64,000 nucleotides of DNA, taken from positions 62,001 through 126,000 of the forward strand of contig NZ_BEWO01000001.1 in assembly GCF_002723975.1 (NCBI RefSeq), in the 5' to 3' direction. Shown here piece after piece: positions 1-64,000 of the stretch. Below the pieces are notes generated by a model, which was not told the DNA's origin, made no database searches, and was given only the letters and a program-made list of their open reading frames with translations. The number at the start of each line of letters is the position of its first letter. Position 1 is the first letter of the stretch. Both the position numbers and the translations under genes were made by a program. The DNA comes from Gluconobacter japonicus (GTDB lineage: Bacteria > Pseudomonadota > Alphaproteobacteria > Acetobacterales > Acetobacteraceae).

Positions 1-698
1 TCGATGATATCGGCACCCTGCCCACGAAGGAAGTTCAGTCGCGCCCGAATGGTCGCGTCAGCTTCCGGCTCAAGCTGGGCAAAGGAAAGATTCTGAAGCT
101 CCGTCTTAACCCGGTCCATACCAATGCGCTCGGCCAGAGGCGCATAGATATCCATGGTCTCACGGGCAATACGCTGTCGCCGGTCCAGTCTCTGGACATA
201 ATGCAACGTACGCATGTTGTGCAGACGATCAGCAAGCTTGACGATCAGGACGCGGATATCCCGCGACATGGCCAGCACGAGCTTGCGGAAGTTTTCTGCC
301 TGCTTCGTCCGATCTGACTGAAGCTCAAGTCGCGTGAGCTTGGTCACGCCATCAACGAGAGACGCAACATCCTCGCCAAAGCGGTTTTTCAGGGACGCAC
401 AGGAGACACCGGTGTCTTCAACCGTGTCATGGAGCAGGCCAACGATGATGGACGTCGTGTCCATCCGGAAACCCGCGAGAATATTGGCAACCGCTATGGG
501 GTGGGTGATGTAGGCGTCACCATTATCCCGGCGCTGCTCATTGTGAGCATCGGCTGCCAGATCATAGGCAGCCTCAACACGGGAAAGATCAGCAGTCGGA
601 TCGTAACTTTCGATCCGACGGAGCAGTCCACTGATGGAAGGTTTGAAATCTCCCGTTGCGACAGCGGTCCGCTCAACAGGAGGAGATGCGTCAGGCAT
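1..698 (-). CDS. spoT: RelA/SpoT-family (p)ppGpp synthetase/hydrolase, N-terminal part (cut by window start)
   Basis: Bifunctional alarmone enzyme (Rsh) that hydrolyses and makes (p)ppGpp in the stringent response. Only the first 232 codons lie in the window. They cover the HD hydrolase domain: the tract with THPIAV (about 65-70) and the metal-binding His90-Asp91 followed by TVEDTG are visible, so the hydrolase site looks intact. The start ATG at 698-696 has a GGAG ribosome site about 8 bases upstream. It lies 35 bp downstream of rpoZ on the same strand; the rpoZ-spoT order is conserved in proteobacteria and supports the call. Synthetase, TGS and ACT domains lie outside the window, so synthetase activity cannot be judged. 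Confidence 0.93.
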   Translation of the reverse strand, partial: MPDASPPVERTAVATGDFKPSISGLLRRIESYDPTADLSRVEAAYDLAADAHNEQRRDNGDAYITHPIAVANILAGFRMDTTSIIVGLLHDTVEDTGVSCASLKNRFGEDVASLVDGVTKLTRLELQSDRTKQAENFRKLVLAMSRDIRVLIVKLADRLHNMRTLHYVQRLDRRQRIARETMDIYAPLAERIGMDRVKTELQNLSFAQLEPEADATIRARLNFLRGQGADII

Positions 699-733
699 GA
701 TGCACGCTCCTCTTTGTCAGGATAGAAAAGAAA

Positions 734-1129
734 TCAGCGGCGACCCCGGCCACCCAGCTCTGCTTCAATGGCAGCAGCTTCGTCAGAAGACATATGTTCA
801 GCCATGTGAGCATGCTCTTCTTCAGAAGACACGTCCTGCAGACCAAAAATATTCTGGTCGGTCGGGATGATGTCCATCACCTCTTCGTCTACTGGCTCCG
901 GCTCAGGCGCACGAGCCAGTGAGCGGATAATTCCATCGCGCAGACCTGTAAGGCTCAGCTTGTCTTCAGCAATTTCACGCAGCGCGACAACGGGGTTCTT
1001 GTCGTTGTCACGGTCAAGCAGCATTTCCTCGCCACGAGACAGAGCACGAGCACGCTGGGCAGCCAGCAGAACCAGCTCGAAACGGTTTGGAACCTTTTCG
1101 ATGCAATCTTCGACGGTTACACGCGCCAT
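734..1129 (-). CDS. rpoZ: DNA-directed RNA polymerase omega subunit
   Basis: Small RNA polymerase subunit that helps assemble the core enzyme and is part of a ppGpp-binding site in proteobacteria. The 131-residue protein begins MARVTVEDC and has the family core with [13 protein letters not shown] and [10 protein letters not shown], followed by a long acidic C-terminal tail rich in Glu, Asp and Ala. Omega is usually about 90-130 residues, so the tail places it at the long end. It is immediately upstream of the spoT/rsh gene, 35 bp apart, so the ppGpp enzyme and a ppGpp target are probably co-transcribed. Confidence 0.96.
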
Positions 1130-1182
1130 ACGACTGGCCCCCTTCGGGTAAAACTACAAAAAATGGATACAAGAAGAAACTG

Positions 1183-1211
1183 GCATTAGCACGCTGATCG
1201 TGGCAATGCAA
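1183..1211 (-). promoter_or_regulatory. putative sigma-70-type promoter for rpoZ-spoT
   Basis: On the minus strand a TTGCAT hexamer (1211-1206) and TAATGC (1188-1183) are separated by exactly 17 bp, a good match to -35/-10 boxes. They lie about 55 bp upstream of the rpoZ start. No experimental support; inferred from consensus and position. Confidence 0.45.
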
Positions 1212-1338
1212 CGCGTGCCCGCTTTTCTGCCATAATCACAATGAAAACTTAAGTGTCTCCCAGATCGTTTGACCTGTTCATGGCAGGGCCATCGCACCTC
1301 CCCGTGAGGAAGATCATTTTACAATCAGGAATATCATA

Positions 1339-1941
1339 ATGCTTCTGCGTCAGAACGAACGCACCGCTCTCTTCATTGATGGCGCCAGCCTTCATCATGC
1401 TGCACGCAACCTCGGATTTGAAGTCGACTTTCGCAGTCTTCGCTCCCTGTTTGAAAGCCAGTGCCAGTTTCAGCGCGCCTTCTATTATGCAGCCATGCCT
1501 GAAACGGAAGACTACTCCCCCCTTCGCCCCCTGACCGACTGGCTCGCCTATAACGGCTTCCATCTCATTCTGAAAAATGCCCGCGAGTTTACGGATCATT
1601 CAGGAAGACGTCGTATTAAAGGGAATATGGATGTCGAACTCACCGTCGATCTGCTCGAACAGTCATCAAGGCTGGATCATGCCGTCATCATCAGCGGTGA
1701 TTCCGATCTGCGTCGCGCTGTCGAGGCTGCGCAAAATCGCGGTGTGCGCGTAACTGTCATTTCCTCAATGCGGTCAACGCCCCCCATGATCGGGGACGAT
1801 CTGCGCAGACAGGCTGACCGCTTTGTGGAACTGGCCGATATTGCCCCTTCCTTTACGCGTCGCCAGTCGGAGCAACGGACACGTCAGGCCCCCGTTCGTC
1901 ATCCAGCAGACCTCAACAGTGACGAGACCAGCGATACATGA
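1339..1941 (+). CDS. NYN domain protein (LabA/DUF88 family, PIN-like nuclease fold)
   Basis: A 200-residue protein of the LabA/DUF88 NYN family, predicted to be a metal-dependent RNase of the PIN-like superfamily. The conserved acidic residues are in place: Asp14 in LFIDGASL, Asp98 in KGNMDVELTVD, and Asp121/Asp123 in IISGDSDL. The last ~30 residues are polar and low complexity. The ATG has AGGA eight bases upstream. Its stop overlaps the start of the next gene by 4 bp (ATGA), so the two are probably translationally coupled. Bacterial substrates of this family are mostly unknown. Confidence 0.85.
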   Translation: MLLRQNERTALFIDGASLHHAARNLGFEVDFRSLRSLFESQCQFQRAFYYAAMPETEDYSPLRPLTDWLAYNGFHLILKNAREFTDHSGRRRIKGNMDVELTVDLLEQSSRLDHAVIISGDSDLRRAVEAAQNRGVRVTVISSMRSTPPMIGDDLRRQADRFVELADIAPSFTRRQSEQRTRQAPVRHPADLNSDETSDT

Positions 1942-2501
1942 CTCCCCAGGCTTCTACCGGATCAACCGCACACCTAGGCACGCCCATTCTACCGGAAACA
2001 GAGGCAGATCCGCACGGCCTCGGCCCCCTGTCTGCCGAACTCCTGATCGTCTGCCTTGATCCGACAGAAGCCACCCAGACACTTGCCCCACTTCTGGAGC
2101 AACACGCCATCGTCTTCACCCCGGATGAGAACAGTCTCCTCATCCGGGCACGTATTACCGGCGTGACAGCATCACTGCCAACAGATGGCATTCCCCAGCC
2201 AGACGAACTTAAAGCATGCAGCTCGGCACTCTGCCGCGAACTGCAGACCATGACGCAACTCCGCCTGGTTCTGGTTCTGGGCGTCAGCGCCCACATCACA
2301 GCCCTCGGAGCCTGCGGCATCCCCCTGACCCGCCTGGACTTCAGACCCGGCGATATCACGCGCCTCCCTGACGGACTCCTGCTGGCAGATGCCTGCCACC
2401 TTCCGTCAGATCCCCTCAGCAACGATCTTTTTGCTCAACGCAAACAGACCCTCCTGTCACTGATCCCGAAGATCAAGGCCGCCCTGCAACCCTCCGTCTG
2501 A
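1938..2501 (+). CDS. degenerate uracil-DNA glycosylase-superfamily-like protein
   Basis: 187 residues. The middle and C-terminal parts look like the UDG family 4/5 fold: RITGVTASLPT, then a P-x-x-x-E-L-x-x-C-x-x-x-L segment, VLVLGVSAHITALG, and near the end CHLPSDPLSNDLF where active family members have an HPS-N motif. The N-terminal half does not show the usual GEAPG-type catalytic motif (LIVCLDPTE is at its place), nor the N-terminal Cys pair of the Fe-S cluster. It may therefore be a non-catalytic relative. It overlaps the NYN gene by 4 bp, and its 3' end overlaps convergent msrQ by 29 bp. Function not assignable from sequence. Confidence 0.6.
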   Translation: MTPQASTGSTAHLGTPILPETEADPHGLGPLSAELLIVCLDPTEATQTLAPLLEQHAIVFTPDENSLLIRARITGVTASLPTDGIPQPDELKACSSALCRELQTMTQLRLVLVLGVSAHITALGACGIPLTRLDFRPGDITRLPDGLLLADACHLPSDPLSNDLFAQRKQTLLSLIPKIKAALQPSV

Positions 2502-3102
2502 CGCTGCTCCAAACCAAAGGGCCTCTTGCGACAAGCAGGAGACCGAGCAAACCCAGATAAAGTGCGCTTGTCCTGTTCAGTGTCTTGAACGACAGGAAAA
2601 AATGAATGCCGGCCAAAACGGCTGCACCGTAAACAAGACGGTGCAACCGCTTCCAGCCGCGCTTCAGTCGCATCATTGACCAGCGATTGGACGTCAGTGC
2701 CAAAGGAAGCAGCAATGCCAGTGCTGCCATCCCAAGAATAATGAAGGGCCGATGCATCAGGTCCCGCCCGAAAATCCTGATATCGAACTGAAGATCCAGC
2801 GCCACATAAGCAGCCAGATGCAAGACGGCGTAGAAAAAAGCCAGCAAACCTGTCAGCCGACGAAACCGCAAAAGATTGAAGCGGACCATCCGCTGAAGAG
2901 GAGCCAATGCCAGACAGATCAGTAGAAAACGAAAGGCCCACAGACCAAGTGAGCGCTCAAAGACATTGACCGGATCTGCCCCCAGCCCTCCGTTCTGCCC
3001 CTGCCAAACCAGCCATACCGCCGGAAGCAGGCCAAGCGGATAGAGAATGAAAGCCCACTGTCGGCGGACAAATCCAGACATTCCGCTTCTAGAAATTGTC
3101 AT
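2473..3102 (-). CDS. msrQ: MsrQ, heme-binding membrane subunit of the periplasmic Met-sulfoxide reductase
   Basis: Integral membrane b-type cytochrome that passes electrons from the quinone pool or flavin to MsrP. The 209-residue protein has about six hydrophobic segments, with conserved His residues in the ferric-reductase-like helices ([30 protein letters not shown]). It follows msrP with a 14-bp overlap, the usual msrPQ order. Its 3' end overlaps the convergent UDG-like gene by 29 bp. Length and topology are typical of the YedZ family. Confidence 0.93.
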
Positions 3103-4033
3103 GCAGGTTCATGCCCCGATACAGGTCTGCCACCTGCTCCTCATATCCATTAAACATCAAAGTGGGCTGGCGCTTCGTGCCAAAAAGCGTTTTGGAGCCA
3201 ATGACACGCTCACTGGCCTGGCTCCATCGCGGATGATCCACCTGCGGATTCACATTGGCATAAAACCCATACTCCTCCGGCGCGAGGCGGTTCCATGTTG
3301 TCGGGGGCTGCTTATCCGTCAGCCGGATACGCTGAATAGACTTGATACCCTTGAACCCATATTTCCACGGGACAACCAGCCGGATCGGCGCCCCATTCTG
3401 GTTGGGCAGGCTTTCTCCATAAATCCCGACCGCAAGAAGCGTCAGCGGATTCATGGCTTCATCCAACCGAAGCCCCTCCACATAAGGCCACGAGATCCCG
3501 GAAAACGCACTGCTCTGCCCCGGCATTTCAGACGGACGCACGACACTTTCAAACGCCACATATTTTGCAGCGCTGTCCGGCTCCGCAGCCTGAAGCAGTT
3601 TGGCGAGCGGTATTCCGTCCCATGGAATAACCATGGACCAGGCCTCGACGCAGCGCATCCGATAGATCCGCTCCTCAATGTCAGAGGACTTCAGTAACGC
3701 CCCAACATCCAGACGCTGCGGCTTTTTCACCATACCGCCGATTTCAAGCGTCCACGGTAACGGATGAAAATCGCTGGAATGGGAGACCGGATCATCCTTC
3801 TCCATCCCGAATTCGTAGAAGTTATTATAGCCTGTCACGAATTCTTCAGGCGTCGGGGTTAACCTGCCGGAATATGGACCCGGATGCGTTTTCAGAGCTT
3901 CTGCACGCGCAGAACCAGCCAGTGCAGCCGTCAGACCCAGAGCCCCGGTCCCGAGTAATTCCCGACGTGAAAGATAAACATCTTTCGGTGTGATGTCCGA
4001 CGGCATCGGACGCGGATAGCGGAAAATCGCCAT
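3089..4033 (-). CDS. msrP: MsrP, periplasmic molybdopterin protein-methionine-sulfoxide reductase
   Basis: Catalytic subunit that repairs oxidised methionines in envelope proteins. It carries a twin-arginine signal, [14 protein letters not shown] (about 21-34) ending near ARAEA, so it is exported folded with its Mo cofactor. Cys128 in RMRCVEAWS is the expected Mo ligand. I chose ATG 4033 (314 residues) rather than a farther upstream start, because a GGAAA site lies just before it and the Tat motif is then at normal distance. It forms an operon with msrQ. Together with the SOD gene nearby it indicates defence against oxidants generated by periplasmic oxidation. Confidence 0.94.
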
Positions 4034-4112
4034 GATCAATTTCCGATCTGGATGAAACTCTGGCAGCCATAGTGCGTGAGTTTGTTCAACGCATAGTAAG
4101 GAGCCTGTTTGC

Positions 4113-4985
4113 ATGTCCGATATGAAAATCGGTTTTATTGGCTATGGCGCAATGGCGCGCCTCATGGGCGCCAACCTGAGACGCGCCGGATACTCCGTCG
4201 TGGCCTTCGCTCCCTCAGGCGGCAAAGATGAGACCGAAATGCTCCCTACGCCGCGCGCCATTGCCGAAGCCGCGGATGTCATTATCCTCTGCGTCCCGAA
4301 CGACGCTGCCGAAAACCAGTCCCTGAACGGCGAAAACGGAATGTTGGCCGGGATCTCGGCTGGAAAGCTCGTTCTGGACACATCCACCGTTTCGCCCGAA
4401 CAGGCCCTCGCACTCGCCAAAACGGGCGCTGAACACGGCTTCATCGTGCTGGAAGCCCCAATGTCCGGCAGCACACCAGAGGCTGAAAAAGGCGAGCTGG
4501 TCATGCTGGCCGGCGGAGACGCCGAAACCCTTGAACGCGCAAAACCGATTCTCGACGTCATCGGAAAGCTGACGATTCATGCCGGGCCAATAGGTTCAGC
4601 AGCGCGTCTCAAGCTCGTTATCAATGGCATCATGGGCGCCACCCTGAACGTTGTGGCAGAAGGCGTCAGCTTCGGTCTTTCTGCTGGACTGGACCGAGAG
4701 GTTCTGTTTGATGCCCTTCAGCAGGTTGCGGTCATCAGCCCCCATCACAAGCGCAAACTGAAAATGGCGCAGGACAAGTCTTTCCCGTCCCAGTTCCCGA
4801 CACGCCTGATGTCCAAGGACATGGGGCTACTGATGGATGCAGGACGGAAAGCCGGAGCGTTCATGCCCGCCATGGCGATAGCAGATCAGGCTCTGGCTCT
4901 TTCGAACCGTCGTCACGCCGATGAGGATTACTCAGCCCTACTCGGCGCGATGGAACACAGCGTTGCCAACACGCCTCATAAATGA
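4113..4985 (+). CDS. NAD(P)-dependent beta-hydroxyacid dehydrogenase family protein
   Basis: Member of the 3-hydroxyisobutyrate dehydrogenase/tartronate-semialdehyde reductase/glyoxylate reductase family, 290 residues. The N-terminal Rossmann motif is [13 protein letters not shown] (7-19); the usual Gly after Met is Ala. DTSTVSP (89-95), APMSGS (115-120) and the catalytic Lys167 with Asn171 in KLVINGIMG are all present. An AAGGAG site lies nine bases before the ATG. It is divergent from msrP and 72 bp upstream of sod. The exact substrate (hydroxyisobutyrate, tartronate semialdehyde, succinic semialdehyde or glyoxylate) cannot be fixed from sequence. Confidence 0.85.
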
Positions 4986-5057
4986 GATCGGTTGTGTCAG
5001 CGGTCGGTCTTCGTTCCTGAAGAACCGACCCCTTCATTTTTGCCAAGGAGTAACATC

Positions 5058-5666
5058 ATGGCCTTCGAACTGCCTTCACTACCCTACGCCGCCAACGCGC
5101 TCGCAGGCGCTGGCATGTGCCAGGAGACCCTGGAACTTCACCACGGCAAGCATCATCAGGCCTATGTCACAGCTCTGAACGGCTTCGTCGAAAGCAAGCC
5201 GGAACTGGCTGGCAAGTCTCTTGAAGAGATCATCGCATTCTCTCATGGCAAGCCTGACATTGCTCCGGTCTTCAACAATGCCGGCCAGCACTGGAACCAT
5301 ATCCTGTTCTGGAAGAACCTGTCCCCAACAGGTGGCAAGCTGCCGACAGCACTTGAAAAGAAGATCACGGAAGACTTCGGTTCCGTTGATGCTTTCAAGA
5401 CCGCATTCAAGCAGGCTGCTACGACGCAGTTCGGCTCTGGCTGGGCCTGGCTCGTTCTCGACAAGTCCGGCAAGCTTGCCGTGACGAAGACGGCCAACGG
5501 CTCCAACCCGCTCGCCGAAGGCCAGGGCAAGGCCCTTCTCGGCCTCGACGTCTGGGAGCACGCCTACTACCTCGACTTCCGCAACCGCCGTCCGGACTAC
5601 ATCACGAACTATCTGGACAAGCTGGCGAACTATGAGTTTGCAGAAGCTGAACTGAAGTCTGCCTGA
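5058..5666 (+). CDS. sodB: iron superoxide dismutase
   Basis: Converts superoxide to oxygen and peroxide in the cytoplasm. The 202-residue protein has the four metal ligands of the Fe/Mn family: His28 (LELHHGKHH), His81 (HWNHILFW), Asp164 and His168 (LDVWEHAYY). Gln77 in FNNAGQHWNH is the Fe-type position; Mn enzymes carry the Gln elsewhere. The ATG at 5058 has AAGGAG at 5045-5050, which decides the start over an upstream alternative. A strong terminator follows. Confidence 0.95.
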   Translation: MAFELPSLPYAANALAGAGMCQETLELHHGKHHQAYVTALNGFVESKPELAGKSLEEIIAFSHGKPDIAPVFNNAGQHWNHILFWKNLSPTGGKLPTALEKKITEDFGSVDAFKTAFKQAATTQFGSGWAWLVLDKSGKLAVTKTANGSNPLAEGQGKALLGLDVWEHAYYLDFRNRRPDYITNYLDKLANYEFAEAELKSA

Positions 5667-5704
5667 GCTTTAAGGCAGTAATTTTTCAGACAGCCTGAAA
5701 ACAG

Positions 5705-5740
5705 AAAACGCCCCGACCGGTCTCCCGGCGGGGCGTTTTT
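5705..5740. terminator. bidirectional intrinsic terminator between sodB and yajC
   Basis: GC-rich hairpin: ACGCCCCG (5708-5715) pairs with CGGGGCGT (5729-5736), extended by CCGG/CCGG around a TCTC loop, with one bulged A. There are A residues before and a T run after. It lies between convergent sodB and yajC, so it can stop transcription from both sides. Confidence 0.85.
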
Positions 5741-5760
5741 CTTTGTGCCCTACGCCCCGA

Positions 5761-6105
5761 TCAGGAGTCGTTTGCCGCCTTGTCGCGAGACACGATGTTC
5801 GTGATCGTGCTGCGAACGATCTTCACGCGAACGCCCTGAGCAATTTCGACATCAACTTCATCGCTCCCTTCGCGGGTTGCCTGCACGACACCAACGATAC
5901 CGCCAGCCGTCACGATCTTGTCACCACGACGCAAACCGCCCTGCTCTTCACGGAGCTTGCGCTGACGCTGCTGCTGCGGACGGATCAGCAGAAAATAGAA
6001 AACCACGAAGATGAAAATCATCGGGGCGAACTGAAGCACCGTCGGGTTCGCGAGAAGCCCGCCGCCATCGGCGGCCTGTGCGGAAGAAATGAACAGACTG
6101 CTCAT
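5761..6105 (-). CDS. yajC: preprotein translocase subunit YajC
   Basis: Small inner-membrane protein associated with SecDF. 114 residues: a short N-terminal stretch, one hydrophobic segment about 27-43 (PMIFIFVVFYFLLIRP), then the conserved basic cytoplasmic region (RPQQQRQRKLREEQ, GDKIVTAGGIVGVV). Length and topology are typical. It is divergent from the DUF815 ATPase gene. secD is not seen downstream on this strand within the window, so the usual yajC-secD-secF linkage is not visible here. Confidence 0.95.
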   Translation of the reverse strand: MSSLFISSAQAADGGGLLANPTVLQFAPMIFIFVVFYFLLIRPQQQRQRKLREEQGGLRRGDKIVTAGGIVGVVQATREGSDEVDVEIAQGVRVKIVRSTITNIVSRDKAANDS

Positions 6106-6209
6106 GGAATATTGGTCCAGTCTTGAGTGAAACGTGCGGGGACCATATCGTCCGGAGCCTCCCCGTCAAGGACGGGCGCTTCCTTCATCCCTGACACAAA
6201 GCGAATTCC

Positions 6210-7076
6210 ATGACCGATCATGCCCTGCTCAGCGCCCTTGAACGTATTGCGGATAGCCTTGAGCGCATGAGCCCAAAGCCGCCAAGCGCCGATATTCTAC
6301 ACCATCATGATGCCTTCATCTGGCAGGCCGCGATGGGAACGCTGGCTCCTGTCGAGAAAGTTTCCGGCGTGTCGCTCTCCCTGCTTCGGGGCATTGAACG
6401 GCAGATCTCTCAGGTCATGACGAATACGCGCCATTTCGCAGAGGGCTTCACGGCCAACAACGTGATGCTCTGGGGCGCACGCGGTATGGGCAAGTCGTCG
6501 TTGGTCAAAGCCTCGATTGCCACGGTAAACGCCGAGCAGCGCGCCAAGGGAAAGCCCACGCTTGCGCTCATCGAAATCCAGCGTGACGAACTTTCCACCC
6601 TGCCAAAACTTCTGGCCGTTCTGCGCACGACGGATCGCCGTTGCATTCTTTTCTGCGACGACCTCTCCTTCGAAAGCCAGGACGCTGACTACAAATCCCT
6701 CAAATCCGTTCTGGATGGCGGCATCGGCGGCCGCCCGGACAATGTTCTTGTCTATGCAACATCGAACCGTCGCCACCTCATGCCGCGCGACATGATCGAG
6801 AACGAAACCGGGAGCGCCATCAACCCCTCCGAAGCCATTGAGGAAAAAGTCTCTCTTTCAGACCGGTTTGGCCTCTGGATCGGCCTCTATGGTGCCAGCC
6901 AGGACGAATATCTGGATATCGTTCAGACCTACGCCACTGCCCGGAAACTTCCCATTTCCCCGGAAGACCTGCGCAGGAAAGCCCTTCAGTGGGCTCTCAC
7001 ACGAGGAAGCCGCTCCGGCCGTGTCGCAGCCCAGTTCATCGACGATCTTAGCGCAGAACTCGGCACCCATTTCTGA
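6210..7076 (+). CDS. DUF815-family ATP-binding protein (AAA+-like)
   Basis: 288 residues, a conserved proteobacterial P-loop ATPase of unknown role. Walker A is GARGMGKSS (89-97); a Walker B-like strand is RCILFCDDLSFE (about 148-159), followed by a sensor-like NVLVYATSNRRHLMPRD segment. An N-terminal helical region precedes the AAA core. It is divergent from yajC with about 100 bp between. The ribosome site is weak (AAGCGA). The molecular function of the family is not established. Confidence 0.9.
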   Translation: MTDHALLSALERIADSLERMSPKPPSADILHHHDAFIWQAAMGTLAPVEKVSGVSLSLLRGIERQISQVMTNTRHFAEGFTANNVMLWGARGMGKSSLVKASIATVNAEQRAKGKPTLALIEIQRDELSTLPKLLAVLRTTDRRCILFCDDLSFESQDADYKSLKSVLDGGIGGRPDNVLVYATSNRRHLMPRDMIENETGSAINPSEAIEEKVSLSDRFGLWIGLYGASQDEYLDIVQTYATARKLPISPEDLRRKALQWALTRGSRSGRVAAQFIDDLSAELGTHF

Positions 7077-7116
7077 ACCAGATTTCACGCCCGACAACCA
7101 CAGAAGATCGAACCCG

Positions 7117-7156
7117 ATTGGCGGTATAAAAAGGTTATTTTGGAAACACCGCCAAT
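7117..7156. repeat. perfect 9-bp inverted repeat between DUF815 gene and Hint gene
   Basis: ATTGGCGGT (7117-7125) and ACCGCCAAT (7148-7156) are exact inverted copies 22 bp apart. The right arm is followed by a T-rich stretch. It could be a weak terminator for the ATPase gene or an operator for the Hint gene starting about 70 bp later; the sequence does not decide. Confidence 0.4.
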
Positions 7157-7226
7157 TATTTGTTTCTTTATTCCTGTCACCATTTTATAGGTTAGCATAA
7201 TACGAACATTTCAAAGGATGACTGAC

Positions 7227-8645
7227 ATGGCACCCCGTCAGGTCATAAAGAACGGAACCTATACCCTGACCCTTGCTGACCTAAGCAGCAGCGGTCAGGT
7301 TTCTAACGTTTTTTCAGATGTTACAGTCACAGTAAGCGGAAAGACCCTGTCGTTTACAGCTAACGGGACATCTTATTCTTATACTTACGACTACTCCTGG
7401 GGATCAACGTCCCTGAACGAAATCATCGCAGGAAATGGGCATGGCGGTTATTATATAATAACAACATCCAAGAACAATATTGGAACATCTTACAGCTACA
7501 GCTATAGTTCCAACACGTCAAAAAATCAGTGGAATGTAACGAACAACGGAAAGAACTACACTCTCAATCAGGACTCCACGATGTCCTCTTCAGGAAGCTT
7601 CGATCCATGCTTCCTGGCCGGAACTCTCATTCAGACCCCCAACGGCCTGGTAGCAGTTGAAGATCTGAAAATTGGAGATGTTCTTTCCATCACCCTCCCG
7701 AACGGTACGGCAGCAACCCGGAAAGTCATCTGGGCCGGATCAAACCGGAAGCAGACTTTCCCGTGGCAGCATGATGATGAAGCTGGCTATCCCGTCCGGA
7801 TCCTGAAAAACGCAATTTCTGAAGGCGTTCCGTTTAAGGACCTTCTGGTAACCGCCGAGCACTGCCTCTTCCTGAACGGGCATTTCATCCCGGCACGCAT
7901 GCTGGTGAACGGTCGTTCCATTTCCTACGACCGCTCGATTACTTCTTATGACTATTACCATGTCGAAACCGAGGATCACGCGATCATCACGGCTGACGGT
8001 GTACAGACAGAGACATACCTCAACACCGGTAACCGCGGCATGTTCAGCCAGAGCGGCACACTGGTCAGCCTGACAAGTCCAGCCAAAAGCTGGGAAGCAG
8101 ATGCGGCGGTTCCTCTCACGACAGACCGCGCCATTGTCGAGCCCATCTTCCGGGAGATCGAAGCCCGGGCTGAGCACGTTGCCCCTCACACAGAAGCCCC
8201 ACAGACTGTTCTGACATCCGATTCAGACCTGCACCTTCTGTGCGACAACGGGTGCACGCTCCGCCCGGTAAAGACTGAAATGGGCAAGGTTGAGTTCCTG
8301 CTTCCAGCAGGGGTTCGGGCCATTCAGATCATGTCTCGTGCCAGCCGCCCTTCAGACGTGGTTGGCCCCTTCCTGGATGATCGCCGCACACTTGGTGTAC
8401 CGGTTGGAAACGTCACGATCTCAAATGCCAAAGGCACACAACAGATCACATCCCACCAGACTAAGGCACCGCTCGCAGGCTGGTATCCTACAGATGCGTC
8501 CCGCTACCGCTGGACGGCAGGTAGCGCGTGGCTTTCTCTTGAAGAGCGCACCGAGGATGGCATGGTAATCCTGAGCATGGAAATTGCTGGCTCAGGTCCT
8601 TATGTCGTGTCCATAGACGAGGCTCAGACCGCACTTCGCGCCTGA
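7227..8645 (+). CDS. Hint (hedgehog/intein) domain-containing protein
   Basis: 472 residues from the preferred ATG at 7227, which has AAAGGA eight bases upstream; the ATG at 7218 overlaps that site. Residues 1-125 are rich in Ser, Thr, Tyr and Asn, resembling a repetitive extracellular segment. A Hint module follows: Cys128 in PCFLAGT (block A), His212 in TAEH (block B) and His251 with TETYLN after it. This matches the Hint_2 family common in alphaproteobacteria. About 190 residues of unassigned sequence follow. I see no classical signal peptide and no clear C-terminal Asn/nucleophile pair as in inteins. Possibly a self-processing secreted protein; role unknown. It is flanked by a strong terminator. 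Confidence 0.8.
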   Translation: MAPRQVIKNGTYTLTLADLSSSGQVSNVFSDVTVTVSGKTLSFTANGTSYSYTYDYSWGSTSLNEIIAGNGHGGYYIITTSKNNIGTSYSYSYSSNTSKNQWNVTNNGKNYTLNQDSTMSSSGSFDPCFLAGTLIQTPNGLVAVEDLKIGDVLSITLPNGTAATRKVIWAGSNRKQTFPWQHDDEAGYPVRILKNAISEGVPFKDLLVTAEHCLFLNGHFIPARMLVNGRSISYDRSITSYDYYHVETEDHAIITADGVQTETYLNTGNRGMFSQSGTLVSLTSPAKSWEADAAVPLTTDRAIVEPIFREIEARAEHVAPHTEAPQTVLTSDSDLHLLCDNGCTLRPVKTEMGKVEFLLPAGVRAIQIMSRASRPSDVVGPFLDDRRTLGVPVGNVTISNAKGTQQITSHQTKAPLAGWYPTDASRYRWTAGSAWLSLEERTEDGMVILSMEIAGSGPYVVSIDEAQTALRA

Positions 8646-8662
8646 TCGGCCCAGAACTCACA

Positions 8663-8698
8663 AAAAAAGCCGCCCGATATTTGTCGGGCGGCTTTTTT
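8663..8698. terminator. bidirectional intrinsic terminator
   Basis: AAAAAAGCCGCCCGA (8663-8677) and TCGGGCGGCTTTTTT (8684-8698) form a perfect hairpin with A and T runs on either side. It serves both the Hint gene (+) and the convergent TonB-receptor gene (-). Confidence 0.9.
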
Positions 8699-8715
8699 AA
8701 TACTCTATCTGATCG

Positions 8716-11124
8716 TCAGAACGACGCGCTGACCGTTCCGAAGAACTCACGAACCGCACCCCGCTCCATGGACTGATAATCACCCGTCGCAGGATTATCA
8801 TTCTGGCCCATCATGGCGATGTATTTCGTGTTGAACAGATTATAGACGTTGAAGCTCGCCGTAACATCCTTAAGTACACTCAGTTTGCCGAAACGGTACT
8901 GCATGCCAGCATTCGCCAGCCAGTACCCACCAACAGATGTGTCATTCATGAAGCTGTAGTAGCGGCGGCTATAGTAGTTGGCATCGAAATGCGCCGTCGC
9001 CCCCTTCCATGTGTAGGAAACGGAAGTCTTGTACATCCAGGCGGGGTAATTGACGATATTCTTGCCTGCCAATGCATAGAAACCACCCGCCGTATCGACG
9101 TCCCGATCGTAGGTTCCCTTGTTGTAGCTGACGTTATTGCTAATGCTCAGCCCTTCAACGGGTGTCAGTGTAATATCGCCATTGGCACCCGTCATGGAAA
9201 TGTGCCCGAAATCAATGACCTGAGACACCGGGTTCGTCAAAGACCCGACAGCCGCCGCAAGGATCGGATGGATCAGGCTGGCATGATAGACGGTCGCATT
9301 CGCCTGAAGATACTTGGACGTATAACGATATCCGCCAAGATAGACCCACGCCTTGGACGGCTCGAGAGACTTCTTCTGCGCCTGGAAAGTCGCCTGATCT
9401 TCAACCGAATAAACAGAGTTCGCCACGCCATAGGCCGAAACCTCATAGGCGCGCATGTTCTCCGCCACATCCACATACAGTTCATGGTGGTTGTTGATGT
9501 GCCAGTCCAGATTGAGATGCGGCAGGAAGGCCTGTGAAGCCGTCAGCGACCCATTCGGTAGCTCATCAGAGCCGGTCCAGTCCGCGTTATTATAGTTCGC
9601 GCCACCCGCTGTCGTTGCCACCATGGATTTGAACCCGGCGTGCAACGTCAGGCCTTCCATCAGGCGGATGCTGTCCTGCAGATGGAATTGCATGACATTG
9701 GTCGTCCAATCGAAATTATAGCCCTGAAGGAAGGCCCGTCCGTAAACATTGTACGGACCGACCGCCTTGAGTGGAACGCCCTCACCCAGCACCGGCTGCT
9801 GATAATTGAACAGACCAGCCTGCTGGGTGTTGTTCTCATACCAGACACCGCCTTCGATCGTGTGGCGCCCCCACTTGTAGCGCAGGCTCGTATCAAGGCC
9901 GTAGCGTTCCTGACGGTTCTGCCAGACTTCTTCGGAGAAAGGCGCCCCATTCGGAGACGGATCTTCAGAGTCCGTGTAGCTGTAATAGCCGGTCTGACTG
10001 TGACCATAGACCGTGGTGTTCCAGGTCAGACGATCAGTCAGGGCAAGATCGAAATGCAGACCGCCCATGTAATTGGTTTCAGCCTGACCACCATCATACA
10101 TGGCAATTTCAGAACCATTGATGCCCGGAACGCCACCATAGCCTGCCGGAAGCGCCGCTTCCCCATTGGCAATCCGGTACGCCAGACCATAATTCGGATA
10201 GAGATGCGGCGTCCGCCAGCCGAGATTCTTCAAAATCCCGATCGACGTGTCAGGATAGTTCCACTGCGCCAGACTGGACCAGTTAAAGAATGCAGACATA
10301 CGGCTGCGCTGCCCGATCGGCTGCACAAGCTTGGCATCAACCTGCTGCATGAACTGGTCGCCACTTCCCATCCACATGCCTTCATCTGTCCGGGCATAGG
10401 ACGTGTAGAACTTCGTGCCAGAGCTGTTCAGCTTGCCGGAATCCAGTCGAACATAGGTGCGATAGGAGTTGTAGCTGCCGAAAGACTGGCTGACCTTGCC
10501 GCCCCGCGTGTCGTTGGGATCAGACGATCCAATCTGGATTGTCCCACCAAGCGTGTTGGTGGAAGGCAGTTCCACAGACCCGGCACCCTGAGACATCCGC
10601 ATAGACTGGATGTCATCCGGAATGATCGCAGAGGCAAGGCTCATGCCGCTCACAGACTGGTAGGTCTGGTCGTTCAGCGGAACGCCATCAACCGTCACAC
10701 CCATCTGGTTCATGAAGAACCCGCGGACGTAAAGATTCGCGCCAAAACTATCAATTCCGAACGGATCGGTAGACGTAAAACTGACGCCCGGCATCCGGTC
10801 CAGCATGCGATACGGACTGGTTCCCGGCACGAACTGCCGCATGACAGCCTTGGAAACAGCCTGCTCCGCATCACGTCCCGTCAACTGACGCGCCGTCACG
10901 GACACGCTCTCGGTCGAACGGGATTCCACATTGGTGCGACGAACGCGCTTTGCCGCCACTACGGGCGCAGCAGGCGCAACCGCAACGGCAACAGGAGCCA
11001 CATTATGACGGGCTGGCACATGCCGGTGCTTCGGAGCAACCGTCCTGGTCGCCTCAGCAGCATGGACCTGAGAGTGAAGGGCCAACAGTGCAATAGACGA
11101 CAGAAGCAGGGGTTTGGTGCGCAC
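8716..11124 (-). CDS. TonB-dependent outer-membrane receptor
   Basis: Gated outer-membrane beta-barrel for high-affinity uptake. From GTG 11124 it has about 802 residues and starts with an ideal Sec signal (RTKPLLLSSIALLAL, cleavage near VHA/AEA), with GGAG 11 bases upstream. An in-frame ATG at 11262 would add about 46 polar residues before the signal and has no good ribosome site, so I prefer the GTG. A His/Ala/Pro/Val-rich linker leads to the plug (TESVSVTARQLTG, then VRGFFMNQMGVTVDGVPLND) and a barrel ending in Phe. Substrate is unknown. It is divergent from a Rieske oxygenase gene and convergent with the Hint gene. Confidence 0.88.
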   Translation of the reverse strand: MRTKPLLLSSIALLALHSQVHAAEATRTVAPKHRHVPARHNVAPVAVAVAPAAPVVAAKRVRRTNVESRSTESVSVTARQLTGRDAEQAVSKAVMRQFVPGTSPYRMLDRMPGVSFTSTDPFGIDSFGANLYVRGFFMNQMGVTVDGVPLNDQTYQSVSGMSLASAIIPDDIQSMRMSQGAGSVELPSTNTLGGTIQIGSSDPNDTRGGKVSQSFGSYNSYRTYVRLDSGKLNSSGTKFYTSYARTDEGMWMGSGDQFMQQVDAKLVQPIGQRSRMSAFFNWSSLAQWNYPDTSIGILKNLGWRTPHLYPNYGLAYRIANGEAALPAGYGGVPGINGSEIAMYDGGQAETNYMGGLHFDLALTDRLTWNTTVYGHSQTGYYSYTDSEDPSPNGAPFSEEVWQNRQERYGLDTSLRYKWGRHTIEGGVWYENNTQQAGLFNYQQPVLGEGVPLKAVGPYNVYGRAFLQGYNFDWTTNVMQFHLQDSIRLMEGLTLHAGFKSMVATTAGGANYNNADWTGSDELPNGSLTASQAFLPHLNLDWHINNHHELYVDVAENMRAYEVSAYGVANSVYSVEDQATFQAQKKSLEPSKAWVYLGGYRYTSKYLQANATVYHASLIHPILAAAVGSLTNPVSQVIDFGHISMTGANGDITLTPVEGLSISNNVSYNKGTYDRDVDTAGGFYALAGKNIVNYPAWMYKTSVSYTWKGATAHFDANYYSRRYYSFMNDTSVGGYWLANAGMQYRFGKLSVLKDVTASFNVYNLFNTKYIAMMGQNDNPATGDYQSMERGAVREFFGTVSASF

Positions 11125-11388
11125 TGAGGCCAATACTCCAGAAATATGGGGGATCACGAGATTAGGGAAGCGGTGTCCTAGCCAAGCATCTTTATTAGGC
11201 AAAGCCTTTGAGGCCGTGGATGATGTTTCAATGACATCTGACCTGTGCTTTTCCAGCCTCATGTTGCCCAAATGACGCGATTTACCGCGATACGGCCTTC
11301 CCCCTTCCGGTATGGACCTTTTGCCTGTTAGGCTCGTTTCAAGACTATGCCTTTCAAAGGCCCGGCTTCATGAAGGATCGGGATATCA

Positions 11389-12504
11389 ATGTCGCAGAGT
11401 ACAGTAGATGCCGACGCCATTATCAGCAGCATCTCCCCAAACGAGCCTCCAGCCCGCAATACAGACCTGCGCCGCATCCGCTCCAACCCGGATTACTGGT
11501 ACCCTGTCGCCTGGTCCCATGAACTCCAGCGCGGCAAGACCATCGGCACGCGTTATGCCGGACAGCCGATTGCCCTTGTCCGCCCCCTGGATGGCACCGT
11601 CTTCGCACTCGAAGACCGCTGCGCTCACCGGCAGGTTCCCCTGAGCCTTGGCCGTGTCAGCGGTGAAGCGGTGCAGTGCTGCTACCACGGCTGGGCTTAT
11701 GGCCGCTCAGGCCGCTGCATTGACGTCCCCTATCTGGGCAAGAACAAACTTCCGAATGGTGTCCGCACCTATCCGTGCCGCGAAGAAGGCGGCCTGATCT
11801 TCATTTTCCCCGGCGATCCGGCAAAAGCCGATACCACCCCTTTCCCGTCTCTCGGCTCCGTTCGTGACCCGGCCTACAAGACGCGTCGTTTCGGCAAGAA
11901 AGTCGCCTGCCACTACAGCTTCATGCATGAAAACCTGATGGATATGAATCATCAGTTCATGCACATGAAGCAGATGGGTCAGATGAAACCCCGCTTTCTG
12001 GGCGGGAAAGACGAGCCAACACTGGTCGAAGCCCGATACAGCTTCGCCCGGACAAGCGGCAAGCAGCCCTGGGGTGAAGCCCTGATCTTTGGCGAGCGCC
12101 GGGACGCCAGCGAGCGCTACGCCCATCGCGACGTCATGACGATCCGGACGGAATATCCCTACCAGACCCTGAGGATCGCCACAGGTGACGAACCGCCGGT
12201 CATGGATCTGTGGATCGTCTATGTCCCGCAGGATGCGGACGAAAAAACCTGTCGCGTTTTCGGCCTTCTGTCAGTCCGCAAACCGAAAGTGCGCGTCGTT
12301 CTGGATCTGGCATGGCCGTTCCTTGTCGCCTTCACGGAACGGATTTTTAAGGAAGACCGTGATATCGTAGAGCTCGAACAGGCCGCCTGGAACGAGCTGG
12401 GCGGCGATCATAATCAGGAAGTCTTCCCCGTCATCAACACGCTGCGCCGTCTGCTGGCCCGTTGCGGCGTCCCTGAGGAGCAGGATTCAACAAGCCCGAC
12501 ATGA
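11389..12504 (+). CDS. Rieske non-heme iron oxygenase, alpha-subunit type
   Basis: 371 residues. The N-terminal Rieske [2Fe-2S] site is visible: Cys78-x-His80 (CAHRQVPL) and Cys97-x2-His100 (CCYHGW). The C-terminal catalytic part has the mononuclear iron segment [13 protein letters not shown] (about 180-192), with His188 and His192 as likely ligands and Asp185 as the bridging acid. The layout resembles vanillate demethylase/phenoxybenzoate dioxygenase oxygenases. No ferredoxin reductase gene is next to it, so the electron donor is not evident. The downstream GNAT-Nudix gene overlaps by 4 bp. Good ribosome sites (AAGGAT, GGGAT) precede the ATG. Substrate unknown. Confidence 0.85.
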
Positions 12505-13517
12505 CACCCGAACTGAAAGCGGGGGATTTTCTTTTACGTCCCCTCCGCCCGGAAGACGCACCAGCCGTCCATCGCCTCGTGAACGACTGGAGCGTGGTCC
12601 GCATGCTCAGCCGCCTCCCTTTCCCTTACCCACGCGATCTTGCCGAAAAATGGATCGCCTCCACGCTGGAAGACAGTGCACGCGGGGAGGCCCACCACTT
12701 CGCCGTAACGCGAAATGGAGCTCTTCTGGGAGCGGTCGGCATTGTCCTGTCAGACGACAGACGCTCCGCCTCTCTTGGATACTGGGCGTCTCCGGCGGTC
12801 TGGGGCCAGGGCATGACAACGGCTGCTGCAAAGCGCGTCGTGGAATGGGCCTTGCAGGTTCTCAAGATCGAAAAACTGACGGCGGATGTTGCAGTCGATA
12901 ATCCCGGCTCCTCTGCTGTCCTGCACAAGCTGGGTTTTCAGGAAACAGGCCGCGCCACCCGACGCTTCGTGTCTCGTGGGGCCGAATGTCCCATCATTGT
13001 GCATGAATTAACCCGCTCAGGGTTTCTACAGCAGGATGCTGCCGTTCAGGACGTCATTGCCCCGCAGCCTATTCAGGAAAAAGCCCCGATACCTCATACC
13101 GTGCAATCACCCAAACCCCGAACCCTTCTGGTCGTGGCCGCAGCCCTTCTGGACGCACAGGGACGCATCCTCTTGGCCCGTCGCCCGGAAGGAAAGCGAC
13201 TGGCTGGTCTCTGGGAGTTCCCAGGCGGGAAGGTTGAACGGGAGGAAACACCGGAACAGGCCCTCATCCGGGAAATGAAGGAAGAACTGGACGTGGACCT
13301 GACAGGCTCATGTCTCGCACCCTTCACGTTCGTGAGCGAAAATGCCGGACCGTTCCACCTTCTGATGCCACTCTACGTTGTGCGCCGCTGGCGGGGTGTT
13401 CCCGCACCGCGGGAAGGGCAGGAACTGGCATGGGTCAACGCCGCAGATCTGGCGAAATATCCCATGCCGGACCCGGATCTGCCACTCATTCCACTTTTGC
13501 AGGAACTTTTGGGTTAA
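12501..13517 (+). CDS. bifunctional GNAT acetyltransferase / Nudix (MutT-like) pyrophosphohydrolase fusion
   Basis: 338 residues with two domains. Residues 1-172 form a GNAT fold of the RimJ/RimL type ([15 protein letters not shown], acetyl-CoA loop near [29 protein letters not shown]). A Pro-rich linker (about 175-206) joins a Nudix domain with box [22 protein letters not shown] (242-263) and the (d)NTP-clearing MutT-like opening [20 protein letters not shown]. The box glycine after EEL is Asp. The Nudix half probably hydrolyses oxidised or non-canonical dNTPs; the GNAT substrate is unknown. It overlaps the Rieske gene by 4 bp, suggesting coupled translation. Confidence 0.9.
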
Positions 13518-13526
13518 ACCACCCAA

Positions 13527-13556
13527 GGGCTGCTTTCCCGAAAGCAGCCCCCTTTG
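13527..13556. terminator. intrinsic terminator after GNAT-Nudix gene
   Basis: GGGCTGCTTT (13527-13536) and AAAGCAGCCC (13541-13550) form a perfect 10-bp stem with loop CCCG, followed by a short T-rich stretch. It lies between convergent genes. Confidence 0.75.
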
Positions 13557-13558
13557 TT

Positions 13559-14452
13559 TCAGTCGTTCAACTGAAATTCAGCCTGCCGATTACCAGGCAC
13601 ATCCGTTCGGAACGCAAACAGCGAGCCAGCCTGAGGCTCCTTCGACAACGTGGCCTCATCCAGCCCCTTACGCGCCGTCGTGACGAATACGGTTTTTAGA
13701 TCGTCGCCCCCAAAAGCGACCTTCGTCACATTGCTCACAGGCATGGGAATGGAAGGAAGCTCCGTTCCATCCGGGCGGAAACGAACCACACGGCCACCCA
13801 GCCATGCTCCGCACCACAAATTGCCTTCACTGTCCGTCACAATTCCGTCCGGATAGCCATGCGTCAGTGTGGCAAAAACCCGCTCATTGGAAAGATCGCC
13901 ATTCTCATCCACATCGAATGCATAAATCGTCTGCTTCGGGCTGTGACAGACATACAGCACACGCCCGCACGGTGAGACCGCCGGACCGTTCGAGACAATA
14001 TAGCCTTCGTTATGATGCGTAATGTCCAGACCATCTTCCGTATGCACGACGCGATAGATTGAACCCGTCGGCTCTTCTTCCCCATCATCCATCGTGCCGA
14101 ACCAGACGCGGCCCAACGGATCCACGCAACCGTCATTCAGACGATTACCCGGCTTCTCAGGCTCGATCTCCGGCCCAGCTTCAAAATCGCCGCTTTCCGG
14201 ATCAAAGCCATGCAGCCCATCCCGCAGGCCAGCGAGGAAAGTTCCGTTTGCCACAGGCAGCAGAAACCCCAGGCGGTCCGGCGCATCCCACGTCTTGTGC
14301 GCGCCCGTTTCCGGCGTGAACCGGTGCACCTTGGCCGCAATAATATCTACGAAATAAAGCGACTTTTCAGCCTCACTCCAGACAGGGCCCTCGCCCAGCG
14401 TTGCACGCAGATCGAGAATACATTCAGGGAGATGGTGCTTCAGAGTGCTCAT
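13559..14452 (-). CDS. SMP-30/gluconolactonase/LRE family lactonase
   Basis: Six-bladed beta-propeller enzyme of the regucalcin/gluconolactonase family, likely hydrolysing a sugar lactone in the cytosol (no signal peptide seen). 297 residues from ATG 14452, which has AGGA seven bases upstream. Family motifs: LGEGPVWSEAEKSLYFVDI with the metal Glu, RLNDGCVDPLGRVWFGTMD around the middle metal Asn/Asp, and PDGIVTDSEGNLWCGAW for the catalytic Asp region. In a sugar-oxidising bacterium it could act on glucono- or ketogluconate-related lactones, but the exact substrate is inference. Confidence 0.88.
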   Translation of the reverse strand: MSTLKHHLPECILDLRATLGEGPVWSEAEKSLYFVDIIAAKVHRFTPETGAHKTWDAPDRLGFLLPVANGTFLAGLRDGLHGFDPESGDFEAGPEIEPEKPGNRLNDGCVDPLGRVWFGTMDDGEEEPTGSIYRVVHTEDGLDITHHNEGYIVSNGPAVSPCGRVLYVCHSPKQTIYAFDVDENGDLSNERVFATLTHGYPDGIVTDSEGNLWCGAWLGGRVVRFRPDGTELPSIPMPVSNVTKVAFGGDDLKTVFVTTARKGLDEATLSKEPQAGSLFAFRTDVPGNRQAEFQLND

Positions 14453-14554
14453 GAGTGTCCTGTTTGAAATTGCGCAGGGCCAGACGTCTGCCCCTACTCG
14501 ACAACGTGGCACAACGCGCTACGTTTGATCCATCAGACTATCAGGACGAGACTC

Positions 14555-15319
14555 ATGCTTCAAAAAAACGCCTGCCTGCTCGTCATAGGCAACGAAATAC
14601 TCTCCGGCCGCACACAGGATGCCAACACACAGGTTCTGGCGCGCGCTCTGAATGCCCAAGGCATCCGGCTGCTCGAAGTGCGCGTCATTCCAGACATTGA
14701 GGATCACATCGTCCAGACCGTCACCGAATGTCGGGCCCGATTCGATATTCTCTTCACATGCGGTGGCATTGGCCCCACCCATGATGACATCACGGCAGAA
14801 TGTATCGCCAAGGCCATGGGCGTTCCTCTGCTCCGCCATGAGCCCACGTTTCAGAAGCTTGAAGCTCTTATGGGGAAAGAGAAGTTCAATACCGCGCGAC
14901 AGCGGATGGCCATGTTTCCGGAGGGCGCAGTTCCCATCGAAAATGCGATTTCTGCGGCTCCCGGCTTCAGCATAGGAAATGTGCATGTGATGGCCGGCGT
15001 TCCGTCCATCTTCGCGTCCATGGTGGACGCTCTGGTTCCTCAACTGGAAAAAGGCCCTCCTCTAACATCCGTCAGTTGGCACGCCGCAGGCTTGAAGGAA
15101 GGCGATTTCGCAGATGATCTGCGCCGATTACAGGATAAGTTTCCGGGAATTGACCTCGGCTCTTATCCCTATGGCCTGACAGATGGCACGAAGGGCACGG
15201 CTCTCGTCGCCAAAGGCTATGACGCAGAAGCCGTTACAACAGTAGGACCACTTCTTCACGACCTCATCATGGCCCATGGCCGTGAGCCAGTCAGCGGCGA
15301 CCCTCCGCACAAAGCGTAA
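14555..15319 (+). CDS. CinA-like molybdopterin-binding (MoCF) domain protein
   Basis: 254 residues, single MoaB/MogA-like domain as in the N-terminal half of CinA (competence/damage-inducible protein A): LLVIGNEILSGRTQDAN, FTCGGIGPTHDDIT and VHVMAGVPSIFASMVDAL are diagnostic. The C-terminal nicotinamide-nucleotide amidase domain of full CinA is absent. The ATG at 14555 has an AGGA site. It is divergent from the lactonase gene. Full-length relatives act as ADP-ribose or NAD-repair pyrophosphatases; whether this short form does is not known from sequence. Confidence 0.85.
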   Translation: MLQKNACLLVIGNEILSGRTQDANTQVLARALNAQGIRLLEVRVIPDIEDHIVQTVTECRARFDILFTCGGIGPTHDDITAECIAKAMGVPLLRHEPTFQKLEALMGKEKFNTARQRMAMFPEGAVPIENAISAAPGFSIGNVHVMAGVPSIFASMVDALVPQLEKGPPLTSVSWHAAGLKEGDFADDLRRLQDKFPGIDLGSYPYGLTDGTKGTALVAKGYDAEAVTTVGPLLHDLIMAHGREPVSGDPPHKA

Positions 15320-15323
15320 GATC

Positions 15324-15361
15324 AAAAAAAACCGCTGCTCCAAAGGGCAGCGGTTTTTTTG
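15324..15361. terminator. bidirectional intrinsic terminator
   Basis: ACCGCTGC (15331-15338) pairs with GCAGCGGT (15347-15354), with an A run before and T run after. It separates the CinA-like gene from convergent accA. Confidence 0.88.
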
Positions 15362-15363
15362 TA

Positions 15364-16338
15364 TCAGTTCAGAGACCCACGGGTCATGGCCAGGAACTTG
15401 TCCCGGCGCTTCTGGAGAAGAGCCGGTCCAGTCAACTTCTGAAGCTCTGTCAGTTCCTCGGCAATCGCGTTGCCAACCGCATGAACCGCATCGTCCGGAG
15501 AGCGCTGCGCGCCCCCGATCGGCTCCGCAACAATCCGGTCAATCAAGCCAAGACCCTGCAGATCCTGCGCCGTCAGCTTCAGGGCTTCGGCGGCGGCAGG
15601 AGCCAGCTTTGGATCGCGCCACAGGATGGAGGCAGCGGCTTCCGGGGAAATGACGGAATAGATCGAGTGCTCAAGCATCAGCACACGGTCACCGGCACCA
15701 ATGGCGATAGCGCCGCCGGAGCCACCCTCACCGATCACCGTAGCGATCAGGGGCACAGGAGCCTTGAGGCAAATGTCGATGGACTTCGCAATGGCCTGAG
15801 CCTGTCCACGAGCTTCTGCGTCAATTCCCGGCCAAGCACCGGCCGTATCAATGAAGCTCAGAATCGGCAGACCGAAACGACCAGCCATCTCCACGAGACG
15901 CTGCGCCTTCCGGTAACCTTCCGGACGGGCCATACCAAAATTGTGGCGCAGACGCGTTTCCGTATCGTGACCGCGCTCCGTCCCGATCACCACGACGGGC
16001 TCTCCACGGAAGCGGGCCAGACCACCGATCATGGCTTCATCATCACCAAAGGCCCGGTCACCGGCCAGAGGCGTGAAATCTGTGGTCAGGAGACGAACAT
16101 AGTCCAGAGCCTTGGGCCGCTGGGCGTGACGGGCAACCTGCACCTTCTGCAATGGCGTAAGCTTTGCATAGGTCGCACGAAGCTGTTTGTCCGCCTTGTC
16201 TGAAAGACGGGCAACCTCGTCATCGATATTGATGCCGCTGGTGCCGGAGTCCTTCTCCTGGCTGCCCATCTGGCGGAGTTCGTCGATCTTGGTCTCGAGT
16301 TCGGCGACCGACTTCTCGAAATCTAGGAATTGGCGCAT
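15364..16338 (-). CDS. accA: acetyl-CoA carboxylase carboxyltransferase subunit alpha
   Basis: Half of the carboxyltransferase that moves CO2 from biotin-BCCP to acetyl-CoA, the first committed step of fatty acid synthesis. 324 residues from ATG 16338. The start MRQFLDFEKSVAELETKIDEL, then YRKAQRLVEMAGRFGLPILSFIDTAGAWPG and IGEGGSGGAIAIGAGDRVLMLEHSIYSVISPE are typical AccA. It lies 46 bp downstream of xerD on the same strand. accB, accC and accD are not in the window. Confidence 0.96.
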   Translation of the reverse strand: MRQFLDFEKSVAELETKIDELRQMGSQEKDSGTSGINIDDEVARLSDKADKQLRATYAKLTPLQKVQVARHAQRPKALDYVRLLTTDFTPLAGDRAFGDDEAMIGGLARFRGEPVVVIGTERGHDTETRLRHNFGMARPEGYRKAQRLVEMAGRFGLPILSFIDTAGAWPGIDAEARGQAQAIAKSIDICLKAPVPLIATVIGEGGSGGAIAIGAGDRVLMLEHSIYSVISPEAAASILWRDPKLAPAAAEALKLTAQDLQGLGLIDRIVAEPIGGAQRSPDDAVHAVGNAIAEELTELQKLTGPALLQKRRDKFLAMTRGSLN

Positions 16339-16384
16339 GGCCAGCCGGATAGCACGCCAGCGCATCCGGAAACAGCCCCCCGTG

Positions 16385-17308
16385 CTATTCCGAGTCAGCG
16401 GGCCCCGCAGGCACAACTTTCGCCAAAGGATGATGCGCTGTCACAAGCTGCCTCAGACGTTCCGCCATCACCTGCGTATAGATCTGGGTGGTCGCGATAT
16501 CAGCATGGCCCAAAAGCATCTGAAGCGCCCGCAGATCAGCCCCATGCGCCAGAAGGTGACTGGCAAAGGAATGCCTGAGCACATGCGGGCTGACGCGCTC
16601 CGGATCAATCCCCGCTTTCAGCGCACAGGCCAGCAGGATCTTGTCGAACCCCTGACGGGTTAGAGGCTTGCTCGGATCACGTCCCGGAAAGAGATAAGGG
16701 CTCCCCAGATCCCGATCAAAATAGACAAGAGCCTCCGCTGCCTCCCGCGCACTGCGGGACAGCGGCACCAGACGCTCCCTGCCCCCCTTGCCACGCACGA
16801 GAAGCATCGCGCCTTTTGCCTTCACACAACTGGCCGGCAACGACAGCAATTCGGAAATACGCAGACCAGTTGTATAAAGAAGCTCCAGTGCGGCACGAGA
16901 CAACAGGTCTCGCCGCTCGTTCTCATGCCCTTTCGTCCCTTCTTCCAGGAGAAGGCGGATTTCTTTCTCATCCAGCGGACGCGGAAGCGAAGCAGAAATT
17001 TTGGGAGCCTGCTGGCGATCGGTCGGATCATCAGACCGAATCGATTCCAGCATGAGAAAACGATAAAACTGCTTCAGGCAGGAGAGACGCCGGGCCGCCG
17101 TCCGGGCCGCCATCCCAGCTTGCGACAAAGACGCCAGATAACTCCGAACCTGCTCACCCGTCGCCTGCGCCAATGACACGGGCGCACAATGACGGGCAAA
17201 ATCAGACAGGTCAGATGCGTAGGCCTGCCGGGTTTTCAGGGCCGCACCACGCTCCGCCGCCAGCATTTCCAGAAATGCCTCGACGTGACGATCCGTGACC
17301 TCTGTCAT
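16385..17308 (-). CDS. xerD: site-specific tyrosine recombinase XerD/XerC type
   Basis: Chromosome-dimer resolution recombinase. 307 residues with an N-terminal SAM-like core-binding domain and C-terminal catalytic domain. All six catalytic residues are visible: Arg150 (TTGLRISEL), Lys174 (VRGKGGRERL), His242 and Arg245 (PHVLRHSFASH), His268 (LGHADIATT) and Tyr277 (QIYTQV). The sequence resembles XerD more than XerC, but the choice is not certain without comparison. It sits upstream of accA and 17 bp downstream of the Pro/Ala-rich protein gene, probably one transcription unit. Nothing suggests it is an integrase of a mobile element. Confidence 0.88.
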   Translation of the reverse strand: MTEVTDRHVEAFLEMLAAERGAALKTRQAYASDLSDFARHCAPVSLAQATGEQVRSYLASLSQAGMAARTAARRLSCLKQFYRFLMLESIRSDDPTDRQQAPKISASLPRPLDEKEIRLLLEEGTKGHENERRDLLSRAALELLYTTGLRISELLSLPASCVKAKGAMLLVRGKGGRERLVPLSRSAREAAEALVYFDRDLGSPYLFPGRDPSKPLTRQGFDKILLACALKAGIDPERVSPHVLRHSFASHLLAHGADLRALQMLLGHADIATTQIYTQVMAERLRQLVTAHHPLAKVVPAGPADSE

Positions 17309-17325
17309 CCGGCAGACCGTATCCT

Positions 17326-17760
17326 TCAGTGTGCGGGCGCAACCTGTGCAGGCGTCACCGCCGCGCCCTGAGACGGTGCAGGCTTGGGGGCTGGCATTGT
17401 CGGCAGCGGCGTAGATGGCGTCAGCATAGGGGTACTTGACGCAGCCGGAGCGGGCGCAGGAACCGTACCAGCAGCAGAGGCCGGAGCCGCAGGTGTCGGG
17501 GCCACCGGCGCAGCAACCGGCTGGGCAGTTCCCGGAACAGGAGCGGCTGGCACAGGCGGCATGGCAGGCAACGCAGCCGGAGCGGCACTCGTCGTCGCAA
17601 ACGTGGACGCCGGAATGTCTTTGTGAACCTGCGTCTGCTCAGGCGGAACAGCATTCATGCCCAGACGCAGGAAACCGCCACCCAGCACAACAGCGAGAAT
17701 GACAAGGCCTCCCCCGGCAATCATGGGAAGACGGGAAGACGAACGATCAGATTGGGCCAT
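17326..17760 (-). CDS. single-pass membrane protein with Pro/Ala-rich periplasmic tail
   Basis: 144 residues: a short basic N terminus, one transmembrane segment (about 13-32, MIAGGGLVILAVVLGGGFLR), then a long tail made mostly of Ala, Pro, Val and Thr. This is a typical envelope spacer architecture, with no catalytic motif recognisable. It starts the xerD-accA unit and is divergent from aroKB with about 60 bp between. The low-complexity sequence also produces long open frames in other frames, which I treat as artefacts. Confidence 0.7.
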   Translation of the reverse strand: MAQSDRSSSRLPMIAGGGLVILAVVLGGGFLRLGMNAVPPEQTQVHKDIPASTFATTSAAPAALPAMPPVPAAPVPGTAQPVAAPVAPTPAAPASAAGTVPAPAPAASSTPMLTPSTPLPTMPAPKPAPSQGAAVTPAQVAPAH

Positions 17761-17822
17761 TATGTTCAGGTCTCAAAGTGCAGGCAGGACGTGATGCCCT
17801 CTCCTATGATAGGTAGCAGAGC

Positions 17823-19505
17823 ATGTCACCTCTGCCACCCTCACTTTCCGCCGATTGGGCGGTCACTCACCCCGCCCCGACAAGCACAGTTGTTCTCGTC
17901 GGCATGATGGGAGCCGGAAAAACCACTGTCGGCCGCCGCCTGGCACAGGTTTATGGCCTGCCGTTCATTGATGCCGATGCAGAGATAGAACGCGCCGCCG
18001 GTTGCACGATTCCCGAAATCTTCGCCCGTCACGGAGAAGCCTATTTCCGAGCAGGTGAACGCCGGGTCATCCAGCGCCTCATCAAGGGACCACCCTGCAT
18101 CCTGGCAACAGGCGGCGGTGCATGGATGGACGCGCAGACGCGCCAGCTTGTGCGGAAGCATGCCGTTTCGGTCTGGCTGAGAGCGCCAGTCCACGTCCTT
18201 CTGCGGCGCGTGCATGGCCGAGGGGGCAGACCACTTCTGGCTCAGGGCAGCCCGGAAGACATCATGACCCGTCTGGTTGGGGTCCGTTACCCCGTCTATG
18301 CGGAAGCTGACATCATCATAGATTGCGGAGATGAAACCGTGGAACAGGGCGTCCAACGTGTTTGCGAAAGCCTTTCGGAGCATACACATCCTCAGAAAGT
18401 CCATGTCGCACTGGCGCAGCACAGCTACGACGTTCTGATTGGCTCAGACCTCATTTCACGCGCGGGCGCCCAAATTGCTCCCCTCCTGCGCCAGAAGCGG
18501 GTCGTCATTATTACAGATGACACGGTCGCTGCCCTGCACCTTCCACGCCTGCTGGCATCCTTCGCAGAAACCGGGATTGAAACCGAAGTTATTTCGGTCA
18601 TCGGTGGCGAAGAGAGCAAATCCCTCTCCTGTTACGGCGAGGTCATGACGCGCCTTCTGTCTCTGGGAATCGAACGCGGCACAACTATCGTTGCTTTGGG
18701 AGGAGGCGTCATTGGGGATCTCGCAGGCTTCGTCGCAGCTACGGCACTGCGCGGCATTCCCTTCGTCCAGATTCCAACGACTCTTCTCGCACAGGTCGAC
18801 AGTTCCGTCGGTGGCAAAACCGGCATCAATTCTCCCTCCGGGAAAAACCTGATCGGCGCATTCCATCAGCCCATCATCGTGCTGGCCGACAATTCAGCCC
18901 TCGCGACTCTACCCCGTCGACAGCGGGTTGCCGGTTATGCCGAAATTGTGAAGTCCGGCCTGATCGCAGATCCAGATCTTTTCGCTTGGTGTGAAGACAA
19001 CGGCAGCGATGTCCTGAGCGGAGATCCGGCCGCACTCGCCGAGGCGGTTCGCCGTGCCTGTGTTTTCAAAGCCGCTGTTGTGACCGCTGATGAAAAAGAA
19101 CAAGCCAAACAGAACGGACGCGCACTCCTCAATCTTGGTCACACCTTTGGCCATGCCATTGAGGCTGAACTCGGTTACGACGGTCGTATCCTTCATGGTG
19201 AAGCCGTTTCCATCGGGTTGCATCTGGCGATGGCTCTTTCTGTAAAGCTTGGCCACGCGCCCGAAGAAGATCTCGCTCGCCTCGACAGTCACCTTCGCTC
19301 CCTTGAGATGCCCACCAGTTTTGACTGGTTTAAAGAATCGTTCTCAGCACAAACACTTCTCGACCACATGACTCGGGACAAGAAGATGCAGAATGGACGC
19401 ATTTCTTTTGTTCTGCTGCACGGTATTGGAAAGGCTTTTACAAGTCGTGACGTTCCGATGGAAAGTGTGCGTAACTTGCTGATAAATGAAGGCTGCCAGC
19501 CATGA
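17823..19505 (+). CDS. aroKB: bifunctional shikimate kinase / 3-dehydroquinate synthase
   Basis: 560-residue fusion of two shikimate-pathway enzymes. The N-terminal shikimate kinase has P-loop GMMGAGKTT (27-35), the substrate Asp pair in FIDADAEIE, and ATGGGAW. From about residue 190 a full dehydroquinate synthase follows: NAD-binding ALGGGVIGDLAGFVAAT, PTTLLAQVDSSVGGKTGIN, KSGLI and the Zn ligands in LNLGHTFGHAIE and HGEAVSIG. Such AroK-AroB fusions are usual in Acetobacteraceae, so it supports the taxonomic guess. The first ~20 residues are a leader before the kinase strand. Confidence 0.95.
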   Translation: MSPLPPSLSADWAVTHPAPTSTVVLVGMMGAGKTTVGRRLAQVYGLPFIDADAEIERAAGCTIPEIFARHGEAYFRAGERRVIQRLIKGPPCILATGGGAWMDAQTRQLVRKHAVSVWLRAPVHVLLRRVHGRGGRPLLAQGSPEDIMTRLVGVRYPVYAEADIIIDCGDETVEQGVQRVCESLSEHTHPQKVHVALAQHSYDVLIGSDLISRAGAQIAPLLRQKRVVIITDDTVAALHLPRLLASFAETGIETEVISVIGGEESKSLSCYGEVMTRLLSLGIERGTTIVALGGGVIGDLAGFVAATALRGIPFVQIPTTLLAQVDSSVGGKTGINSPSGKNLIGAFHQPIIVLADNSALATLPRRQRVAGYAEIVKSGLIADPDLFAWCEDNGSDVLSGDPAALAEAVRRACVFKAAVVTADEKEQAKQNGRALLNLGHTFGHAIEAELGYDGRILHGEAVSIGLHLAMALSVKLGHAPEEDLARLDSHLRSLEMPTSFDWFKESFSAQTLLDHMTRDKKMQNGRISFVLLHGIGKAFTSRDVPMESVRNLLINEGCQP

Positions 19506-19521
19506 GGACTGTTACAGTCCT
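19505..19521 (+). terminator. short hairpin after aroKB
   Basis: AGGACTG (19505-19511), loop TTA, CAGTCCT (19515-19521), followed by TTTAT. It overlaps the aroKB stop codon region. Weak terminator at best. Confidence 0.4.
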
Positions 19522-19825
19522 TTATGAAAGAGCCTAACTTTCTGTTTTTTCACTGCATTTGATTTTCACAAATCCAGCGGATGCTCTGGCATCCGCAGAA
19601 ACGTTCAGCTATGGCAACAGGGACGCGAGGCGTAGATCGTAAACCGGGCGGAATGGAATGTGACTTTTTTGTCACTCCCTCCACCCCGAGTGGATCTGGG
19701 ATGCTCTGTCTGGCTTTGTCCGAGGGAACTACCCGATCTATATGCGCTTATGCATCGCGCTGGGTCCGTTGGTCGAAGCAGTTCTGCCAATGGCTCGAAA
19801 CGTTAGTCACTAAGAGGACGAAAAC
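19522..19825 (+). other. intergenic leader region upstream of ompA-like gene
   Basis: About 300 bp without a convincing gene. It holds a perfect 8-bp stem with a TCTG loop (GCGGATGC 19577-19584, GCATCCGC 19589-19596), which has no T run and so is not a standard terminator, and a promoter-like pair at 19716-19744. Small open frames here lack ribosome sites and family resemblance. A small RNA from this region cannot be excluded. Confidence 0.4.
19716..19744 (+). promoter_or_regulatory. putative sigma-70 promoter of ompA-like gene
   Basis: TTGTCC (19716-19721), 17-bp spacer, TATATG (19739-19744). This is the best -35/-10 match in the region and would give a 5' UTR of roughly 75 nt ahead of the ATG at 19826. 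Confidence 0.5.
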
Positions 19826-20971
19826 ATGCGTCTCCGCACGGCACTCCTTGCCATGACGTCGATGGTCGCCGCACCGTCGCTCGCCATGGCCAGCACGGTC
19901 ACTGGCCCGTACGTCAACATTGGCGGTGGTTACAACCTGGTTCAAAACCAGCACGCCAGCTTCTCGCCAACCACGCAGGCTGATGGCTCCACCAGCAATG
20001 CTGGCAGCAGCTCCCAGTTCCGTCACAAGGACGGCTTCACGGGCTTCGGCGCTTTCGGCTGGGGCTTCGGCAACGGTCTGCGCGTTGAAGTTGAGGGCGT
20101 ATACAACTACTCCCAGATCAACCACCGCAACAAGACGGCTGCTACGGGCTCCACGAAGGGTTCCGATCAGGCATATGGCGGCTTCGTCAACGTCCTGTAT
20201 GACATCGATCTGGCCCACTTCGGCCTGAACGTTCCTGTCACGCCGTTCGTTGGTGTTGGCGCTGGCTACCTGTGGCAGCACTACAACCCGATCACGACGA
20301 ACTACTCCAACGGTGCGGTTAACCGCGTCGGTGGTACGCAGGGCAGCTTCGCGTATCAGGGTATCGTCGGTGCAGCTTACGACATTCCGGGCGTTCCGGG
20401 TCTTGCTGTCACGACCGAATACCGCTTCATCGGTCAGCAGTTTGCTGATGGCGCTTACCGTTCCACCTCTTGGAACCGTAACGGCAGCGGCCTGCACAAG
20501 GGCAACGTGAACTTCGATCCGCGCTTCTCGCACCAGTTCATCCTGGGCCTGCGTTATGCGTTCGACACGGCTCCGCCGCCGCCGCCGCCGGCTCCGGTTG
20601 TTGTTCCGCCAGCTCCGACCCCAGCTCGCACGTACCTCGTGTTCTTCGACTGGGATAAGTCTGACCTGACGGGCCGCGCTCGTGAGATCGTTGCTCAGGC
20701 AGCTCAGGCTTCCACGCACGTCCAGACGACGCGCATCGAAGTCAACGGCTACACCGACAACTCCGCAGCCCACCCGGGCCCGCGTGGTGAGCGTTACAAC
20801 ATGGGTCTGTCCCTCCGTCGCGCCCAGAGCGTGAAGGCTGAACTGATCCGTGACGGCGTTCCGGCAGCTGCTGTCGACATCCACGGCTATGGCGAAAGCA
20901 AGCCGCTGGTTCCGACAGGCCCGAACACCCGCGAGCCGCAGAACCGTCGCGTCGAAATCATCCTGAAGTAA
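19826..20971 (+). CDS. OmpA-family outer-membrane protein
   Basis: 381 residues. It starts with a Sec signal (RTALLAMTSMVAAPSLAMA), then an N-terminal beta-barrel with alternating aromatic residues (YVNIGGGYNLV, GFGAFGWGF, PFVGVGAGYLWQ, TTEYRFIG, HQFILGLRYAF). A hinge of nine prolines and PVVVPPAPTPA follows (about 250-272), then an OmpA/MotB peptidoglycan-binding domain (VFFDWDKSDLT, VNGYTDNS, RRAQSVKAELIRDGV, YGESKPLV, NRRVEIIL). A strong GAGGA site and preferred-codon usage suggest high expression. It anchors the outer membrane to peptidoglycan. Two tandem terminator hairpins follow. Confidence 0.93.
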   Translation: MRLRTALLAMTSMVAAPSLAMASTVTGPYVNIGGGYNLVQNQHASFSPTTQADGSTSNAGSSSQFRHKDGFTGFGAFGWGFGNGLRVEVEGVYNYSQINHRNKTAATGSTKGSDQAYGGFVNVLYDIDLAHFGLNVPVTPFVGVGAGYLWQHYNPITTNYSNGAVNRVGGTQGSFAYQGIVGAAYDIPGVPGLAVTTEYRFIGQQFADGAYRSTSWNRNGSGLHKGNVNFDPRFSHQFILGLRYAFDTAPPPPPPAPVVVPPAPTPARTYLVFFDWDKSDLTGRAREIVAQAAQASTHVQTTRIEVNGYTDNSAAHPGPRGERYNMGLSLRRAQSVKAELIRDGVPAAAVDIHGYGESKPLVPTGPNTREPQNRRVEIILK

Positions 20972-20988
20972 TTCAGTTTGATAAGGCG

Positions 20989-21045
20989 CCGGAGCCCTCG
21001 GGCTCCGGGTTTTCTGAAAAAGGCGTCCTTCGGGACGCCTTTTTT
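20989..21045 (+). terminator. tandem terminator hairpins after ompA-like gene
   Basis: First hairpin CCGGAGCC (20989-20996)/GGCTCCGG (21001-21008) then GTTTT. Second AAAAAGGCGTCC (21017-21028), loop TTCG, GGACGCC plus T run (21033-21045). The doubled terminator fits a highly transcribed gene. Confidence 0.9.
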
Positions 21046-21116
21046 GGTTTCAGGGCATTTGCAGCCCCCTCCACTTCACGTTAGAGCAACTTCACCCCTA
21101 CCACGGAGACGCCTCT

Positions 21117-21680
21117 TTGCGACGCACCCGTATTTTCTATCCACGATCCCGTCCTCAGATCGTTGACCAGTTTTTGCGGTTTGGCATTGTCGGCGCACTT
21201 GGTTTTTTTGTGGATTGGGCAAGCGTTGATCTTCTGCGACCTGAAATCGGCCTCATCGCAGCAACGATCGGAGCATATTTTACTGCCGCCACTTTCAACT
21301 GGGTTCTCAATCGATTGTGGACATTTCGGTCCACAGCAGCCGACAACCAGCACCTGATCCTGCAATGGCTGCATTTTCTTCTGGCTAATTCTTTCGGCTT
21401 TCTCCTCAATCGCGGTGCCGTTTTTCTTCTTTATGCCCTCGTACCGTTCACGGTCACTTACCCGGTCGTTGCACTTGCCATTGGCGCTGGCTGCGGAATG
21501 CTGGCAAATTTCAACCTGTCCAGACGCCTGGTTTTCCGCGCCAAGGTTCCCGAAACACCCATGGAACTTGTTCAGATGGCCGTAGAAATTCCCGCAGCAG
21601 GCCTGACGTCCCCTGAACCCGAACCGCAAATACCGTTGCCTCAGGAAAATTCAGAAGTCTTTCAGCAGAAAGCTCCCTGA
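21117..21680 (+). CDS. GtrA-family membrane protein
   Basis: 187 residues with four hydrophobic segments: [52 protein letters not shown] and [26 protein letters not shown], the layout of GtrA proteins that flip or present lipid-linked sugars for cell-surface glycosylation. The start is TTG at 21117 with GGAG eight bases upstream. A Pro/Glu-rich tail follows the last helix. No glycosyltransferase partner lies next to it, so its pathway is unclear. Confidence 0.82.
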
Positions 21681-21763
21681 GCCGTACATTTCCAAGCGGC
21701 TCACAATGGTCTAGGAGTAAGGCTAGTTTTTCCCGCCTTCTCCGGAACCTGACGCTTCAGCTC

Positions 21764-24403
21764 ATGACCAGCACAAACGACATCCGCTCAGCCTTCCTCG
21801 ACTATTTCGGGTCGAACGGCCATCGCATTGTTCCCTCGGCTTCCCTCGTGCCGCAGAACGATCCAACGCTGCTGTTTACGAACGCTGGCATGGTGCCGTT
21901 CAAGAACGTCTTTACGGGTCAGGAAACACGCCCTTACAATCGTGCAACCACGGCCCAAAAAGTCGTCCGCGCAGGCGGCAAGCACAACGACCTCGATAAC
22001 GTCGGCTATACAGCCCGTCATCACACCTTCTTCGAAATGATGGGCAACTTCAGCTTTGGAGATTACTTCAAAGCTGATGCCATTGATTTCGCATGGACGC
22101 TGCTGACACGCGATTTCGGCCTTCCGAAAGAAAAACTCCTCGCTACGGTTTATGCCGACGATGAAGAAGCTGCCGATCTCTGGAAAAAAGTGGCCGGCCT
22201 GAGCGATGATCGCATCATCCGCATCGCCACGTCTGACAACTTCTGGCGTATGGGCGACACGGGACCATGTGGTCCGTGTTCGGAAATCTTCTACGATCAC
22301 GGTGAGAGCGTCTTCGGTGGCCCTCCGGGTAGCCCGGATGAAGATGGCGATCGCTTCGTCGAGATCTGGAACCTCGTGTTCATGCAGTTCCTCGATCAGG
22401 CCGATGGCTCCCGCGACAATCTGCCACGCCCATCGATCGATACAGGCATGGGCCTGGAACGCTTTGCCGCCATCATGCAGGGCAAGCGCGACAACTACGA
22501 CACCGACACGATGCGTGCGCTCATCGAGTCCTCCGCCGATATCATGAGCCAGGACGCAGACGGCCCGTTCAAGTCCAGCCATCGCGTTGTTGCAGATCAC
22601 TTACGCTCCACGGCATTCCTGATTGCTGACGGCGTTCTGCCATCCAAGGAAGGTCGCGGCTACGTCCTGCGTCGCATCATGCGTCGCGCCATGCGTCATT
22701 TGCACATCATGGGCGCCAAGGATCCGGTGTTCTACCGTCTGCTTCCCGCCCTGATCCAGCAGATGGGCGCAGCCTATCCGGAACTCGTGCAGCATCAGGC
22801 TCTCATCACCGAAACCATGAAGGGTGAGGAAGAACGCTTCACAGCCCTGCTGGAACGCGGTCTGACACTTCTGTCCGATGAAGTCAGCCGCCTCGGCGAC
22901 AAGCAGGCCCTTCCCGGCGATGTCGCCTTCAAACTCTATGACACATTTGGCTTCCCGCTGGATCTGACGCAGGACGCCCTGCGTGAGCAGGGTCGCACCG
23001 TTGATGAAGCCGGCTTTGAAAGCGCCATGACCGAACAGCGCCAGCGTGCCCGTGCGGCCTGGGTCGGCTCCGGCGATACTGCTGCCGAAACCGTATGGTT
23101 CGATGCGCGTGACAAGCATGGCGCAAGTGAGTTCCTCGGATATGTTTCTGAAAAGGCTGATGCTGAAGTTCAGGGCATTTTCCGAGGCAATGACGAACTG
23201 GCCGAAGCGCCTGCTAGTGCTGACACCATCGCCATCCTGTTGAACCAAACACCGTTCTACGGTGAAAGTGGCGGTCAGGTCGGCGATCACGGTACGCTCA
23301 CGGCTGATGGCGTAAGAGTCGAAATCACGGATACCCAGAAGCGCAATGGCGATCTGATCGTTCATTACGGCAAAATCGTTGAAGGCACACTGAAGCCCGG
23401 CATGGCCGTTCATGCCGAAATCGACCATGAGCGCCGCACCGCTATTCGTGGCCATCACTCCGCCACCCATCTGCTGCATGAAGCTTTGCGTCGCCAGATC
23501 GGCACGCATGTCACGCAGAAGGGCAGCCTGAATGCACCCGAGCGCCTGCGCTTCGACATCAGCCAGCCTCGCCCGCTGACGGACGAAGAGCTTCTCGCTG
23601 TCGAAGCCGAAGTGAATGCCCGCATTCGCGAAAACGCACCTGTCGAAACGCGCCTGATGACGCAGGAACAGGCTGTGGCAGAAGGCGCTATGGCGCTTTT
23701 CGGTGAGAAATATGGCGACGAAGTTCGCGTGGTTTCCATGGGCAAGGGTGAAGAAGGCCGCCCGGCTTACTCCATCGAGCTTTGCGGCGGCACCCATGTT
23801 GGACGCGTTGGTGAAATCGGTCCGTTCCGCATCGTCTCTGAAAGTGGTGTTTCTGCTGGCGTTCGTCGTATCGAAGCCGTCTGCGGTGTTGCCGCCGAGA
23901 CGCTGGCTCTGGAGACCGAAAGCCGTCTCAAGCAGATCGCCGAACTGCTGAAAGTCCCGGTCTCTGACACCATCGCCCGCGTTGCCGCCCTACTGGAAGA
24001 ACGGAAGTCCCTGAACAGCCAGATTTCCGAACTTCAACGCAAACTGGCTACCGGTGAAGGAACGAGCGTCACCGAAACCATTAATGGCATCACGCTGTCT
24101 GCCCGCAATCTCGGCGATGTCAGCCCCAAGGAACTCAAAGGCCTTGCAGACAGCATTTCCAAGCAGATCGGCTCCGGTGTTGTAGCACTCATTTCCGAAG
24201 CCGATGGTCGTGGCAGCATTGTCATTTCCGTGACAGCCGATCTGAAAGATCGCCTGGATGCCGTAACACTGGTGCGTGCAGCTTCGGAAGTCATGGGCGG
24301 TAAAGGCGGCGGTGGACGGCCAGATATGGCTCAGGCTGGCGGCCCAAATGCAAATGCTGAAGAAGTCTTTGCAATGCTGCGCGAGCGTCTGGCTACATCG
24401 TAA
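21764..24403 (+). CDS. alaS: alanyl-tRNA synthetase
   Basis: 879 residues, full length. The class II catalytic core is at the N terminus ([40 protein letters not shown]), the tRNA-recognition helices follow ([12 protein letters not shown]), then the editing domain with Zn ligands HHSATHLLH and ELCGGTHV, and the glycine-rich C-Ala end ([16 protein letters not shown]). Residues used in catalysis and editing all look present. It is transcribed alone, with an inverted repeat after the stop. Confidence 0.98.
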
Positions 24404-24420
24404 AGCGTAACGACAAGGTA

Positions 24421-24477
24421 TGTCAGGGCAGTAACAAATGATGAAGCCGTTCTTTTACTGCTTTACCTGTCCTGACA
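24421..24477 (+). terminator. imperfect inverted repeat after alaS
   Basis: TGTCAGG-GCAGTAA (24421-24434) faces TTACTGC (24455-24461) and CCTGACA (24471-24477), a two-part stem interrupted by nine unpaired bases on the right. No T run follows, so it may be a processed or Rho-associated 3' end, or a leader structure of the carbonic anhydrase gene. Confidence 0.4.
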
Positions 24478-24519
24478 AAGCCTCCTAACTGCTCATTAGT
24501 TTATAGAAAGGAGAACACC

Positions 24520-25203
24520 ATGGCCTGTGGTCGTGATACTCTGGCGAAACTGCTGAGCGGTGTCCGTACATTCGAGACGGACGTCTATCCGGAGAGTGCG
24601 GAGCTGTTTGAAAGTCTGGCCACCAGCCAGTCCCCCTCCACACTGTTCATTACCTGCGCCGACAGCCGGATCAGCCCGAGCCTCGTTACCCAGACCGAAC
24701 CGGGCGAGCTTTTCATCGTCCGTAACGTCGGCAACATCGTTCCGGCCTACGGCGAAATGCTTGGTGGCGTGTCTTCCGCCATTGAGTACGCTGTTGCAGC
24801 TCTCAAGGTGAAGAATGTCGTTGTGTGCGGTCATTCCAACTGCGGCGCCATGAACGCCCTGCTGGACCTGAACGCCCCGAAACTGGATGGCCTCCCCACC
24901 GTCCGGAGCTGGCTGCGCAACGCTGAAGCCGCCCGCGCCGCTATGGGTGACCTGAAGGCGGAAGATGCCGGCCCGGCCGATATCCGCCAGCTTGCAGAAT
25001 ACAACGTCCTGCTTCAGCTTGCTCATCTTCGCACGCATCCTGCTGTTGTCCGCGCCCTGTCGCAGGGTGAACTGACGCTGCAAGGCTGGTTCTACGACAT
25101 CCCGAATGGTGAAATTCTCGTTCTCGACGAGAAAACACGCACCACACGGTCCGTCGAAAGTGTCCTCGCCGAGATGGGCGCAACTGAGAAAGAAGCCGTC
25201 TGA
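24520..25203 (+). CDS. beta-class carbonic anhydrase
   Basis: Zinc enzyme interconverting CO2 and bicarbonate; bicarbonate is needed by acetyl-CoA carboxylase and other carboxylases. 227 residues. Ligands and catalytic pair are visible: Cys46, Asp48, Arg50 in ITCADSR, and His105, Cys108 in CGHSNCGA. A GGAG-containing AAAGGAG site precedes the ATG. Its stop codon overlaps the CTG at which I suggest the next gene begins. Confidence 0.95.
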   Translation: MACGRDTLAKLLSGVRTFETDVYPESAELFESLATSQSPSTLFITCADSRISPSLVTQTEPGELFIVRNVGNIVPAYGEMLGGVSSAIEYAVAALKVKNVVVCGHSNCGAMNALLDLNAPKLDGLPTVRSWLRNAEAARAAMGDLKAEDAGPADIRQLAEYNVLLQLAHLRTHPAVVRALSQGELTLQGWFYDIPNGEILVLDEKTRTTRSVESVLAEMGATEKEAV

Positions 25204-26060
25204 GGTTTTCGTCTTTCTTCGTCCTCGCCGCACTGATGTGCGGCGAGGCTTTTCCAGTTCAGGCTCGGGACATCAAACTCTCAACCTGGAATCTGGACTG
25301 GCTCTCCCTGAAACAGACGGGAGATCCTGCCCTTCCCGATGATGTCCATGGCCGCAAGCCCAACGATTTCATCCGGCTGCATCACTACGCAACCCACCTG
25401 AACGCAGATATCATCGCTTTTCAGGAAGTGGACGGCCCGGAACCCGCTGCACGGGTCTTCGATCCGCAAACCTACCAGATCATCATCTCCCAAGCCCCCG
25501 TTATCCAACGCGTCGGTCTCGCCGTGAAACGACCGCTCAAAGTGACGGTCAACGAAGAGCTGTCTGCTCTGGATGTGGTCGGCCCAGATGCATCCCACCA
25601 TCTAAGAACAGGCCTGGACGTCACAGTCTCTGACGGGACAAGCCATCTCCGCATTCTGGTCGTTCATCTGAAAACCGGGTGCTGGGATCAGCCTCTCACT
25701 CAACGCAAACACTCCTGCCCGACGCTGTATCAACAGTTCCAGATTCTTGAAGACTGGATTGCCGAACGTCAGGATGAAGGCGAACCCTACGCTGTTCTCG
25801 GGGATTTCAATCGTCGGTTGACGCTCCATGATCCCCTCATGCAGCAGATTGAACATGATGCCCCCGTCCTGCTCACAACAGCCGGGAAAGCCAGCCCATG
25901 CTGGAGCGGCGAATACTTCATCGACCACATCATGCTCGGTAATGAAGCACGCTCCTGGCTCATCCCGGACAGCCTGCGGGTCATGACGTACCGGAACGAC
26001 ACCCTGCCAGATGGCCTCTCGGATCACTGTCCTGTTTCCGTGCGGCTTCATCTTCCCTGA
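25200..26060 (+). CDS. endonuclease/exonuclease/phosphatase family protein, exported
   Basis: Metal-dependent EEP-fold hydrolase (DNase I-like). Motifs: STWNLDWLS (start of fold), IIAFQEVDGPE (metal Glu), HLKTGCW, VLGDFNRRL (catalytic Asp/Asn) and SDHCPVSVRL (final Asp-His). The conventional start is ATG 25236, giving 274 residues, but that ATG has no ribosome site and leaves only a stub. In frame from CTG 25200 the codons spell RFSSFFVLAALMCGEAFPVQA, a complete Sec signal, and no ATG, GTG or TTG exists between the upstream in-frame stop (25185) and 25236. I therefore list the CTG start, which overlaps the carbonic anhydrase stop; this is inference. Substrate unknown. Confidence 0.75.
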   Translation: MRFSSFFVLAALMCGEAFPVQARDIKLSTWNLDWLSLKQTGDPALPDDVHGRKPNDFIRLHHYATHLNADIIAFQEVDGPEPAARVFDPQTYQIIISQAPVIQRVGLAVKRPLKVTVNEELSALDVVGPDASHHLRTGLDVTVSDGTSHLRILVVHLKTGCWDQPLTQRKHSCPTLYQQFQILEDWIAERQDEGEPYAVLGDFNRRLTLHDPLMQQIEHDAPVLLTTAGKASPCWSGEYFIDHIMLGNEARSWLIPDSLRVMTYRNDTLPDGLSDHCPVSVRLHLP

Positions 26061-26135
26061 GCTGAGACGTATTTGCCTCTCCAGACTTTTGCCGCATGAA
26101 GGACTGTACAGTTTCCAACCAAGCCAAGGTTCGTC

Positions 26136-26828
26136 ATGTCACACCCTGCTTCCTGGCCCATTATATCTCTTCAGCCAGATGTGCATGTTCTGGCCGACCG
26201 GCCTCTTCCGGCCCTTACAGACGCACAGGAAGCAGCCGTTTCGCGTATCTGGGCTGACGCACTGAAATCGTATCCTGCACTTTATAACGGCCGCGTCTTT
26301 TGTGCAGACGACATCACCCCTTCCCATATCCATGGCCACTGGTCCGAATATCGTCGTGTCCTCGCACAAATGAAGCAGCCCGGCATTTACGGAGACACAG
26401 TGCTCAAACCATTGGCTGTCGTAGGGCTGATGTTTGCGCAGGACGGCGTTGTGATCGGCCGACGCGCGAAGACTTCCATCTACCTGCCCGGCTACTGGCA
26501 AGGCGCGCCAGCAGGGAATGTCGAAAGCCGCGCACAGGAAAACATCGTAAACCTAGCGACCCAGCTTCTTGCGGAATGTGAGGAAGAACTGGGCCTGACG
26601 CCTGCGGAATGCCAGGTCGGACCATGCCTGCTCGCCTGCGAACATCCCTCCACGCACATTGTCGACATCGGGATGCGCATTGACGTAGCCCTGAGTTTTT
26701 CCGACCTTCAGACGCGATGTCGCGAGCAGGGGAATGCCGAATATGGCGCATTGCACCTGATCCGCCCTAACCACACACCCGAAGGCCCTGTCGTCCCCAC
26801 ACTGGCCGCCCTGCTGGAACTTTCCTGA
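26136..26828 (+). CDS. Nudix-like hydrolase with altered Nudix box
   Basis: 230 residues. The region VVGLMFAQDGVVIGRRAKTSIYLPGYWQGAPAGNVE followed by LLAECEEELGLT (about 95-155) is laid out like a Nudix domain. In the box the Arg of the REXXEE core is Ala146 while the EEELG acidic cluster remains, so catalytic metal binding may be kept but altered. About 90 N-terminal residues are unassigned. It overlaps mtnK by one base (TGATG), implying coupling to the methionine salvage kinase. Substrate not predictable. Confidence 0.65.
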   Translation: MSHPASWPIISLQPDVHVLADRPLPALTDAQEAAVSRIWADALKSYPALYNGRVFCADDITPSHIHGHWSEYRRVLAQMKQPGIYGDTVLKPLAVVGLMFAQDGVVIGRRAKTSIYLPGYWQGAPAGNVESRAQENIVNLATQLLAECEEELGLTPAECQVGPCLLACEHPSTHIVDIGMRIDVALSFSDLQTRCREQGNAEYGALHLIRPNHTPEGPVVPTLAALLELS

Positions 26829-28018
26829 TGCCGTACTTTACTCTTGATGCGTCCAGCCTTCAGCACTGGCTCACAAACCACGCGGACCTTGCGTCTCGCC
26901 TTGGCGGCTCACCCGCAGACTGGACCATCCGCGAAGTCAGTGACGGCAATCTGAATACCGTTTTCCTTGTAGATGGTTCGGGCGGCTCCCTGTGCTGCAA
27001 ACAGGCCCTCCCCCATGTCCGCGTTGTACCGGACTGGCCCATGCCTCTGGAGCGCGCTCTGTACGAAGCCCGCTATATGCGTGCGACTGCGGATGCCGTT
27101 CGCCCAGCCGCACCCGAACTCTATTTCTACGATGACGAGATGTTCCTTCTCGTTATGGAATGCCTGACCCCACATGAGGTTCTGCGCACTGCCCTGATCC
27201 GCGATGAAGCACAGCCGGGATTTTCCGCCGTTATCGGCCAGTACGTGGCCCGCAGCGTGCATGCTACAAGCTGGATCAGCCAGCCCTTTGAACACGGTTC
27301 GAAATTACTGGCCGACTTCGCTGGCAACACGGCCCTCACCCGCATCACGGTCGATCTGATCCTGACTGATCCGTTTCGCCCCTGCTCGCGCAACCCTTCT
27401 CCCGAAACAGGCCTCCTTCCCGACGTGGAAGCCCTACAGGCAGACAAGCCTCTCCACCGCGCCGTCGGCAGCCTTCAGGAGCGCTTCCTGACCGCACGAC
27501 AGGCGCTTCTGCATGGAGACCTGCATACAGGGTCCATCATGCTGCACAACAACGATGTCCGGGTCATTGATGGTGAATTCGCCACGATGGGACCAATCGG
27601 GTTTGATTGCGGCCTTTATCTGGGCAATCTGACACTTCATGCCTGCGCCGCGCCGGACAAAAACGCTCTGATTACGTCTGAAATCACAGCATTCTGGAAC
27701 AGCTTCACGACAGAACTCCGCACCCTTCTGAAAACAGGTGGTGGCGACGTCTGGGCGCTCTCCGATGAAACGCAACGCAGAGACCTGCTGGACAATTTTC
27801 TGCTCGACATTTTGCGGGACACAGCTGGCTTCTGCGGTCTTGAAATAATCAGGCGCACAGTTGGTTTCGCCCAGGTCGCGGATTATACGCTCTGCGCCAC
27901 ACCAGAAAGCCGCACGGCGGCACGCCGAAAAGCCCTTCAGACAGGGCGCGCACTTATTCTGAAAGCACCGTCTCTCCACACTCTGGAAGACCTGCTGAGC
28001 GTACTGACACTTCAGTAA
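26828..28018 (+). CDS. mtnK: S-methyl-5-thioribose kinase
   Basis: Phosphorylates methylthioribose in the methionine salvage pathway, recycling the methylthio group of S-adenosylmethionine by-products. 396 residues, choline-kinase-like fold. Diagnostic stretches are SDGNLNTVFLVDG, CCKQALPHVRVV, LLHGDLHTGSIM (catalytic loop), VIDGEFATMGPIGFDCG (metal Asp region) and YLGNL, which resemble MtnK rather than general aminoglycoside phosphotransferases. One residue differs from the usual DPEF motif (DGEF). mtnA and other salvage genes are not in the window. Confidence 0.88.
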   Translation: MPYFTLDASSLQHWLTNHADLASRLGGSPADWTIREVSDGNLNTVFLVDGSGGSLCCKQALPHVRVVPDWPMPLERALYEARYMRATADAVRPAAPELYFYDDEMFLLVMECLTPHEVLRTALIRDEAQPGFSAVIGQYVARSVHATSWISQPFEHGSKLLADFAGNTALTRITVDLILTDPFRPCSRNPSPETGLLPDVEALQADKPLHRAVGSLQERFLTARQALLHGDLHTGSIMLHNNDVRVIDGEFATMGPIGFDCGLYLGNLTLHACAAPDKNALITSEITAFWNSFTTELRTLLKTGGGDVWALSDETQRRDLLDNFLLDILRDTAGFCGLEIIRRTVGFAQVADYTLCATPESRTAARRKALQTGRALILKAPSLHTLEDLLSVLTLQ

Positions 28019-28048
28019 GAACTGCCGGAAAGCCGTAAACAGCAGACA

Positions 28049-28086
28049 TAAAAAAAGCCTCGCTCCCGAATACAGGAGCGAGGCTT
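28049..28086 (-). terminator. intrinsic terminator of prfC
   Basis: AGCCTCGCTCC (28056-28066) and GGAGCGAGGCT (28075-28085) form a perfect 11-bp stem. The A run on the plus strand gives the T run on the minus strand, so it mainly terminates prfC. Confidence 0.85.
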
Positions 28087-28092
28087 GAAAGA

Positions 28093-29640
28093 TCAGACCG
28101 AAGCCAGACCGATCTGTTTAATGTCGTGGAACGCCAGATCGGGGTTCATCTCGATGGTGCGACGCATCATGAAGGACGAACTGGCGAGGAAGACAGGGTC
28201 TCCATCCAGATCATCCGCCATGGATGAGCGGTTCGTCATCATGAACATCTCGATCTTTTCACGATCACCGGTAATCCAGCGGGCCAGTGTAAATGGCGTG
28301 CTTTCAAAACCAATGGATACGCCATATTCCCCCTTCAAGCGTGACTGAAGAACGTCAAGCTGAAGTGTTCCCACAACACCCACGATCGGCGGCAGACCAT
28401 CCTGCGGGCGGAAAAGCTGCACGACACCCTCTTCCGCCAGTTCTACCAGAGCCTGACGCAGCTTCTTGGCCTTCATGGCATCATCAAGACGGACACGACG
28501 CAGGATTTCCGGAGCAAAGTGCGGGACACCCGTGAAGCGCAGTTCCTCGTTCTCACTCAGCGTATCACCAATACGGAGTGTACCATGGTTTGGAATCCCC
28601 ACCACGTCTCCGCCAAAAGCTTCCTCAGCCAACTGGCGATCACGTGCAAAGAAGAACTGTGGCGTATGCAGAGCAAACTGCTTGCCGGTCCGCACATGCT
28701 TGAGACGCATCCCGCGCGTCAGACGTCCTGAACATACACGGGCGAAAGCCATGCGGTCCCGATGATTCGGGTCCATGTTCGCCTGGATCTTGAAGATCAG
28801 AGCCGTGACCTGCTCTTCATCCGCCTTGACCTCACGGCTTTCCGTCGGCTGGGCGCGTGGCGCAGGACCGTAAGCGACCAGTGCATCCAGAAGATCGGTC
28901 ACACCGATTTCCTTCATGGCCGACCCGAAGAACACAGGAGACAGATGCCCCGCGTCAAAAGACTCACGATCGAACTCGGGAAGCGCGGCCTCCACCAGTT
29001 CCAGATCTTCCCGAAGCTGCACCATCCGCGGATCAGTTTCGTCCACCGGATCCTTGGTATGCACTTCACGGGTGCGGATATCGAACGTGCCAATAAACGT
29101 CGCAGCACGCCCGATCGGCCATGTCGCAGGCGAGACATCCAGCGCCAGGGAATTGGAAATTTCATCCAGAAGGGCGAAGCAGTCCTGCGCCTCACGGTCC
29201 ATCTTGTTGATGAACGTGATGATCGGAATATCGCGCAGACGGCAGATTTCGAACAGCTTGCGCGTCCGGTCCTCGATGCCCTTTGCGGCATCGATCACCA
29301 TGACGGCACAGTCCACAGCCGTCAGGGTACGATAGGTATCTTCAGAGAAGTCTTCATGGCCCGGAGTATCAAGCAGGTTAAAGACGCAGTTGCCATATTC
29401 AAACGTCATGACGGAGGTCACAACGGAAATGCCACGGTCCCGCTCAATACCCATCCAGTCAGACTTGGTGCGGCGACGCTCACCCTTGGCACGCACGTTA
29501 CCTGCAAGCTGGATGGCGCCACCTGCGCGCAGGATACGTTCCGTCAGGGTCGTCTTACCGGCGTCTGGATGGGAAATAATGGCAAACGTACGCCGACGAG
29601 CGATCTCGCGGGTAATTTCAGCGCTCAGCGCCTCTGACAT
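28093..29640 (-). CDS. prfC: peptide chain release factor 3
   Basis: GTPase that removes RF1/RF2 from the ribosome after termination. 515 residues, typical. G1 SHPDAGKTT (23-31), G2 region with RDRGISVVTSV, G3 LLDTPGHEDF, G4 INKMDR. It has GGAGG seven bases before the ATG. Single-gene unit with its own terminator. Confidence 0.97.
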   Translation of the reverse strand: MSEALSAEITREIARRRTFAIISHPDAGKTTLTERILRAGGAIQLAGNVRAKGERRRTKSDWMGIERDRGISVVTSVMTFEYGNCVFNLLDTPGHEDFSEDTYRTLTAVDCAVMVIDAAKGIEDRTRKLFEICRLRDIPIITFINKMDREAQDCFALLDEISNSLALDVSPATWPIGRAATFIGTFDIRTREVHTKDPVDETDPRMVQLREDLELVEAALPEFDRESFDAGHLSPVFFGSAMKEIGVTDLLDALVAYGPAPRAQPTESREVKADEEQVTALIFKIQANMDPNHRDRMAFARVCSGRLTRGMRLKHVRTGKQFALHTPQFFFARDRQLAEEAFGGDVVGIPNHGTLRIGDTLSENEELRFTGVPHFAPEILRRVRLDDAMKAKKLRQALVELAEEGVVQLFRPQDGLPPIVGVVGTLQLDVLQSRLKGEYGVSIGFESTPFTLARWITGDREKIEMFMMTNRSSMADDLDGDPVFLASSSFMMRRTIEMNPDLAFHDIKQIGLASV

Positions 29641-30076
29641 GATGCCTCCGGCAACGTAGAAAAAATCCGGGACTGGAGCTTTCGCGACGTCCAGACAGAC
29701 ACATGGCCTGTTAGCAAATACAGAGGACAGCCCTCATGGAAGCCTTACCCATCGGGAGGCGCAATGTGCAGAAGACCGCTTTTGCCGTCAAGCATTCCCT
29801 GCCCTTCGGGCCTTAGGTTCGTATTTTTGGTTTTCCCGAACAGAAATCAGCACGCCCCTATTGGGCAGGTTTGGACACAGGCCGCCGCAAACGATCCGAT
29901 TGCACTCCCGGAGCTGGAGCATGCACAGAAGGAACGCCATCAGCGCCGGATCGATCTGAAACATTCCTCGGAAGTTTCCCCCTCAGAAAACGATCCTGAA
30001 CATCCCAATACCACCAGACAGAAAACTCTCAGCTCCCACCAACATATCTGTCCGCTCCTGAAGTTCTATTTATTAC
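29641..30076. other. intergenic region with only doubtful small ORFs
   Basis: About 435 bp between prfC (-) and the small secreted protein gene (-). On the plus strand an open frame at 29764-30087 (107 codons) has a fine GGGAGG site just upstream, and another short frame starts at ATG 29736 with GAGGA before it and stops at 29816. Neither product resembles a family I know, and the composition is not protein-like (many Pro, His, Ser). I leave them as unproven; a decayed gene is possible. Confidence 0.35.
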
Positions 30077-30358
30077 CTACCATCTGAAACCCAAATTATG
30101 GCCAGTCAGACTTCGAACAACACCCGTCACAGTATCTACGGCTTTTCCCGCCGCAGTGCGCTCCATAACAGGAGGCCTGATCGGACATCTCTGGGAGGAA
30201 ACAATCACGGTTCCATCCCTGCAGCGAACAAGATGTAAATGAGGCGGTGGTGGAGGATGATAATGCGTATCGGGAGCTACGAAGGTATTGATCCCGCGAG
30301 CATTAGCTGACGCGCAGGCCGCAGCACAGATCAGAACCACACCCAGCCCAAAGCGCAT
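30077..30358 (-). CDS. small secreted protein of unknown function
   Basis: 93 residues. An N-terminal signal peptide (RFGLGVVLICAAACASANA) is followed by a His/Pro-rich segment (HYHPPPPPHLHL) and a Cys pair (RCRDGTVIVSSQRC) likely to form a disulfide in the periplasm. An AGAGGGG ribosome site precedes the ATG. The His-rich part could bind metal; that is conjecture. No family recognised. Confidence 0.65.
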   Translation of the reverse strand: MRFGLGVVLICAAACASANARGINTFVAPDTHYHPPPPPHLHLVRCRDGTVIVSSQRCPIRPPVMERTAAGKAVDTVTGVVRSLTGHNLGFRW

Positions 30359-30480
30359 CTTTTGCCGCCCCTCTTTGATATGAAATATAACGTATCATTT
30401 AGAGATTAATTGATACAATCAAAGAGTCAGAACGTAAAACTCTGCGCGGCTCTTCCCATTCTTCTGCGAGGCCAAAACAA

Positions 30481-30513
30481 AAAACGCCGGACGGGAGACC
30501 CATCCGGCGTTTT
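30481..30513 (-). terminator. intrinsic terminator of rpsD
   Basis: AAAACGCCGGA (30481-30491) and TCCGGCGTTTT (30503-30513) form a perfect stem, inside which CGGG/CCC also pair. The minus-strand T run follows the hairpin. Confidence 0.88.
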
Positions 30514-30555
30514 CCGATCGCGTTCTGATCCGGGCCCGAAAGCCCGAAATCCGAA

Positions 30556-31173
30556 TTAGCGGGAGTAGAACTCGACAACCAGGTTCGGTTCCATCTGCAC
30601 CGGATACGGCACATCGGAGAGAACCGGCGTACGCAGGAACGTACCCTTCATCTGGCGGTGATCGACTTCAACGTATTCCGGCGTGTCGCGCTCGCCCGTC
30701 TGCACGGAGTCGAGAACGATGGCGAGGTGCTTGGACTTCTCGCGCACTTCGATGACGTCGCCTTCCTTCACGAGGTAGGACGGGATGTTCACCTTCTTGC
30801 CGTTGACCGTAACGTGGCCATGGCTGACGAACTGACGTGCTGCGAACGGCGTGATCGCAAACTTCAGACGGTACACAACGGCGTCCAGACGACGCTCCAG
30901 CAGACCGATCAGGTTCTCGGAGGTGTCACCCTTACGACGGACGGCTTCGTCGTAGTACTTGCGGAACTGCTTCTCGCTGATGTTGCCGTAGTAGCCCTTG
31001 AGCTTCTGCTTGGCCATCAGCTGGATGGAGAAGTCAGAAGGCTTCTGCTTACGACGCTGACCATGCTGACCCGGACCGTATTCACGACGGTTCACAGGGG
31101 ACTTTGCACGGCCCCAAAGGTTTACGCCGAGACGGCGATTGATCTTGTACTTGCTCTCAAGACGCTTTGACAT
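30556..31173 (-). CDS. rpsD: 30S ribosomal protein S4
   Basis: Primary 16S rRNA-binding protein that nucleates small-subunit assembly. 205 residues, full length: N-terminal [36 protein letters not shown] and the S4 RNA-binding domain [41 protein letters not shown]. Codon usage is strongly biased, as expected for a ribosomal protein. It stands alone rather than in the alpha operon, as is common in alphaproteobacteria. Confidence 0.98.
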
Positions 31174-31520
31174 GGGTTAACCCCTGTTCATACATCAGGC
31201 CCGCCCCATGCTGCATGGCGAGCCGTTTTGTTGCGCCGGTAGGCCCTTCCCCGAATTGGAAAGGACGGGCGCGCACCCAAAAACCGGAGCCTGCAGGATA
31301 CAGAAACCCACAATAATGGCCCGGTCGGTACGTCCTCGTTTCCGGCAGTGGACCCGCGCCTAACAGGTCTCATGCTCTTTTGTCAATCAAAGGCCGATTC
31401 TGGGCCCTGTTATTTTCTCGCAGCAGATGCTTATAAAGCGCGCAACCCCTCCCGGGGGGTTTGCGCTAACGGTCTGGTCCTCCCCTCTGATCGGGGAGCC
31501 ATGCCTTTTTGAGTTTGCCC
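31174..31520 (-). other. rpsD leader and divergent intergenic region
   Basis: About 350 bp between divergent rpsD and the Kbp-like gene. It holds a promoter-like pair for rpsD (see 31358-31386), implying a long rpsD 5' UTR near 180 nt with several GC-rich inverted segments. A strong hairpin candidate lies at 31439-31466 (GCGCAA-CCCC facing GGGG-TTTGCGC). No gene recognised. Confidence 0.45.
31358..31386 (-). promoter_or_regulatory. putative rpsD promoter
   Basis: Minus-strand TTGACA (31386-31381, perfect -35) and TTAGGC (31363-31358) at 17-bp spacing. The -10 is imperfect. Position implies a long untranslated leader before the rpsD ATG at 31173. Confidence 0.5.
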
Positions 31521-31991
31521 ATGAAAATCTATCGCTTCAATCCCAAGGCTGGTCGTATTGCCGAAGGGTCCTTCGAAGGACTGATCCAGTCCCTTGATGC
31601 ACCAGCGCCGCCCAAGCCGGGTGAAAGCGCCATCAAGCGTGCCTTCAAGAAGTTCGGCCTCGCACAGATGCACATGTCGCATCTCGTGATTGATGACCGC
31701 ACAATCTATCTGCGCGGCAAGGCGGACACCGCAAAGGCGCGTGACCAAATGATCCTTACAGCAGGCAACGTCGCTGGCGTGGCTGCTGTTGAGGCCGAGA
31801 TTCAGGTGCCCCCCGGAACCCCCGATCCGAAGTTCCTGGAAATCAAGACCAGCCAAAACCTTGATGAGGTCGCCGAGAAGCTGCCGGAAGACATTTCGGG
31901 CGATGAGCTTCTTGATGCAAATCAACCGCTTGTCACAAGCAAGGATGACATTTATCCGGGACAGACAATCCGTCTGCCAACGGAGAATTGA
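31521..31991 (+). CDS. BON-LysM protein resembling potassium-binding protein Kbp (YgaU)
   Basis: 156 residues without signal peptide. A central BON-like region (about 40-95: KKFGLAQMHMSHLVIDDRTIYLRGKADTAKARD.., AGNVAGVAAVEAEIQV) is followed by a LysM-like C terminus that ends YPGQTIRLPTEN. BON+LysM in a protein of about 150 residues without export signal is the layout of E. coli Kbp, a cytoplasmic K+ sensor. The start ATG at 31521 has only a weak ribosome site. A KirBac potassium channel gene lies 5 kb away; any link is inference. Confidence 0.72.
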   Translation: MKIYRFNPKAGRIAEGSFEGLIQSLDAPAPPKPGESAIKRAFKKFGLAQMHMSHLVIDDRTIYLRGKADTAKARDQMILTAGNVAGVAAVEAEIQVPPGTPDPKFLEIKTSQNLDEVAEKLPEDISGDELLDANQPLVTSKDDIYPGQTIRLPTEN

Positions 31992-32048
31992 ACTGACCAG
32001 CCAGAACACTTCCCCGTGAACGTGTCCGGCTAGCATTTCAGGGTCCGG

Positions 32049-33293
32049 ATGGTGGGCAGATTTCCCCCTCTTCCGGACCTTTTCCATATGGAATTAATCG
32101 AACCAGTCGATGTCGAGCGGGTGCGTCCACCTCACGGCGTCGAACCAGCCATGTTCGCCCTCATGCTGGCAACATTTACAATCGGGACTGGCGAATTCGC
32201 CATGATGGGCCTGCTGCCCGAGTTCTCCCACTCCCTGGGAATTTCCATTTCCCGCGCCAGCTCCGTCATCTCAGCTTATGCGCTCGGCGTCGTGGTTGGA
32301 GCACCTCTCATTGCGGTTGCAGGTGCGAAGCTCCCTCGCCGCACACTTCTGCTTGCCATGCTCGTACTTTTCCTCGTGGGAAATACCGGCACGATCCTGA
32401 TGCCGAACCTGCTCGACATTGAAGTCATGCGCTTCATCACCGGGCTTCCACACGGGGCCTTTTTCGGTGTTGCAGCACTCGTCGGCGCATCCATGGTCGA
32501 ACGGGCAAGACGTGGCCGCACGGTTGGACGTGTTCTGTCCGGCATCATGTTCTCTACCGTCGTAGGTTCCCCCCTCTCCACTTACGCCGCCAATCACCTC
32601 GGATGGCGCGCCGCTTACGCTGCAATTTCGCTCCTCGGACTGCTGTGTTTTCTGGCGATCTGGTACTTCGCCCCGCGTGACAAACCCCATCCGAATGCCA
32701 ATGCCCTGGCCGAACTCGGGGCCTTCAAACGCCCTCAGGTTCTGCTGACGCTCCTGACAAGCGCCATCGGCTTCGGCGGTCTGTTCGCGATCTACACCTT
32801 TCTCACCACGGCCCTGTCAGACGTCACACATTTGCCAGACTGGGCTGTCGCGCTCTACCAGATCGTGTGGGGCCTCGGCATGCTCGCAGGCAATGCATTC
32901 GGAGGCGCCATGGCGGACCGAAACATCAACCGAACGATCCTGGCCTCCTTCGCCGCAAGCTGTGTGTTCATGCTGGCCTTCTGGCTCCTGCTGCCCTTGC
33001 CGGTCGCCATGCTTCCCATCACGTTCCTGATCCCGGCCACGCTGATCGGCATTTCTCCGGCCATCCAGAGCCATCTTATGGAAGTCGCAGGAGATGCACA
33101 GACACTGGCCGCGTCCTTGAACAACTCGGCTTTCAACATCGCCAACGCCGCAGGCACATGGCTGGGCGCTTTCCTAATCAGTTCAGGGCTTGGACTTGCT
33201 TCTATTGGCTGGGGATCTGCCCTGCTTTCCGCAGGCGGCTTCCTCGTCTACCTGATTACGATGGCACAGGCTCGGCTCTCCGCATCACGCTGA
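32049..33293 (+). CDS. MFS transporter, DHA1 family (AraJ/YdhP-like efflux)
   Basis: About 400 residues with 12 hydrophobic helices. Family signatures: TFTIGTGEFAMMGLLPEF in helix 1, VVVGAPLIAVAGAKLPRRTLLL in the 2-3 loop, RFITGLPHGAFFGVAALV and GWRAAYAAISLLG. AraJ/YdhP-type members export sugars or drugs. The listed start ATG 32049 has AGGG before it; ATG 32088 is an alternative that removes 13 residues. Its 3' end overlaps the convergent MATE gene by 38 bp. Substrate unknown. Confidence 0.87.
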   Translation: MVGRFPPLPDLFHMELIEPVDVERVRPPHGVEPAMFALMLATFTIGTGEFAMMGLLPEFSHSLGISISRASSVISAYALGVVVGAPLIAVAGAKLPRRTLLLAMLVLFLVGNTGTILMPNLLDIEVMRFITGLPHGAFFGVAALVGASMVERARRGRTVGRVLSGIMFSTVVGSPLSTYAANHLGWRAAYAAISLLGLLCFLAIWYFAPRDKPHPNANALAELGAFKRPQVLLTLLTSAIGFGGLFAIYTFLTTALSDVTHLPDWAVALYQIVWGLGMLAGNAFGGAMADRNINRTILASFAASCVFMLAFWLLLPLPVAMLPITFLIPATLIGISPAIQSHLMEVAGDAQTLAASLNNSAFNIANAAGTWLGAFLISSGLGLASIGWGSALLSAGGFLVYLITMAQARLSASR

Positions 33294-34638
33294 AAAGCCG
33301 GAAACCAAGAGCGACAGAACTGACCGTCAGAGCTGTCGCCATGCCAATCCACAGGCCTTCCGCCCCCCAGTGCTGCTGGAAGGCCAACCACCCACCAAAA
33401 ACAAGCCCGATCAGGCCGTAATTTGAAACGGCAATCACCATCGGCCAGACCGTGTCGCCACAGCCTCTCAAAGCACCACTAAAGACAACCTGAAGACCGT
33501 CCACAATCTGGTAGATCCCGGCAATCTTCATCAGGGTAATAACAAGCGCCGCCGTTGCCGGATCAGGAGCATGCCCCGTGAAATACAGACTGACGATCTT
33601 TTCTGGCCAAATCAGCAGCAACGCCGAAGACAGCACGGACCAGACCAGCACAATCCAGATCCCGGTCCAGGCCGCACGGCGGCTCTGATCCATCCGTCCC
33701 GCCCCACGCCAGTACGCCACACGGACATTCGTTGATTGTCCGATCGCCAGACACACCATGAACAGAAGCGCACTGACATTCACCGCAACCTGATGGGCTG
33801 CGAGGCTCTGCGTCCCGAGCTCTCCCGCACGAAGGCTGGTGATCTGGAACATAAGAATTTCAGCAGCAGCCCCCAGCATCATGGGTAATCCGAGCTTCAG
33901 AAGCTCTTTCATGACCGGCCAGTGTACGGCGGCTGGTTTCATGACAGCCCGGACACGCGGATGCATCAGGCACAGACCCGTCAGGGCAACACTGATCGCC
34001 CAGCCCGTCAGCGTCGTGGCCGTCGCGGAGCCGAACAGCCCCATGGCAGGCAAACCAAACCAGCCATGGATCAGCGCCGCATTGGTGATGCCATTGCAGA
34101 TCGCCATAGCGGGCATGATCCACAGCAGAAGCGTCTCCGCCCCAAGCGAAGGCAGCGCCACACGCAGAACACCAATGACAGCAAGATCAGGCAGCAATGA
34201 ATACAGCAGGATGCGGATGAAGTGACTTCCCTGCGTCACCACATCGCTCGGCTCAGACAGCCACGCAAACAGCGGCTGTACGTTCCAGAGCAGCAAAGCG
34301 CAGGGAACGAAAATCAGAAGCGCCAGAAGAAACGTCGCGCTCATCACGCTCCGGCCATCATGAGCCTCACGCCCATGATCTTCCGCACCCCGCCCATGCG
34401 ACAGAAGCACCCCCGCGCCACCAAGAATGGTCTGACACGTCACCATAGTGGTAAAGAAGAAAGTATTGGCCAGACCGCCAACAGCCACTTCCGCAACGCC
34501 CAGACCGCCCAGCAGAATGGTGTCCGTCACGCCCATCGACATTTCGGAGAGCTGCGACAGGGCCAGAGGCAGAGCGACCCTCAGAAGGGCAAGAGCATGT
34601 CCGCGGGGAGAAGTAGGATCTTTAAAGGTGCTACGCAT
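33256..34638 (-). CDS. MATE-family multidrug/toxin efflux transporter
   Basis: 460 residues with about 12 transmembrane segments of the NorM/DinF type (LRVALPLALSQLSEMSMGVTDTILLGGLG in helix 1; LKLGLPMMLGAAAEILMF and LAAHQVAVNVSALLFMVCLAIGQSTNVRV in the second half). ATG 34638 is chosen because AGGGAG lies six bases before it; the frame stays open far upstream but that part overlaps cysS on the other strand and is not protein-like. It is divergent from cysS. Likely Na+- or H+-coupled export; substrate unknown. Confidence 0.9.
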   Translation of the reverse strand: MRSTFKDPTSPRGHALALLRVALPLALSQLSEMSMGVTDTILLGGLGVAEVAVGGLANTFFFTTMVTCQTILGGAGVLLSHGRGAEDHGREAHDGRSVMSATFLLALLIFVPCALLLWNVQPLFAWLSEPSDVVTQGSHFIRILLYSLLPDLAVIGVLRVALPSLGAETLLLWIMPAMAICNGITNAALIHGWFGLPAMGLFGSATATTLTGWAISVALTGLCLMHPRVRAVMKPAAVHWPVMKELLKLGLPMMLGAAAEILMFQITSLRAGELGTQSLAAHQVAVNVSALLFMVCLAIGQSTNVRVAYWRGAGRMDQSRRAAWTGIWIVLVWSVLSSALLLIWPEKIVSLYFTGHAPDPATAALVITLMKIAGIYQIVDGLQVVFSGALRGCGDTVWPMVIAVSNYGLIGLVFGGWLAFQQHWGAEGLWIGMATALTVSSVALGFRLFSVMRRAEPVPS

Positions 34639-34725
34639 AAGTCTCCCTATCGCAGGCCAGATCATACGCACAAGGGTAACAAACCCTGTTGCACCAAACC
34701 GGCGGCTGGCGCATTGATCGCCTCT

Positions 34726-36084
34726 ATGGCCGATCCCGTCCCTCACGTGCTCCGTCTGCACGATACCCACGCGCGCGAAAAGCGACAGTTCACACCACTC
34801 GATCCGCAGAACGTCCGGGTCTATTTCTGTGGTCCCACCGTCTATGACCGCGCCCATCTGGGCAATCTGCGCGCCATGATGTGCGCGGATATCCTCGTGC
34901 GCCTGCTGCGCGTCCTGTATCCGCAGGTCACCTATGCACGCAACGTCACGGATGTGGACGACAAGATCACCGCGCGCGCGAAAGAGAACGGTGAAGATAT
35001 TTCCGCCCTGACCGCCCGGACGACCAAAGCCTTTCATGAAGATTTGGCGTCACTGGGGATTCTGCCGCCGGATATCGAACCGCGCGCCACACATCATATT
35101 CCCGAAATGCTGGATATGATCGGTCGCCTGATCGAGAGTGGCCACGCTTACGAGGCCGAAGGACACGTCCTGTTCGCCGTCCGGAACTTCCCGTCTTATG
35201 GCGAACTCTCTGGCCGCTCGCTGGATGACATGATCGCTGGCGCCCGCGTTGAGGTTGCGCCCTACAAGCGCGATCCGGGTGATTTCGTGCTCTGGAAGCC
35301 CTCCAACCCGGACCAGCCCGGCTGGGACAGCCCCTATGGCCGCGGTCGCCCTGGCTGGCACATCGAATGCTCGGCCATGTCACACCGGTATCTGGGTGAG
35401 AGCTTCGATATCCATGGCGGCGGCGATGACCTACTGTTCCCGCATCATGAAAACGAGCGCGCGCAGTCCCTGTGCTGCTATCCGGGAAGCAAGTTTGCCA
35501 CGCACTGGCTCCATAACGGCATGCTGCTCTCCAATGGAGAGAAAATGTCCAAGTCCCTGGGCAATTTCTTCACCATCCGGGAAGTTCTGGAAAAGTCTCC
35601 GGCGGAACCCCTGCGCTTCCTGTATCTGGGCGCGCATTACCGTTCGACGCTGGATTTCACATGGGACAAGCTGGAAGAAGCGCGTCGTATTCTGGATCGC
35701 CTCTATCGCGCCCTTGAGCGTGGAGACGCGCAGCAGGGTGCAGACGTTCCGGCAACGGTGCTGGATGCCCTGTGCGACGATCTGAACACACCGCTCGCCA
35801 TTGCAGCCCTTCACCCGCTGGCAGACGCTGCCATGCAGGGCGATCAGGAAGCCGCATCCGGTCTTCTGGCCGCTGGAAAGCAGCTTGGTCTGTTTCAGGT
35901 TTCCCCGGCTGAATGGTTCCGCTCAGGCGTTGACGCGTCCGCCATCGAAGCCCTGATCGAGGAACGTCTGGCAGCCCGCAAGGCCCGCAATTTTGCCCGC
36001 GCGGACGAAATCCGGAACCAGCTTGCCGCAGACGGCATCACGCTGGAAGACGGTCCCAACGGAACAACATGGCGGAAGGCATAA
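34726..36084 (+). CDS. cysS: cysteinyl-tRNA synthetase
   Basis: 452 residues. Class I core: [17 protein letters not shown] with Zn ligand Cys35 and the HIGH-like HLGN (44-47), further Zn ligands in HIECSAMS and PHHENERAQ, and KMSKS in [13 protein letters not shown]. The ATG at 34726 lacks a strong ribosome site; a TTG 12 bases earlier is an alternative. It starts a run of four same-strand genes (cysS, trmJ, KirBac, epimerase) with gaps of only a few bases. Confidence 0.97.
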
Positions 36085-36088
36085 TCCC

Positions 36089-36865
36089 ATGACCGGACGT
36101 GATGGTGGTGCCGATCTGGAACCGATCGGCGAATTTGATCCCGTTGTCATTCTCGTACGCCCGCAGCTGGCCGAAAATATCGGCACGACTGCCCGTGCCA
36201 TGGCAAATGGCGGTCTGTTCCATCTGCGTATTGTTGCCCCACGGGACGGCTGGCCGCAGGAGCGCGCCTGGCCAGCGTCTTCCGGTGCCCATCGCATCCT
36301 CGACAACGCGCAGGTTTTCGAAACGGTCGATGACGCCGTGGCCGACCTGCATCGTGTTTTTGCAACCTGCCCCCGCCCCCGCCATGTCGTGAAACCTGTC
36401 ATGACAGCGCGCGGCGCTGCGGCGGAACTCCGCGTGGCCTCTACGCGTGGCCTGCGCACTGGTATCCTGTTCGGGCCGGAACGCGCTGGCCTCGACGTCG
36501 AGGACATGGCCCGCGCCGATACGCTGGTCCGTTATCCGCTCAATCCGAAGTTCATGTCCCTTAACCTCGCACAGGCTGTGCTGGTCATGGCCTATGAGTG
36601 GTATCTGACCGAAGACATGACGCCCCCGCGTGATCTCATGACCAATGAAACGCATGTGGCTACCAAGGGCGAGCTGGAAAACTTCATGTCCCATCTGCTG
36701 CGGGAGCTTGATGACTGTGGCTTCCTGCGTAACGAGCAGAAGAAGCCGGGCATGATCCGCAATCTGCGGCATTTCTTCACACGCGGCGAAGTTACTGAGC
36801 AGGAACTTCGCACGCTCCATGGCGTGGTCAGCGAACTGGTCAGCGCCAGAAAGGCAAGACGGTAA
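36089..36865 (+). CDS. trmJ: SPOUT-class RNA methyltransferase TrmJ-like
   Basis: 258 residues, N-terminal SpoU/TrmH knot fold: VVILVRPQLAENIGTTARAMANGG (motif 1), ILFGPERAGL (motif 2) and PLNPKFMSLNLAQAVLVMAYEW (motif 3), the TrmJ arrangement for 2'-O-methylation of tRNA position 32. A C-terminal helical extension (ELENFMSHLLRELDDCGF) is also as in TrmJ. It starts 4 bp after cysS. Functional name by family; not tested. Confidence 0.9.
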   Translation: MTGRDGGADLEPIGEFDPVVILVRPQLAENIGTTARAMANGGLFHLRIVAPRDGWPQERAWPASSGAHRILDNAQVFETVDDAVADLHRVFATCPRPRHVVKPVMTARGAAAELRVASTRGLRTGILFGPERAGLDVEDMARADTLVRYPLNPKFMSLNLAQAVLVMAYEWYLTEDMTPPRDLMTNETHVATKGELENFMSHLLRELDDCGFLRNEQKKPGMIRNLRHFFTRGEVTEQELRTLHGVVSELVSARKARR

Positions 36866-36869
36866 GACC

Positions 36870-37856
36870 ATGATCCACTGGCGACACAGGCAACGGATGC
36901 ATCCACGGCCTGAGGCGCTGGTGGTCGAAACGGCCAACCGCATCCGGGCCCATGTTCTGGAAGAAAACGGCCGGGGCGACATTATTCGCACCGGTCTGAA
37001 AGAGGGCTCCTTCGGAGACCTCTACCACCACCTGATGACCATGACATGGGGGACATTCTTCTGGGCGTCCCTCCTTTTGTATCTAGTCATCAATATCGGT
37101 TTTGCCGCTCTTTATTACATCATCCCCAACAGCGTCAGCGGCGTCCCACACGGGGATTTCCTTGATGACGTATTCTTCAGTGTCCAGACGATTTCAACCG
37201 TCGGATACGGTACGATGGCCCCGGTCGGACGGCTGACCAACACCATCGTGTCTTTCGAAGTGCTCGCCGGGATGATGCTCAACGCGCTTGCCACCGGGCT
37301 GGTCTTCGCACGCTTCTCCCGCCCCAGGGCCCGTATCCTGTTCAGCCATGTTGCTGTCGTGTCCTACGATGACCTGATCCCGACACTCACCATCCGCATC
37401 GCCAATCGTCGTCGCACGCTGATCCTGTCCGCCAATGTTGAAATGACCCTGACGCGCCTGATGCCGGACGACCATGGCCGACTGGTGCGCCGTTTCGACA
37501 GGCTCACGCTGATCCAGTCCCATGTGCCCATCTTCCGGATCAGCCTGAACGCCACACACATGATTGATGAGACCAGCCCGCTTTATGGCCTGTCCGCAGA
37601 CACGCTCATTGACCAGAATGCAGAGATCATCATCACGATGGATGGGACAGACGAAATCTCCTCCCAGACACTCTTCGCACGACATGCCTACGAGATCGGC
37701 CATGTGAAACACGGATACCGTTTCTCGGACATGATCCATCACCGCCCGGACGGCAGGGTCGAGGTCGACTTCACCCGGTTCCACACAACCGAACACGGGG
37801 ACCACGAACCGATTGATCCGTCCACAGCGCATGAAAGGCACCATCACCATGTCTGA
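36870..37856 (+). CDS. KirBac-type inward-rectifier potassium channel
   Basis: 328 residues: slide helix and first membrane helix (about 55-85, WGTFFWASLLLYLVINIGFAAL), pore loop with filter TVGYG (110-114), second helix (TIVSFEVLAGMMLNALATGLVFARF) and a C-terminal cytoplasmic beta-sandwich (HVAVVSYDDLIPTLTIRIANRR, LIDQNAEIIITMDGTDEISSQT) typical of prokaryotic inward rectifiers. The C terminus ends in a run of His. It follows trmJ by 4 bp and its last 8 bases overlap the next gene. Probably a passive K+ pathway; gating lipid or pH dependence unknown. Confidence 0.93.
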   Translation: MIHWRHRQRMHPRPEALVVETANRIRAHVLEENGRGDIIRTGLKEGSFGDLYHHLMTMTWGTFFWASLLLYLVINIGFAALYYIIPNSVSGVPHGDFLDDVFFSVQTISTVGYGTMAPVGRLTNTIVSFEVLAGMMLNALATGLVFARFSRPRARILFSHVAVVSYDDLIPTLTIRIANRRRTLILSANVEMTLTRLMPDDHGRLVRRFDRLTLIQSHVPIFRISLNATHMIDETSPLYGLSADTLIDQNAEIIITMDGTDEISSQTLFARHAYEIGHVKHGYRFSDMIHHRPDGRVEVDFTRFHTTEHGDHEPIDPSTAHERHHHHV

Positions 37857-38718
37857 CACCCAGCACAGCTTTGGAAAAAATGGCCTGACGGCAACCGTTT
37901 CCGCTCATGGCGCAGAGTTGACCTCCCTACGCACCGCTTCTGGCCAGGACCTCCTCTGGAATGCTGGCCCCGCATGGGAGCGTCATTCTCCGGTCCTGTT
38001 TCCGATCGTCGGCAAGCCTCCTGAAAACACCACCCTCAACGGACAGCCCGTAACGCTGAAACAGCACGGCTTCGCCCGTGACATGACCTTCCGCTGGCTG
38101 GAGCGCACGGAAAGCGGCTGTGTTCTGGAACTGGAAGACACTCCTGAAACACAGACGCTGTTTCCCGCTGCGTTCCGCCTGCATCTCATCTACCGGATGG
38201 AGGAAACCGGCCTGCATGTCGGCTATGTTCTGACCAATCCTTCTGAAGACACCACCCTTCATGCATCGCTTGGCGCGCATCCGGCATTCATGTGGCCACT
38301 CAAGCCTGACGCCGGACGCGCCGGACATCGACTGACTTTCGAGAAGGCCGAAACCGCTCAGATCCGGCGCATCAGTCCGGACGGTCTGCTACCAGAGGGC
38401 GTCCCTTCCCCACTCACGGATCGTGTTCTTCCGCTAGCAGACACTCTGTTCGAAGCTGATGCCATCATCATGCTGGATGCCCACAGCAAGGCCGTCGATT
38501 TCACAGGCCCGGACGGTAGCGGCCTGCGCGTCCGCTGGGACGGGTTCAAGGATCTTGGCATCTGGACCAAGCCGGGCGCAGGTTTCCTGTGCATCGAACC
38601 TTGGTACGGCTACGCCACACCCGTTGGTTTCGCCGGAGATTTTTCAGAAAAGCCGGGTCTGCTGCATCTACAGCCCGGCGAAAGCTGGGAAGCTTTCTGG
38701 AGCGTCGAGCCAATCTAA
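37849..38718 (+). CDS. aldose 1-epimerase family protein
   Basis: 289 residues, galactose-mutarotase-like beta-sandwich. It fits the YeaD/LacX subgroup: VSAHGAELTSLR, VLFPIVGKPPENTTL, KQHGFARDMTFRW (first His), SLGAHPAFMWPL (second His) and FLCIEPWYGYATPVGF (catalytic Glu). It probably interconverts anomers of aldoses or sugar phosphates in the cytosol. AAAGG precedes the ATG, which overlaps the channel gene by 8 bp. Substrate uncertain. Confidence 0.88.
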   Translation: MSDTQHSFGKNGLTATVSAHGAELTSLRTASGQDLLWNAGPAWERHSPVLFPIVGKPPENTTLNGQPVTLKQHGFARDMTFRWLERTESGCVLELEDTPETQTLFPAAFRLHLIYRMEETGLHVGYVLTNPSEDTTLHASLGAHPAFMWPLKPDAGRAGHRLTFEKAETAQIRRISPDGLLPEGVPSPLTDRVLPLADTLFEADAIIMLDAHSKAVDFTGPDGSGLRVRWDGFKDLGIWTKPGAGFLCIEPWYGYATPVGFAGDFSEKPGLLHLQPGESWEAFWSVEPI

Positions 38719-38729
38719 AGCTCGACATT

Positions 38730-38758
38730 GGGAATGCCCCCAATCAAAGGGCATTCCC
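38730..38758. terminator. hairpin between epimerase and gltX genes
   Basis: GGGAATGCCC (38730-38739) and GGGCATTCCC (38749-38758), a perfect 10-bp stem between convergent genes, without a long T run. Confidence 0.6.
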
Positions 38759-38766
38759 ATCCTAAA

Positions 38767-40101
38767 TCACGCGCCGATTGCGTCCTGAAGACGTGACACC
38801 GTCCGCGCATGGCCCATCAGGCCCAGCAAAACATGCAGTTCCGGTCCATTATCCTCCCCCGTCAGCGCCAGACGGAGCGGCATGAACAGGGCCTTGCCCT
38901 TTCGACCTGACTTGTCCTTCAGAGCTGTCGTCCAGTCCTTCCAGGTGTCTTCACCCCAAGGCTCAGCGGGAAGAGTCTCGAGCGCCTGTTGCAGGAACTC
39001 ACGGTCTTCCGGCTGTGATGGCGGGACGATCGTGCCCTGCGTCACATCCCACCAATGCGGGATTTCTGCCGCCAGATCGACATTGCCACGCACTGCATTC
39101 CAGAACTCTTCCGTCGCCTCGGCCGGAAGATGGGCCTTGGCGACCGAGAACGGCAGGTTGTGCAGAGCCTTGCGGTTCAGAGCAAGCAACTGGCGCATAT
39201 CGAACCGCGCGGCAGACTTGGAAACATGGGAGATTTCGTAGGCCGCAATGGCCTCTTCCATCGTCATGACTTCCGGATCATCAGACGTACCAACGCGCGC
39301 CAGATACGCCACGATGGACATCGGCTCGATACCGTCCTGACGAAGCGACTTCAGGCCCAGCGCATCGAAACGCTTGGACAGCTTTCCACCATCAGAATCC
39401 AGCAGGAGCGGCAGATGCGCAAACGTGAAGCGATCCGGCTTTGCTCCCAGAGCTTCAGCAATGTCGATCTGGACACCCGTATTCGTCAGGTGGTCTTCAC
39501 CACGGACGATATGCGTGATGCCCATTTCCAGATCGTCAACGACCGAGGCGAGCGTATAGAGGATCGTGCCATCCGCGCGGATCAGGACTGGATCGGAGAT
39601 TGCCGTCAGCTTGACGGAGCAATCGTCCATGACGAGATCCTGCCACTTGCGACTGCCATCCGTCAGCTTGAAGCGCCAGTGCGGCGTCTTACCGTTGGCT
39701 TCCGCACGCGCCCGCTGGTCAGGCGTCAGCTTCAGCATGGCGCGATCATAGATCGGGGCCTTGCCAGCCCGGATGCGCATTTCACGCTTGGCATTCAGCT
39801 CGTATTCCGTCTCGAAGCACGGATACAGCCGACCAGAGGCTTTCAGCTTGTCGATCGCCGCTGCATACCGCTCCATCCGCGAGGACTGACGGGCTTCTTC
39901 ATCCCAGTCCAAGCCAAGCCACGCAAGATCCTTGCGGATGGCATCCTCATACTCAGGCTTGCTCCGTGCGACGTCCGTATCGTCGATACGCAGCAAGAAC
40001 TTGCCGCCATGACGACGGGCAAACAGGAAGTTGGCCACAGCCTGACGGGCATTGCCAACATGAAGATAGCCCGTAGGCGAAGGGGCGAAGCGCAGTTTCA
40101 T
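38767..40101 (-). CDS. gltX: glutamyl-tRNA synthetase
   Basis: 444 residues. The HIGH-like motif is FAPSPTGYLHVGNAR (6-20), followed by LLRIDDTDVARS and HIVRGEDHLTNT, with KMSKS-like GGKLSKRF. Alphaproteobacteria often carry two GltX copies, one able to charge tRNA-Gln for GatCAB; which one this is cannot be told here. Single gene, convergent with the epimerase gene. Confidence 0.96.
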   Translation of the reverse strand: MKLRFAPSPTGYLHVGNARQAVANFLFARRHGGKFLLRIDDTDVARSKPEYEDAIRKDLAWLGLDWDEEARQSSRMERYAAAIDKLKASGRLYPCFETEYELNAKREMRIRAGKAPIYDRAMLKLTPDQRARAEANGKTPHWRFKLTDGSRKWQDLVMDDCSVKLTAISDPVLIRADGTILYTLASVVDDLEMGITHIVRGEDHLTNTGVQIDIAEALGAKPDRFTFAHLPLLLDSDGGKLSKRFDALGLKSLRQDGIEPMSIVAYLARVGTSDDPEVMTMEEAIAAYEISHVSKSAARFDMRQLLALNRKALHNLPFSVAKAHLPAEATEEFWNAVRGNVDLAAEIPHWWDVTQGTIVPPSQPEDREFLQQALETLPAEPWGEDTWKDWTTALKDKSGRKGKALFMPLRLALTGEDNGPELHVLLGLMGHARTVSRLQDAIGA

Positions 40102-40391
40102 GCCGCCTTAATGCCGCATGATTGCGCGTGATACCAGATGCTTGAAAGCCCTTCCCCGTGACAGGCTCCCGGACCCGCAAAAGACTGCCAGAACTTCAAA
40201 TAAAACCAACGCCTCACCATGATATAACGTAGCAGACGGACCTAATACTTCGGGTTTCATCGTACACGAAAAAGAAACGTTTTTTCGTTCAGTCCGATCT
40301 GTTGTAAAGATCTCAGGAACAGACTCTCACGACTGGCTTTTTCTTCTACCGTCAGAGTGATGATCCGATTTTTGATTTCAGAGGACTCTTG

Positions 40392-40985
40392 ATGAAAAAA
40401 CTTCTCATTCCGGCGATTCTGGTCATCGGGCTCATTATCCTGATGGGATCGAACTACAATCGCTTCATGGGTGCAGACCAGCGTGTTCAGGAACAGATGG
40501 GCCAGCTTCAGAACGAAGTGCAGCGCCAGTCAGACCTGATTCCCAATCTGGTTAATACGGTCAAAGGCTATGCCACACACGAGCATGACACCCTGACCGA
40601 CTACGCCGCTGCCCGCTCCGGTGAAACACCGCTGAATCGTATTGATCCCCGTTCGGTCAGTGACGAAGCTCTTCAGAAGAAGATTCTGGATGCCCAGACA
40701 CGCAACGCTCAGGAGATCAAGGCCATCACCGCCGTTGCCGAGCAGTCCCCGCAGCTTCAGGCCAACCAGAACTTCTCAAGCCTGATGGTGCAGCTTGAAG
40801 GCACACAGAACCGCATCACTGTGGCTCGTCAGCGCCTTCAGCAGGCCATTCTGTCCTACAACCAGACGGTCATGCACTTCCCCGGCAACCTTCTCGCCGG
40901 CGTGATGGGCTATCACCAGCGCGTCTATTACGAAGCCTCACCGGCTGCCCAGACGCCGCCCGTCGTCGATTTTTCAAAACACTGA
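40392..40985 (+). CDS. lemA: LemA family protein
   Basis: 197 residues: a short N terminus, one transmembrane helix (KKLLIPAILVIGLIILMGSNYNRF), then long amphipathic helices (QRVQEQMGQLQNEVQRQSDLIPNLVNTVKGYA) with the family motif RQSDLIPNLVNTVK. GAGGA lies six bases before the ATG. It pairs with the downstream TPM-domain gene, the common lemA-TPM arrangement. Envelope protein; exact function not established. Confidence 0.92.
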   Translation: MKKLLIPAILVIGLIILMGSNYNRFMGADQRVQEQMGQLQNEVQRQSDLIPNLVNTVKGYATHEHDTLTDYAAARSGETPLNRIDPRSVSDEALQKKILDAQTRNAQEIKAITAVAEQSPQLQANQNFSSLMVQLEGTQNRITVARQRLQQAILSYNQTVMHFPGNLLAGVMGYHQRVYYEASPAAQTPPVVDFSKH

Positions 40986-40995
40986 CCTGACCGCC

Positions 40996-41838
40996 ATGCA
41001 GACTGTGCTGACCCTGACCCATTCCCTGCTCACGCGCAGTCTGCCTCCTGTGTTCTGTGCGCTCGCCCTGCTGTGCTTTCCCTTGGCGGACACAGCAGAA
41101 GCAGCGCCGCTCACTCAGCTTGTCACTGACCCGCATAATGTCCTGTCAGACGCGGAACGGGACCAACTGGTCGAGAAACTCACGACCCTTCGCGAAACGC
41201 TCCCGAGCCACCCGCATATCCTGATCGATCTTCCCGGCCATGTGGATGACATCGACCAATATGCCAATGAGACTTTCCATGCTTCGGGCATCGGCCAAAA
41301 GGGGCAGGACAACGGTCTGCTGATCGTTCTGGATATTCCGGACACACAGTCCCGCATTGAAGTCGGGTATGGCTTTGAAGGCGATCTGACAGATCTTCAG
41401 ACACACACTATTCTCGTCGCGGCGCGACCCGACCTGAAAGCCGGACACTATGCTGCCGCGCTGAACGGCATGGTCGATGCGATTAGTGAAGCCCTGCGCA
41501 AGAGCGATACCACAGTGCAGGAAACCGCAGCAGCTGACGAAGCGGTCACGTTTTCGAACACGGACATGCTTCTTGGCGGTGGTGGACTGCTACTATTCCT
41601 TTTCGGAACCGTCTTCACGATCCGGGCGCAACGCCGAGCGAGCCGGGGCGAGCCTCTGTCTGGACTGGACCGTTTTCTTATCAGTGTTCCATGGGATGTT
41701 CTTTTGAACCTCCTTATCAACATTCTCTCCGCCGCCGCCCGCAATAACTCTCGCGGAAGCGGCACCTCTGGGAACAGGAACAGCTACAGATCCGGTGGCG
41801 GAGATTCCGGCGGTGGCGGCTCGAAGGACAAGTGGTAA
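40996..41838 (+). CDS. TPM-domain membrane protein (YgcG-type)
   Basis: 280 residues: Sec signal (about 1-36, ending AEA), TPM domain (VTDPHNVLSDAERDQLVEKL, GQDNGLLIVLDIPDTQSRIEVGYGFEG), a C-terminal membrane segment (LLGGGGLLLFLFGTVFTI) and a Gly/Ser-rich tail (SGGGDSGGGGS). This is the standard partner of LemA. It starts 10 bp after lemA. Role in the envelope is unclear; some TPM proteins were described as phosphatases or in photosystem repair. Confidence 0.88.
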   Translation: MQTVLTLTHSLLTRSLPPVFCALALLCFPLADTAEAAPLTQLVTDPHNVLSDAERDQLVEKLTTLRETLPSHPHILIDLPGHVDDIDQYANETFHASGIGQKGQDNGLLIVLDIPDTQSRIEVGYGFEGDLTDLQTHTILVAARPDLKAGHYAAALNGMVDAISEALRKSDTTVQETAAADEAVTFSNTDMLLGGGGLLLFLFGTVFTIRAQRRASRGEPLSGLDRFLISVPWDVLLNLLINILSAAARNNSRGSGTSGNRNSYRSGGGDSGGGGSKDKW

Positions 41839-41849
41839 GGGTCAGAACC

Positions 41850-41877
41850 TTGCCTTAATCCGTTTCCCTCCTATGGT
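41850..41877 (+). promoter_or_regulatory. possible promoter of the DyP-encapsulin operon
   Basis: TTGCCT (41850-41855), 16-bp spacer, TATGGT (41872-41877), 45 bp upstream of the peroxidase start. Moderate consensus match; read-through from lemA-TPM is also possible because no terminator is seen. Confidence 0.35.
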
Positions 41878-41921
41878 GATCTCAGAACGCTTCAACACTT
41901 TGTAAAGAAGATCTGAGAGCC

Positions 41922-42947
41922 TTGCAGAATCCTCAACCTGTCGCAGCAACACTGACCAGTGCCTCTGTTTTCCTTGTCGCGACACTGGATGAAACTCTTT
42001 CCGACGGCACGCAGATCCGCGAGTTGCTCGGGGACATGTCCTCTCTGGTTCGCGGCGTCGGCTTTCGTATTCCCGATGGGCGCCTCTCGTGCGTAACGGG
42101 CATTGGCGCTGACGCATGGACGCGGCTTTTCGGCGCTCCTATGCCCAAGGATCTTCACCCGTTCGAAGCCATCAGTGGCGTTCATGACGCCCCCTCCACG
42201 CCCGGTGACATGCTGTTCCATATCCGTGCTGCGCGCATGGATCTGTGCTTTGAAATGGCCGCCACGATCGCGTCCAGATTAGAGGATGCAGGCAAGATCA
42301 TCGATGAAGTTCATGGCTTCAAATATTTCGATGAACGTGACCTGCTCGGCTTTGTGGACGGAACGGAAAACCCGTCCGGTCAGGCGGCGCTAGACTGCAC
42401 ACTGATTGGCGACGAAGATCCGGATTTTGCGGGTGGTAGCTACGTCATCATCCAGAAATACCTGCATGACCTGAAGAAATGGAACGCTATTCCGACGGAA
42501 GTGCAGGAACACATCATTGGTCGAAAAAAGCTTTCGGATATTGAACTCCGTGAAGCCGACAAGCCCAGCTACGCTCATAATGTTCTGACCAACATCGAAG
42601 AAAACGGCGAGCAGCTTCAGATCGTGCGGGACAACATGCCGTTCGGTGAAGTCGGCAAAGGGGAATACGGCACGTACTTCATTGGATACGCCAAATCCCC
42701 GTCCCGTATCGAACAGATGCTCCGTAACATGTTCATCGGAAAGCCGGTCGGTAATTACGATCGCATTCTGGACGTCAGCCGCGCCGTTACAGGCAATCTC
42801 TTCTTCATTCCCACGGCGGACTTTCTGGATAACGCTCCGGACATGCCTGCCCCTTCGGCTGAACAGTCCCCTGCTCCCGCGCAAGCTGCCACAGCTTCAA
42901 AACTCTCCGGCTCACTAGGTATCGGTTCGTTGAAAGAGGATCACTGA
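41922..42947 (+). CDS. dye-decolorizing peroxidase, encapsulin cargo
   Basis: 341-residue heme peroxidase of the DyP family. GFVDGTENP (143-151) carries the catalytic Asp; His219 in SYAHNVL is the likely proximal heme ligand, and Arg236 in IVRDNMPFG the distal Arg. No signal peptide, so cytoplasmic. After the enzyme a Pro/Ala linker (about 306-327) leads to a C-terminal peptide SGSLGIGSLKEDH, which matches the cargo-loading peptide that docks DyP inside type 1 encapsulin shells. The start is TTG 41922 with GAGAG before it. The shell gene follows after one base. Confidence 0.95.
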   Translation: MQNPQPVAATLTSASVFLVATLDETLSDGTQIRELLGDMSSLVRGVGFRIPDGRLSCVTGIGADAWTRLFGAPMPKDLHPFEAISGVHDAPSTPGDMLFHIRAARMDLCFEMAATIASRLEDAGKIIDEVHGFKYFDERDLLGFVDGTENPSGQAALDCTLIGDEDPDFAGGSYVIIQKYLHDLKKWNAIPTEVQEHIIGRKKLSDIELREADKPSYAHNVLTNIEENGEQLQIVRDNMPFGEVGKGEYGTYFIGYAKSPSRIEQMLRNMFIGKPVGNYDRILDVSRAVTGNLFFIPTADFLDNAPDMPAPSAEQSPAPAQAATASKLSGSLGIGSLKEDH

Positions 42948-42948
42948 C

Positions 42949-43749
42949 ATGAACAATCTCTACCGTCATCTCGCCCCTATTTCGACAGCCGCTTGGGCGC
43001 AGATCGAGGATGAAGCCTCCCGCACGCTGCGCCGCCATCTGGCTGGCCGCCGCATCGTGGACACATCCGAACCCAAGGGCGAAAAATTTTCGGCCGTTGA
43101 AACGGGTCGCATGATCAGCATCGACGCTCCAAACGACGGGGTCAGTGCGTCCCTGCGTCAGGTTCTTCCCGTTGTCGAACTGCGCGTCCCTTTCACGCTT
43201 TCGCGGGCTGAAATCGATGCTGTGGACAGAGGATCAGAAGATTCCGACTGGCAGCCCGTCAAAGATGCAGCCCAGAAGATCGCGTTTGCTGAAGACCGCG
43301 CCATTTTCAACGGCTACGCCCCGGCGGGCATCAAGGGTATCCGCGAAGCAACGTCCAACACGCCTCTCACACTTCCAGCAAGTATTCAGGACTATTCCCA
43401 CGTCATCGCTGATGCTCTGAACGAACTGCGTCTGGCAGGCGTCAACGGACCCTATTCCATCGTTCTCGGCGCAAAGGCCTATCAGGCTGTCAGCGGTGGC
43501 GATGATGATGGGTATCCGGTCCGCAGACATCTTGAGAGCATGATCGATGGCAAGATCATCTGGGCGCCTGCCATTGAAGGCACGTTTGTTGTCACAACAC
43601 GTGGCGGTGATCTGGCACTCGATATCGGGCAAGATTTCTCGATCGGCTATCTGGGTCATACGGCCGAGACGGTTGACCTTTACATCCAGGAAAGCTTCAT
43701 TTTCCGCGTATTGACCAGTGAAGCCACGGTCGCCATCAACCCGGCCTGA
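42949..43749 (+). CDS. family 1 encapsulin nanocompartment shell protein
   Basis: 266-residue HK97-fold protein that self-assembles into an icosahedral protein shell. The family opening MNNLYRHLAPISTAAWAQIEDEASRTL with HLAGRRIVDTSEP is diagnostic, as are AVETGRM, REATSN, SIVLGAKAYQAV and the final ESFIFRVLTSEATVA. The ribosome site AGAGGA (42935-42940) lies inside the last codons of the peroxidase, tying translation of cargo and shell. A bidirectional terminator follows. Confidence 0.96.
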   Translation: MNNLYRHLAPISTAAWAQIEDEASRTLRRHLAGRRIVDTSEPKGEKFSAVETGRMISIDAPNDGVSASLRQVLPVVELRVPFTLSRAEIDAVDRGSEDSDWQPVKDAAQKIAFAEDRAIFNGYAPAGIKGIREATSNTPLTLPASIQDYSHVIADALNELRLAGVNGPYSIVLGAKAYQAVSGGDDDGYPVRRHLESMIDGKIIWAPAIEGTFVVTTRGGDLALDIGQDFSIGYLGHTAETVDLYIQESFIFRVLTSEATVAINPA

Positions 43750-43773
43750 GCCATCCGAAAAACTCCCTGATAC

Positions 43774-43808
43774 AAAAAAAGCCTCTCCGTTTCGGGAGAG
43801 GCCTTTTT
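43774..43808. terminator. bidirectional intrinsic terminator after encapsulin
   Basis: GCCTCTCC (43781-43788) faces GGAGAGGC (43795-43802), with an A run before and T run after. It closes both the encapsulin operon and the convergent sugar transporter gene. Confidence 0.88.
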
Positions 43809-43828
43809 CATGAGAAAGGGGAAAAATT

Positions 43829-45241
43829 TTACCGCCCGATATCCCGCAGGCGATAGCCATTGTTCAGACGACTTTCGATCGTCTCCAGAGAGACACCCTT
43901 CGTTTCAGGGACAAACAGCAGCGTCACGACGATGAACAGGGCGTTCAGACCGGCATAGAGCCAGAAGGTGTTTGAAGAGCCAAGCGTGCTCAACAGGCCA
44001 AGGAATGTCGCACCGACGATGATGTTCGTTCCCCAGTTGGTCACGGTTGAGCAGGTAATCCCGAAATCACGGCCCTGAAGAGGCTGTACTTCGGCGCACA
44101 GGATCCAGATCAGTGGGCCAGCAGAGAAGGCAAAGCCCGCGATGAAGCACAAGAGAACCGAAATGGCGAGGTAATGCGTCAGGGAGCTTGCATGGTCGCC
44201 CATTCCCATCAGCATGGCCAGAATGCCTAGCCCGGCAGCCATAATGGCAAATCCGGCGATCAGCATCGGACGACGGCCCCAGCGATCAGCAAAAGCAATG
44301 GCAATGAAGGTCGCAAGGCAGTTCACCAGACCAACCGTTGCCGTTCCCCACATCTGTCCATCCTGGCCGAACCCGACTTCTGCGAAAATTCGTGGGGCAT
44401 AGTACATGACCACGTTAATGCCCGTGAACTGCTGCACGACCTGCAGGCCAATCCCCAGCATGACAGACCGGCGGAAGTTCGGGTTTTCAAGGAACATGGC
44501 CAGACCGCGCTGTTTGGCCTGCGAGTTCAACTGGTCCCGAATATTCTGGATTTCCGCATGAGCATGCTGATGCGTATGGCGCAGCGTGCTGAGCGTTTTC
44601 AAGGCTTCCTCATCCCGACCGCGCAGCATGAGCCAGCGCGGGCTGTCCGGCAGGAACAGGGAGCCGATGAGAAACAGCGCTCCCGGAACACCGACAATGC
44701 CCAACATCCAGCGCCATGAGCCGCTATAAGACAGGACGGCATTGGATACGAAGGCCAGAAGAATGCCGGTGGTGATCATCAACTGATACATCGAAATCAG
44801 ACTGCCGCGACGGCTCTCATCCGCGATTTCGGAAATGTAGAGCGGAGCGACAAAACTGGCGATACCGATTGCCAGGCCAAGAATGGCGCGTCCGATGATC
44901 AGAATGGCCACCGAGTGCGCAACAGCACAGAGGATCGCCCCGATGACGAACATGGCCGCGCTGTAGGTCAGGGACTTGCGGCGCCCCAGCGCATAGGACA
45001 TGCGGCCTGCGAGCAGGGCGCCAACCGTCGCCCCCACCATCATGGACGACACAATCCAGGACAGTTCGAAATCGGACGCCTGAAACTCGGTCTTGATGAA
45101 GCCCAGAGCACCGGAAATCACACCGATATCCAGACCGAACATCAGCCCCGCAATGGCTGCCAGCGCGACAGCCAGCATCATACGCCCGACCATGGGAGGG
45201 CGTACCGCAACGGGTTGAGCGTGAAATGTTGCATCACTCAT
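43829..45241 (-). CDS. MFS sugar/H+ symporter (GalP/AraE/XylE type)
   Basis: 470 residues, 12 helices. Sugar-porter signatures: GLMFGLDIGVISGAL (helix 1), GRMSYALGRRKSL (2-3 loop), GRAILGLAIGIASFVAPLYISEIA (helix 4), LPDSPRWLMLRGR (6-7 loop), QQFTGINVVMYYAPRIF (helix 7) and FVPETKGVSLETIE at the end. ATG 45241 is preferred (GGAG nine bases before). Likely imports a hexose or pentose by proton symport; substrate not fixed. Confidence 0.93.
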   Translation of the reverse strand: MSDATFHAQPVAVRPPMVGRMMLAVALAAIAGLMFGLDIGVISGALGFIKTEFQASDFELSWIVSSMMVGATVGALLAGRMSYALGRRKSLTYSAAMFVIGAILCAVAHSVAILIIGRAILGLAIGIASFVAPLYISEIADESRRGSLISMYQLMITTGILLAFVSNAVLSYSGSWRWMLGIVGVPGALFLIGSLFLPDSPRWLMLRGRDEEALKTLSTLRHTHQHAHAEIQNIRDQLNSQAKQRGLAMFLENPNFRRSVMLGIGLQVVQQFTGINVVMYYAPRIFAEVGFGQDGQMWGTATVGLVNCLATFIAIAFADRWGRRPMLIAGFAIMAAGLGILAMLMGMGDHASSLTHYLAISVLLCFIAGFAFSAGPLIWILCAEVQPLQGRDFGITCSTVTNWGTNIIVGATFLGLLSTLGSSNTFWLYAGLNALFIVVTLLFVPETKGVSLETIESRLNNGYRLRDIGR

Positions 45242-45336
45242 GGAAAGGAACTCCGGCACCCTCGCAGGACATGCCGCTGAAAGGAAAGAATTGCCCCTTC
45301 GTCATACGACGACTGGTTCATTCGCCCCGTATATAG

Positions 45337-45368
45337 CATTAAATTAGTTACATCATCATAATTTAATG
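45337..45368. promoter_or_regulatory. AT-rich palindrome, operator candidate
   Basis: CATTAAATT (45337-45345) and AATTTAATG (45360-45368), perfect 9-bp arms around a 14-bp spacer, in the region between the divergent sugar porter and entericidin-like genes. The AT richness stands out from the surroundings. Regulator unknown. Confidence 0.4.
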
Positions 45369-45526
45369 TGATTTGTGAGATTTCCATAACTGGAAATCAG
45401 TGTGCCCACCATGACGCATCACAGACATCCCATTTTCCGAACATCGGGAAAAAAGAAAAACGCAACTTTCGGGCAAGACAGGCAGTTATGTCTGAACTGA
45501 AACATTCAGAAGAAGGACATGCCAGC

Positions 45527-45727
45527 ATGACCAATAACCGCAAATCCACGTTCGCCCGCCTGATGCTCGTTTCTGCTCTGCTGACGGGAACGGCTGTTTC
45601 CCTGTCCGCCTGCAACACGACGCGTGGCGCGGGTCAGGACGTTAGCGCCGTAGGTCATGCAACGTCCAACGCAGCAACGAGCGCCCAGCAGGGCATCGCG
45701 AATGCGACTGGTGCATCCACGCACTGA
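45527..45727 (+). CDS. entericidin-like small lipoprotein
   Basis: 66 residues. N-terminal signal with lipobox LSAC, followed by CNTTRGAGQDVSAVGHATSNAA, which closely follows the entericidin A/B pattern (a Cys-N-T-x-x-G start and amphipathic helix). The start ATG 45527 has AGAAGGA nine bases upstream. Entericidins are stress-linked membrane lipoproteins with toxin/antidote proposals in E. coli. Only one copy is seen here. Confidence 0.85.
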   Translation: MTNNRKSTFARLMLVSALLTGTAVSLSACNTTRGAGQDVSAVGHATSNAATSAQQGIANATGASTH

Positions 45728-45750
45728 GGACATCCTTCAGGATTGTCGAA

Positions 45751-45788
45751 AAAGCTCGCCTCTCTGTAGAGAGGCGAGCTTTTTTTTT
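45751..45788. terminator. bidirectional intrinsic terminator
   Basis: AAAGCTCGCCTCTC (45751-45764), loop TGTA, GAGAGGCGAGCTTT with long T run (45769-45788). It lies between the lipoprotein gene and convergent adenine deaminase. Confidence 0.9.
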
Positions 45789-45791
45789 GCG

Positions 45792-47489
45792 TTATACGAA
45801 TTCCATGGTCCGAACATCGATCATGCCAAGATCCGTGATCTTGAGATGAGGAATGACCGGCAAAGGCAGGAAAGCCAGTTGCAGGAACGGCTCCTCCAAA
45901 GACACGCCCATCTCTTTTGAAGCCTTTCGCAGAACAATCAGATCGTCCCGAACCTGCTCGAACGGGGCATCACTCATCAGACCGGCGACAGGCAGCCGCA
46001 GTTCAGCCAGAACCTGACCATCACGCACTGCGATAAACCCGCCACCCGTTTTTTCCAGCCGGTTTACGGCAACTGCCATATCGGCATCATTGGTGCCCAC
46101 AACACAAATATTGTGACTGTCATGTCCGACAGACGACGCCAGCGCTCCGTGTTTGAGGCCAAACCCTTTCACAAAACCACGCCCGATATTGTCGTTATGC
46201 CCGTGACGTGCGACGACACAGACCTTCGCAACATCCGCCGTCAGATCAGGCAGAACCTGACCCTCCGCTTCTGGCAGAGTAAGACGCAGATACTCTGTAA
46301 TGATTTGCCCCGGAATAATTCCCATCACTGGGCGCTCCACGCCAGATCCATGAATTTCCATATCCGCAGCCGTCACAGCTCCCGGAAGCTTCACGCTGCC
46401 AAGCCCAACAGACGGTATAATGTCACGTTGGGCGAACAGATCGTCGCTGACTAATCGTCCTGCAGAGATCACATCTGAAACCAGACATTTCTCCAGATCA
46501 TCCAACAGCACGATATCCGCCCGCTTGCCTGGCGCGATCTGTCCGCGATCCCGCAGACCAAATGCATTGGCAGCAGACAGCGACGCAGCACGATAGGCGG
46601 CCAGAGGCTCAACACCCAGTTCGATTGCCCGGCGGATCAGGAAGTCCAGATGGCCCTCATGCGCGATTTCGAGTGGGTTCCGGTCGTCTGTGCAAAACGC
46701 GAAGAACGGAGATGTCGCCACATTAAGGAGGGGCACCAGAGCTTCCAGATCCTTGCAGACCGATCCTTCACGGATCAGAACTGTCATGCCTTTCCGGACT
46801 TTTTCCAAAGCTTCCGCAGCAGCCGTCGCCTCATGATCCGTGGAAATGCCTGCCGCAAGATATCCGTTCAGGGCTTTACCGCGCATCAACGGCGCATGGC
46901 CATCAATATGGCCACCAGCAAAAGCCGCCAGCTTGTCCAGACATCCCGGATCACCATTCAGCACACCCGGGATATTCATGAACTCCGCAAGCCCGATAAC
47001 CTTTGGATGATCGCGATAGGCTACGAGATCGGCTGCATCCAGCGTTGCACCCGATGTTTCCATCGGCGTTGCAGGAACACAACTCGACAGATTGACCCGC
47101 AGGTCCATCACTGTCCGCTCTGCTGCCGCCAGAAAGTAGTCAAAAGCGGCACGCCCCAGCACATTCGCCATTTCATGCGGGTCGCAGATGGCAGTCGTCA
47201 CACCATGAGGCAGCACACAGCGGTCAAACTCAAACGGTGTGACGAGCGATGATTCAACATGCAGATGCGTGTCGATGAAACCCGGGACAGCAATGCGCCC
47301 GTTACCCTCAATCGTGACGCAGCCCTCATAATCTCCGTAAGTGCCGACAATCCGGTCTCCGCAGAGTGCGATGTCCGTTGGAACAAGCTCACCCGTCACA
47401 AGATCGAACAGGCGGACGTTCCGGATCACCAGATCGGCTGGTTCACGCCCCTGTCCCTGAGCGACCCGGCGCTGGATTGCGTTCTGCAT
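45792..47489 (-). CDS. ade: adenine deaminase
   Basis: 565-residue amidohydrolase-superfamily enzyme converting adenine to hypoxanthine in purine salvage. Family signatures: [18 protein letters not shown] with the HxH metal motif, [67 protein letters not shown] and the C-terminal [20 protein letters not shown] lies nine bases before the ATG. Single gene. Confidence 0.95.
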
Positions 47490-47695
47490 TTTCTAAATCT
47501 CCGAACGTCAGCAGTGACCACTTATAGCGCGCAGATCCCTCCGCACTCAAAGCAAGCTTTCCAACCCTATTTTGTTGCGGAAATATCACGATTTTTTATG
47601 TCGTAATGTTTCATGTGTCAGACTGTTGATGATTGTGATGAAGCATGGTTTTTGCCTCTCGCCTATTTCACTATCCGAGAAAGACCATCTTCCTG

Positions 47696-50230
47696 ATGCG
47701 CCTTGCACGCCTGCTTTCAACATCCGCGCTTATTGCTCTGGGGACCGCCCCTGCGCTGGCGGCCACTGCTCCTTCCCCCGATCACAAACCAGCCCGCCAC
47801 CGGGAAGCTGCTGCCGCACCGTCCATGATGGGCAATACTGCACCGACCGATGAGGTTCATGAAGAGCATGTCGCGGTCAGTGGGCATCGCAAGTATTTTG
47901 ATGGCGTGACACGTCGTGATGTCGGCGGCGGCCTTATGCAAAAGCAGGACGCAGCAAAATCCGTCTCCAGTGTCTCGCGCGACTTCATTGAAAAGCAGGC
48001 GCCGGGCCAGGACCCGATGCAGCTCATCTCGCTGCTCCCGGGCGCCAACGTATCGTCTTCCGATCCGGCAGGTCTGACAGGAAGCCACATGAGCTCCCGC
48101 GGCCTTGATCAGACGCAGATGGGCTTTACGCTTGAAGGCTTCCCGATCAACGACGTCGGCTCTTTCCAGACATATTCCCAGGAAATCGTGGACTCCGAGA
48201 ACCTTCAGAAGGTCAATCTCGCTCAGGGCTCGGCAGATCTGGACAGCCCGCATCTGAGCGCCACGGGCGGTGTGGTCGATATGTACATGATCGACCCGAA
48301 GATGAAAGCTGGCGGCGCGTTCGACGTGTCGTACGGGTCTTACGACTATACCCGTGGCTTCCTGCGCCTCGACACTGGCAAGATTGGCCATACGAATCTG
48401 CGCGCCTACTTTTCAGGTTCCTATGCTACGGAAGACGCCGTCCACAGCGAAGCGACGAACCGTAAGCTGCATGCGGAAGGCAAGATCGTCAATGACTGGG
48501 GTGACGGTAACCGCGTCTCTCTCGCGATCGTTGGTAATCGCCTTTACAATTACCTGAACCGTTCCGTGAACATGGCCTCATGGGACGAATATGGCCTAGG
48601 CGTGAAGGACAAGTACATCGCCCCCTGCTCTGCTGGCGCAACCTGCACCCGCCCGAATGGCACAACCTTCAAGAACAATACGGGCGCAACAATCTCCAAT
48701 ACTGTCTATAATGGTGTGTACAAGGACCCCGACGGCAAGACCACCAAGGGCGACGCTGATTATTACAAATTCCACCAGAACCCATTCACCAACATCTATG
48801 TCAGTGCGCCATCCACCTTCAAGCTGACGGATCACCTGACGCTGACGGAAACGCCTTACTTCTGGTACGGCAGCGGCAGTGGTGGCGGCGCATATGCTGT
48901 TCCGACCAGCTATGGTGCCACGAGCATGGGAGGCACTCTGGAAGGCAAAGGCGTTGCCAAGGGCACCCTGCTATATGAACCGTCCATCACGACAACCTAT
49001 CGTCCTGGTGCAGTTACGAAGCTGACACTCACCACAGGTGTAAACCGCCTGATGGTTGGTTACTGGTTCGAGTATTCCAAGCAGCTCCAGACTGGACCGG
49101 CCACAGGCATTGGTGCTGATGGTACACCGTGGGATATCTGGGGTGGCGCGGCAAACTATCTCTTCAACAATGGTCAGACGTACCAGTACCGCTACAACCT
49201 GACCCAAACGCGCGTGCATACGATGTTCATCGGTGACAGCCTGTCCCTGCTGAATAACAAGCTCACAATCGAAGGCGGCCTGAAATACGCCATCGTCACC
49301 CGCGACGCCCACAACATGCTGCCGGATACATCCACTGGCCCCTACATCAAGAAAACGTATTACGAACCGCTGCCTACGGCTTCGATTCGATACCAGATCA
49401 ATCCTGAAAACCAGATCTTCATTTCAGGGGCAACCAACTTCCGGATGCCAACAAACTACTCCCTGTTCGACGCTGGCGCCTATTACAAGGGCTCAGGCTA
49501 TGCGACGCACGGCATCACCAACCTGAACCCTGAAATCTCGATTTCTGAAGAAGCAGGCTGGCGTTATACGGGATCGACCGTCATGGCTTCGATTACGTAT
49601 TTTCATTACGACTTTACGAACCGGTTCTTCTCCCAGAGCCAGTGCATGGATGATGCCTGCTCGAACTATTTCAGCAATAACATCAACGCTGGCGGTCAGA
49701 CGACAAATGGTGTGGATGCTGAAATCGGAACACGACCGATCTTTTACCACCTGCGCCCCTATGTCTCGTTTGAGTATGTAGATGCCCGCACGACAAGCAA
49801 CCTGAAGGGCGGCAGCGGAACTGCAATCGATTACCTACCAACCAAGGGTAAGTTCGCTCCCGAAACGCCGAAGTATCAGGTTGGCTTCAACCTGGATTAC
49901 GACGATGGCAACCTGTTCGGCGCGTACAACCTGAAATACGTTGCCAAGCAGTATTCCACCTTCATGAATGACGAAGCTGTTCCGTCCTATGTTCGGATGA
50001 ACCTGACGGTTGGCTATCGCTTCCACAATGTCGGTTTCCTGCAGAGCCCGAACATCAAGCTCAACATCACCAATATTGCCAACAAGCACTATCTCGGCTT
50101 CCCGCTGGGTGTGCAGACAAATGCGAACGCAACGAAGGGGATCTTCGGCAACATGGTCAAGGGCACAGCTCCGACCTACGCCATCGCGGCTCCCTTCGCA
50201 GCAACCGGCTCCATCAGCGCCGGTTTCTAA
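47696..50230 (+). CDS. TonB-dependent outer-membrane receptor
   Basis: 844 residues from ATG 47696, which gives a clean Sec signal (RLARLLSTSALIALGTAPALA); ATG 47645 would add 17 residues before it. A His/Pro/Ala-rich linker is followed by a TonB-box-like HVAVSGHR, the plug (FIEKQAPGQDPMQLISLLPGANV, SRGLDQTQMGFTLEGFPIND) and a long beta-barrel. A Cys pair occurs at CSAGATC in one loop, and CMDDAC in another, probably disulfides. Substrate unknown; no transporter or regulator sits next to it. Confidence 0.92.
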   Translation: MRLARLLSTSALIALGTAPALAATAPSPDHKPARHREAAAAPSMMGNTAPTDEVHEEHVAVSGHRKYFDGVTRRDVGGGLMQKQDAAKSVSSVSRDFIEKQAPGQDPMQLISLLPGANVSSSDPAGLTGSHMSSRGLDQTQMGFTLEGFPINDVGSFQTYSQEIVDSENLQKVNLAQGSADLDSPHLSATGGVVDMYMIDPKMKAGGAFDVSYGSYDYTRGFLRLDTGKIGHTNLRAYFSGSYATEDAVHSEATNRKLHAEGKIVNDWGDGNRVSLAIVGNRLYNYLNRSVNMASWDEYGLGVKDKYIAPCSAGATCTRPNGTTFKNNTGATISNTVYNGVYKDPDGKTTKGDADYYKFHQNPFTNIYVSAPSTFKLTDHLTLTETPYFWYGSGSGGGAYAVPTSYGATSMGGTLEGKGVAKGTLLYEPSITTTYRPGAVTKLTLTTGVNRLMVGYWFEYSKQLQTGPATGIGADGTPWDIWGGAANYLFNNGQTYQYRYNLTQTRVHTMFIGDSLSLLNNKLTIEGGLKYAIVTRDAHNMLPDTSTGPYIKKTYYEPLPTASIRYQINPENQIFISGATNFRMPTNYSLFDAGAYYKGSGYATHGITNLNPEISISEEAGWRYTGSTVMASITYFHYDFTNRFFSQSQCMDDACSNYFSNNINAGGQTTNGVDAEIGTRPIFYHLRPYVSFEYVDARTTSNLKGGSGTAIDYLPTKGKFAPETPKYQVGFNLDYDDGNLFGAYNLKYVAKQYSTFMNDEAVPSYVRMNLTVGYRFHNVGFLQSPNIKLNITNIANKHYLGFPLGVQTNANATKGIFGNMVKGTAPTYAIAAPFAATGSISAGF

Positions 50231-50242
50231 AACAGTCCTGCC

Positions 50243-50267
50243 TGAGGCCGATCAACCCGCGGCCTCA
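50243..50267 (+). terminator. hairpin after TonB receptor gene
   Basis: TGAGGCC (50243-50249) and GGCCTCA (50261-50267) form a stem followed by AAAA rather than T. Weak or Rho-assisted termination is possible. Confidence 0.35.
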
Positions 50268-50326
50268 AAACCATGCTCAGGCGTAAATGCCTGACAAACG
50301 ATCCGGCTCATGGCAATCAGACAGCC

Positions 50327-51553
50327 ATGAGCCGCTTCCCTATCCCCCCTTCCGTTGCCATCATTGGCGCAGGTCCTGCCGGACTGTTCGCTGCCGAATA
50401 CCTTTCAGCTCACGGATGCCGGGTCGATGTCTTCGAACAGATGCCAAGCGTGGGGCGGAAACTACTTATGGCGGGCAGAAGTGGCCTGAATCTGACCCAT
50501 TCCGAACCCCTGGATCACTTTCTAACGCGCTATGGCGCGGCACAGAGCTGGCTGTTTCCTGCGATACACGATTTCCCGCCGGACCAATTGCGCGAATGGG
50601 CAGACGGGCTAGGACAGCCTTGTTTCAGCGGCAGTTCCGGCCGTGTCTTTCCCAGAAGCATGAAAGCCTCCCCGCTCCTGCGCGCATGGCTGGCGCGTCT
50701 CGCAAAACAGGGCGTCACCATCAGGACCCGCCATCGCTTTACGGGATGGGGGGATAGCAAACACATCCGCTTTGAAATTCCAGAAAGTACTGTCGCCTTC
50801 ACCCCCGATGCCGTTCTTTTGGCTATGGGTGGCGCAAGCTGGTCCCGTTTGGGATCAGACGGAGAATGGGCTGATCTGTTTGCCGCCGAAACAGCCCCCT
50901 TCGCCCCCGCCAACTGCGGATTTACGCCCGACTGGTCACAGGACTTTTTGCACAGGCACGAAGGCAACATCCTTCATTCAGTCGGCTTGTCCTTCGAGAA
51001 CGAGAAAACCCGCGGAGACCTGACAATTACTGCGCGTGGCCTGGAAGGGTCTGCCCTCTACGCACTCTCAGCACGCCTGCGGGAAGCGATCGCCAGAGAC
51101 GGCAGCGCGACCATTCTACTGGACCTGCGCCCCACCCTCCCTGAAGACGCAGCCCTGAAACGACTGCAGGCCCAGCGCCCACGGGAAAGCCTCTCCAACC
51201 GTCTGCGAAAGGCATTCGCGCTGGACAGCACAGCCCGCGAACTCCTGCGCGATGCAACCCCCAAAGACGCCACGCCGCATCAACTGACGCACACCCTCAA
51301 GGCGCTTCCAATCACTCTGACCGGAACAGATACGCTGGATCGCGCCATCTCTACAGCGGGCGGATTACGGCAGGATGCGCTGGACGAGCATTTCATGATC
51401 CGCTCCAGACCCGGCGTTTTCGCTGCCGGAGAAATGCTGGACTGGGAGGCGCCGACCGGAGGCTATCTCCTGCAGGGATGTTTTTCCACCGGTCTTGCCG
51501 CTGCAAAGGGCGTCCTTGGGTGGCTAGAATCGTCAGTTTCGGGTATCGCGTGA
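50327..51553 (+). CDS. HI0933-family NAD(P)/FAD-dependent oxidoreductase
   Basis: 408 residues. Dinucleotide-binding VAIIGAGPAGLFAAEYLSAHG, the HI0933/YhiN signature GRKLLMAGRSGLNLTHSE, DAVLLAMGGASWSRLGSDGEW and a C-terminal TAGG..., PGVFAAGEMLDWEAPTGGYLLQGCFSTG are diagnostic of this flavoprotein family, here of the TIGR03862-like branch. The chosen ATG 50327 has a poor ribosome site. Physiological substrate unknown. The HerA-like gene follows 4 bp later. Confidence 0.9.
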   Translation: MSRFPIPPSVAIIGAGPAGLFAAEYLSAHGCRVDVFEQMPSVGRKLLMAGRSGLNLTHSEPLDHFLTRYGAAQSWLFPAIHDFPPDQLREWADGLGQPCFSGSSGRVFPRSMKASPLLRAWLARLAKQGVTIRTRHRFTGWGDSKHIRFEIPESTVAFTPDAVLLAMGGASWSRLGSDGEWADLFAAETAPFAPANCGFTPDWSQDFLHRHEGNILHSVGLSFENEKTRGDLTITARGLEGSALYALSARLREAIARDGSATILLDLRPTLPEDAALKRLQAQRPRESLSNRLRKAFALDSTARELLRDATPKDATPHQLTHTLKALPITLTGTDTLDRAISTAGGLRQDALDEHFMIRSRPGVFAAGEMLDWEAPTGGYLLQGCFSTGLAAAKGVLGWLESSVSGIA

Positions 51554-51557
51554 GCCC

Positions 51558-53000
51558 ATGACATCCATCGTTCTCGGACAGGGCCGCGACGGCTCAGACA
51601 CCTGCATTGATTTGCCGGAACTGCTGGCTACGCGCCTGCTGGTTCAGGGCAACTCCGGCTCGGGCAAATCCCATCTTCTACGCCGCCTGCTGGAACAGAC
51701 CGCAACACTCGTCCAGCAGATCATGATCGACCCGGAAGGCGACTTCGTCACTCTGGCGGAGCGCTATGGCCATCTGGTGATCGACGTTGAAGACCAGTCC
51801 GAAGCCAGCCTCCGTGCTGCGGGTGAACGCGTCAGAGCCCATCGTGCATCGGTTGTCCTCAATCTGGAGCAGGTAGAAGCCGAGATGCAGCTTCGTGCGG
51901 CCGGAGCGTTCCTCAACGGTATGTTCGAGGCGCCGCGTGCGCACTGGTATCCGGCCCTCGTTGTCGTGGATGAAGCCCAGCTTTTCGCACCTGTCGCCGG
52001 GGGTGACACTTCCGATGAGGCTCGCCGTCTCTCGCTGGGGGCCATGACAAACCTCATGTGCCGTGGCCGTAAACGCGGTCTGGCCGGCGTCATCGCTACC
52101 CAGCGTCTCGCCAAGCTGGCCAAGAACGTTGCAGCCGAAGCATCAAACTTTCTGATGGGCCGGACCTTCCTGGATATCGATATGGCCCGCGCCGCTGATC
52201 TTCTGGGAATGGAACGTCGCGCTGCAGAGTCTTTCAGGGATCTAGCGCGCGGACAGTTCATGGCTCTTGGTCCGGCACTGTCGCGTCGGCCAAAACTTCT
52301 AACCATTGGCCCGGTAGAAACAGCCAGCCATAATACCGGCCCAGTACTGGTTCCTCTGGAACCCGTCGTGGCCGAAGATCTGCGGGACATCATTCTCGAA
52401 CCCGTTCATGAGTTCTCACCCCGCCCTCGTCGGGAGACGCGCCCGCCACCACCTGATCTGCTTGCGCAACTTGATGCCTATGGTGCAACTCGCGAAGCTG
52501 AAGAGCCTGCAGCCACAGCGGACCTCACGGAGGTTGATGCCACACAGCTCTGGGATATGGTTTCTGGCGTCGCATCTGAAGACGGCGCAGACTACAAGCC
52601 GCTTGCTACATTGTATCAGGACTTCCAGTTGCGCGCCCGTATTCAAGGCCTGTCACGCAACATTCTGGATCTCGGACGCTTCCAGCGTATCCTTGCCACC
52701 ATCCGCGCAGGTCTGGATCAGGAAAGAGCAGAAAGCGAAGACTGGCAGAAAGCCGAAGCTATTGCGGCAACGCTTCCTGAAGATGTTCAGGGTGTCTTCC
52801 TGTTGTTGGCCCGCACCGCGCTCGATTCGGAAACCTGCCCGGACGATGATGCTCTGGCCCGTGCCTATGGCACCCATTCTCTGGGGCGTGCCCGCCGTCA
52901 GCTCGCTTATCTTGAAGAAAGAGAAGTCATAGTATTGCAGGAAACCCCGTTTGGACGTCGCGTCGCAATCGTAGGCCTAGGCTGGCAAACGGCGTCATAA
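51558..53000 (+). CDS. HerA/DUF87-like ATP-binding protein
   Basis: 480 residues. Walker A GNSGSGKS (31-38), a conserved IDPEGDFVTLAERY segment and Walker B ALVVVDEAQLF resemble the HerA/VirB4/FtsK-type helicase or translocase domain; MCRGRKRGLAGVIATQRLAKL is the sensor/arginine-finger-like region. After about residue 290 a helical domain and a possible winged-helix-like C terminus (GRARRQLAYLEEREVIVL) follow. No NurA nuclease gene is next to it, so classic HerA-NurA end resection is not indicated. It may act on DNA; role unknown. Confidence 0.85.
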   Translation: MTSIVLGQGRDGSDTCIDLPELLATRLLVQGNSGSGKSHLLRRLLEQTATLVQQIMIDPEGDFVTLAERYGHLVIDVEDQSEASLRAAGERVRAHRASVVLNLEQVEAEMQLRAAGAFLNGMFEAPRAHWYPALVVVDEAQLFAPVAGGDTSDEARRLSLGAMTNLMCRGRKRGLAGVIATQRLAKLAKNVAAEASNFLMGRTFLDIDMARAADLLGMERRAAESFRDLARGQFMALGPALSRRPKLLTIGPVETASHNTGPVLVPLEPVVAEDLRDIILEPVHEFSPRPRRETRPPPPDLLAQLDAYGATREAEEPAATADLTEVDATQLWDMVSGVASEDGADYKPLATLYQDFQLRARIQGLSRNILDLGRFQRILATIRAGLDQERAESEDWQKAEAIAATLPEDVQGVFLLLARTALDSETCPDDDALARAYGTHSLGRARRQLAYLEEREVIVLQETPFGRRVAIVGLGWQTAS

Positions 53001-53002
53001 AA

Positions 53003-53031
53003 CTGTCACGCCACCTTCACATGAGGTTCAC
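53003..53031 (+). promoter_or_regulatory. Pho-box-like triple 11-bp repeat upstream of TonB receptor-GDPD operon
   Basis: CTGTCAC (53003-53009), CCTTCAC (53014-53020) and GGTTCAC (53025-53031), each followed by a 4-bp spacer, giving an exact 11-bp period. This matches the PhoB box pattern of CTGTCAC repeats with 4-bp gaps. It starts 2 bp after the HerA-like stop codon and 68-96 bp before the receptor start. The downstream phosphodiesterase gene makes control by phosphate starvation plausible. Confidence 0.65.
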
Positions 53032-53098
53032 ACACATCTCGAAGTATTGCGCTTAGGTTCCGCCCGTTTCGATTCTGGCTCGTTACGGGAAAACCTCC

Positions 53099-55477
53099 AT
53101 GCTTTCAAAGTCCAAGCGCAACAAAGGGTTGCTCTTTCTGTTCTGTTCGCCACTGGCCGTCTGCATGGCGCTGCCGTCCGCTCATGCCGCTGATGCGGCC
53201 AAAACAGGCCGGAAGCATGCAGCATCCCATAAAGCCGCAGACGTAGCGGGCGGTTCCGAACAGCTTGTCATCACCGCCAAGCGCACCCGTTCCGAGCAAA
53301 CACTGGGACGCGTTCAGATGCAGCGCATCCTGCCAGGTATTAACCCCATCAAGGCCCTCCAGATCCTGCCAGGTGTTGTGTTCAACAACGCTGACCCATG
53401 GGGCAACAACGAGCAGAACTCTTCCCTTTACGTGCATGGTTTTGCCAAGGAACAGCTTGGTTACACGCTGGATGGTATCCCGCTCGGCGATCAGGCTTAC
53501 GGCAACTACAACGGCCTGTCTCCGCAGCGCGCCTCCATTAGCGAAAACATCGGATCGGCCTCTATCGCCACAGGTGCCGGTGGTCTTGGCACAGCCTCGA
53601 CGTCGAACCTCGGCGGCACCATGGAATTCACGACGCAGGACCCGCTTCACAAGCGCGGTGCCCAGATCGAACAGGTTTTCGGAAGCTGGTCCACATTCCG
53701 CACATTCGCGCGTCTCGATACGGGTGAGTTTGGCAACGGCAACTCAGCTTACGTTTCCTTCGCCCGTCAGGATGCCCGCGCGTGGGACTTTGCCGGTCAT
53801 CAGGGCGGCTATCAGGTCAATGCCAAGTTCGTTCACCACGGCGCGCATGATCATTTCTCCGCATTCTTCGACTGGTCCCAGAAGGTTGAGCCGAACGAAG
53901 ACAGCGTGACCCTGCCGCAGGGTTACGGCACATATGTGCGTCCGTTCACATATCCCAACTTCAATTACGCAAAATCCTATATCAACTCGGCAGCGTACAA
54001 GAATGCGGGCCTGAACTATCGTAACTACTACTCCGCTGCCCAGCGCGAGGATTTCCTCGCCTATGCCAAGTGGACGCATGATTTCAATGCCAACCTGCAC
54101 TGGGACAACTCGATTTATTATCATCATGATCTGGGCGAAGGCGTCGTCGCAGGTCCGATCACCGCAGCGGGCCTGCCGACGCTATTCGCAGCCTATTTCC
54201 CTGGTCAGGATCTCAGCTCTGTTTTCGGTGGCTCTGGCTACGCAACCCGTACAACGGAATACTGGGACAATCGTGGCGGCCTGATCTCCACGCTGCGCTA
54301 CCACCTCGGCAAGCATTCCATCGAAGTGGGCGGATGGTATGAGCGCAACAACAACACGCAGGCCCGTCGCTGGTATCCGCTGGACGCCAACAACCCAACC
54401 ACACCGTATGAACGTCAGCAGAACGCCCTGATCGACCAGTACACGAACAATTTCTATACCAATACGTTCGTGACGCATCTTCAGGACAACTGGCAGATTT
54501 CCAAGAACTTCTCGCTTGCTGCCGGCTTCAAATCCGAACTGGTCTACACAAACGGCACTCTGCCTGTTGCTGCAAAAGCCGGCTCCCTGTCTCCGTCCTA
54601 TGCCGTCACTGCTCCGGGTGGCACGATTGCAGCCGAGCGCCCGTTCCTGCCGTCCTTCGGTGCCGTCTGGAACATTACGCCGAACGAGCAGTGGTTCGCC
54701 AATATTCAGGAGAACATGCGCTCCTTCCAGGACGCAGGTTACGGCAACGCCACCCCCTGGGGTGCTACCAGCCAGGCTGCTTTCGAGGACTTCAAAAAGA
54801 ACGGCAAGCCGGAAACCTCATGGACTTACGAAACCGGTCTGCGTGAACACCGCCAGATTCATCTTGGCCCGCTAACGTCCATCGAAGGCCAGGTTTCCTA
54901 CTACCACGTTCACTTCTCGAACCGTCTGCTGGCCGTCGCCACCACCCAGACCCTGTCCTCCATCATTGGTTCCGCCACCACACTGGCAAACGTCGGCTCC
55001 GTCACGACCGATGGTATGGACTTCTCCTTCACATCCCACTTCGGCGACCATTTCTCGCTCTACAACGGCCTGTCCTACAACAAGTCCACCTATAACGACG
55101 ACTACAAGACCGGCACGACGACAATCCGCACGGCTGGCAAGAACGTGGTCGGCATGCCGGCATGGTCCGAGAAGTTCGTGTTCAGCACCAACTGGGGCAA
55201 CGCTTACGGCCAGTTCATCGGCGTCGTGACCGGCAAGCGCTACGCGACCTACACGAACGACATGTACGCTGCTCCTTTCGCGCAGTTTGACATGAACGCT
55301 GGCTACACGTTCCATGGCATTCCGCACATTGCAGCTCTGCGCGTTCAGGGTAACATCACCAACCTGACCAACACCCGCGCGTGGTCTACCATCAACGCGA
55401 CCCAGACCTCCGGTCAGTTCAGTGCCTTCCCGGTTGCCCCGCGCAGCTTCTTCCTGACTCTGAACGCCACGCTGTAA
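53099..55477 (+). CDS. TonB-dependent receptor, likely phosphate-starvation linked
   Basis: 792 residues: Sec signal (GLLFLFCSPLAVCMALPSAHA), His/Ala/Lys linker, TonB-box-like EQLVITAKR, plug with PIKALQILPGVVFNNADPWG, YVHGFAKEQLGYTLDGIPLGDQ and barrel ending in L (LTLNATL). The next gene, 10 bp downstream, is an exported glycerophosphodiester phosphodiesterase, and a Pho-box-like repeat precedes the pair. I infer uptake of a phosphorus compound such as a glycerophosphodiester; the receptor sequence alone does not show this. Outer membrane. Confidence 0.9.
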   Translation: MLSKSKRNKGLLFLFCSPLAVCMALPSAHAADAAKTGRKHAASHKAADVAGGSEQLVITAKRTRSEQTLGRVQMQRILPGINPIKALQILPGVVFNNADPWGNNEQNSSLYVHGFAKEQLGYTLDGIPLGDQAYGNYNGLSPQRASISENIGSASIATGAGGLGTASTSNLGGTMEFTTQDPLHKRGAQIEQVFGSWSTFRTFARLDTGEFGNGNSAYVSFARQDARAWDFAGHQGGYQVNAKFVHHGAHDHFSAFFDWSQKVEPNEDSVTLPQGYGTYVRPFTYPNFNYAKSYINSAAYKNAGLNYRNYYSAAQREDFLAYAKWTHDFNANLHWDNSIYYHHDLGEGVVAGPITAAGLPTLFAAYFPGQDLSSVFGGSGYATRTTEYWDNRGGLISTLRYHLGKHSIEVGGWYERNNNTQARRWYPLDANNPTTPYERQQNALIDQYTNNFYTNTFVTHLQDNWQISKNFSLAAGFKSELVYTNGTLPVAAKAGSLSPSYAVTAPGGTIAAERPFLPSFGAVWNITPNEQWFANIQENMRSFQDAGYGNATPWGATSQAAFEDFKKNGKPETSWTYETGLREHRQIHLGPLTSIEGQVSYYHVHFSNRLLAVATTQTLSSIIGSATTLANVGSVTTDGMDFSFTSHFGDHFSLYNGLSYNKSTYNDDYKTGTTTIRTAGKNVVGMPAWSEKFVFSTNWGNAYGQFIGVVTGKRYATYTNDMYAAPFAQFDMNAGYTFHGIPHIAALRVQGNITNLTNTRAWSTINATQTSGQFSAFPVAPRSFFLTLNATL

Positions 55478-55487
55478 GGACTGCTCC

Positions 55488-56600
55488 ATGCTGACGCGCC
55501 GCCGCACTCTGGGCCTGCTTTCCGCAGCTCTCCCTGCCCTTCACCTGAGCCGCTCCGCAAAGGCGGCTCCTTCCCTGGCTCCAAAGCCATTGGTGTTTGC
55601 CCATCGTGGCGCGTCCGCCCTTCGTCCTGAACACACTCTTGGTGCTTATGCCAAGGCCATGCTGGACGGCGCCGATTTCATCGAACCCGATCTGGTCATG
55701 ACTAAGGACGGCCATCTGGTCGTCCGCCATGAAAGCAACATTGCCGATACCACGGATGTGGCGGATCATCCGGAATTCGCCGACCGCAAGAAGACCGTTA
55801 CCATCGACGGCCAGAAGCAGACCGGCTGGTTCACCACGGATTTCACTCTCGCAGAACTCAAGACCCTGCGTGCCCGTGAGCGTCTGGCCACCCTGCGCGT
55901 CCATAACACCCGCTACAACGACCGCTTCGAAATCCCGACTTTTGAGGAAGTCATTGAGATTGTCGCTGCACAGGCTGCGGCTACCGGAAAGACCTTCGGT
56001 CTGATCCCGGAACTCAAGCACTCCACGCATTTCCACAGTCTGGGCCACGACCCTGAAGCGATCTTCCTGAAGACCATTGCGGCGCACGAATACACCCGTC
56101 AGGCACCGCTCGAAATTCAGTCCTTTGAGACGGCCAATCTTGCCCGCATCCGCGATCAGGCCCTCGCGATCAACCCTCAGACCCGCCTGATGCTTCTGAT
56201 GGGTGAGCGCAAACAAACTCCGCCCGATCTCGCCGCAGCAGGTAAAACAACCACTTTTGGTGATCTGATGACACCGGCTGGACTTAAAGACGTCCGCCGT
56301 TACGCAGACGTCATCGGCCCATCCAACACGGATCTGATCCCGCGCGACACCAAGGGGGCATGGCTCGAACCCAGTACGCTCGTTGATGACGCTCACCGGG
56401 CTGGACTGCTCGTTCATTCCTACACGGCCCGTCCGGAAAACTATTTTCTTCCAGCCCAGCTGCGCAGTGATGCGGGCCCGGCAGCCCGTAATCCAGCCGG
56501 TATGATTGCAGAAGTCCGCCGGTATCTGGACATGGGCATCGACGGCTTCTTCACGGACGATCCGGCACTGGGCCGCCAGGTTGTTGATATGACCTTTTAA
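55488..56600 (+). CDS. glpQ: glycerophosphodiester phosphodiesterase, exported
   Basis: Hydrolyses glycerophosphodiesters to glycerol-3-phosphate and alcohol in the periplasm. 370 residues; N terminus TRRRTLGLLSAALPALHL has a twin-arginine-like RRxL pattern and cleavage near AKA. Catalytic segments: FAHRGASALRPEHTL (His-Arg and Glu), DFIEPDLVMTKDGHLVVRHE (metal Glu/Asp, second His), LIPELKHSTHF (metal Glu) and DGFFTDDPALG. AAGGA precedes the ATG. It forms an operon with the TonB receptor upstream. Strong terminator follows. Confidence 0.93.
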   Translation: MLTRRRTLGLLSAALPALHLSRSAKAAPSLAPKPLVFAHRGASALRPEHTLGAYAKAMLDGADFIEPDLVMTKDGHLVVRHESNIADTTDVADHPEFADRKKTVTIDGQKQTGWFTTDFTLAELKTLRARERLATLRVHNTRYNDRFEIPTFEEVIEIVAAQAAATGKTFGLIPELKHSTHFHSLGHDPEAIFLKTIAAHEYTRQAPLEIQSFETANLARIRDQALAINPQTRLMLLMGERKQTPPDLAAAGKTTTFGDLMTPAGLKDVRRYADVIGPSNTDLIPRDTKGAWLEPSTLVDDAHRAGLLVHSYTARPENYFLPAQLRSDAGPAARNPAGMIAEVRRYLDMGIDGFFTDDPALGRQVVDMTF

Positions 56601-56624
56601 CCCACTCTTTTCCGCGCCCTGAAC

Positions 56625-56680
56625 AAGCGGTGTCCGATCAGCCCCTCACCAGCCGGCAGATCAGACACCGCTTTTTTTTA
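56625..56680 (+). terminator. intrinsic terminator of receptor-glpQ operon
   Basis: AAGCGGTGTC-GATC (56625-56639) pairs with GATC-GACACCGCTT (56659-56673), one mismatch, then a run of T. Confidence 0.85.
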
Positions 56681-56710
56681 TTCTGACCCAGATCCTGTCG
56701 ACAAAGACGG

Positions 56711-58192
56711 ATGACGTTTCAATTTTGTCAGTTTATGTCTTTTTGTATGAAATTATTTCATTTTAAGCCTTTGAATGGTGCAATCCTTTCCAGCCGTACA
56801 GCCATAAGGCTGCGAGGACGAGTTTCCGCAATATCGGCCTTTATCACTGCGATAATGCTTGGAATAACGCCCGCCGCCCGTGCCGCGTCTATAGATGCCT
56901 TTACAGCAGATATGGTTGAACAGGTGCCAGGTGCACCCCCGACTCTTCACGTCGAAGACAATTACGGAATTTTCGAAGCACTGGCTCACGGGGATGAAAC
57001 CCGCCTCCAGTTTATCCAGACTGAACTGGCACATCTGATCCAGAGAGAGCCAACATTCTCCCATAAGACTATGCTGGGCTTCTGCCTGAGTGCTATTGCC
57101 CGCCTGCACGGGGATTATGACACCAGCAATCTGATTCTGAAGACCATGGCCAGCAAACTGGGACCGATTGGTGACCCGGAGAAAACCGTTAATCCGCTCG
57201 ATTTCATGATTGAGCAGACTCTGAGCGGAAACCTGCTTTTGCAGGGCCACATCCGCGCATGGGCACTTTCACAGGAACAGATCGAACGTCAGTATTTCAA
57301 GCCTCTCCGTGCATATTACCATATGCCCATCCTTGAGTTCAGCAATGCACAACCCATGACACTCAGCGTCTCTGCTGAGAGCATTCCAAACCAGGTTGTA
57401 CGGTTGCCATTTCTGGATACGGTCAATTTCAATACAGCCCGTTCCAGTTTCACTCAGCAGGGTGTCAAAGCAGCGTCTACAAATGTCACCCTAGATGGAG
57501 AGACTGTTCCGGCGCTGATTGGCACCGGTACACTGACAGGTCTTCTCCCGGAAAAATTTGCTCGTGCACATAAACTACGGATCATCGGTCACTCCGATGC
57601 CATATCGGACGGGTCAAGCCCCCGATACTCCGGAAACTTCGTTGTTGTGCCTTCACTTGTCATTGGCAAAACCGTTTTCCTGAACCAGCTTTTCGCTATC
57701 TCCCAAGACAACGAAGTCGTTATTGGCCTGCAACAACTAAGCCAGCTTCGACACGTCACCATAACGCGCGACGCCATGACCTATGGCCTGCATGCGCCAT
57801 TCCAGTGCACGACCGATCTTGTGACGGCCTCCATAAGAGCAGGATATGCAAGCCAGTGGCTTCTCCCTCTTCAGCGGGGAACACGGTCTGAATGGGCCAT
57901 GGTCGATACTGGGGATAACAACGAAACGGTTCTGCATATCCGGACATCACATTTGCCCACTGACGCGTCCAATGCAGTCAGCCGTGAGTTTTACGACAGC
58001 GCTGCCGGGCGTCAGTCCAGCCAGATGGTGACAGTTCCGACAACCTTTTCGATAGGTTCTGTCTCCATTATCGATCAGGCCCGATACACTCTTGGCGCCA
58101 CAGGTAGCATTCCCCCTGCCCTCACTTACGGCCTACTCAAATACGGATCGCTTCAATTCGATTGGCCAGAACACAAGGCCTGTTTCAATTAA
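56711..58192 (+). CDS. exported protein with two retropepsin-like (clan AA) domains
   Basis: 493 residues. A signal-like stretch (about 38-58, ending AARAAS) follows a long N terminus; the real start may be later than ATG 56711. Helical residues 60-210 precede two repeats of the retropepsin pattern. Repeat 1: NVTLDGETVPALIGTG (258-273), where the catalytic Asp of D-T-G is Gly, then VIGLQQLSQLRHVTITRD. Repeat 2: SEWAMVDTG (393-401) with Asp399 intact, then SIGSVSI and YGLLKYGSLQFDW. This looks like an aspartic-protease-fold protein with one degenerate site. Substrate unknown. An STN-domain protein gene follows. Confidence 0.65.
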   Translation: MTFQFCQFMSFCMKLFHFKPLNGAILSSRTAIRLRGRVSAISAFITAIMLGITPAARAASIDAFTADMVEQVPGAPPTLHVEDNYGIFEALAHGDETRLQFIQTELAHLIQREPTFSHKTMLGFCLSAIARLHGDYDTSNLILKTMASKLGPIGDPEKTVNPLDFMIEQTLSGNLLLQGHIRAWALSQEQIERQYFKPLRAYYHMPILEFSNAQPMTLSVSAESIPNQVVRLPFLDTVNFNTARSSFTQQGVKAASTNVTLDGETVPALIGTGTLTGLLPEKFARAHKLRIIGHSDAISDGSSPRYSGNFVVVPSLVIGKTVFLNQLFAISQDNEVVIGLQQLSQLRHVTITRDAMTYGLHAPFQCTTDLVTASIRAGYASQWLLPLQRGTRSEWAMVDTGDNNETVLHIRTSHLPTDASNAVSREFYDSAAGRQSSQMVTVPTTFSIGSVSIIDQARYTLGATGSIPPALTYGLLKYGSLQFDWPEHKACFN

Positions 58193-58276
58193 AACATGTC
58201 TGGAATGATGAAAGCCGCCCATGATCGGCTTTCTTTCCGCTACTTCTCCAGAAACAGTTTCTCTGAAGGAAGCAGC

Positions 58277-58627
58277 ATGGCTTATCGAATTCTTGCTTTT
58301 TTCGTCCTGATCCTTGCCTGTCCAACCGTTGCATCCGCAGCCTGCACGAGAGATGCCCTTCCCATGTCGCTCCCCGTTCAGCGCATGGACGAGCGCCTGC
58401 AGGATCTGGCTCACAAAACGGGATGTTTTATTCAGGTAGATCTCGCCTCTCTTGAGAGACTGAAGGCGCCAGCTCTATCAGGCACCCTGACAGCCAGACA
58501 GGCGTTACGGCAGTCGCTCAAGGGAAGTCGCCTGAAGTCTCGGTTTGTGAAGGATCATTGGCAAATTACATCAACACGCAGGTTGGACGATCACACCATT
58601 CATGATTCTTTCGTCCAACCCTGGTAG
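58277..58627 (+). CDS. small exported STN-domain protein
   Basis: 116 residues. Signal peptide (RILAFFVLILACPTVASA), then a secretin/TonB short N-terminal domain: LPVQRMDERLQDLAHKTGC, LASLERLKAPALSGTLTARQALRQSLKGSRL, FVKDHWQITS. STN domains normally sit at the N terminus of signalling TonB receptors or secretins; here it stands alone. ATG 58277 has GAAGGAAG just upstream. It starts 84 bp after the retropepsin-like gene, possibly same transcript. Confidence 0.8.
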   Translation: MAYRILAFFVLILACPTVASAACTRDALPMSLPVQRMDERLQDLAHKTGCFIQVDLASLERLKAPALSGTLTARQALRQSLKGSRLKSRFVKDHWQITSTRRLDDHTIHDSFVQPW

Positions 58628-58636
58628 CTTCAGTCT

Positions 58637-59164
58637 CTAGCTGAGTTTAAAATGCTCGATGATTGCCTTGTTGAAGGCAGGGAGGTCATCCGGGCAACGG
58701 GAGAATACATAGGGTCCGTCTGTCACGACTTCCGTGTCCACCCAGTCCGCGCCAGCATTCTGAAAATCGGTTTTGATCGCCGGCCATGACGTCACGGTTC
58801 GACCGCGCAGTTCATTAACTTCAATCAGCGTCTGCGCGCCATGGCAGATCGCAGCAATCGGCTTATTGGCTTTTACGAACTCCTTCACAAACGCCACAAC
58901 ATCTTTGTTCATGCGCAGGGCATCCGGAGACGCCAGGCCGCCCGGAAGTAGAAGGGCATCGAAATCCGAAGCCCTCGCATCTGCAACGGCCAGATCTGCA
59001 TGGATTTTGTTCGACGGATAAATATCCTTATTAACGGCCTGAAATTCACCCGCTTTCAAGGAAATGACCGTGACGGTCGCACCTGCTTTTTGCAAAGCTT
59101 CCTTCGGGGATGTCAGTTCGATTTCTTCAAGGCCATCCGTGGCCAGTGCAGCAACTTTAACCAT
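58637..59164 (-). CDS. DJ-1/PfpI family protein (type 1 glutamine amidotransferase-like)
   Basis: 175 residues, subfamily of YhbO/PfpI glyoxalase- or deglycase-like stress proteins. The nucleophile elbow is AAICHGAQ with Cys107-His108; the acid Glu in DGLEEIEL and LLLPGGLASPD are typical. GGAA-type ribosome site precedes ATG. It is downstream of aldA on the same strand (57 bp), so both may handle reactive carbonyls; that link is inference. Confidence 0.92.
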   Translation of the reverse strand: MVKVAALATDGLEEIELTSPKEALQKAGATVTVISLKAGEFQAVNKDIYPSNKIHADLAVADARASDFDALLLPGGLASPDALRMNKDVVAFVKEFVKANKPIAAICHGAQTLIEVNELRGRTVTSWPAIKTDFQNAGADWVDTEVVTDGPYVFSRCPDDLPAFNKAIIEHFKLS

Positions 59165-59220
59165 GTTTCCGGTCCTTTCATGAAGAAAGGGCAGCCACTC
59201 ATAGGCTGCCCGGCTGAACC

Positions 59221-60663
59221 TCAGACGTTGAGGTAAATTGTTTTGGTCTGCACATAGGCTTCAAGACCGTGCTGTCCGTCTTCACCGCCGAGGCCGCTTT
59301 CCTTGTAGCCATGGTGGAAGCCCTGCGGCGCTTCACCGCCCGGACGGTTCACATAGACCTCACCGAACTCCAGTTCGCGGGTCATGCGCAGAATGCGGCC
59401 CAGATCTTTCGTGAAAAGATAGGCCGACAGCCCGTAACGGCAATCATTGGCCCAGGCGAGCGCCTGATCAAAATCCTTCACCTTGATGAGAGACATAACC
59501 GGGCCGAAGACCTCGTTATGAACGATGTCCATATCTTGCGAGACATTCGTCAGCAGTGTCGGTGCATAGAAATAGCCTTTGTCGTACACGCCACCCGTCA
59601 GACGCTTGCCGCCGGTTTCCAGCTTTGCACCCTGCCTGACGGCCTTTTCCACCATTTCATGAACTTTCTTCAGTTCATCTTCGCTGACCTTTGGCCCCAT
59701 ATCCGTTTCCGGATCTGTCGGTAGCCCGACCTTCAGGTCAGCGATCTTCTGACGAACCTTCTGAACAAACTCGTCATAGACCGCTTCATGAATGTAAGTC
59801 CGCTCATTGCAGGTGCAGACCTGCCCCGTGTTCATGAAACGGGACTGCACGGCGGCCTCGGCCGCTTTTTCCAGATCAGCATCTTCCATGACGAGGAAAG
59901 GGGCCTTACCGCCCAGTTCCAGTCGGACTTCCTTCAGCGTCTCCGCCGCCGCTGCCATGATCTTCTTACCCGCAGGCGTAGAACCCGTCATGGTAATGAG
60001 CTTGACGTCCGGATGTGCCACTAGTGGAACACCAACTTCCGGCCCGTCGCCCGTGACAATATTCACCACGCCCTTGGGAATTTTCGCTTCCTCAACCAGC
60101 TTCGCCAGATGAAGTGATGCGAGAGGTGTCAACTCGTGGGGCTTCACGACGATCGTGTTGCCAGCGGCGATGGCAGGACCAATCTTGCGCGCACAAAGCG
60201 CCAGCGGGAAATTCCATGCCGTGATGGCACCAATGACGCCCAAGGGAACACGGTCAATCAGGATCTTCTCATCCGGCGTGCTGCCGGGAATGATTTCGCC
60301 CTGAAGCCGCAACGTATTTTCGGCGGCAAACCTTAAAAGCCCGATCGCAAAATCAACCTCAACACGAGCCTCCTTGAGCGGCTTGCCCATTTCAGATGTG
60401 ATGATTTCAGCCAGCTTCTCTTTGTCCCGTTTCACGAGATCCTTAAGAGCGTGCACGTAGTCCGCACGTTCAGTCGCTGTCTTGCGGCTCCAAGCAGGAA
60501 ATGCAGCCTTGGCAGCAGCAACCGCCCTGTCGAGATCTGCTTCTCCACCCCGGGCAGCCTGCCCTACCGTTTCTTTGGTTGCAGGGTTCTCGACGGAAAT
60601 CCATTCACCGGTTTCCGGAGCGACCCATTCATTATTGATAAAAAGATCATATTTCGGTGCCAT
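59221..60663 (-). CDS. aldA: NAD-dependent aldehyde dehydrogenase, AldA (lactaldehyde/glycolaldehyde) type
   Basis: 480 residues. TAWNFPLALCARKIGPAIAAGNTIVVKPHELTP, FTGS-equivalent TMTGSTPAGK, catalytic Glu249 in RLELGGKAP and nucleophile Cys283 in TGQVCTCNERTYI. The CTCNER context matches E. coli AldA, which oxidises lactaldehyde and glycolaldehyde. Cytosolic; no signal peptide. In acetic acid bacteria such soluble dehydrogenases act beside the membrane-bound ones. A LysR-type regulator gene lies just upstream on the same strand. Confidence 0.92.
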   Translation of the reverse strand: MAPKYDLFINNEWVAPETGEWISVENPATKETVGQAARGGEADLDRAVAAAKAAFPAWSRKTATERADYVHALKDLVKRDKEKLAEIITSEMGKPLKEARVEVDFAIGLLRFAAENTLRLQGEIIPGSTPDEKILIDRVPLGVIGAITAWNFPLALCARKIGPAIAAGNTIVVKPHELTPLASLHLAKLVEEAKIPKGVVNIVTGDGPEVGVPLVAHPDVKLITMTGSTPAGKKIMAAAAETLKEVRLELGGKAPFLVMEDADLEKAAEAAVQSRFMNTGQVCTCNERTYIHEAVYDEFVQKVRQKIADLKVGLPTDPETDMGPKVSEDELKKVHEMVEKAVRQGAKLETGGKRLTGGVYDKGYFYAPTLLTNVSQDMDIVHNEVFGPVMSLIKVKDFDQALAWANDCRYGLSAYLFTKDLGRILRMTRELEFGEVYVNRPGGEAPQGFHHGYKESGLGGEDGQHGLEAYVQTKTIYLNV

Positions 60664-60774
60664 TGACTGCTCCTGTATTCAGGGCGACGCGTCTTGCGCT
60701 GTATTGTGTCAGACGCATGAGACCGCCACCGGTTCAGTCCATGACCGAAGACTGACAAAGAGCATTGGTTATTA

Positions 60775-60807
60775 AAAGTGATGATAAATCAGCTTATCAT
60801 TCACTTT
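60775..60807. repeat. long inverted repeat between lysR-type gene and aldA
   Basis: AAAGTGATGATAA (60775-60787) faces TTATCAT-CACTTT (60794-60807) with a single extra T. The spacer is six bases. It could be a terminator of the regulator gene or an operator for aldA. Confidence 0.5.
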
Positions 60808-60816
60808 ATGTAAGCA

Positions 60817-61674
60817 TCATATCAAAGCTTGCAGACTATTCACAAACATCTGACCAAGCGGTCCCAGACCAGGCTCGCGCCAGACGGCATAAATATCGCT
60901 GCCTTGCAGATCCTCTGGATACAGCACGTTGACTTGCTCACACCGCTTTGCCTGCAACGTTGAAAGGACACTTTGAGGAATGCAGGAAATCCCCAATCCA
61001 GCTTCCACGCAGGCCAGAATGACATCATAGGATTCAATGGTGTGAATAAGCCCTCCACCAACGCCCCCCTGCTCCAGCCAGGCCTCGAAATACCGCCGGT
61101 ACAGACAGTCCGTGTTGAACAGGAAAACCGCCTGACCAGAGCGTAAAATGTCCTGATTTTTTGGCAAAACAATTGCCAGACGCTCGCAAAAAGCAAAAGC
61201 ACTGCTCATCATCGGATGTTCGATCGGCCCGTCTGTCAAAGCCAGATCGATTTCCCCATCCATCAGCATCCGCTCAAGCGTATCTGTTGGACGGATCAGC
61301 ATCCTGATTTCTACACCCGGCGCTGACGCCAGAAACCTAGGAACGCGGTCCGGCAGATAGGTCTTCAGCGCCACATCCAGTGCCCCGACTGTCAAAACAC
61401 CCTTGGGCGATCCCTCGGAAAACAGGTCCGTCAAGCCTCGGGCCTGATCCACGACCGCCTTCGCCCGCTGATGAAACAATCGCCCTTCCGGCGTCAGAAA
61501 CAATCGGTTCTTTTCGCGGGTAAACAGGTCCTGCCCCAGCAGTTGCTCCAGTTCCCTCAGGCGCGCTGTTACGTTGGACGCCACACAGTTCAGCATGCGT
61601 GAGGCTGCCACCACTGTCCCCGTTTCAACGACCGCACAGAACATTTCAAGCTGGGCAAGACGCAACGGATTCAT
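60817..61674 (-). CDS. LysR-type transcriptional regulator
   Basis: 285 residues from ATG 61674. The N-terminal winged helix LRLAQLEMFCAVVETGTVVAASRMLNCVASNVTARLRELEQLLGQDLFTR is classical, followed by the effector-binding domain (GVLTVGALDVALKTYLPDRVPRFLASAPGVEIRML). It lies upstream of aldA on the same strand and is likely to control it or itself. Effector unknown. An earlier ATG (61725) abuts its GGAG and is less likely. Confidence 0.93.
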   Translation of the reverse strand: MNPLRLAQLEMFCAVVETGTVVAASRMLNCVASNVTARLRELEQLLGQDLFTREKNRLFLTPEGRLFHQRAKAVVDQARGLTDLFSEGSPKGVLTVGALDVALKTYLPDRVPRFLASAPGVEIRMLIRPTDTLERMLMDGEIDLALTDGPIEHPMMSSAFAFCERLAIVLPKNQDILRSGQAVFLFNTDCLYRRYFEAWLEQGGVGGGLIHTIESYDVILACVEAGLGISCIPQSVLSTLQAKRCEQVNVLYPEDLQGSDIYAVWREPGLGPLGQMFVNSLQALI

Positions 61675-61750
61675 GGGCGGATTTTTCCTCAGCGACGGAC
61701 TCTTATCCCCAGATTCATGGAACATCTCCGGGGACGTCCCTGTGGATCAT

Positions 61751-62230
61751 TTATGAGGAACTGGGGATCACTTTAGAAAGGGCAGCTTTCCTGCGGAGTC
61801 GCACGATGAGCGTATCGAGAGCGGAAAGAAACCGGCTTCGATCCGCTTTCCCGAAAGAGGGATTGTAGGTGTTCACGGTGCCGGTTTCGCGCAGATCATG
61901 CATCAGATCCCGCATAGCCGAGACCATTCCAACCGAGCGTTCATCAATCTCTTCGCCATTCGGTCGAAGAACTGCCGCGCTCTTATCCAGACACCGGACG
62001 GCAAGCGGCACGTCATTGGTCACGACGATATCGAACGCCATCGCCTGTTCCGCAATCCAGTCATCCGCAACGTCGGGACCTTCCGGCACCACAACGCGCT
62101 CGATCAGAGGCGACTGGGGAATATTGATCCAGCGATTGGCAACAACAAGCGTCTGGAGGCCATAACGGCCTGCCACACGGTAGATTTCATCTTTTACAGG
62201 GCAAGCATCCGCATCAACCAACAGCCGCAT
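61751..62230 (-). CDS. YaiI/YqxD family protein (DUF188)
   Basis: 159 residues. Family opening LLVDADACPVKDEIYRVAGRYG and DDWIAEQAMAFDIVVTNDVPLA (NYN/PIN-like fold with conserved Asp) are diagnostic. Start ATG 62230 lies within the end of the gluconokinase gene (17 bp overlap). Conserved but without a known activity. It is the last gene of the pgl-rpiA-gntK run. Confidence 0.92.
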   Translation of the reverse strand: MRLLVDADACPVKDEIYRVAGRYGLQTLVVANRWINIPQSPLIERVVVPEGPDVADDWIAEQAMAFDIVVTNDVPLAVRCLDKSAAVLRPNGEEIDERSVGMVSAMRDLMHDLRETGTVNTYNPSFGKADRSRFLSALDTLIVRLRRKAALSKVIPSSS

Positions 62231-62765
62231 GAAGTTCTTTCTGGTTTTCTTCGTCACGAAATTGCTGGATCAGTTTTTCCAGTACCACATCAGGATGATC
62301 TTCACCGCAGACATGAATAACCGGCTCATCTTCTCCTGGTTCTTCAAATGTGGCCAATTGGCTGGGCAGCAGGCTGGCCGGCATGAAGTGACCCTTTCGA
62401 TGGGTCATGCGATCCGCCAGCACCTTCGGGTCAACACGGATATGAATAAACTCGACGGGGAGGTCCCGGCGGAGCTGTTCACGATAAATGCGCTTGAGAG
62501 CAGAACAGGTCAGAACAGCGCCGTGCCCTGCGTCGATCTCCTTGCTCAACCAGTCACGACACAGTTCAAGCCACGGCTTGCGATCTTCGTCCGTCAGCGG
62601 CTGCCCGGCACTCATTTTGTCAACATTGCTCTGGGGATGGAGCGCATCCCCTTCTTGAAAATGCCAGCCGAGACGGGTGGCAAGGCCGGTGGCAATCGTT
62701 GTCTTGCCGGTCCCGGAAACTCCCATCACGACCAGAAATCGGGGCCTAATCCCTATGGTTCCCAT
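62214..62765 (-). CDS. gntK: gluconokinase
   Basis: Phosphorylates gluconate to 6-phosphogluconate, feeding the pentose phosphate pathway. 183 residues. P-loop GVSGTGKTT (15-23), GDALHPQSNVDKMSAGQPLTDEDRKPWL, CSALKRIYREQLR and FEEPGEDEP are the GntK signatures. It overlaps rpiA by 13 bp. For a gluconate-producing sugar oxidiser this is a key entry step into central metabolism. Confidence 0.95.
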   Translation of the reverse strand: MGTIGIRPRFLVVMGVSGTGKTTIATGLATRLGWHFQEGDALHPQSNVDKMSAGQPLTDEDRKPWLELCRDWLSKEIDAGHGAVLTCSALKRIYREQLRRDLPVEFIHIRVDPKVLADRMTHRKGHFMPASLLPSQLATFEEPGEDEPVIHVCGEDHPDVVLEKLIQQFRDEENQKELHAAVG

Positions 62766-63445
62766 CGCTCCACTCCCTGTTCTGTAGCAACCAGAACTTC
62801 AGACGCCATGTTCAGGAACATGCCGTGTTCCACCACGCCTACGATCGCGTCTATCTGGCGCGCCAGTTCTTCCGGGTCCTCGATCGGACCGAACGTGCAA
62901 TCCAGAATCATGTTGCCGTTGTCACTGACAAACAGGTTTCCGTCACGGTCGGTCCGCGGCTTGACGCCCTTGGCACCGCAGGCTGACAACCGTTCTGCCG
63001 TGCATTCCCAACCAAAAGAAATCACTTCCACGGGAATTGGGGCACGCTCGCCAAGGTGATCAACCGGCTTGCTGCCATCCACAATGACGACGAATTTCTT
63101 CGCGGCCTGTGCAACAATCTTTTCCCGCAGAAGTGCTCCGCCAAGGCCTTTGATCAGGTGCAACGGCCCACGCTGGACTTCATCCGCCCCATCAATGGCA
63201 ATATCGAGCCGACGATGAGCCGCAAAATCCGTCAGTGGAATACCGGCTTTCTTCGCCTTGCGGGCACTGTCTTCGGACGTTGGAATCCCCACAATGTGAA
63301 GACCTTCCGTGATCCGCTCACCCAGTCGCTCGATCATGTAAGTCGCAGTGCTGCCCGTTCCTAGGCCGACAACCATCCCGCTTTTGACCATATCTGCTGC
63401 TTGCCGGGCTGCGGTACGCTTGTGGATTTCCATATCCGAACTCAT
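62753..63445 (-). CDS. rpiA: ribose-5-phosphate isomerase A
   Basis: Interconverts ribose-5-P and ribulose-5-P. 230 residues: VGLGTGSTA, IAIDGADEV, LIKGLGGALLREKIVA, PVEVISFGW and VSDNGNMILDC are characteristic. Its start overlaps the pgl stop by 4 bp and its end overlaps gntK by 13 bp, so the three are tightly coupled. Confidence 0.97.
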   Translation of the reverse strand: MSSDMEIHKRTAARQAADMVKSGMVVGLGTGSTATYMIERLGERITEGLHIVGIPTSEDSARKAKKAGIPLTDFAAHRRLDIAIDGADEVQRGPLHLIKGLGGALLREKIVAQAAKKFVVIVDGSKPVDHLGERAPIPVEVISFGWECTAERLSACGAKGVKPRTDRDGNLFVSDNGNMILDCTFGPIEDPEELARQIDAIVGVVEHGMFLNMASEVLVATEQGVERWEP

Positions 63446-64000
63446 GCCGCGTCTCCCGTTGCGGCACGGTCAGCCAGAATGACAATACGACCTTCACTGA
63501 TCACATTCGCGGACGGGAGGCTCTTATCTCCGTCCCGCAGACGCTTCAGCATCTCAACCTTGGAGGCACCGGTCACAAGGAAAACCACCAGAGCGCTGGA
63601 AGCGATCGCCGGATATGTCAGTGTAATGCGTTCATGCGGTGCAGTCTTCGGAGCCGCCGTTCCCACCCATGCCGTCTTTTCCTGCAGCACAGGCTCACCT
63701 GGAAACAGCGAGGCGGTATGACCATCTGTTCCCAGACCCAGCATCACGAGATCAAAAAGCGGACGAGCCGGATCAAGTCTGGTCGCGCCATAGGCCGTCT
63801 CAAGCGTCTTCTGGTAGGCCTTCGCATCGGTTTCGACAGTTGAACCTGTCGGCATTGGATGAACATTGCCTGCCGGAACCGGCACGTGGCTGATCAGCAC
63901 AGACTGTCCAACCGCATGATTGCTGTCCACGTGACCCTCGGGAACATGCCGCTCATCTCCGTAGAAGATCTCGACGCGCTCCCAGGGAATACGCTTTGCA
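63442..64000 (-). CDS. pgl: 6-phosphogluconolactonase, 3' part (cut by window end)
   Basis: Hydrolyses 6-phosphogluconolactone to 6-phosphogluconate. The C-terminal 185 residues are visible: EIFYGDERHVPEGHVDSNHA, LFDLVMLGLGTDGHTASLFPG and ERITLTYPAI, all typical of the DevB/Pgl family. The start lies beyond the window. Other oxidative pentose phosphate genes are likely to the right; that is expectation, not observation. Confidence 0.94.
   Translation of the reverse strand, partial: AKRIPWERVEIFYGDERHVPEGHVDSNHAVGQSVLISHVPVPAGNVHPMPTGSTVETDAKAYQKTLETAYGATRLDPARPLFDLVMLGLGTDGHTASLFPGEPVLQEKTAWVGTAAPKTAPHERITLTYPAIASSALVVFLVTGASKVEMLKRLRDGDKSLPSANVISEGRIVILADRAATGDAA

What the first reader, a model, noticed from the sequence alone, without database searches (positions are those of the whole stretch)
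41922..43749. DyP peroxidase-encapsulin nanocompartment operon
A DyP heme peroxidase with a Pro/Ala linker and C-terminal SLGIGSLKEDH, directly followed by a family 1 encapsulin shell gene. GSLK-type tails load DyP into encapsulins in actinobacteria and other phyla (established). In an acetic acid bacterium, whose periplasmic oxidases make oxidants, a peroxidase-filled protein shell is an attractive and probably little studied stress device.
Basis: partly seen in the sequence, partly recalled or inferred. Interest (0 to 1): 0.78.

Follow-up and report, generated by a model that had tools for sequence, protein, structure and literature searches.

The report
Peroxidase-filled protein shell in Gluconobacter
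This is an ordinary, well-conserved two-gene operon for a heme peroxidase packed inside a virus-like protein shell, already described on paper for vinegar bacteria; the less expected part is that some relatives appear to have thrown the shell away and kept the enzyme.

Summary
Window 41922-42947 encodes a DyP heme peroxidase (TTG start) with a 24-residue Ala/Pro-rich linker and the cargo tail SGSLGIGSLK; one base after its stop codon, 42949-43749 encodes a family 1 encapsulin shell, followed by a terminator. The heme ligands are present, and so are the five tail-contacting shell residues named in the two cryo-EM papers read. The genome is a Gluconobacter.

The 'periplasmic oxidase' argument is weak: by eye neither protein has an export signal, and the genome has two catalases.

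What I add: (1) the operon is patchy in the genus (5 of 26 genomes) and never coexists there with a tail-less, shell-less DyP carried by 12 others; (2) two other Acetobacteraceae (probably Acetobacter) kept the DyP but lost the tail and show no shell gene; (3) in acetic acid bacteria the cargo has TTG/GTG in its start column (47 of 47), the shell ATG (49 of 49); (4) a DUF2934-like gene often follows the shell, not here. New member of a known kind.

The parts
41922..42947 (+). DyP-type heme peroxidase, encapsulin cargo, 341 aa, TTG start (end includes stop)
   Evidence: Pfam PF20628 5.5e-57 and PF04261 3.8e-28; PDB 8u4z family 1 encapsulin-associated DyP, E 9.9e-143; proximal His219, distal Arg236 and Asp146 present
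42834..42905 (+). 24-residue Ala/Pro-rich linker of DyP (residues 305-328)
   Evidence: variable in length and letters among relatives
42906..42935 (+). cargo-targeting peptide SGSLGIGSLK (residues 329-338)
   Evidence: SGSLNIGSLK is the peptide modelled in the Klebsiella shell (PMC10960027 section 10)
42949..43749 (+). family 1 encapsulin shell protein, 266 aa, ATG start one base after the DyP stop (end includes stop)
   Evidence: PF04454 1.5e-95; NF041155 1e-103; PDB 9e5e 1.1e-109, 8u50 1.7e-108; predicted fold matches encapsulins at Z up to 23.9
43781..43808 (+). intrinsic-terminator-like hairpin and T-run after the shell gene
   Evidence: 8-pair stem with 6 G-C pairs; fold z-score -2.58
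41842..45455 (.). variable segment (DyP, shell, convergent sugar-porter gene) absent at the same site in two other genomes of the genus
   Evidence: flanks match to 41829/41841 and again from 45456 in L250 and L251, with about 1.3 kb of other DNA between; in L250 that DNA holds a 405-aa frame

Best explanation
A canonical DyP encapsulin. The two genes are probably read as one message. The shell protein assembles into an icosahedral T=1 cage of 60 subunits, about 24 nm across. DyP assembles into hexamers whose flexible tails end in SGSLGIGSLK; the tail binds a groove on the inner face of the shell, so that one or two hexamers are trapped inside. Small molecules such as H2O2 enter through the shell pores and the heme peroxidase reduces H2O2 while oxidising an unknown organic reductant in the cytoplasm, probably during peroxide and acid stress. 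Shown here: gene identity, linker, tail, heme ligands, docking residues, shell fold, gene order, purifying selection, terminator-like hairpin. Inferred from solved relatives at 62-63% identity: cage geometry, hexamer, docking. Inferred with least support: co-transcription, the physiological role and the reductant.
For: Family models. Best solved relatives are the enterobacterial DyP-encapsulin pairs 8u4z/8u50 and 9e5e; 167 of 266 shell and 213 of 341 DyP positions are identical to the pair on a Klebsiella plasmid. Docking residues R34, R35, D38, D229, S231 all present in the window. The predicted shell fold, of moderate confidence (mean pLDDT 66), aligns with encapsulins at Z 23.9. Tail present in 75 of 75 shell-adjacent DyPs among the 80 loci kept. 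Whole-genome search finds one shell and no second cargo of the same motif: of 16 exact hits to an I-G-x-L/F-K pattern only the DyP has SLGIGSLK at a protein end. The E. coli relative is most active at low pH and H2O2 is its likely oxidant (PMC12140327 abstract and discussion).
Against: No expression, particle or enzyme data for an acetic acid bacterium came up in the searches made. No sigma-70-like promoter was found between 41700 and the DyP start. The genome has two catalases, so DyP is not its only peroxide defence. Relatives that have DyP without tail or detectable shell keep it under purifying selection, which suggests that the shell is not needed for all of its work. The AlphaFold model was built from 30 sequences and has stretches under pLDDT 50, one of them (33-56) over part of the docking region.
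Confidence: 0.9

Rival explanations
1. A lignin- or aromatic-degrading nanocompartment, as proposed for acetic acid bacteria in PMC8776678 by analogy with Rhodococcus DypB.
For: Clear sequence relatives in the PDB include DypB (3vef, E 9.1e-112; that it is the Rhodococcus enzyme is recalled); plant-associated hosts and the Rhodococcus analogy are argued in PMC8776678 (passages).
Against: By eye no export signal on either protein, so contact with lignin polymer is unlikely; the variable segment around the operon carries a sugar porter rather than aromatic genes.
Confidence: 0.06
2. A secreted bacteriocin (linocin M18), the label under which the shell gene is often filed.
For: Pfam name Linocin_M18; counted as a RiPP cluster in PMC8776678 (passages).
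Against: The protein matches encapsulin shells over its full length and keeps the internal docking residues.
Confidence: 0.02
3. The shell mainly tunes DyP oligomerisation, stability and dose rather than providing chemistry: the cargo starts at a weak TTG/GTG codon and the shell at ATG, so that few enzymes meet many shell subunits, and lineages can drop the shell and keep the enzyme.
For: TTG or GTG stands in the start column of 47 of 47 encapsulated DyPs of acetic acid bacteria that could be read, and 29 of the 47 have no upstream in-frame ATG; shell start ATG in 49 of 49. Gluconobacter tail-less DyPs have ATG at the start column in 10 of 12. About 12 DyP per 60-mer in Klebsiella (PMC10960027, passages).
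Against: 18 of 47 also have an upstream in-frame ATG, so their start is not certain. Outside acetic acid bacteria it is weaker: no upstream ATG in 9 of 19 other proteobacterial and in 8 of 17 readable rows of the mainly actinobacterial set. The two in-place losses still have TTG in the column. Rows are related, not independent; no genome-wide TTG rate was measured.
Confidence: 0.3

Closest known systems
Klebsiella pneumoniae DyP encapsulin (PDB 8u4z, 8u50, 8u51; PMC10960027)
   Same: Gene order DyP then shell, tail SGSLxIGSLK, docking residues, heme ligands; 63% shell identity to the pair on Klebsiella plasmid NZ_CP092398.1.
   Different: The Klebsiella operon is flanked by transposases and has FDH and RpoH genes; the immediate neighbours here are a TPM-domain gene and a sugar porter. 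Linker and last residues differ.
E. coli DyP encapsulin (PDB 9e5e; PMC12140327)
   Same: Closest solved shell by sequence (E 1.1e-109).
   Different: Transposon-associated operon of enterobacteria (abstract); here on a large contig near a glutamyl-tRNA synthetase gene, at a site that is variable in the genus.
'Linocin M18' encapsulin-DyP cluster of acetic acid bacteria (PMC8776678)
   Same: The same system: an encapsulin plus a DyP, in 55 of 96 acetous type strains.
   Different: That paper files it as a RiPP and proposes lignin degradation; the passages I saw do not discuss tail, linker or shell loss.
Mycobacterium DyP encapsulins (9bkx, 7bok, 7boj)
   Same: DyP cargo in a family 1 shell; 58-59% identity over the aligned shell.
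   Different: Mycobacterial operon with overlapping stop and start codons (PMC11676171, passage).

Membership tests
Family 1 encapsulin shell | Full-length match to the family 1 shell model | tested here: met
   NF041155 346.3 bits against cut-off 100, profile positions 1-261 of 261
Family 1 encapsulin shell | HK97-type fold | tested here: met
   Model of mean pLDDT 66 aligns with solved encapsulins, Z 23.9, 248 residues, rmsd 4.1; phage capsids follow at Z about 12
Family 1 encapsulin shell | Self-assembly into a 24 nm T=1 shell | not testable with these tools
   Inferred from relatives at about 60% identity
Encapsulin-associated DyP | DyP domains with proximal His, distal Arg and Asp | tested here: met
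   H219, R236, D146; the first two align with Klebsiella H225 and R242
Encapsulin-associated DyP | C-terminal targeting peptide GSLxIGSLK after a flexible linker | tested here: met
   consensus GSLxIGSL as given in PMC12140327
Encapsulin-associated DyP | Shell docking residues conserved | tested here: met
   R34, R35, D38, D229, S231; the hydrophobic pocket residues are not named in the sections read and were not checked
Encapsulin-associated DyP | Cargo physically loaded and active | not testable with these tools
   needs purification
Linocin M18 bacteriocin | Secreted antibacterial peptide or protein | not testable with these tools
   No export signal seen by eye; shell fold and docking residues point elsewhere

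The most novel reading that the evidence does not exclude
Encapsulation of DyP is an optional, repeatedly lost add-on in Acetobacteraceae: the enzyme is kept, with its heme residues and under purifying selection, while tail and shell disappear together, twice at the original site in probable Acetobacter and perhaps once more in the ancestor of the tail-less DyP of many Gluconobacter. The family would then be a natural experiment on what an encapsulin shell is for, with cargo dose set by a conserved weak start codon.
Probability: 0.6. Interest if true: 0.55.

Novelty: new member of a known kind. Interest (0 to 1): 0.35.

Why it matters
What the shell adds to DyP is an open question (the PMC12140327 discussion, calls the logic of DyP sequestration still unclear). 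Vinegar bacteria with closely related shelled, shell-less and empty states would allow a direct comparison in vivo.

Tried and rejected
Second cargo in the same genome: 16 exact DNA hits to the I-G-x-L/F-K pattern were read (16 of 16; the reversed-pattern control gave 12); only the DyP has SLGIGSLK at a protein end; a 50-aa frame in L006 ends in IGSLKRDPPPT without the first half of the motif, and a 328-aa frame in L191 ends in IGWLKPAPIS. The pattern misses variants. One shell only.

Deep origin of the Gluconobacter tail-less DyP by loss: not shown. In the 76-row tree it joins an unresolved base, and a tree with all tailed rows as one clade is not rejected (p-AU 0.27). 37 of the 113 rows were left out there, including the two in-place losses and two long branches (L090, L212). 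Before, near-copies, second DyPs of a locus, a partial row (L106) and distant DyPs (L213-L217) had been dropped. With the two losses included (39 rows chosen by hand from the 113), one clade is rejected (p-AU 0.00016); that test was made after the first tree was seen.

Exclusivity in the genus (5 shelled, 12 tail-less, 0 both of 26; chance 0.03) ignores relatedness and is weak.

Accessory gene idea: the two queries match Pfam DUF2934 at 16.1 and 23.8 bits, cut-off 22. The close subfamily (E at most 1.5e-35) occurs in 30 of 59 shelled and 3 of 338 unshelled Acetobacteraceae (Fisher 2e-25, not corrected for relatedness; cut-off chosen and handles typed by hand from the printed tables). By my own reading of the printed coordinates it lies beside the shell in 21 of the 30, elsewhere in 8, unclear in 1 at a contig edge. 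No cargo tail is seen in the 50 loci printed. The window genome has only a distant copy (41%) on another contig.

Papers (9 of 10 searches; open-licence PMC papers only): encapsulin with acetic acid bacteria gave one paper; encapsulin with DUF2934 none; encapsulin, gene loss, DyP none; encapsulin, start codon, cargo seven, of which two were checked by passage and neither speaks of DyP start choice; encapsulin with TTG two unrelated titles. PMC8776678, PMC8346489, PMC11676171 and PMC6934571 were seen as passages only; PMC10960027 as passages and sections 10 and 11; PMC12140327 as abstract, outline and sections 2.5 and 3.

Not run: a DyP structure job, docking of the tail, a signal-peptide predictor, an OxyR-site search.

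Full report
WHAT IS THERE. The pair is real and at the stated coordinates. DyP runs 41922-42947 and the shell 42949-43749, with a single base between the TGA stop and the ATG. DyP matches both DyP Pfam domains and the shell matches the family 1 encapsulin model far over its cut-off. The DyP has a 24-residue linker rich in Ala (8) and Pro (5), then SGSLGIGSLK, then EDH. A terminator-like hairpin follows; no sigma-70-like promoter was found in the 200 bases before the DyP. The genome is a Gluconobacter: the best shell matches in named genomes are G. frateurii (97%) and G. thailandicus (96%), and some 17 kb around the operon is colinear at 88-89% DNA identity in two other genomes of the genus.

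HOW IT WORKS. The nearest solved pairs are the Klebsiella and E. coli DyP encapsulins. Against a Klebsiella plasmid copy the window has 167 of 266 shell and 213 of 341 DyP positions identical, and keeps the proximal His, distal Arg and distal Asp. The peptide modelled in the Klebsiella shell is SGSLNIGSLK (PMC10960027 section 10); the window differs at one position, N to G. Shell residues reported to contact it (R34, D38, D229 in that section; R34, R35, D229, S231 in PMC12140327 section 2.5) are all present in the window; over 101 aligned shells R34, D38 and D229 never vary, R35 is kept in 99 and S231 in 98. I therefore take over the published mechanism: a 60-subunit 24 nm shell with one or two DyP hexamers held by their tails. 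H2O2 as oxidant and activity at low pH come from the E. coli relative. The organic reductant of DyPs is given as unknown there. The shell model made here has mean pLDDT 66 and pTM 0.63 and is used only for the fold (Z 23.9).

HOW COMMON. Of 397 Acetobacteraceae genomes (drawn evenly from a larger group), 59 have a shell and 67 a DyP of this kind (E at most 1e-85); 53 have both. Six shelled genomes lack such a DyP (several are incomplete assemblies), and 14 have such a DyP without a shell; 14 of those 14 read as tail-less. In the 80 best loci kept from the genome collection 75 have DyP directly upstream and 75 of 75 have the tail. On plasmids, 63 records have a shell match; the pair is annotated on plasmids of Escherichia, Klebsiella, Sphingobium and others. 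The acetic acid bacterial cluster itself is in print: 55 of 96 acetous type strains, called linocin M18, with a DyP, read there as a lignin-degradation device (PMC8776678, passages). DyP systems are 1,505 of 2,383 family 1 systems in one survey (PMC8346489, passages). So the finding is a further member of a known kind.

PATCHINESS IN THE GENUS. Five of 26 genomes of the genus have the shell. Twenty-one of 26 have a DyP-domain protein: the five shelled ones; twelve with a DyP about 62-67% identical to the window's that stops where the linker would begin and has no shell in its locus or genome; and four with a more distant DyP. None of the 26 has both of the first two types. Two of the twelve look damaged at the N-terminal end (L126, L130). 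In two other genomes of the genus the flanks of the window operon are present at 80-86% identity, but the segment 41842-45455, which holds DyP, shell and a sugar porter, is replaced by about 1.3 kb of other DNA. Gain here or loss there cannot be told from this.

SHELL LOSS IN PLACE. Two Acetobacteraceae genomes (G030, G272) have a DyP 76-77% identical to the window's, ending without the tail (L195 after a short linker stump, L196 almost at once), and no shell in the genome search. I call them probable Acetobacter from their nearest tree neighbours. Upstream DNA of L195 matches A. persici and A. orleanensis, but not A. malorum and A. cerevisiae; that of L196 matches A. tropicalis, A. senegalensis and A. 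orientalis; these relatives carry tail and shell. Downstream of the DyP, L195 shows no real match to those relatives, so the extent of the deletion is unknown. The trees put both inside tailed groups with starred support, and holding all tailed rows together is rejected (p-AU 0.00016). Their dN/dS against tailed relatives is 0.067-0.081 in four pairs (a fifth was saturated), against 0.045-0.069 between tailed pairs of the same groups, and the heme residues are kept, so the free enzyme seems functional. Caveat: in L196 the contig ends about 120 bases after the DyP stop, so the shell may be broken off by an assembly gap, although none was found elsewhere in that genome.

START CODONS. In 47 of 47 encapsulated DyPs of acetic acid bacteria that could be read (in two of 49 loci the DyP is cut off), TTG (44) or GTG (3) stands in the aligned start column; 29 of 47 have no in-frame ATG upstream of the core, 18 have one further up. 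The window has TTG as the only candidate. The shell starts with ATG in 49 of 49. The Gluconobacter tail-less DyPs have ATG at the start column in 10 of 12. Outside acetic acid bacteria the pattern is weaker: no upstream ATG in 9 of 19 other proteobacterial rows and 8 of 17 readable rows of the mainly actinobacterial set. Because synonymous sites are near saturation between several of the Acetobacter species compared (dS about 1 or more), a kept TTG suggests constraint, perhaps to hold cargo below shell. This is inference; the rows are related and the genome-wide use of TTG was not measured.

By eye neither protein has an export signal, so the device should act in the cytoplasm. Two catalase genes are present; the PF00141 peroxidase family gave no match.

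SCORES. Identity and mechanism are as sure as sequence can make them; physiological role is open. Interest 0.35: the operon is ordinary, the shell-loss series gives it some value.

Noticed in passing
L183 8466-8798, L184 9023-9370 and 18 named loci between L041 and L078: A conserved ~110-aa DUF2934-like gene (16.1 and 23.8 bits, cut-off 22) lies just downstream of the shell in many acetic acid bacterial DyP-encapsulin operons but not in the window; no paper held has both words, encapsulin and DUF2934.
   Followed up: partly
L206 4416-5510: A second DyP with a slightly changed tail (SLGICSLK) and no shell within its 10 kb, in a genome that has a DyP-shell pair elsewhere: a possible cargo in trans.
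   Followed up: no
L126, L130: Two of twelve Gluconobacter tail-less DyP genes look damaged at the N-terminal end.
   Followed up: no
Genomes G014, G113, G177, G190, G285, G311: Six Acetobacteraceae with a shell gene but no close DyP; they may carry another cargo, or the assembly is incomplete.
   Followed up: no
window 40389-41838: LemA and TPM-domain genes just upstream; the TPM gene is found in only 5 of 26 genomes of the genus, three of them with the encapsulin operon. LemA was not searched.
   Followed up: partly
window 45368-45727: Frame with an entericidin-family match (26.8 bits, cut-off 23.3).
   Followed up: no
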